Source: a virus
DNA length: 21,805 nucleotides
Virus record (IMG/VR): IMGVR_UViG_3300029893_000077
Location: 1-21,805 of that record
Strand: one strand, 5' to 3'
This document shows positions 1 to 21,805 of the stretch, piece by piece. The notes below the pieces were generated by a model. It had not been told where the DNA came from. It saw only the letters and a program-made list of their open reading frames with translations, and did no database searches. Numbering within the stretch: position 1 is the first letter of the stretch; each line of letters begins with the position of its first letter. A program made the position numbers and the translations under genes.

Positions 1-860
1 TCCACCCTCAGCGTGTCGTGCGCGGCGGTGGTGTCGGTGGAGCGCACCACCAATAGGCCGCCGGAGAGGCCGCCCGCGCCGACGCCCAGTCCGCCGACGG
101 AGGAGCCGAGGACCGTTACAGATGACGCCAAGATGCCTTGGCCGGTTAGATACCCGGCCCCTGAGACGTGCAGAGCGTAGCTGGGCGCGACCAGGCCGAT
201 CCCGACGCCGGTTCCTGTCACCCTGACCTTCTCCGTCCCATTCGGGGTGAAAAACAGCGTGTCGCTGGCTGAGTTCCCTTGAATTCTCGTGTTGCTGTCC
301 CCGAAGTAGTAGCCGAACCCGCTGTCCACTATCACGTTGCCGCTTCCTGTGACCGTCAGCTTTTCCGTCGGAGCGTTTCCGCCAATCACAACCTTGCCCC
401 CGACGGTTGCGATGGTCGTCCCGCCTCCAACGGAGAAGTCACCGGCCACGGCTGCCGTGCTGAGGAACGTGCCTGGACCGAAAACTGTCACCCCACCGCG
501 TATCGTCGCTGTCCCATTTCGCACGTAGAACGTCGTCCCCACCTGCAGGCGCTCCTTGAGGTAGGCGTCCGAGCTCACGGTGACGTTGTAGGCGGTGCCG
601 GGGCTGCCGAGGGCCGTGATCGTCCCCACGTACAGCACCGCCGCGGTGCCGGTCGAAGCCCGCGATCCGTACGTCGGGAAGGTCGAAGCGGAGATGAGGT
701 CGAAGCTGCGGTTGATGCAGCCCCAGATCTGTGTGCCCGTCGCGTTCTGGCGGATCTTCTCGAGCACCAAAGGGCCTGTGGTGTCCTGGCACCCGGCCTG
801 AGCCGCCAGGGCGCTCCCGGTGCCGGCCGCCAACAACCAGATCGTCAGGAGAATCCTCAT
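1..860 (-). CDS. Tail-fibre-like protein with signal peptide, 3' end cut by window
   Basis: The frame is open for 286 codons from the ATG at 860 to the window edge, so the C-terminus is missing. The start shares one base with the TAA of the upstream gene (TAATG), which suggests coupled translation. Residues 1-20 look like a Sec signal peptide: MRILLTIWLLAAGTGSALA, then AQAGC. The mature part is rich in Gly, Thr, Ser and Val. It contains two copies of a short motif, PTEKLTVTGSGNV and GTEKVRVTGTGVGIG, followed by YALHVSGAGYLTGQG. Such 'P..KL.V.G' repeats are common in beta-structured phage tail fibres and spikes. Being last after tape measure and hub genes fits a receptor-binding fibre. The signal peptide is odd, because virion proteins normally assemble in the cytoplasm. 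An exported adhesin or decoy is an alternative. Confidence 0.72.
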   Translation of the reverse strand, partial: MRILLTIWLLAAGTGSALAAQAGCQDTTGPLVLEKIRQNATGTQIWGCINRSFDLISASTFPTYGSRASTGTAAVLYVGTITALGSPGTAYNVTVSSDAYLKERLQVGTTFYVRNGTATIRGGVTVFGPGTFLSTAAVAGDFSVGGGTTIATVGGKVVIGGNAPTEKLTVTGSGNVIVDSGFGYYFGDSNTRIQGNSASDTLFFTPNGTEKVRVTGTGVGIGLVAPSYALHVSGAGYLTGQGILASSVTVLGSSVGGLGVGAGGLSGGLLVVRSTDTTAAHDTLRV

Positions 861-3328
861 TAGACTGCCTCCACGTAGATTTCAGCCATGCCGCTTCTAT
901 AGGCGGGTTTGTACTGGAGAACCTTGTATCTCTTGTCCCGAGCCAGGACGTTCTCCGCCTCTCCGAATGCCACCATCCCCTCGCCGGCTTGCTGGTTCGG
1001 ATCGTTGGCGACCGTCTTCTCCTGCCGCGGGTCGTCGAAGATTGTTATCGAGACGACGTCTCCGATCTCGAGCCACGGCACGGCCCATATCAGGAGCCTG
1101 CCCTTATCCTTCGGGAGGTGCCTGCGGTCGTGAAGCGACCGGGCTCGCCCCGAAGCGATGTCGAGGTTGTTCGCCAGGTAGGCCCTGGGCAGCACCAACT
1201 CGCCGCCGGGCGGAAGGGCCCGGCCGTACTTGTCGATTGACGTTGGTGCCGACTCGCCGGCATCGACGCAGCTGTACTTGGCGAACTTGTTCCCCGATCG
1301 GACCGCCGCCACGTTGACGATGTCGTCGGTGCCGTCGTCCCAGTCGAGGACTTCGATGATCCCGTTTTCCTGGGTGAGGCTGACGACTGGATCGGCGGTA
1401 GCGGTCTTCGACCGGAAGAAGCGAGCCCCCGTGGTTCGGTCCCCGGTCTCGTAGTCGACCAGCTTCGCGTACATCTCAAACGCCGACGCTCCGGTCAGCC
1501 CACCGTGCGCCGCCAGAGCGAGGAAGACGTCGCTGGTCGAGAAGTTCGCTACGAGCTTATGGATCACGGGGCTGTCGAAGCCGTTCGGGGTGATCGTGAT
1601 TTCGATCTTCAGGTACCGCTTCGGCGTGTGAAGCATCCCGCCGCCGGCGGAGATTTCGACGAGCGCGTCGTAGGTCACGTCGTCGTCGGAGCCAGCCGTC
1701 TTGTAGGTGACGCTCCCGCCGTTGAGGTCCTGGGTCCGGTCGAGAGTGCCCATCGCCGAGGGAGCGGAGAGCAGGTCGAAGGTGTACGTCCGAACGCACG
1801 TGGAGTTCGATACGGATCCGGAGGAGTCGGCTTCAGGAGACCAGTAGATGTCGTCGACCTCGTCGTAACCGAGACCTCCGGTGAATCCCCGGAACATGAT
1901 GTAGGTGCTCGTCGTTACTTCGTTGTCGGAGGCGGACAGCACAAGAGCGCCGTCCTTGTAGACCTCGAAGTCGCCGTCGCTAGTTCTGGTGATCCGCCAG
2001 GTTCTGTCTCCGCTCGTATCTGTCTGCACCTGGGCGAGGAGTGTCGACGCTCCGCCCACGTACTTTAGGAGCTGGAGGGTTCCAGGAGCGGACCCGGTCG
2101 CGATGTTAAGCTGATAACCGCTCGTCGGAGTCTCGGCGACGTTAGACAGGCAGAAGCCGAAAAAGAGGTTTGCCGTCCCCTTGAGCCCGAGGAATTCCCA
2201 GGTGCCGTAGGCCTTCGAAAACGGCCGCCCAATAATCGCCTCATCGAAGGCCCCGCCCTGGATGATTCTAAGGCGGTTGGACACGACTGAGGCAGACCCT
2301 CCTGCCACCGTCCATCCGTCGTAGTTCCCGTCGTCGAAGTTGTCGACCAGGAACCACTTCCGCTGCAGGCTCCCGGAGGTCGCCAGGTGCGAGCCGTTGA
2401 CGTCCGTCGCGAATGCCGTCCACTCGGCCTCGGAGTCGATCGTCTTCGATCCAGCCGTGTCGCCTGGGATGACGACAGGGTCGACCTCTCGGTCGGCCTC
2501 TGGAACGCCAGCCTCGGCCAGGATGAGCGCCAGAACAGCGGCGATCAGTTGGTTCCGGTACCAGCGAAGCAGGGAGCACTTCACCGTCTCGCCGGCTCCC
2601 GGGGCGGCGTCGGTCGTGATCGCGGCGCGGCCGGTATTTCCCGGGACCGCGACCTCGTTGAGGTTATCGACCGAGAAGTCCTCCTCGGCGAGGCTCGCGG
2701 CACCGACCTGAACGTCGGTCAAGTGGTCGACGCCGGTCGACGTGCTCTCGAAGTCCTTGTTGCTGCCGTCGCCCGTTGGCGGGATGCAGTCCTCAAGTGT
2801 GGACGTCTCAGAGACCCGAGAAGCCTCACAGCGCTCGAGCCGGAACGCCGACTTGCTCGCCAGCAGGATCTCGGCCACACCGCCCTTTCTCAGGCGCGGC
2901 TTCAGCGCCATCCCGGTGAAGATCGTAAGCCACTCCGTCGTTCCGTCGCTGAGCTCGTAGCCGACCTGGATCCTGAAGAGTGAGCGGTGCAGCTGGTACC
3001 CGTCGGTGGCGGTGCTATCGGCGGCCCAGACGCTCGGAGAGGCGGCGGACTGCTTCCATTGCCGCTGGGTGTCCTCGAGGAAAATCGAGACGACCGGCGT
3101 CCTATAGACGTTCTCGTTCGGGGTGTCGAGCTCCCAGGGAATCTCACTGAAGTCGACGAAGTCGTCCTCCTCGAGGACGTGCCAGTTCGTGGAGTCGGTC
3201 TCTGAGAACTCGTAGGTGAGCGTCGAGCCGTTCATGTAGGCCCGGTTGTAAAGCAGGCGCTGACGCTCGATCGTGCCTTGCTTGCGCTCCCAGATCTCCT
3301 TGAACTCCGCGCTGACCGGGAGGCTCAT
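860..3328 (-). CDS. Tail tip / hub-like protein with lectin-like insertion (822 aa)
   Basis: This large protein lies two genes after the tape measure, where siphoviruses encode baseplate hub or tail-tip proteins. Residues 1-300 carry a conserved-looking tail-type region, with 'YRTPVVSIFLED', 'GTTEWLTIFTGMALKPRL' and an alpha-helical stretch near 255-272. Residues about 326-500 look like a jelly-roll concanavalin/LamG-type module, with 'DNFDDGNYDGWTVAGG', 'FFGFCLSN' and 'WRITRTSDGDFEVYKDGALV'. This suggests carbohydrate binding. The remaining 320 residues resume a tail-type fold, with 'DVVSITIFDDP' near the C-terminus. The ATG at 3328 overlaps the preceding stop as ATGA. Assignment rests on position and motif character, because no catalytic motif is visible. 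Confidence 0.7.
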   Translation of the reverse strand: MSLPVSAEFKEIWERKQGTIERQRLLYNRAYMNGSTLTYEFSETDSTNWHVLEEDDFVDFSEIPWELDTPNENVYRTPVVSIFLEDTQRQWKQSAASPSVWAADSTATDGYQLHRSLFRIQVGYELSDGTTEWLTIFTGMALKPRLRKGGVAEILLASKSAFRLERCEASRVSETSTLEDCIPPTGDGSNKDFESTSTGVDHLTDVQVGAASLAEEDFSVDNLNEVAVPGNTGRAAITTDAAPGAGETVKCSLLRWYRNQLIAAVLALILAEAGVPEADREVDPVVIPGDTAGSKTIDSEAEWTAFATDVNGSHLATSGSLQRKWFLVDNFDDGNYDGWTVAGGSASVVSNRLRIIQGGAFDEAIIGRPFSKAYGTWEFLGLKGTANLFFGFCLSNVAETPTSGYQLNIATGSAPGTLQLLKYVGGASTLLAQVQTDTSGDRTWRITRTSDGDFEVYKDGALVLSASDNEVTTSTYIMFRGFTGGLGYDEVDDIYWSPEADSSGSVSNSTCVRTYTFDLLSAPSAMGTLDRTQDLNGGSVTYKTAGSDDDVTYDALVEISAGGGMLHTPKRYLKIEITITPNGFDSPVIHKLVANFSTSDVFLALAAHGGLTGASAFEMYAKLVDYETGDRTTGARFFRSKTATADPVVSLTQENGIIEVLDWDDGTDDIVNVAAVRSGNKFAKYSCVDAGESAPTSIDKYGRALPPGGELVLPRAYLANNLDIASGRARSLHDRRHLPKDKGRLLIWAVPWLEIGDVVSITIFDDPRQEKTVANDPNQQAGEGMVAFGEAENVLARDKRYKVLQYKPAYRSGMAEIYVEAV

Positions 3329-4149
3329 GCGCCGCCGGCCTCCTCGAAGTCGAAGGTGATCATCTCGCCGCCGCTCCTGCTGAGATGCACGTAACGCCGG
3401 TGAACGGTCTGTGGATCGGCCTGTCCGAGGTAGATGTTGCGAGGCTTGTCGCCGGGCTCGGGGTAGAAGAGGAACGGATCCGGGTCCATTAGGATCGCCT
3501 CGAGGTCGTCGGCCTGCGACTCCGTGAGGCCTGAGATCGCGACTCGAAAGTCCCGGAAATAGGTCTTCGCCGCAGACCTCCGAATGAAGGACCGCCTGGT
3601 CGAGTTGTCGTACATCCTCGCCTCGCGGGGCCTGACCCTGAAGGGCTGCGGCTCAAAGAGGTTCATCGGGAGCGGCGACTGCAGCAGGACCGACGCGGCG
3701 ATCAGGCAGCCGATCTTCTTATAGTCGTCCTCGTCCTGGGTCGTGTGCGCGACGAGCTGGAGCTTGTCCGCGGCCACGGCGGTGCCGACGTTCTTGATAA
3801 CGTAGTTGGCGGTCTGGTCCGTATAGTTGTACGTGGTTGGGTAGGTGCCGCCGTTGTCGTTCGATAGCTTGATGTCGAACGCTTTGAGGTTGTGTCCGAG
3901 AACAGCGATGAAGTCGACGTCGTAGGACGTCTGGAACCCGGGAAGCCAGAAGCCCGCGGTTAGGGTCTCGTCGACGCCGTCGTCGGCGTTGTCGCCGGAC
4001 CACTGCGATGCCGGGTCCATGTCGAGCAGGCGCTTGCGGAGATCGGTTCCCGAGGACACGACGAGGTCGCCGCCCTTGTTGGTGTGGCGATTGATGTACG
4101 GCGCCGACAGGAAGACCGGGGGGGCCTTCGAGTTCAGGTTGAGCAGCAC
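3325..4149 (-). CDS. Distal tail-type structural protein (274 aa)
   Basis: This is the first gene after the tape measure, the usual site of a distal tail (Dit-like) or minor tail protein. Residues 70-130 look like a small beta-sandwich, with 'DVDFIAVLGHNLKAFDIKLSND'. The C-terminal part, 'DPDPFLFYPEPGDKPRNIYLGQ' followed by 'HRRYVHLSRSGGEMITFDFEEAGG', is typical of phage minor tail proteins. The start is GTG. It directly follows the tape-measure TAG with no gap and is preceded by GGAGG eight bases upstream, which decides the start. The end overlaps the next gene as ATGA. No enzymatic motif is seen. The exact role is inferred from position. Confidence 0.7.
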   Translation of the reverse strand: MLLNLNSKAPPVFLSAPYINRHTNKGGDLVVSSGTDLRKRLLDMDPASQWSGDNADDGVDETLTAGFWLPGFQTSYDVDFIAVLGHNLKAFDIKLSNDNGGTYPTTYNYTDQTANYVIKNVGTAVAADKLQLVAHTTQDEDDYKKIGCLIAASVLLQSPLPMNLFEPQPFRVRPREARMYDNSTRRSFIRRSAAKTYFRDFRVAISGLTESQADDLEAILMDPDPFLFYPEPGDKPRNIYLGQADPQTVHRRYVHLSRSGGEMITFDFEEAGGA

Positions 4150-5730
4150 CTAGTAGGCCCTCCGCGGGCGGTAGGTGCCGCTGTCGATCGCTCCCTGGGC
4201 GAGTTGAACCATGTCCCGAGCGCCGGCCCGAAGCTCGGCCGCCATCACCCTGGCGATCTTCCGAGCTGACTCCACGGAGCCCAGGTCGACGCCCTGAATC
4301 GTGAAGTACTGCTTGATCTCCCGAGTGCCCATCGCCGCGGACTCGGCGGCCGGGATGATTCGCCCAGAGTGCCTCGGAACGTGGAGCTCAGGCCCATCCT
4401 CGCCGACCCAGTAGGCCTTGCCGGCCTCGGTGTCGCCGCCTTCCGCCCGCATCCCTCCGAAGAGGCCGCCGATGGCTCCTGAAGCGAAGCCTCCGGCAAA
4501 GCCGCCGGCGATGCTGTTGCCGAGCAGCTTCAGGATGGTCATCTGCGCGATCAGCTTGGTCATTTCGACGGCCAGCGTCCTGGCGAAGCTGACGAAGGAC
4601 TGCTTCCCGGTCGCCCACGCCGCAGCCATACTGCCAGCCGTGGTCGCGGATGCCCGGGCCAGCGACTTCATCTCGTTGGCCATGCCGCGAGCGGCGCTCT
4701 CCGTCTCGTTCCCTTGGCGCTTGATGTTGCCGAGGAACTTGTCCATCTCGTCATTCGCCAGGGCGACGTCGGCCTCGAGGTCCTCGAAGGTCTGGTCGAA
4801 CGCCTGGAAGTTGTCGACCGCTTCGGCCACATCTCGGATGGACTCCGCGGCCATTCGCTCGAAGTCGGCCAGACGTTGAGCCGACTGCGCGAGGCGGTCC
4901 GTCTCTTCGGCGGCACTGGAGTAGCCTGCGGCGATCGCCGGAATGTCGGCCTTCAGCTGCGCGAATTGCTGCCGCTGCGCATCGAGCTCGATACGCACCT
5001 TGGAGAGCCGCCGCTCGTACTCGTTGGCGATTCTGGTCGCCTCGCGGTAATCTGCGGTTCCAACCGATAGCCTGCTGGCCTGCTCCCTGTACTTCTCCGC
5101 CAGCCTGGAGAGACCGTCCTCGAGTTCACGATTCGAGGCGATCTGCGCCTCGACCGCGGCCAGCTGCTGACCCATGGTTCGCGCAACCTGGTCGCGCTGC
5201 GCCCGGTCGAGCTGCTCGGTGGCGGCCTTCAGCGCCAGCAGCTTGTCGGGGAGCCTACCGATCGTCTCCTCGTACTCGTCGAGCCGCAGGTTGAGGTCCG
5301 AGGTGGTCTTGATCGCCGCCATCTGCTGGCGCGAGGCTTCGGCCAGCGCCTCGGCCTGGGCCTTCTGCCCCTCGCGAGCCTGGAGGATGACGGCCACCAG
5401 GGCGGTCAGGCCGGTGACGGCCAGGCCGATCGGGCCGGCCATGCCGCCCATCGCGTGGCCGAGGTGCTCGACTCCGAGGCGGGCGGTCATGAGGACCGGT
5501 CCCATGTCCCGCGTGACGCCGGCCGCGTTGAGGAGGTCGCGGCCGAACATCTCGACACCGACGTGCTGGAACCGCTTGCTGTACTTCTCTTGGATGTCGG
5601 AGTGCTGGGCCTTCAGCAGCTGGGCGGTCTTGGTCGCCTCGGCCCTGGCCTTCACCATCGACGCCAGGAAGTTCCTGTCGTCGGTCGAGAGCCGGAATAC
5701 CGCGCCGCCTAACTCCTGCTCACCCGCCAC
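4150..5730 (-). CDS. Tail tape measure protein (526 aa)
   Basis: The tape measure sets tail length and is ejected with the DNA. Residues 110-350 are almost continuous Ala/Glu/Arg/Gln-rich helix and coiled coil. There are hydrophobic segments at about 95-117 and a Gly/Ala-rich segment at about 393-426. The C-terminal 'AEGGDTEAGKAYWVGEDGPELHVPRHSGRIIPA' region is a hallmark of siphovirus tape measures (GP-E-h-P motif). At 526 aa it is short for the family. Using the usual rule of about 0.15 nm per residue, the tail would be roughly 80 nm (inference). The GTG start has GGAGG nine bases upstream and overlaps the preceding chaperone frame by 11 bases. It directly follows the frameshifted chaperone pair, the standard order. 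Confidence 0.93.
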   Translation of the reverse strand: MAGEQELGGAVFRLSTDDRNFLASMVKARAEATKTAQLLKAQHSDIQEKYSKRFQHVGVEMFGRDLLNAAGVTRDMGPVLMTARLGVEHLGHAMGGMAGPIGLAVTGLTALVAVILQAREGQKAQAEALAEASRQQMAAIKTTSDLNLRLDEYEETIGRLPDKLLALKAATEQLDRAQRDQVARTMGQQLAAVEAQIASNRELEDGLSRLAEKYREQASRLSVGTADYREATRIANEYERRLSKVRIELDAQRQQFAQLKADIPAIAAGYSSAAEETDRLAQSAQRLADFERMAAESIRDVAEAVDNFQAFDQTFEDLEADVALANDEMDKFLGNIKRQGNETESAARGMANEMKSLARASATTAGSMAAAWATGKQSFVSFARTLAVEMTKLIAQMTILKLLGNSIAGGFAGGFASGAIGGLFGGMRAEGGDTEAGKAYWVGEDGPELHVPRHSGRIIPAAESAAMGTREIKQYFTIQGVDLGSVESARKIARVMAAELRAGARDMVQLAQGAIDSGTYRPRRAY

Positions 5731-6130
5731 GCTTCGGCACCTCCTCGTACGCGATCCCGACGGACGCGAGGATATGCCGCCGCTGCTCCCGGCTCAGCTT
5801 CGGCTTGGGCTGACTTCCGCGAGCGTCCCGCTTCCACCCGCCGACGATCGAGCGGTAATCCTGGGGCTCGACCTTCGAGTGAGCCGCCAACGCGGCGACG
5901 TCCAGGGCTACGAGGTTCTCCTGCGCCTCGAGCTGGGGGATGGCGTCGTAGCAAGCGATCGCCACCGCGTAGGGGGTCTCGGCCCAGGTGCGCGGCGTGC
6001 CGCCGTAGAATCGCAGGAGCTGCGGCAGCATCGTCAGGAAGGTGCCCCCGCTGCCGGAACCGGCTCGCTCGCCTCCGCGCGCTCCGGCGCCCGCGCGGGC
6101 CGCAAGAAAAAATTGAACAGCTCGATGCAC
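5720..6130 (-). CDS. Tail assembly chaperone, -1 frame (gpT-like part)
   Basis: This frame overlaps the upstream chaperone by 97 bases and ends 11 bases inside the tape-measure gene. That is the arrangement of lambda G and GT. It is probably not translated alone from the nominal ATG at 6130, which lies inside the first chaperone and has no clear ribosome site. Instead, ribosomes slipping -1 at TTTTTTC (6106-6112) would continue with codons for LAARAGAGARGGERAG. That joins 96 residues of the first frame to 128 of this one, for a product of about 224 aa. The downstream part 'FYGGTPRTWAETPYAVAIACYDAIPQLEAQ' is compact and helical. Such fusions bind the tape measure during tail assembly and are absent from the virion. 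Confidence 0.8.
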   Translation of the reverse strand: MHRAVQFFLAARAGAGARGGERAGSGSGGTFLTMLPQLLRFYGGTPRTWAETPYAVAIACYDAIPQLEAQENLVALDVAALAAHSKVEPQDYRSIVGGWKRDARGSQPKPKLSREQRRHILASVGIAYEEVPKRGG

Positions 6131-6393
6131 TGGAGGTCCGTCATCGCCACGGACCCGGGCAGGCTCGGCACCACCTGGCGGACGGCCTCGCGCACGCGCG
6201 CGAAGGCGGCCCTGCGCTCCTCCTTGGTGGCCCCGTCCTTGAACGCCTTCGAGACCTCGACTCCGAGGTCCTGAAACCCGAGCACCTCCTCGAGCGGCAA
6301 GTCCTTGGGGTCGAGGATCTCGTACTTCGTCCCTTCCACCTCGAGGTAACGGGTCTGCGTCCTGCGCGACAGCTTCAACACCTGCTCGGCCAT
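6034..6393 (-). CDS. Tail assembly chaperone, zero frame (gpG-like, 119 aa)
   Basis: This small acidic/basic helical protein lies between the major tail protein and tape measure, the conserved place of the gpG-type tail chaperone. The ATG at 6393 has a strong AGGAGGGAGC leader. The sequence starts 'MAEQVLKLSRRTQTRYLEVEG' and includes 'YEILDPKDLPLEEVLGFQDLG', typical of small tail assembly chaperones. Codons 94-97 read AAT TTT TTC TTG and contain the slippery heptamer. Without slippage the protein ends 23 residues later in a Pro/Ala-rich tail, 'EPVPAAGAPS'. The fused product with the -1 frame is described in the overlapping entry. Confidence 0.88.
   Translation of the reverse strand: MAEQVLKLSRRTQTRYLEVEGTKYEILDPKDLPLEEVLGFQDLGVEVSKAFKDGATKEERRAAFARVREAVRQVVPSLPGSVAMTDLQCIELFNFFLRPARAPERAEASEPVPAAGAPS
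6106..6112 (-). promoter_or_regulatory. Programmed -1 ribosomal frameshift site TTTTTTC
   Basis: In the zero frame the bases are read as AAT TTT TTC TTG, giving the canonical X XXY YYZ heptamer T TTT TTC. Slipping back one base places both tRNAs on TTT and opens the overlapping frame at CTT GCG GCC. Five bases after the heptamer lies GCCCGCGCGGGC, a perfect palindrome able to form a short GC stem. A second GCCGG-TT-CCGGC element lies further on. This matches the usual spacer-plus-stimulator layout. Confidence 0.85.
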
Positions 6394-6408
6394 GCTCCCT
6401 CCTGGGGG

Positions 6409-6579
6409 CTACGCCACTTCCAGCTTAATCCCGTTGGCCTCGCACTGCTTCCTGAGGCCATCCAGGTCCTGCATCGCCTTCCGAGCCGCCGTCCGGTGCA
6501 GCTTGGCGGCTCGCTTGTGCCACCTCGCGGACTCGAGCAGGGTCCTCGCCATTGAGGCCGCGACCTTGCCCGCGTCCAT
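6409..6579 (-). CDS. Small basic helical protein, 56 aa, unknown
   Basis: This short frame fills the otherwise empty 190 bases between the major tail protein and the first chaperone. It begins at ATG 6579, four bases after the tail protein stop (TAG CTCG ATG), and ends in TAG 15 bases before the next ATG. The product starts 'MDAGKVAASMARTLLESARW' and contains 'KLHRTAARKAMQDLDGLRK'. It is basic and predicted to be nearly all helical. No Shine-Dalgarno is evident, so translation would rely on reinitiation. It resembles no family I recognise. The position suggests a minor tail-assembly factor, but chance coding cannot be excluded. Confidence 0.5.
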   Translation of the reverse strand: MDAGKVAASMARTLLESARWHKRAAKLHRTAARKAMQDLDGLRKQCEANGIKLEVA

Positions 6580-6583
6580 CGAG

Positions 6584-7183
6584 CTACAGAGCGTCCGCGT
6601 TCTGGACGACCAGCTTGCCGAACTCCTCGCCCGCGGCCGCGTCGAGGTCCTCGAGCGCGGTGAACTCGAACGCCAGGCCGGCGGGCTGGCCCTTCACGAA
6701 GACCAGCTTCGGCGAGCCGGAGACGTAGCCCTTCGGGATCTGGAACTGGCTCTTGAAGTCGTCCCCCTCGGGGCTCACGTCGCCGCGCACCAGGCAGGTG
6801 TAGAGCTCGACGTCCGAGCCCCGGCGCAGCGGGATGGACTTGGACCCCGGCACGCCGGACGCGGCGTTGACCGTGCTCACCGCTTGGTTGTTGAGCGCCT
6901 TGCGGAATTGCTCGAGGGACAGGTCGTGCAGCGTGAAGGTGACCTTGAGTCCCTCGCGCGTGCGGTAGGCCTTGATCGGGCCGGTAGAGCCGAGGCCATA
7001 GTGCTCCTCGATCGTCTGCGGCATGTCGACCGAGACGCCGTCCTCGCCGTAGTTCTTGGCGCCGTTGGTTCCCAGCTTGAACCAGTTCCCGGCCGGAACC
7101 GCGTCCACGTTCGGGAAGGCCTCGCCTACCGCAGCCAGGTAGACGGTGTACGGTCCTGCGATGATCTCGAAGGGTTCGCTCAT
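6584..7183 (-). CDS. Major tail tube protein (199 aa)
   Basis: The protein is of typical length for siphovirus tail tube subunits and sits between head-tail completion genes and the chaperone/tape-measure block. It begins 'MSEPFEIIAGPYTVYLAAVG' and has a beta-rich body, with 'GLKVTFTLHDLSLEQFRKALNN', 'LRRGSDVELYTCLVRGDVSP' and 'LAFEFTALEDLDAAAGEEFGKL'. The 'EF.AL.D' ending on a beta-sandwich is characteristic of the gpV-like / 'phage tail tube protein' fold. These subunits stack as hexameric rings around the tape measure. The upstream AGGGAGGCCTGAGAC supplies a ribosome site before ATG 7183. There is no signal peptide, unlike its upstream neighbour. Confidence 0.85.
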   Translation of the reverse strand: MSEPFEIIAGPYTVYLAAVGEAFPNVDAVPAGNWFKLGTNGAKNYGEDGVSVDMPQTIEEHYGLGSTGPIKAYRTREGLKVTFTLHDLSLEQFRKALNNQAVSTVNAASGVPGSKSIPLRRGSDVELYTCLVRGDVSPEGDDFKSQFQIPKGYVSGSPKLVFVKGQPAGLAFEFTALEDLDAAAGEEFGKLVVQNADAL

Positions 7184-7197
7184 GTCTCAGGCCTCCC

Positions 7198-7587
7198 TTA
7201 AAGCGAGATCAGCGCCACGGTGATGCCCGTGTCGTTGACCAGCGTGAACGAGACGTTCCCGTTCGAGTCGTTGAACAGCGAGGCGGGCAGCGGCCCGACC
7301 GCCTTGTCGCCGGAAGAGGCGACCACCTCCACCGTCTGGTCGGCGATCGCGAGCCCGCCGACGCTGCCCGGCGTGGTGATGGTCACCGTCGCGTTTCCGG
7401 CGCCCGTCTTCTCGAACAACAGGATGGTCTTCCCGTTGTTGCGGAACTTCCACGTCTCGGTCGACGAGATGAACATCCGAGTCGGCGTGACGCCGGCCTT
7501 CGAGCCCGTCTGGACGGTCAGGTTCGTCGCCGCCATCGAGAGCGCCGGAATCACCGCAAGCAATCCAGCCACGATCAGCTTCTTCAT
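7198..7587 (-). CDS. Virion-like beta protein with Sec signal peptide (129 aa)
   Basis: Residues 1-20 (MKKLIVAGLLAVIPALSMAA) form a textbook signal peptide: two Lys, a hydrophobic core and an A-x-A type site. The mature part, from TNLTVQTGSKAG, with 'KFRNNGKTILLFEKTGAGNATVTI', 'TPGSVGGLAIADQTVEV' and 'VGPLPASLFNDSNGNVSFTL', resembles a small beta-sandwich protein often found among phage structural genes. That family normally starts cytoplasmically at the position of the mature N-terminus. The gene lies between the tail terminator and tail tube genes. The ribosome site TTAGGAGGAATCGG precedes the ATG. Either a virion component has gained an export signal or the family member acts in the envelope. 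There are no cysteines in the mature part. Confidence 0.75.
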   Translation of the reverse strand: MKKLIVAGLLAVIPALSMAATNLTVQTGSKAGVTPTRMFISSTETWKFRNNGKTILLFEKTGAGNATVTITTPGSVGGLAIADQTVEVVASSGDKAVGPLPASLFNDSNGNVSFTLVNDTGITVALISL

Positions 7588-7597
7588 CCGATTCCTC

Positions 7598-8035
7598 CTA
7601 AGCTACCTGGGTTTCCGACGCCAGGAATTCGTACGACAGCACGACGTAAGGCCACTTCGTCTCGGGGTCGAGCAGCGGCTCCGACTGACCGATCGGGTCC
7701 AAGCTGTGGAGCAGCGTCCCGTCGTAAACCTTGCGGCTCATGTACTTGGTGACCTCGGCCACCTCGCGCGCGAGCCTGGCGGCCTCGAAGAGCGTCTCCG
7801 CAAAGCAACCGACCTGGATCCCGCCGCGGTCGAGCTGCAGGTGCCGGTACGGCGGGACGCCCGGGGCGCGGCGAACGACGAGAGACTTCTTGGGCATGTC
7901 CTTCGGTGCGTCGATAGGCAACTCCTCGCCGTAGATGCGGTACCCGTTGCTCTCGTCGCCGAGCAGGGCGCGCAGGTCCTCGCAGTCGGTGTCCTGCTTG
8001 TAGAACGTGATGAGCGCCAGGGTGACGTCCCTCAC
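7598..8035 (-). CDS. Tail terminator / tail completion protein (145 aa)
   Basis: The gene is the last of four small connector genes and precedes the tail tube block, where gpU-like tail terminators are encoded. Features are a short alpha/beta start, 'MRDVTLALITFYKQ', then 'VVRRAPGVPPYRHLQLDRGGIQVGCF' and the helix 'AETLFEAARLAREVAEV'. It ends 'WPYVVLSYEFLASE'. The 'P..r..l...riqv.cya.t..eA..la..v' pattern matches tail-completion proteins. The start is GTG, overlapping the previous stop as GTGA. The terminator would cap the tail tube and join it to the head. Family-level assignment is by pattern and order. Confidence 0.75.
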   Translation of the reverse strand: MRDVTLALITFYKQDTDCEDLRALLGDESNGYRIYGEELPIDAPKDMPKKSLVVRRAPGVPPYRHLQLDRGGIQVGCFAETLFEAARLAREVAEVTKYMSRKVYDGTLLHSLDPIGQSEPLLDPETKWPYVVLSYEFLASETQVA

Positions 8036-8496
8036 CGCGAGAGCTCCCAGCCGCGCTTGATGTTTCGGCCCAGCATCGGATGGATGCGCTCAGCGACCGG
8101 CCGCAGGGTCGGCGCCCAACTGCCGCCGCGCCAAGGCGGGAGCTCCTTAGTCTTGAGTCGACGCACCCGCCGGCGGGACTTGGCGATGCGGAACATGAGC
8201 TTCTGCCGACCGATGATCGAGGTGCGCGTCTGCGTGAACCTGGTTCCCATCTCGAGGTACCAGAAGTACTTGACGGCGGCGCTGCCCCAGAAGCCGGTAG
8301 TGTGTCCGCTCGACTCATGCTGAGCCGGGCTGACGATCCTGATCGAGCGCTCCGCCGTGCCGGTCCTGTTCGTGAAGGGGTGGGTCTCCTTCGCCTGCAT
8401 GACGGCCTGTGACATCGTCTTGTTGATGCCGTAGGCGGTCGCCATCTTCATGCGCTTGATCAGCGCGTCACCCCTCCAATCGAAGTCAGCTGGCAT
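8032..8496 (-). CDS. HK97 gp10-like tail completion / head-tail joining protein (154 aa)
   Basis: The sequence begins with a helix containing 'DALIKRMKMATAYGINKTMSQAVMQAKETHP', then 'NRTGTAERSIRIV', 'GFWGSAAVKYFWYLEMGTRF' and a basic C-terminal half. The order helix, 'TG.a..Si', and 'Yf.ylE.GT' is the classic pattern of HK97 gp10-type proteins. Those are required for head-tail joining. The basic segment 'AKSRRRVRRLKTKELPPWRGGSWAPTLRP' is longer than usual. The ATG at 8496 lies 11 bases inside the preceding gene. It is flanked by the stopper and terminator-type genes, as in lambdoid and HK97-like phages. Confidence 0.8.
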   Translation of the reverse strand: MPADFDWRGDALIKRMKMATAYGINKTMSQAVMQAKETHPFTNRTGTAERSIRIVSPAQHESSGHTTGFWGSAAVKYFWYLEMGTRFTQTRTSIIGRQKLMFRIAKSRRRVRRLKTKELPPWRGGSWAPTLRPVAERIHPMLGRNIKRGWELSR

Positions 8497-8851
8497 CGCT
8501 GTGCCTCCGGAGAACCGCCTCGAGGTGCGACACCTTTCCGCCTTCCACCTTGGTCACCACGACGTCGACGAATAGCGTCCCCTCGAATAGCTGGCGCGAT
8601 CGCCGGTCGGTGACCTCGCGGATCCTGTTCCCGATCTTGACTTTGCTCGAGCGGCGGAATAGCCCGACGATATGCTCGACGGGCTTGAGCGTCCCTCCGT
8701 CGACGGGCACGCTCTTGCTGCGCACGAAGATCGCGCATGGCTCGGCTGGGCTGATGATCTGCCAGTCCTCGGTCTTGCCGCCGTAGCCGTTCTTTGCGCC
8801 CTCGTTCTGCTCCAAGATGGCGCGCATGGTCATCATCGCCGCCACGCTCAT
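8486..8851 (-). CDS. Head closure / stopper protein (121 aa)
   Basis: A small beta-rich protein in the slot of SPP1 gp16-like head stoppers. It starts 'MSVAAMMTMRAILEQNEGAKN' and contains 'YGGKTEDWQIISPAEPCAIFVRSKS', 'EHIVGLFRRSSKVKIGNRIREV' and 'FEGTLFVDVVVTKVEGGK'. The 'G.....W........pc.....' start and the ending on a strand followed by a short basic tail fit head-tail joining proteins that close the portal channel. The ATG overlaps the upstream stop as ATGA. Several Met codons near the start leave the exact N-terminus slightly uncertain. Confidence 0.7.
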   Translation of the reverse strand: MSVAAMMTMRAILEQNEGAKNGYGGKTEDWQIISPAEPCAIFVRSKSVPVDGGTLKPVEHIVGLFRRSSKVKIGNRIREVTDRRSRQLFEGTLFVDVVVTKVEGGKVSHLEAVLRRHSDAS

Positions 8852-9375
8852 GCCAGCGGCAGCCTCCGGTTCCGACCGGTGAAGGCCCGGAACAGCTTCT
8901 CCCTCTCCGCCTGGTAGTCGACGTGGTCGACCGAAACGTCGCCGAGTCGCTCGGCCCCGACGGCCGAGTACCGGACCGCCAGCCTGACCAGGTCCGCCAA
9001 GAGGCGCTTGCGTCCGGCCGTCTCGTCGGCCGGAACGAAGACGACCGTGACGCGCCCACGCCAGCTCGAGGCGGGCTGATCGTCGCCCTGCTTGCGCTGG
9101 ACCCGGTAGCCGTCGTCCAGGAGCTCGTAATCGTTCGCCGCCAGCGGGTAGTCGGTTTCGCCGATGCGCTCGACGGCCGAGCTGATAGACTGAGCCTTCC
9201 GGTCGAGGTGGAGCATCTCGCCCCCTCCCCTCTTGACCTCGGTGGCCTCGGCCAGCGCCCCGAGCCTGTCGATGATCTCCTGGTCCGCGTCCTCAATGAG
9301 GCGCGTAAGCGCGTCGTCGCCGAGGTCGGTTTCGACGTGCTCGCGGATCGCCGACAGGCTTAGGAGCGTGGCCAT
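8848..9375 (-). CDS. Head-tail connector / adaptor protein (175 aa)
   Basis: The N-terminal helical hairpin 'LSLSAIREHVETDLGDDALTRLIEDADQEIIDRLG' is characteristic of gp6/gp15-type adaptor proteins that dock onto the portal ring. The second half, 'RGRVTVVFVPADETAGRKRLLADLVRLAVRYSAVGAERLGDVSVDHVDYQAEREKL', repeats the helical theme expected for this family. It is the first of the four connector genes. It starts with ATG at 9375, three bases after the stop of the repeat-tailed protein gene. The end overlaps the stopper gene as ATGA. Confidence 0.8.
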   Translation of the reverse strand: MATLLSLSAIREHVETDLGDDALTRLIEDADQEIIDRLGALAEATEVKRGGGEMLHLDRKAQSISSAVERIGETDYPLAANDYELLDDGYRVQRKQGDDQPASSWRGRVTVVFVPADETAGRKRLLADLVRLAVRYSAVGAERLGDVSVDHVDYQAEREKLFRAFTGRNRRLPLA

Positions 9376-9378
9376 GCG

Positions 9379-9648
9379 TTACTTCTTGTCGTCGGCCTTG
9401 CGGCCGGGCTTCTCTCCCGCCTTGTCCTCGTCCTTCTTGCCCGCCTTGTCCTCGTCCTTCTTGCCCGCCTTGTCCTCGGACTTCTGGCCGGCCTTCTCCT
9501 CGACCAGCCCCAGCTCGCGAGCCTTGTCGAGCGGGATCTCCTGGCCCTTCGCCGCGAGCAGGAAGCGGTCCTTGGCCTTCTTGTCCTTGGACAGCTTGCC
9601 CGCGGAGTCGACGTAGATCCGCTCGGTGCAGAGATACTTTCCCGCCAT
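9379..9648 (-). CDS. Small head-region protein with charged 8-residue repeats (89 aa)
   Basis: I place the start at ATG 9648, preceded by AAAGGGAGGGAGC, the same leader type as the chaperone gene. Homolog-like text then starts cleanly: MAGKYLCTERIYVDSAGKL. An in-frame ATG at 9693, three bases after the previous stop and with its own GGAGG, would add 15 residues. The body ends 'GQEIPLDKARELGLVEEKAG', a pattern common in small phage head-region proteins. The tail consists of KAGKKDED repeats with imperfect copies and has almost no order-promoting residues. Function is unknown. The neighbours suggest a minor head or connector-associated role. The repeat DNA is listed separately. Confidence 0.72.
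   Translation of the reverse strand: MAGKYLCTERIYVDSAGKLSKDKKAKDRFLLAAKGQEIPLDKARELGLVEEKAGQKSEDKAGKKDEDKAGKKDEDKAGEKPGRKADDKK
9421..9492 (-). repeat. 24-bp tandem repeat, about 3 copies, coding
   Basis: CTTGTCCTCGTCCTTCTTGC plus CCGC occurs perfectly at 9421-9444 and 9445-9468. A third copy with several changes spans 9469-9492. Each unit encodes eight residues (KAGKKDED-type), so copy-number change keeps the frame and would lengthen or shorten a charged disordered tail. Confidence 0.9.
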
Positions 9649-9696
9649 GCTCCCTCCCTTTTGCTTCTCCAACAGGTTGATCGCGAAAGCCATGCC

Positions 9697-11319
9697 TCAG
9701 ATCCTCCTAGTCAGTCGGTCGATGCGTGCCAGGTCGTTCTCCGCCCGGCGCCTCTCCGACTTGTCACCGATCACCATCGCCAGGCTCCGGCGGCGCACCA
9801 TGACCCCGGGCCACGTGGGGGCCAGCTCCTGCGCGCGCCGGTAATGCCGCATCGCCGCCGCGAAGTCGGACGGCATCCCGAGAGCGGCCGCGACCATGAT
9901 CTGGCGGCCGACCATCTCGTGCGCGAAGGAGTCGTTCGGGTGCAACTCCGCGCCCTGCGCCGCGAACTCGAGGCATACCTGGGCGAGTTTCGTACGGTCC
10001 TCTGGCGCGACCTGGCGCATGAGCGCTACGATCGCGTCCAGTTGGCGGCCCAGGTAGTGGACCTCCCAGGGGTTGAGCTCGGCCGCGCGCGAGTACGCGG
10101 CAGCCCGGTCGAAGGCGTCCTTCGTCCGGTGCCCCTTGGCGTAGTGCCAGTCCGCCGCCGCCATGCGGGCCGAGAGGAAGAGCGACAGGGCCGCGGCTGC
10201 GACGTGCGGCCACGGGATCGGAGCCGGAGCCCACCGGGAGGACGCGACCCCGGCGAAGACCGCCAGCATCGCGGTCGCCGAGTGCGGTACCGGGTTGAAG
10301 ATCGCCAGGACTGCGTAGGCCACGCACAGCGCCCGCAGGACGCGGCTATAGCGCGACTCCCGCCAGAGAGCCGCGGCGACGAGGACCCAGCCGGCCAGGC
10401 CGACCAGGCCCGAGGTGGCCAGGACCTGCAGGATCTCGTTGTGCGCGTGTCCCTGGCTCACGGTGGCGCTGCCGTGCGCCGCCACGAAGGCTGGCGTGAT
10501 GTACTGCCTGAAGACCATCGGGAAGGTGCCGGGCCCGGTCCCGACCCAGGGCGAGTCGGACCAGATGGCGATCGCCGACTTCCAGATTTCCAGCCTCGCC
10601 ACATCCGAGACCACCGAGATGGCCCGGGGGTGAGCCGCGAGTAGCAGGATGCCGGCCGCGCCGGCCACCAAGCGCCCGCGCAGCGGTAGGTAGACCGCCG
10701 CCCCCGCCAGGGCGCCGAGCAGCGCCCCGCGAGTGCCGCTCGCCCAGACCCCGGCGAGCGCCAGAGCCAGCGTGACCCATCCGATCCGTCTACCCCACCG
10801 GGCCAGCGCCGCGCCCACCACGGCCAGCATGGCGAGGACCGCCCCGAGGTAGACGGGACCGCCCTGCGTGGAGATGGACCGATCCAAGGCCCCGGCGACG
10901 GGTCGAAGCGGGTCGACGGCGGGGAAGAGGTACTGCCAGATCGCGTAGAGGCAGACGGGGATCCCGACCCAGGCGAAGGCCTCGGCGGCCTCCTCCGGCT
11001 CGGGGCCGAGGCGGGCCACGCCGATCACCAGGGCGGCGTAGAGCGCCACGGCGACGAAGGCGTCGAAGGGGTTGAGCCAGGTTCCGACGATGCTGTACCA
11101 GATGTCTCGCGAGTTCAGCGCGGCGACGGTCCAGCAGCCGAGGCCGATGAGGATGGGCCCGGCCAGGGTCGAGGCCATTTCGCTCGGGCGCAGCAGCAGC
11201 GCCAGCGCCACCAGGGCAAGCGCCAGCAGCTTGGGGAGGATGTAGGGGTCGGCGTTCCATGGCAGCATGAACGCGAGCGCCGCCGTCGCCACCGAGCCGA
11301 GCCAAAGTCGATTTGCCAT
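9697..11319 (-). CDS. O-antigen ligase/polymerase-family (Wzy_C) membrane protein with TPR-like tail (540 aa)
   Basis: This is a polytopic inner-membrane protein with about ten to twelve hydrophobic segments between residues 5 and 390. It has the Wzy_C family signatures: 'ASGTRGALLGAL' with R197, the loop 'WVGTGPGTFPMVF' at 258-270, and 'QGHAHNEILQVLATSGLVGL' at 289-308 with the key His and Asn. In WaaL, Wzy and PglL-type O-oligosaccharyltransferases these residues act on undecaprenyl-linked glycans on the periplasmic side. Residues about 400-515 form helical TPR-like repeats, with 'AAAYSRAAELNPWEVHYLG' and 'AMRHYRRAQELAPTWPG'. It lies between the capsid and connector genes, an abnormal place for such an enzyme. 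The start has only a weak GGGGCGAG leader and lies just after a strong hairpin. Ligase, polymerase and protein O-glycosyltransferase cannot be separated from sequence alone. Confidence 0.88.
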   Translation of the reverse strand: MANRLWLGSVATAALAFMLPWNADPYILPKLLALALVALALLLRPSEMASTLAGPILIGLGCWTVAALNSRDIWYSIVGTWLNPFDAFVAVALYAALVIGVARLGPEPEEAAEAFAWVGIPVCLYAIWQYLFPAVDPLRPVAGALDRSISTQGGPVYLGAVLAMLAVVGAALARWGRRIGWVTLALALAGVWASGTRGALLGALAGAAVYLPLRGRLVAGAAGILLLAAHPRAISVVSDVARLEIWKSAIAIWSDSPWVGTGPGTFPMVFRQYITPAFVAAHGSATVSQGHAHNEILQVLATSGLVGLAGWVLVAAALWRESRYSRVLRALCVAYAVLAIFNPVPHSATAMLAVFAGVASSRWAPAPIPWPHVAAAALSLFLSARMAAADWHYAKGHRTKDAFDRAAAYSRAAELNPWEVHYLGRQLDAIVALMRQVAPEDRTKLAQVCLEFAAQGAELHPNDSFAHEMVGRQIMVAAALGMPSDFAAAMRHYRRAQELAPTWPGVMVRRRSLAMVIGDKSERRRAENDLARIDRLTRRI

Positions 11320-11336
11320 TCGTGTCTCGCCCCGAG

Positions 11337-11365
11337 GGGGCGCCCCCGTTTTCCGAGGGCGCCCC
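11337..11365 (-). other. GC hairpin before the O-antigen ligase gene
   Basis: GGGGCGCCC (11337-11345) and GGGCGCCCC (11357-11365) form a perfect 9-bp stem with an 11-base loop that contains AAAA on the minus strand. It lies between the stop of the exported-protein gene and the ligase start, 18 bases before the ATG. There is no T-run, so it is more likely an RNA stability, attenuation or translation-limiting element than a classical terminator. Confidence 0.65.
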
Positions 11366-11384
11366 GTGTTCAGGGCTCAGTCCC

Positions 11385-11906
11385 CTAGATTCCGCAGGGG
11401 TTGTCTCCGTCCGAGCATCCGACGTAGAAGACCGTCGAGTGCCCCGAGTCGTCCTGGTCGCCGTACAAACCGGTCGTGAACTTCACCGGGTTCGGCGGGA
11501 ACCAGCAGCCGCGGTTCTCGCTCGTGGTGTCGTAGGTCGGGGTCGTGAAGACCTTCGGACTCAGCGCGTACTCGTAGTTCGCGTTGTGGTCCGTGGTTCC
11601 TCCGAGTCCGACGGCCTCGAGCTGGGCCGACGCGGTCGTGTCGAAGGCCATCGAGTACTTCTGCACGGTCCCGCCGAAGGCGCACACGCCGTAGAGGAGT
11701 CCCTCTCCGGACACGAGCAGCTTCGCCGTCCCGGTCGCCACCAGGCGCTTGACCTTCATGCCCATGAAGTCCAGGTTCTGGTGGATGCCGCCCCACTGCC
11801 CGGCCTGGGCGGGCGACTGGTTCCCGCTTTCCGCCGCATGAACCGGAGCGACCGCCAGCGCGGCGAGCGCCAGGGCCACGAGTCCGACCTTCTTCAGCTT
11901 GTCCAT
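11385..11906 (-). CDS. Exported Cys-containing protein in the decoration-protein slot (173 aa)
   Basis: The start is ATG 11906. The nearby ATG at 11912 touches its GGAGG directly, while 11906 has six-base spacing. Residues 1-24 (MDKLKKVGLVALALAALAVA, then PVHA) are a clear Sec signal peptide with a VHA|A cleavage site. The mature chain has four cysteines (about 75, 134, 164, 171), compatible with two periplasmic disulfides. Its start, SGNQSPAQAGQWGG, is Ser/Pro/Ala-rich. The core 'KRLVATGTAKLLVSGEGLLYGVCAFGG' resembles small beta-rich phage capsid-associated proteins. It directly follows the capsid gene, where decoration proteins usually sit, and directly precedes a Wzy_C membrane enzyme. It may be an exported decoy, envelope adhesin or glycosylation substrate. 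No family is recognised with certainty. Confidence 0.75.
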   Translation of the reverse strand: MDKLKKVGLVALALAALAVAPVHAAESGNQSPAQAGQWGGIHQNLDFMGMKVKRLVATGTAKLLVSGEGLLYGVCAFGGTVQKYSMAFDTTASAQLEAVGLGGTTDHNANYEYALSPKVFTTPTYDTTSENRGCWFPPNPVKFTTGLYGDQDDSGHSTVFYVGCSDGDNPCGI

Positions 11907-11943
11907 CGTCATCCTCCGTCGTATCGAGATTTCGTGCTACCAG

Positions 11944-11976
11944 CCCCGGGGCCAGGGGCTGGCCCCAGCCCCGGGG
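11944..11976 (-). other. Very strong GC hairpin after the capsid gene
   Basis: CCCCGGGGC (11944-11952) pairs perfectly with GCCCCGGGG (11968-11976). Inside, GGGG pairs with CCCC around a CTGG loop, with a small CA/A internal loop. It lies 22 bases after the capsid stop and about 40 bases before the exported-protein start. No T-run follows, so it fits an RNA-processing or partial-termination element that separates high capsid expression from downstream genes. Confidence 0.75.
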
Positions 11977-11998
11977 TGCGTCTCGGCCGCGAGCAGCC

Positions 11999-13243
11999 TT
12001 AGGTGAGGTCCACCTCCACGAAAGCCGCCGCGCGATAGATGACGAAGGCCCATCGGCCGTCGGCGCGGACCGCCTGCTTGCCCCTGACGAAGTAGTCGTC
12101 GTGGCTGTCGGAGATCTTCAGCGTGATCCCGCGCCGCTCGACCAGCTCGGAGAAGCGGAAGTCGGCCACGACCGCCGTCAGCTCGGCGATCGAGTCGGCC
12201 TGCGCGACGGGCAAGCCCCAGACCCGCTCCAGGTCCGCCTCCGACGGGTGGCCCCAGACGTAGGCCCCGTCGTTGGTCTTCATGAGGCGGATGCTCTCCC
12301 AGTCGTCGGGATGCATGATCACGCCGCTGGGGATCGCTCGCCCCGTGACCCGGACCTTGGTCATCGCGCGCCGCAGCGCGTCGACGGCCTTGTCGGACGC
12401 GACGGAGTTCCGCGCGTACGACTGCGTCCCGGACTTGTTGAGGATGCCGGTCAGGTTCGGCGCGATGCCGTCGCCGTTGATGATCTGACTGTCGAGCCTC
12501 TGTCGGATCATGAACGGCAGCCGGTTGTTCAGGTAGCCCTGAACCTGGGGCACGTCCTCGAGCTGCTCGTCCGTCACCGGAATGAAGACGGGGATCTTCC
12601 GCACCGTCTCGCTGCGCTCGGTCAGCGCGAGCGCGGCCTCGCCGTAGGCCGATCCCTCCGCCTTCTCCGTGGCGTTGTTGGTGAAGGTCGTCTCCTCCAT
12701 GTAGACCACCGCGGCCTGGCTCGTGCGACCCGGAGGGATCAGGTCGATGACCTGGATGGGTCGCTCGGCCTTCTCGACCAGCCGGCCGGTCCGGATCGAC
12801 TCCGGAGCCCAGCCCGCCGCGGTCTCGAAGAGCGTCTTCAGGTTGACGCCCGCCGGCAGCTCGCGCTCTTTGTTCCAGTAGAACTCCTTCAGCGAGGCGC
12901 CCTTCGGGACGAGCTGCGTGAAGGCCTTACCGATGGCGATCGGCTTGGGCTCCTCCTCGTCCTCCTGGTCCTTCTTCGCGGAGGGGTGCGGGAGGCCTCC
13001 GGCCTTTTCGCGCTCGAGCCAGGCCTTGTAGGCCTCGTCGGTCGAGCGGAAATCCTCGATCTCCTTGACGACCTTGGCGCAGTCGTCGTTCATCTCCCGG
13101 ACCTTCGCGCACTTCTCCTCGTCGGTGCCCGAGATCTCGGTGACCTTCGAGAAGTCCAGGTTCTTGCCCGCCTGCTCGAAGACCTTCCCGAGCTTGGCCT
13201 GGGCCGCGGCCAGCTTTTCCTGCAGCTGCTTGAGCTTTTCCAT
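11999..13243 (-). CDS. HK97-fold major capsid protein (414 aa)
   Basis: The N-terminal 100 residues are a charged coiled coil, 'MEKLKQLQEKLAAAQAKLGK' through 'AYKAWLEREKAGG', then an acidic linker 'KKDQEDEEEPKP'. This matches the delta/scaffolding domain removed by the prohead protease. The capsid domain follows, with 'AAVVYMEETTFTNNATEKAEGSAYGEA', 'IPVTDEQLEDVPQVQGYLNNRL', 'INGDGIAPNLTGILN', 'PSGVIMHPDDWESIRLMK' and 'GLPVAQADSI'. All are typical of Phage_capsid proteins. The C-terminal 'GRWAFVIYRAAAFVEVDL' is the standard P-domain ending. AGGAGG ten bases before ATG 13243 is a strong ribosome site. The protease gene directly precedes it, as in HK97-type head modules. Confidence 0.96.
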   Translation of the reverse strand: MEKLKQLQEKLAAAQAKLGKVFEQAGKNLDFSKVTEISGTDEEKCAKVREMNDDCAKVVKEIEDFRSTDEAYKAWLEREKAGGLPHPSAKKDQEDEEEPKPIAIGKAFTQLVPKGASLKEFYWNKERELPAGVNLKTLFETAAGWAPESIRTGRLVEKAERPIQVIDLIPPGRTSQAAVVYMEETTFTNNATEKAEGSAYGEAALALTERSETVRKIPVFIPVTDEQLEDVPQVQGYLNNRLPFMIRQRLDSQIINGDGIAPNLTGILNKSGTQSYARNSVASDKAVDALRRAMTKVRVTGRAIPSGVIMHPDDWESIRLMKTNDGAYVWGHPSEADLERVWGLPVAQADSIAELTAVVADFRFSELVERRGITLKISDSHDDYFVRGKQAVRADGRWAFVIYRAAAFVEVDLT

Positions 13244-13260
13244 GCTTGCCTATCCTCCTG

Positions 13261-14052
13261 CTAGATTCCGCTCTGCAACCGGAGGAAGCGACCGAACTCC
13301 TCTCGAGCAGCTGCGGTCACGGCTGACGGCTCTGGCTGTGCCACCGGCACCAAGAGCGCGGCGACTTGCTGGGCCGTCTTGGTCAAGGAGTCGGCGATCG
13401 CTGCGAGCCGCTCCTTGTTGGCCGCGCTCATCTCGCGGCCCTTCTGTGCGCGGATGTCGGCAAGCGACTTACCGCGGGCGAGGAGGTCCTCCACGGCGTC
13501 AAGCACCGAGAGAGCCTCGTCGCAGAATCGTTTTCCCTCGCCTTCCGGAGTGTCGGCGGACTTCGCCGCCACGGTTCCGGTCCCCTCGCCGGCGCCCACC
13601 AGGACCGGCGACACCTCCCAGACCTTGCAGCCGGGGGAGCCGTCCTCGCGGGGGCGCAGGAAGCGGACGTTCCGGCCCTGATGCTGGCCGGCGGCGTAGC
13701 CGCCCTCGAGGACCTTGAAGCCGTAGGACCACTCCTGCAGCGGCTCCCCGTTCTCGAGGTCGAACTTGAGCGCGGAGAGCCAGTCCTTGGCGGCCTGCAG
13801 CTCGAGGTTGAGCTGGATGTCCGCTACGGCCTTGTCGCCGTCCTCGCTGATGACGGCCTTTCCGATCGGCACGTGGTTCCAGTCGTGGACCGGGACCACC
13901 ATCGCGTCCTGCTTCCCGAAAAAACCCGGCAGCGTCACGTCGCCGTCCTTGTCGACGACGTTGAGCGTGGCGATCACCGCTCGGACTTTGCCGCCGGCGG
14001 CGGCCTTGAGGTCCTCGAGTCCCACGGCGAACGACTTGAAGATCCGTTTCAT
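13261..14052 (-). CDS. HK97-type prohead serine protease (263 aa)
   Basis: The enzyme cleaves the capsid delta domain during prohead maturation. The N-terminal domain shows the family motifs. 'STD'-like strands 'KVRAVIATLNVVDKDGDVTLPGFF' come first, then 'VVPVHDWNHVPIGKA' with the catalytic His near residue 56. 'EWSYGFKVL' holds the catalytic Ser near 109, and 'VWEVSPVLVGAG' near 146-155 completes the U35-like core. The C-terminal 100 residues are helical and include 'AEDLLARGKSLADI'-type text, possibly scaffold-like. The ATG overlaps the portal stop as ATGA. The gene is followed by the capsid gene after 17 bases. Length is normal to slightly long for the family. Confidence 0.92.
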   Translation of the reverse strand: MKRIFKSFAVGLEDLKAAAGGKVRAVIATLNVVDKDGDVTLPGFFGKQDAMVVPVHDWNHVPIGKAVISEDGDKAVADIQLNLELQAAKDWLSALKFDLENGEPLQEWSYGFKVLEGGYAAGQHQGRNVRFLRPREDGSPGCKVWEVSPVLVGAGEGTGTVAAKSADTPEGEGKRFCDEALSVLDAVEDLLARGKSLADIRAQKGREMSAANKERLAAIADSLTKTAQQVAALLVPVAQPEPSAVTAAAREEFGRFLRLQSGI

Positions 14053-16097
14053 GCGCCTCCTGAGAACGCCGGCACCAGGTCTCGGGTGCCGTTGGGGTGC
14101 TCCTCCGCGATCAGCCGGCGGGCCTCGGCGAAGGTGGCCGGCTGCCCGTTGATCCGTTGGCAGTCCTCGTCGGTGTCGCCCAGCCTACCGTCGATCATGA
14201 TCACCTGGTCGATACCGTCGGCCGACTCGTACGCCCGAAGCGCTGAGTTGGTCTGAGCGAAGCGCGTCTCGGTCCTGGCCGTCACCTCCGCCCGAATCCG
14301 GCTCGAGCTCCAGCGGCCGGCTGGGATGGCCTCCTCGAGCTCGCGGGCGATGTCGACCGGACCCTTGCCGTCCTCTCGCCCCGCACGGACCACCTCGATC
14401 GCCCGCGCCCTGGCCGCCTCCGTCAGGTCCACCAGGTCGGCGCGGGTGCCGCCCTCGGAGAGCACCTCGAGCTGGACGTGGTCCGGCAGGTTGACGCCGA
14501 TGCCCATGCCGGCCAGGATCCCGACGGTGTCGTTGTGGACGGCGACGAAGTGGGTGCCGAAGATGCCGCGTAGCTCGCCCCTGAGTCGAGGAACGTTGAG
14601 GCTCGAGAAGATGGTCTCGATCCGCAACTCGTCGCCCGGGTCCGGTGTCGCGGCGGCGACGGCCGCCTTTTCGCTCGCCAGGTAGGCCTGCGCCGCGGCC
14701 TCGCCCATCTTGCCGAAGAAGTCCGAGAGCCTGTTCCGCAGGCGCTTCTCGTGCTGCCGCCTGACGCGGTCCATGGCGCGAAGGACGCGGGCCTGCCGCC
14801 TGTCCAGTCCCTTGGCTTCCTTGGCCGGTGGAGGATCAGGCTCGGGAGCGGGCTCCGGGTCCGCGTCCGGGCCCTCGAGGAAGCCTCCTATCGGCGTGAA
14901 GTAGACGTCGTCGCCTGGCTCCACCTCGAGGCCGAGCCCGCGCTTGGCGACGGCGCGCTTGACCAGGCCGGCGTTCCAGAGTTTGGCCCACCGATCCGCC
15001 GCCTTGTTCTTGTCCTCCTCGAGAGCCCGCACGCTCTTGCGGTCCCAGGCCAGACGCTGGTTCTTGGCCAGCGAAAAGTCCTCGCGCAGCGAGCGGGTGA
15101 GCTCCTGCGCCATGAGGTCCTGGTTCGGGATGACGCAGTCGATCCACGCGATGCGGTGGAGCTCCGAGAGCGTGGCGCCCACCTTGGTCTGCTCCATGCC
15201 CGAGCCGAAGCCGACCACGGCGGCTGGGAGGCCGATCATCGCGCAGACCCGCTCCTCCGACACGTTGCGCACGATGTCGAGGTTCATCTTGTTGGGGTCG
15301 TAGCCGAACTCTTTGACCTCGGTCGGAGCGCCGAGTACCAGTGGGGAGCCCTTGTTGGAGCCGCCGAACTCGTCTTGTACGTACTCCTTGGTCTCCTTCA
15401 GAGCGTCCGGGCTGGAGGCGCCGGCATCTTTGGGCGAGATGATCACCCCGGGCACGCCGCCGTTGAGGAGGAGAGCGGCGACGAAGTTCGCGGACTCGTT
15501 GTCGTTGAATATCTCGCGCAGCAGCATCTTCATCATCGACAGGCCCTTGCGGACGTTGCGCGGGTCGAGGCCGTGGCGGAGGTGGACGACGTCCTGCGGG
15601 GCGAGGATGACCTGCGGTGTGCCGCCGCCGGGCGAGTACTCGTAGCGGTCGATGAAGATGGTCTGGTCGGTCTCGTGCTCCTTGGGCTCGATCATCCAGT
15701 GAGGCACGTACCAGAGCTGCTTGACCTGCCCGGCTTTGTTGCGGAGCTTGATCGCGTAGGCGTTGCCGTCGGTGTACCAGGAGATCAGAAGCGCGATCCA
15801 AAGCGCCGCGCCCGAGTAGAAGGGGTTCGGCTCGGCGAGCAGATGCGTGATCGGGTGCTGGAGGTCGAGCTCCTCCTTGTCCTTGGTCTCGGTGAGGACG
15901 CCCAGGCGAGCCTCGAGCCAGGCGCGCGCGATCCAGAGGATCGGCGCCATGAGGACGTTCGAGCCTAGGCCGTCGCCGACGTAGTGACCGAAGTCGATCT
16001 TGGTGTTGGGCAGCAGCCACCGCAGCCAGCCTCCCGAGCGCGGGTGCAGCATCGACACCAGGGCGGAGGCGGCTTTTGACAGCAGCGCGCGGATCAC
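14049..16097 (-). CDS. Portal protein fused to Mu F / SPP1 gp7-type head morphogenesis domain (682 aa)
   Basis: The true start is GTG 16097, overlapping the terminase stop as GTGA, with GGAGG eight bases upstream. The open frame extends much further upstream, but only as a shadow of the terminase gene. Residues 1-400 form an HK97-type portal: 'HPITHLLAEPNPFYSGAALW', 'DGNAYAIKLRNKAGQVKQLW', 'VVHLRHGLDPRN' and 'MIGLPAAVVGFGSGMEQTKVG'. An acidic Pro-rich linker, PDADPEPAPEPDPPP, lies at 410-424. Residues 430-682 are helical and end in a minor-head domain with 'ARTETRFAQTNSALRAYESA', 'DGRLGDTDEDCQRINGQ' and 'EEHPNGTRDLVPAF'. In many phages these are separate genes. Here one chain would place the minor head protein at the portal vertex. 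Confidence 0.92.
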   Translation of the reverse strand: MIRALLSKAASALVSMLHPRSGGWLRWLLPNTKIDFGHYVGDGLGSNVLMAPILWIARAWLEARLGVLTETKDKEELDLQHPITHLLAEPNPFYSGAALWIALLISWYTDGNAYAIKLRNKAGQVKQLWYVPHWMIEPKEHETDQTIFIDRYEYSPGGGTPQVILAPQDVVHLRHGLDPRNVRKGLSMMKMLLREIFNDNESANFVAALLLNGGVPGVIISPKDAGASSPDALKETKEYVQDEFGGSNKGSPLVLGAPTEVKEFGYDPNKMNLDIVRNVSEERVCAMIGLPAAVVGFGSGMEQTKVGATLSELHRIAWIDCVIPNQDLMAQELTRSLREDFSLAKNQRLAWDRKSVRALEEDKNKAADRWAKLWNAGLVKRAVAKRGLGLEVEPGDDVYFTPIGGFLEGPDADPEPAPEPDPPPAKEAKGLDRRQARVLRAMDRVRRQHEKRLRNRLSDFFGKMGEAAAQAYLASEKAAVAAATPDPGDELRIETIFSSLNVPRLRGELRGIFGTHFVAVHNDTVGILAGMGIGVNLPDHVQLEVLSEGGTRADLVDLTEAARARAIEVVRAGREDGKGPVDIARELEEAIPAGRWSSSRIRAEVTARTETRFAQTNSALRAYESADGIDQVIMIDGRLGDTDEDCQRINGQPATFAEARRLIAEEHPNGTRDLVPAFSGGA

Positions 16098-17557
16098 CGT
16101 ACCGGCCTCCACTCGCCGACCGTGTTCCAGAAATTGATCGCCTGCGTGGCCGCGTCGACCTGGTCGTCGTTGTCGCCATCGGGGAACTGGCCTAGCTCGT
16201 TGATGAACTCCTCGACCCAGGGGAATACCTCTGGATCCGGAATCACGAGGTTCCCCGCCTCCTGGTACGGCTGGGCCGCGTAGGCGCGCGCAAGCTTGCC
16301 GCCCTTGGGGTTGACGAGGATGATCCCGCCGATCTCGCGCTTGAGGACGTTCTCCACGGCGGAGCCGTTGGCCTTGTCCTCCACCAGCTTGCGGTGAGCC
16401 TGTGGCCACCGGCGCGTGAGGGCTCGGAAAGCGTCGAGCGTGGCGGTGAAGGACATGCGGCCGCGGACCTGGTCGAGCAGGTACTCCCGCGCTCCCTTGC
16501 GCCCCCACACCTGGCCGACGACGAAGTCCGTGCCGTCGGTGCCCTTGAAGGTCATGTCCCAGGACTGGATCAGCTCGTCCAGATCCGAGGGCTGCGTGCG
16601 CCAGTAGCCCCAGAGCGCCCGCTTGAAGATGTTGCCCTCCTCCTCTGAGGGGGCCTGCTGGTACTGCGCGGCGTAACGCCGAGTTCCGACCGCGACCTTG
16701 GTCTTGGCCAGCGTCTCCTTGTCCTCGCGCTCCGGGCAGAGCGCGTCCCCCTCCTCGCGCACCACCTCGCGCCCGCTCTTCGGGAAGGAGATCACGGTCC
16801 GCCTCGGAGCCTCCGCCGGCAGGTTCAGGTGGAACCACCCGCCCTGACCTAGGAGGTGGGCGCTCAGGTCCTTGGCGTGGAGCCGCTGCTCGATCAGGAT
16901 GATCGAGCCCCGCTTCTTGTCGTCCAGGCGCGAGTAAAGCGTGCGGTCGAAGTAGTCCCGGACCGCGCGGCGCTCGGCGTCGGACTCGGCGAGCTCGGGG
17001 TTGAGCGGGTCGTCGAGCATGATCACGTCCGCGCCGTAGCCGGTGACGCCGGCGCCGGTGCCGCGGGCCACCATGTGGCCGCGCTCGCTGTTGACGAACT
17101 CGCTCTTGAGGTTCTGGTCCTCTGCGAGCGTGAAGACGTGTCCCCACTTCTCCTGATACCGCGGGGAGCGGATCAGGAGGCGCCGGTCGACGTTGTGCTT
17201 GCTCGCGAGCGGCTGAGAGTACGAGACCGTGATGAACTTCTTCGACGCCCAGCGCGTCCAAGCCCAGGGGGGCGCGAATACCGAGCCGGGCAACGACTTG
17301 CCGATCCGTGGCGGGGCGTTGATGACTAGCCGGGTGATCTCGCCCTCGAGCGCGGCTTGGACGTGCTCGGCGATCGCCTGGGTGTGATACGACTCGATCA
17401 GCGGCACGTCCGGCTCGACCACGTCCCAGTGGCCCTTGAGGAACGGCCACAGGTCCGTCTGGTTGTCCTCGAGGCCGGCCGCCGTCTGGCCGAGCAACTG
17501 CGCGAGGTGGTTAGGCGACTGCATAGCCAGGCTCGCCGCGAGCGCCAGAGCTATCAA
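16094..17557 (-). CDS. terL: Terminase large subunit, packaging ATPase-nuclease
   Basis: This motor packages DNA into proheads. The ATPase domain has a Walker A-like P-loop APPRIGKS (81-88), a 'VSYSQPLA' segment and Walker B DVIMLDD (177-183). The C-terminal RNase H-like nuclease has acidic centres in 'QSWDMTFKG' (about 333), 'LVEDKANGSAV' (about 393) and 'DGDNDDQVDA' (460-469). The pattern matches the TIGR01630-type large terminases. The start is TTG 17557, overlapping the small-subunit stop as TTGA with GGAGG nine bases upstream. ATG 17524 (residue 12) is an alternative but lacks a ribosome site. The length of 487 aa is normal. It is translationally coupled to the portal gene. Confidence 0.95.
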   Translation of the reverse strand: MIALALAASLAMQSPNHLAQLLGQTAAGLEDNQTDLWPFLKGHWDVVEPDVPLIESYHTQAIAEHVQAALEGEITRLVINAPPRIGKSLPGSVFAPPWAWTRWASKKFITVSYSQPLASKHNVDRRLLIRSPRYQEKWGHVFTLAEDQNLKSEFVNSERGHMVARGTGAGVTGYGADVIMLDDPLNPELAESDAERRAVRDYFDRTLYSRLDDKKRGSIILIEQRLHAKDLSAHLLGQGGWFHLNLPAEAPRRTVISFPKSGREVVREEGDALCPEREDKETLAKTKVAVGTRRYAAQYQQAPSEEEGNIFKRALWGYWRTQPSDLDELIQSWDMTFKGTDGTDFVVGQVWGRKGAREYLLDQVRGRMSFTATLDAFRALTRRWPQAHRKLVEDKANGSAVENVLKREIGGIILVNPKGGKLARAYAAQPYQEAGNLVIPDPEVFPWVEEFINELGQFPDGDNDDQVDAATQAINFWNTVGEWRPVR

Positions 17558-18054
17558 TCCTCGTCCCCTCCCGGGGCCCCTACGTCGGCGGGCGTGGTGG
17601 GCACGATCTCGGCCGGCGGCAGCTGCTCCCTCATCTTCATCGAGAGCGTCTTCAGCTCGGCGGCGAGTGCCGGCTTGAGCTCGAGGTTGGTCTTGCAGTG
17701 CGGACAGGTGTCCGGGATCCGCCGCTTGATCGCGGCCACGACCTGCCCGACGAACTGCATGACGACGTCCGGGTCGAAGCCGTGGATGACGCGCTTCACC
17801 TCGTGCCAGCGCCGGCGGACCTTGGTCCAGAAGATCGCCGCGCTCACCGCCTGCGGCGTGCTGCCGGTCGCGATCCTGTGCAAGTTGGTCAGCACCTGCG
17901 CGTCAGCCTTGACGGAGCCGTTCTTGAGCTCCTTCTTGAATCGCCGCCTCAGGGTCGCGCTCGAGAGACCGACCACGACCGCGATCTCCTGCTGGGTGAG
18001 GCCGAAGCCGGAGAGCTGCTCCACCTGCTCGCGGATCTTCTTCGAGTACGTCAT
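17554..18054 (-). CDS. Terminase small subunit-like DNA-binding protein (166 aa)
   Basis: It directly precedes the large terminase, and the two overlap by four bases. Residues about 17-40 form a helix-turn-helix: 'GLTQQEIAVVVGLSSATLRRRFKKEL'. This is a common way for small terminases to recognise packaging sites. Residues 50-110 are helical, including 'AVSAAIFWTKVRRRWHEVKRV'. A CPHC pair at 117-120 suggests a partial zinc knuckle. The C-terminus is acidic (APGGDED). I chose ATG 18054 because the open frame upstream runs through terminator hairpins and has no conserved-looking content. The leader GGCGGG is weak. It would form the ring that recognises phage DNA and stimulates TerL. Confidence 0.82.
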   Translation of the reverse strand: MTYSKKIREQVEQLSGFGLTQQEIAVVVGLSSATLRRRFKKELKNGSVKADAQVLTNLHRIATGSTPQAVSAAIFWTKVRRRWHEVKRVIHGFDPDVVMQFVGQVVAAIKRRIPDTCPHCKTNLELKPALAAELKTLSMKMREQLPPAEIVPTTPADVGAPGGDED

Positions 18055-18142
18055 CAGAGTGAGCCCGCCATCGAGGCTCGAGGTTGGGCGCCGGCACGAT
18101 GGGCGGCGCTGCACTTGTTGGGAGTCCGGGCGGGCAGAGATC

Positions 18143-18174
18143 GGCGCGGACCTCCGCCGAGTAAGGTCCGCGCC
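18143..18174 (-). other. Perfect 11-bp inverted repeat upstream of the small terminase
   Basis: GGCGCGGACCT (18143-18153) and AGGTCCGCGCC (18164-18174) form an 11-bp stem with a ten-base loop. It lies two bases beyond the T-run of the neighbouring terminator and about 90 bases before the small terminase start. It could be an RNA hairpin in the late leader or a duplex binding site such as an operator or packaging-initiation site. Confidence 0.6.
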
Positions 18175-18176
18175 TG

Positions 18177-18220
18177 AAAAAGTGCGGCCTCCGGGCAAGG
18201 AGAGTAATCCCGGAGGCCGC
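18177..18220 (-). terminator. Intrinsic terminator upstream of terminase genes (T2)
   Basis: GCGGCCTCCGGG and CCCGGAGGCCGC form a perfect 12-bp stem around a 13-base loop (18184-18220). On the minus strand the stem is followed by AC and then TTTTT (18181-18177). This fits a rho-independent terminator for transcripts coming from the ParB-side operon or from the candidate promoter at 18382-18410. It lies upstream of the terminase genes, so late expression needs read-through or another promoter. Confidence 0.85.
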
Positions 18221-18265
18221 TGGACATGAGGGCGCGAGGCCGCGCGCTCAATTCGGTGTTGGCGT

Positions 18266-18303
18266 AAAAAAAGGCGTTGCCCATGTCGTCATGAGCACAC
18301 GCC
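18266..18303 (-). terminator. Intrinsic terminator in late leader (T1)
   Basis: On the minus strand GGCGTGTGCTCATG pairs with CATGGGCAACGCC around an ACGA loop, giving 13 pairs with one bulged G and one G-U pair (18273-18303). It is followed at once by TTTTTTT (18272-18266). This is the strongest terminator-like site in the window. It forms a tandem pair with the site 45 bases downstream. Confidence 0.85.
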
Positions 18304-18315
18304 TCGCGCCGTTGC

Positions 18316-18346
18316 GGGCCCGCCGGTTGTCCAGGCCGGCGGGCCC
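18316..18346 (-). other. Promoter-proximal 11-bp hairpin in late leader
   Basis: GGGCCCGCCGG (18316-18326) and CCGGCGGGCCC (18336-18346) form a perfect stem with a nine-base loop. No T-run follows. It lies about 30 bases after the expected start site of the candidate promoter and just before the tandem terminators. This is the place where RNA elements for antitermination are found in some lambdoid phages. Confidence 0.65.
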
Positions 18347-18365
18347 TGGCTTCACCCCAGTCTCT

Positions 18366-18551
18366 TTACTTCACGCCGGTCAGTTTAACCGAGCGTCGAA
18401 TTTTTGTCACGCAAAAAGCCGTCCGGTTTTGTCCGGGTTTGTCCGGTTGTCGTTCGCGCTCCGGAAGAGCTCGGCAGTACGAGCAGAGGTCGTCCATGCC
18501 GACCTGGACGAAGGCGTTGTCGGGACGCCCGCACGCCGAGCAGTTCAGCAC
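18366..18551 (-). CDS. Small zinc-ribbon-like protein (61 aa)
   Basis: The GTG at 18551 begins MLNCSACGRPDNAF and continues to DDLCSYCRALPERE. The four cysteines, C4-x2-C7-x15-C23-x2-C26, form a good zinc-ribbon pattern. The C-terminal half is basic and polar, and it is encoded by DNA holding a 10-bp repeat and a candidate promoter. The start has no clear ribosome site and lies 21 bases after the stop of the preceding 37-aa ORF. A different frame (ATG 18579) overlaps it but lacks any motif. It is the last gene before the terminator cluster. Function is unknown, and the cysteine pattern is the main support. Confidence 0.5.
   Translation of the reverse strand: MLNCSACGRPDNAFVQVGMDDLCSYCRALPERERQPDKPGQNRTAFCVTKIRRSVKLTGVK
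18382..18410 (-). promoter_or_regulatory. Candidate sigma70-type late promoter
   Basis: On the minus strand, GTGACA (18410-18405, five of six matches to TTGACA) and TAAACT (18387-18382, four of six matches to TATAAT) are separated by exactly 17 bases. The stretch is clearly more AT-rich than its surroundings. A transcript starting near 18375 would enter the hairpin and terminator cluster and then the terminase genes. It lies inside the 3' end of a small zinc-motif ORF. The prediction comes from visual matching only. Confidence 0.45.
18421..18450. repeat. Three helically phased 10-bp direct repeats, GTCCGG core
   Basis: GTCCGGTTTT, GTCCGGGTTT and GTCCGGTTGT follow each other without gaps. The six-base core recurs every ten bases, about one turn of DNA. 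They lie immediately upstream of the candidate promoter, on its distal side, and inside the zinc-ribbon ORF. This placement suits an activator- or repressor-binding array. Confidence 0.7.
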
Positions 18552-18572
18552 CGCAGCACCGGCGCGGTTGGA

Positions 18573-18686
18573 TTAGCATCCCGAAAGAGCCACCAGTTTC
18601 CCGTTTGGGCCCCGTGCCGCAGCTCCGCCCACGGGCTTTTCATTTCCCAGGCTAGCTTTTTTCCGTCGAGCCTCCAGATTGCTCAC
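18573..18686 (-). CDS. Possible 37-aa basic peptide
   Basis: The GTG at 18686 overlaps the TGA of the 58-aa HTH-like gene as GTGA, and the frame ends in TAA at 18573. The product starts VSNLEARRKKASLGNEK, then becomes Gly/Ala-rich and ends LVALSGC. The overlap fits the local pattern, but the peptide has no recognisable motif and the ribosome site is weak. It may be a real minor gene or only leader sequence before the zinc-ribbon ORF. Confidence 0.35.
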   Translation of the reverse strand: MSNLEARRKKASLGNEKPVGGAAARGPNGKLVALSGC

Positions 18687-18859
18687 CTCGTGCTCACCCC
18701 GAAGCGCGCGCACCAGGTGTAGAGCTGCGAGCGGCTCCCGCAGCCGTAGCGCTCGCGCACGTCCTTGAGCACCTCGTAGATTGCCTGCTTTCGGTGGACC
18801 CCAGCGTCGAGCAGGGCCCGCAGCTTCAACGCTGCCTGTCGTCTCGCGTTGTCTGTCAT
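18683..18859 (-). CDS. Small HTH-like protein (58 aa)
   Basis: The ATG at 18859 is preceded by AGGAGATTTCCGGGA. The chain starts MTDNARRQAALKLRALLDAG and continues 'VHRKQAIYEVLKDVRERYGCG' and 'SRSQLYTWCARFGVSTR'. It is entirely helical and basic. The arrangement of two helices, a turn and a final 'SQLYTWCARFGV' helix resembles a small helix-turn-helix. A role in binding DNA, possibly at the nearby control region, is plausible but inferred. It lies 19 bases after the 30-aa zinc-motif gene. There is no homolog I can name. Confidence 0.65.
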   Translation of the reverse strand: MTDNARRQAALKLRALLDAGVHRKQAIYEVLKDVRERYGCGSRSQLYTWCARFGVSTR

Positions 18860-18878
18860 TCCCGGAAATCTCCTCGCG

Positions 18879-18971
18879 CTAGGGTTTGTTCGCTTCCCGG
18901 CAGTTCTCCACGTGGTACGGGTCCTTCCTCGGGTCGTAGGTGCAGCCGTAGGGGCATCTTCTGTCGCTCAT
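18879..18971 (-). CDS. 30-aa CCHC zinc-knuckle-like miniprotein
   Basis: The ATG at 18971 overlaps the preceding TGA as ATGA, and the frame ends in TAG. The product, MSDRRCPYGCTYDPRKDPYH then VENCREANKP, has C6-x3-C10-x9-H20-x3-C24. That is a plausible single zinc site filling nearly the whole peptide. The precise four-base overlap and dense motif make chance unlikely despite the length. Phages often encode such miniproteins as host-takeover factors, but no function can be assigned. Confidence 0.6.
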   Translation of the reverse strand: MSDRRCPYGCTYDPRKDPYHVENCREANKP

Positions 18972-19294
18972 GCTTTCGTCCTCGCCGTGTAGACCAGCTC
19001 GTCGCCCTCCCGCACGGCGACGATGCCGTTCTTCGGGTCCATGTTGACGACGTCGTCGTACTTCACCCGCGCCTGTTTGTCTGGCATCTTGTCGAGCAGC
19101 AGCCAGGCGAAGCGGGCGATCTTGTGGAGCTCGCGGTTGACCGCCTGGAGTTTGGCCGCGGCGGCGACGGCCTTCCTGAGCTCGCCGATGCAGTGCGTCG
19201 CCACGAGGTGCGGCCCGCCTGGGGCGTAGGCGAGGCCGCACGTCTGGCACGTGCCTCCGATTAGCGGAGCGGGCTGGCCATTGGCGGAGCTCAC
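18968..19294 (-). CDS. Zinc-motif protein of unknown function (108 aa)
   Basis: I choose the GTG at 19294, which overlaps the TGA of the membrane-protein gene as GTGA. The longer frame upstream has Arg-rich, non-protein-like content. The N-terminal 'GGTCQTCGLAYAPGGPHLVATHC' holds C16-x2-C19-x9-H29-x4-H34, followed by C35, which fits a zinc finger. A helix follows ('ELRKAVAAAAKLQAVNRELHKIARFAWLLLDK'). The C-terminal 'DVVNMDPKNGIVAVREGDELVYTARTK' looks like a small beta unit. The gene ends in ATGA overlap with the 30-aa miniprotein. It may bind nucleic acid. Confidence 0.7.
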   Translation of the reverse strand: MSSANGQPAPLIGGTCQTCGLAYAPGGPHLVATHCIGELRKAVAAAAKLQAVNRELHKIARFAWLLLDKMPDKQARVKYDDVVNMDPKNGIVAVREGDELVYTARTKA

Positions 19295-19470
19295 CGCGCC
19301 ACCCACCAATCTCGAGCCATCGCGCCGAAGCCGCAGACCATCAGCACGAAAGCCGCGGTCAACAAGACGAACATGACCACGGCGTGCACGCGCTCGTCCC
19401 ACGCGAGGATCGCGCACACGGACACCAGGACAACCAGCACCCCGGCGCCGACAAGGAAGTCCAGGATCAT
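19291..19470 (-). CDS. Small membrane protein, two TM segments (59 aa)
   Basis: The ATG at 19470 overlaps the preceding stop as ATGA, and the TGA overlaps the following GTG, so it is locked into the operon on both sides. The product starts MILDFLVGAGVLVVLVSVCAILAW, a membrane helix. A short charged turn, DERVHA, follows, then VVMFVLLTAAFVLMVCGFG, a second helix, and a short tail ARDWWVAR. A hairpin of two helices fits small phage inner-membrane proteins such as holin-like or exclusion factors. There is no lysis gene nearby, so a holin is not claimed. Confidence 0.72.
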   Translation of the reverse strand: MILDFLVGAGVLVVLVSVCAILAWDERVHAVVMFVLLTAAFVLMVCGFGAMARDWWVAR

Positions 19471-19739
19471 CGCCGCGCCGCCTTGGGTACCTTCACCGAC
19501 TTGGCCCTGATGCGATAGACCTCGACGTCGAAGCAGGCCGTGATCTTATCCTCGATCGGCGGCAGCTCTCGGCCAATGCGGACGGTCTCGAAGCGCTCCG
19601 GCTTCGCCTCGCCGGGCAGTACGACGCTCGTCGTCTCGCCGCTGGCCAGCCGAGCGACCGCGACGTGCTTTTTCTCCCAGGCCGTAACGCAGTCGACCTT
19701 GGGCGTTCCGATGATGATCCACAGCGCGATAGTCTTCAT
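19467..19739 (-). CDS. Hypothetical protein (90 aa)
   Basis: The ATG at 19739 has a strong GGGAGGAAGCAA leader. The product starts MKTIALWIIIGTPKVDCVTAW, then 'KKHVAVARLASGETTSVVLPGEAKPERFETVRIG' and 'KITACFDVEVYRIRAKSVKV'. It looks like a small alpha/beta or all-beta protein with a basic end. The hydrophobic N-terminus is too short and too beta-like for a confident signal peptide. No family is recognised. It is followed by the membrane protein through an ATGA overlap. Confidence 0.7.
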   Translation of the reverse strand: MKTIALWIIIGTPKVDCVTAWEKKHVAVARLASGETTSVVLPGEAKPERFETVRIGRELPPIEDKITACFDVEVYRIRAKSVKVPKAARR

Positions 19740-19766
19740 TTGCTTCCTCCCGGTTTTTATAGTCGA

Positions 19767-20378
19767 TCAGGCCTTACCCGCCGCCTTCAGGCACCACTTG
19801 CTGGGGCACTTGCCGTTGTGCCGGCCGCGGGGGCAGGTGAAATCCTCGGACTCGGAATCGGCGAGCTGGGCGGCTCGGGGCGCCCGGCGAGCTGGGCGGC
19901 TCGGGGCGCCATCGGAGCTGAGGCCGAGCGCCGCCTCGAGCTCGGTGCGGACGATGTCGCGCACGCCCTCGATGGTCACGGCCTCGGGCACGAGCTCGCG
20001 GATGCGGCTGTCCACGATCTCGGTGATGCGGTCCAGCAAGGGCAGCTTCTTAGTCGTTTCGGATTTGGGCATGGTCTCTCTCCTTTGCGTTTTGGTTGGC
20101 GTTTCGGTTTGCGGCCTGGTCGATGGCCGGCCTCGCGGCCGGTCCACCTCGAGTTTGAACGCCTCTCGCTGTTGAGCCTCGAGAGCTCGAGCGGCGGTTA
20201 CGGCGGATACGGCCTTCCTCTCCGGCTCCGAGATCTCCACCGGCGCGGCCCCGCAGGCGAGGCAGCTGTAGAGCGTCACCGGCTGAGCGCCGCGGTGCAG
20301 CTCGCGGCTGAGCTGGTGTATCTGCTCGCCGCGGCAGACGCCGCACCAGTGGAGGATCTTGGAGGGAGGCTGGGTCAC
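19767..20378 (-). CDS. Two-part zinc-motif protein, possible internal start (203 aa)
   Basis: The GTG at 20378 overlaps the ParB stop as GTGA, with GAAGGAGG ten bases upstream. The N-terminal part has C12-x2-C15 (HWCGVC) and C39-x2-C42 (YSCLACG), a zinc-ribbon pattern. A low-complexity basic linker, 'RPRGRPSTRPQTETPTKTQ', follows. The second part begins at ATG 20072, which has its own AAGGAGAGAGACC site after an A-rich leader. It reads MPKSETTKKLPLLDRITEIV. It ends in another Cys/His cluster, C-x4-H-x3-C-x4-C (CPRGRHNGKCPSKWC). Both a full-length and a short product of about 101 aa are possible. A 26-bp duplication in the 3' part is described separately. It probably binds nucleic acid. Confidence 0.7.
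   Translation of the reverse strand: MTQPPSKILHWCGVCRGEQIHQLSRELHRGAQPVTLYSCLACGAAPVEISEPERKAVSAVTAARALEAQQREAFKLEVDRPRGRPSTRPQTETPTKTQRRETMPKSETTKKLPLLDRITEIVDSRIRELVPEAVTIEGVRDIVRTELEAALGLSSDGAPSRPARRAPRAAQLADSESEDFTCPRGRHNGKCPSKWCLKAAGKA
19859..19910. repeat. Perfect 26-bp tandem duplication inside a gene
   Basis: The 26 bases starting CGGCGAGCTGGGCGGCTCGG occur at 19859-19884 and again, identically, at 19885-19910. Because 26 is not a multiple of three, the two copies are read in different frames, as GAPSRPARR and then APRAAQLA. The duplication therefore changes which reading frame follows it. Confidence 0.95.
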
Positions 20379-21805
20379 TTCGCCTTGGCCTCCTTCTGCT
20401 GTTCGGCCCATTCCTTCTCGGCTTCGGCCTTCGCCCCTTTCGCCACCTTGGAGCTGACGCCGAGCTCCTCGGCGAAGTGGTCGGTGTAGCTCGGGTCCTC
20501 GTTCAAGAAGATCGACAAGGCAAGCGAGGCGAGCTGCCCCGTGGACGCCTTCTTGAGCTTCTTATCCAGGTCCGTAGAGTTCTTCGCTCCGACGATCATG
20601 AGACCCTGCTCGGAGACGCCCCAGCTGGTGATCAATTGGTCAACCACGATCGCGAGCGCTTTCTGCGGCTGTTTTTCGGCCAGCTCGATCACGGCGTCCT
20701 GCACAGCGTTCTGGACCGCCTCGCCGATGAACGCGGCCTTCGCGTCGTAGGCGGGCCGAGAGACGGGCTGAGAGCTAGGCTGAGAGACTGGCTGCTTGAT
20801 CGGCTTCGGCTTCTCCGCGAGCCACACCTCGCCCGTGCTCTTGGAGACGATCAGCGCCTGGTCGTCCTTGAGCTTGAGCGTGGCCGGGACCTTCTTCTTG
20901 GGCACCCAGCCCTTGAAGGTCTGGCCTTCCCAGACGTTGTAATCCTGGAAGAGGATTGTCTTGGCGCCGTGCTGCTTCTCAAGCTGATCTTGGACTCCAG
21001 CCCAATGCGCCGCCGTCTTCTTGTCGAAGCAGGGCGTATTGAGACAGCCGCCCTTCTCCGCACCGTCGAAGAGTTTGCCCTGGTTACCGGTGTTGTAGGG
21101 GCAGGCCGTGCAGGCGATCTCGTCGGCGAAGGGCTTATTGATCGGGAAGACAGCCTGGTCCAGGCTCGAGCCGAGCTCACGGTCCACCCACTCGGTGAGC
21201 TGCTTGGCGGTGGGGAGCTGCTCGTTGTAGTCCTTGGTCAGTGCCCGCGCGCAGACCTCGCCGCGCTTGTCGGTCGGCACCCTGAGGATCTGGTGCCCGT
21301 GCGCCGGGGTGAGTCGGCCGTCCTCGATCGCGTCGATGATGTTCTCGGGAAGCTCGAGCAGAGCCACGGCGCGGTAGACGTGGCGCTCAGACTTGTCGAC
21401 CAGTTCGGCGAGGTCCTTCACGGTGTACTTGCCCGTCGTCTTGTCGCCGTTGGCCTTGAGCAGCGCCTTGAACGCCCTGGCCTCCTCGATCGGCGTGAGG
21501 TCCTTGCGGTGGATGTTCTCGGCGGCCTGGTACTCGAGGGCCTGGGCGTCGGTGAGCGCGAGCACACGGGCCGGGACGGCGACGAGGCCAGCCAGCTTGG
21601 CAGCGCGAACGCGGCGCTCACCGGCTACCAGCTCGTAGTCCTTGGAGCTGGTGCGCAGCGTGACCGGGCTGATGATGCCCAGGCTGCGGATGTTCTCGGC
21701 CAACTCCTTGATGGCCTGCTCGTCGAACTTCTTGCGGACGTTGCTCACGATGCGGATCTTGTCGAGGGCGACGGGGCCCTCGAAGATGACGGCGGGTGTG
21801 GCGGG
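20375..21805 (-). CDS. ParB-family protein with Cys cluster, 5' end cut by window
   Basis: The frame is open to the window edge, so the true start lies outside. The GTG at 21748 is internal, because the residues before it (VIFEGPVALDKIRIVSNVRK) are part of the ParB N-terminal fold. The ParB/Srx-like core shows 'ELAENIRSLGIISPVTLR', 'YELVAGERRVRAAKLAGL' and 'ALEYQAAENIHRKDLTPIEEARAF'. A helix-turn-helix follows ('KYTVKDLAELVDKSERHVYRAVALLELPE'). A cysteine cluster, ACTACPYNTGN...GGCLNTPCF, resembles PRTRC-type ParB proteins. A Ser/Gln/Pro linker (PVSQPSSQPVSRP) leads to a helical C-terminus. Roles could be partition in a plasmid-like prophage or DNA-binding gene control. No ParA is visible in the window. 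Confidence 0.9.
   Translation of the reverse strand, partial: PATPAVIFEGPVALDKIRIVSNVRKKFDEQAIKELAENIRSLGIISPVTLRTSSKDYELVAGERRVRAAKLAGLVAVPARVLALTDAQALEYQAAENIHRKDLTPIEEARAFKALLKANGDKTTGKYTVKDLAELVDKSERHVYRAVALLELPENIIDAIEDGRLTPAHGHQILRVPTDKRGEVCARALTKDYNEQLPTAKQLTEWVDRELGSSLDQAVFPINKPFADEIACTACPYNTGNQGKLFDGAEKGGCLNTPCFDKKTAAHWAGVQDQLEKQHGAKTILFQDYNVWEGQTFKGWVPKKKVPATLKLKDDQALIVSKSTGEVWLAEKPKPIKQPVSQPSSQPVSRPAYDAKAAFIGEAVQNAVQDAVIELAEKQPQKALAIVVDQLITSWGVSEQGLMIVGAKNSTDLDKKLKKASTGQLASLALSIFLNEDPSYTDHFAEELGVSSKVAKGAKAEAEKEWAEQQKEAKAK

Follow-up and report, generated by a model that had tools for sequence, protein, structure and literature searches.

Pilin-type O-oligosaccharyltransferases, which work beside their pilin gene, transfer a lipid-linked sugar to hydroxyl groups of the exported protein. 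The O-linking oligosaccharyltransferase PglS is reported to have 13 transmembrane (TM) helices and a large periplasmic C-terminal domain, and its catalytic histidine was placed by alignment with WaaL (PMC12800693). Wzy_C proteins are also encoded by phages: the D3 enzyme comes from a lysogenic conversion system of three genes, and VG_p25 of VarioGold (411 amino acids) belongs to a separate cluster on the strand opposite to the VarioGold late genes (PMC9658991). We analyzed a Wzy_C-family gene in a 21,805-nucleotide stretch of viral DNA (IMG/VR record IMGVR_UViG_3300029893_000077; this whole stretch is called the window below), where the gene lies within the late operon and directly follows a gene for a small protein with a predicted signal peptide, which we refer to as the partner.

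The phage protein shares with TfpO/PglS, TfpM and PglL a Wzy_C-type core with a histidine motif, many TM helices and a soluble C-terminal domain (here predicted to be periplasmic, as in PglS), and its gene likewise adjoins that of a small, probably exported protein; TfpM is moreover among its best NCBIfam matches. It differs from these enzymes in that its score falls far below the TfpM cut-off, its partner is not a recognized pilin, and it is encoded in a phage late operon. WaaL of Cupriavidus metallidurans (7tpg/7tpj), a member of the same superfamily, is both the best solved match and the best membrane fold match, but the match spans the core only (WaaL 154–332), and the phage protein adds a TPR domain. 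PEP_O_lig_1 (TIGR03097, the exosortase A–associated O-glycosylation ligase) is the top NCBIfam match for all four family members that we describe below, over the region of the histidine motif (best E = 6.9e-6), but the score of 24.6 bits is far short of the cut-off (188 bits), and no exosortase system was recognized. The D3 polymerase/ligase and VG_p25 are alike in being phage-encoded Wzy_C proteins; tblastn of 50,697 phage records gave no match to either of them, even at E ≤ 1. The partners of the D3 enzyme are an O-acetylase and a polymerase inhibitor, whereas here the partner is a small phage protein with the features of an exported one. Instead of a separate, lysogeny-expressed cluster of the D3 type, we found a gene in the late operon, co-directional with its neighbors, spaced by 3 nucleotides from the next gene and kept in this place in four phage lineages.

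A Wzy_C-family gene between the capsid and connector genes

The gene lies on the minus strand and extends over 540 codons from an ATG at 11319 to a stop at 9697, exactly the interval that an earlier sequence-only reading had delimited. That reading had also placed the gene between the capsid and head-tail connector genes in the same orientation as both, which agrees with the surrounding late genes, all of which are on the minus strand. In order, these genes encode the terminase large subunit (16094..17557; phrog_38, E = 1e-98), the head maturation protease (13261..14052; phrog_80, E = 1.1e-11), the major capsid protein (11999..13243; PF05065, E = 6e-39; phrog_10, E = 8e-51), the 175-amino-acid partner, the Wzy_C protein, a small 104-amino-acid protein (9379..9693) kept in relatives as judged by tblastn synteny, the head-tail adaptor or connector (8848..9375; assigned by synteny and by its L144 orthologue, which matches the phrog_442 head-tail adaptor with E = 2.9e-5), a neck or tail completion protein (8032..8496; phrog_5, E = 6.6e-6), the tail terminator (7598..8035; phrog_123, E = 1.5e-7), a small tail protein, the major tail protein (6584..7183; phrog_117, E = 1e-6) and, beyond it, the tape measure protein. 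The 3-nucleotide spacing noted above separates the Wzy_C stop from the start of the 104-amino-acid gene (9693..9379). The third-position GC content of the Wzy_C gene (0.915) is within the range of its neighbors (0.83–0.95), and its overall GC content (0.717) is somewhat above theirs. Sigma-70 promoter and terminator sites in the gene block did not exceed chance, and we recognized neither an O-acetylase or polymerase inhibitor nor any other gene for surface sugars in the window.

Farther upstream in the window, the portal gene lies inside a 1,133-codon open frame (17450..14049, minus strand), a high-GC open-frame artefact that runs over the terminase gene in a different reading frame. A ParB/KorB-like protein is encoded upstream of the packaging genes both in the window (21805..20375, minus strand) and in L004 (6252–7730).

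The proposed membership in the O-antigen ligase/polymerase family was borne out by Pfam Wzy_C (PF04932), which matched the window protein with E = 5.1e-10 and 39.8 bits, above the gathering cut-off of 31.7, and which matched all four family members. The motifs SGTRGALL, GTGPGTF and HAHNE, on which that proposal had drawn, are all found in the window protein, and an alignment of the four proteins showed R197, R242, H291 and H293 to be invariant. The catalytic core is upheld as well. In the comparison with WaaL and PglL that the sequence-only reading had recommended, a profile of the four proteins matched, in the core region, the solved structures of both WaaL (7tpg, E = 1.5e-10) and an oligosaccharyltransferase (9rmk, E = 2.2e-6), and the PglL-specific Pfam domain was not found in the Wzy_C proteins. 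As a single PDB match WaaL came ahead of the oligosaccharyltransferase by both sequence profile and fold. Among the curated NCBIfam families other than PEP_O_lig_1, TfpM matched two of the four proteins (17.7 bits against a cut-off of 600) and RfaL matched one (E = 0.018, below its cut-off). PHROGs held no family for the protein, searches of phage records (even at E ≤ 1) and of plasmid records found no homologues, and a scan of genome contigs with the single Wzy_C sequence as the query gave no match. The family evidence leans toward a protein ligase but does not settle the assignment.

Hydropathy averaged over the four-protein alignment indicated ~13 TM helices, in keeping with the many membrane segments seen earlier. 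With the loop that bears the histidine motif placed outside, parity puts the C-terminal tail outside as well, and both the active-site loop and the tail are thus predicted to face the periplasm (or the outside). The AlphaFold2 model of the protein is of modest quality overall (mean pLDDT 62.7), and WaaL is its top membrane match (Foldseek). The number of helices and their orientation come from hydropathy and parity alone, whereas the soluble C-terminal domain is modeled with confidence: residues ~395–540 are mostly at pLDDT 80–93 and match solved TPR proteins with a TMt of up to 0.79 (Foldseek), which upholds the earlier description of a TPR-like tail.

Four related phages with the gene and its partner

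A second viral contig, L002 (27,683 bp), is near-identical to the window (99.986% over 20,898 bp). In a survey of 80 capsid relatives this sister contig was the only one with a Wzy_C gene and the other 79 were without it, a pattern that would make the gene a recent singleton. This interpretation was overturned when the connector and major tail protein were used as queries, in that L110 (3300029893_000092) and L109 (3300038829_000010) carry both the 175-amino-acid gene and Wzy_C in the same place; four further viral records from these scans are without Wzy_C. A profile scan added a fourth phage, L144 (3300009285_001137), with the gene order unchanged. The survey of related phage contigs that had been recommended thus places Wzy_C between capsid and connector in L002, L110, L109 and L144. 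The window and the three divergent contigs have in common the order of capsid, signal-peptide protein, Wzy_C, small gene and adaptor, and 83 other related viral records, many of them fragments, are without Wzy_C.

The three divergent phages have Wzy_C proteins that are 41, 46 and 35% identical to the window copy and partners that are 42, 51 and 45% identical to it. Profile scans of the viral collection, run independently for Wzy_C and for the partner, returned the same four phages and no others. Given this agreement, and as far as a pattern-based scan can tell, the two genes are inherited together as a linked pair.

In trees of the capsid (SH-aLRT 100) and of the protease (91), the four Wzy_C phages fall together, next to L007, L008, L009 and L014, which are without Wzy_C, the partner and the signal peptide of the tail protein described below. 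The tree of the major tail protein does not keep the four together. Because capsid and protease both place them in a single clade, the link between ligase, partner and tail-protein signal peptide counts as a single evolutionary event and could reflect hitch-hiking. The association has been kept over a long divergence and is unreplicated, and we regard it as suggestive.

Signal peptides and RNA hairpins around the ligase gene

In each of the four phages the 175-amino-acid product of the partner gene (11385..11912, minus strand) carries a signal peptide of the Sec type. The predicted mature protein starts with an invariant AES, and an alignment of the four orthologues showed two invariant cysteines (C77 and C136). 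Its AlphaFold2 model, a beta-sandwich of low confidence (mean pLDDT 60), has weak matches to small phage proteins, and a PDB fold search with this model returned nothing significant. Kinship of the partner with the small post-capsid proteins of L030, L031, L046 and L050 was not supported on comparison.

Signal peptides, which we called by a simple rule of our own, were also found farther along the late block. The small tail-region protein encoded next to the major tail protein (7198..7587, minus strand; phrog_16194 tail protein, E = 2.3e-10; alignment of 17 orthologues) carries in the window the signal peptide MKKLIVAGLLAVIPALSMA|ATN. Each of the four Wzy_C phages has a signal peptide on this protein, and its orthologues have none at any of the 19 other loci with a clear match (~15 after accounting for near-duplicates). 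Among 105 related-capsid loci scanned, convincing virion-type signal-peptide proteins downstream of the capsid were found in the four Wzy_C phages and in the lineage of L081, L082 and L094. In that lineage two signal-peptide proteins are encoded directly 3′ of the capsid gene (L081 4322–5284 and 5358–6170, and also in L082 and L094), and no Wzy_C gene was seen in the fragment.

A third such protein of the window is fibre-like and lies at the end of the tail block, where it is cut by the window end (3..860, minus strand). Alignment with L144 (13667–14779) and L008 (20730–21221) showed that all three proteins share a cysteine pair (GCQ...GCIN) as well as a Sec-type signal peptide, and the fibre-like protein in the L109 genome also has a signal peptide. 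Tail proteins of tailed phages do not usually have this combination. Because L008 has this signal peptide without having Wzy_C, the signal peptide of the fibre-like protein is either older or independent.

Two strong RNA hairpins flank the partner gene. One lies between the partner and Wzy_C (11328..11377, minus strand; ΔG about −41 kcal/mol; z = −5.2 compared to shuffles) and the other just 3′ of the capsid gene (11943..11992, minus strand), a position at which hairpins are common in relatives. The two strongest 50-nucleotide folds of the late region are just 3′ of the capsid gene and just 3′ of the partner gene in each of the four phages; in L110 the second of these lies inside the Wzy_C open frame as annotated, in its 5′ portion, and the true start of that frame is uncertain. 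The hairpin between partner and ligase reaches z = −5.0 in L144 and is weaker in L109 (z = −2.4 for the whole stretch). Such hairpins may insulate highly expressed structural-type genes, in which case the partner would belong to the abundant class and the ligase to the enzyme class. In the wider group a very strong hairpin right 3′ of the capsid gene is common (L007 1625–1674, as well as L032, L047, L052 and L058), and L031, L046 and L050 have one 3′ of their own small post-capsid gene.

Possible roles of the ligase

We favor, at a probability of roughly 45%, the reading that the Wzy_C protein is a ligase dedicated to the O-glycosylation of phage proteins that are exported, which seems somewhat likelier than remodeling of O-antigen. 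The late operon of this one phage clade would then contain a conserved two-gene cassette, in which the first gene (11912..11385) would provide a small phage protein, rich in beta structure, for export through Sec and the second (11319..9697) a membrane ligase of the Wzy_C superfamily. In the manner of pilin-type O-oligosaccharyltransferases, the ligase would take a host-made lipid-linked sugar and transfer it to hydroxyl groups of phage proteins that have been exported. The partner would be the foremost acceptor and the exported tail-region and fibre-like proteins perhaps further ones, and the hairpin between the two genes would allow the partner to be made at the level of a structural protein and the enzyme at a lower level. 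Such a role would explain why a partner is present and would also account for the signal peptides and TPR domain. Counting against it are the single evolutionary event behind the association, the top rank of WaaL in the PDB, the NCBIfam scores far below the cut-offs, the fibre-like signal peptide in L008 (which is free of Wzy_C), the signal-peptide proteins of L081, L082 and L094 with no Wzy_C seen, and the weak AlphaFold2 models (mean pLDDT 63 for the ligase and 60 for the partner).

A possible alternative, which we hold only tentatively, is the role that the sequence-only reading had proposed, in which the protein acts on the host envelope, as a WaaL-like ligase or Wzy-like polymerase that would alter O-antigen or another surface glycan late in infection, with the effect that progeny avoid debris or that other phages are shut out. 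This alternative has the better PDB score, its top solved match being the O-antigen ligase WaaL, and it has precedent in phage-borne Wzy_C enzymes with such a role, that of D3 and, by prediction, that of VarioGold (PMC9658991). However, the D3 and VarioGold enzymes sit in other gene settings, whereas the gene described here is in a late operon beside a co-inherited phage protein that is probably exported, and the window has no recognized O-acetylase, polymerase inhibitor or other gene for surface sugars. Modification of the envelope would also leave unexplained why partner, ligase and tail-protein signal peptide coincide.

It is unlikely that the cassette is moron cargo in a variable post-capsid slot, with the ligase and partner acting on the host (for example, as a secreted protein for exclusion together with its modifier) and an unrelated signal peptide on the tail protein. 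L007 and L008 do hold other small genes in the same slot, the slot is bounded by hairpins, and the absence of the pair from the neighboring clade fits one gain or loss, but retention of the pair at 35–51% identity with order and linkage intact would be unusual for a transient moron, and the tail-region signal peptide, confined to the Wzy_C phages, would be left unexplained. That the gene is an assembly chimera or a decayed gene of the host that does nothing for the phage, a view for which we found nothing apart from its somewhat elevated GC content (0.717), is already refuted by the 99.986% identity of L002 over 20,898 bp, the same gene order in three divergent contigs, open frames free of stops and invariant catalytic residues; the joining of host and phage DNA, which the sequence-only reading had itself named as a way in which it might fail, is thereby removed, since the placement is kept in four phage lineages.

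To return to a ligase for exported phage proteins, a fuller version of this role seems doubtful. In that version these phages would export the capsid-adjacent protein, the tail-region protein and the fibre via Sec, their own oligosaccharyltransferase would glycosylate these proteins outside the inner membrane, and the products would be joined to particles at or after lysis. If this were true, the virion would carry host-made sugar chains. If the pairing of ligase and partner is real, phages would have a way to decorate the proteins that they export with surface glycans of the host, and one would then have to ask what part exported proteins of structural type play in the biology of phages. To our knowledge, the phage virion glycosylation described so far uses cytoplasmic glycosyltransferases, and a literature search of partial coverage returned no report in which a phage pairs an oligosaccharyltransferase of its own with a phage protein that is exported.

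The Wzy_C phages are a small group of uncultured tailed phages. Genomes with relatives of their capsid protein include those of Actinomycetota and Chloroflexota, among others, and the phage records with the best coverage come from Sinorhizobium and Microcystis; these are too distant for a host to be named. The contig of L109 (G083) also contains, at about 35348–38669 of its reverse complement, QueD-, QueE-, FolE- and QueC-like genes (translations judged by eye), which suggests that the DNA of this one Wzy_C phage may carry a 7-deazaguanine modification.
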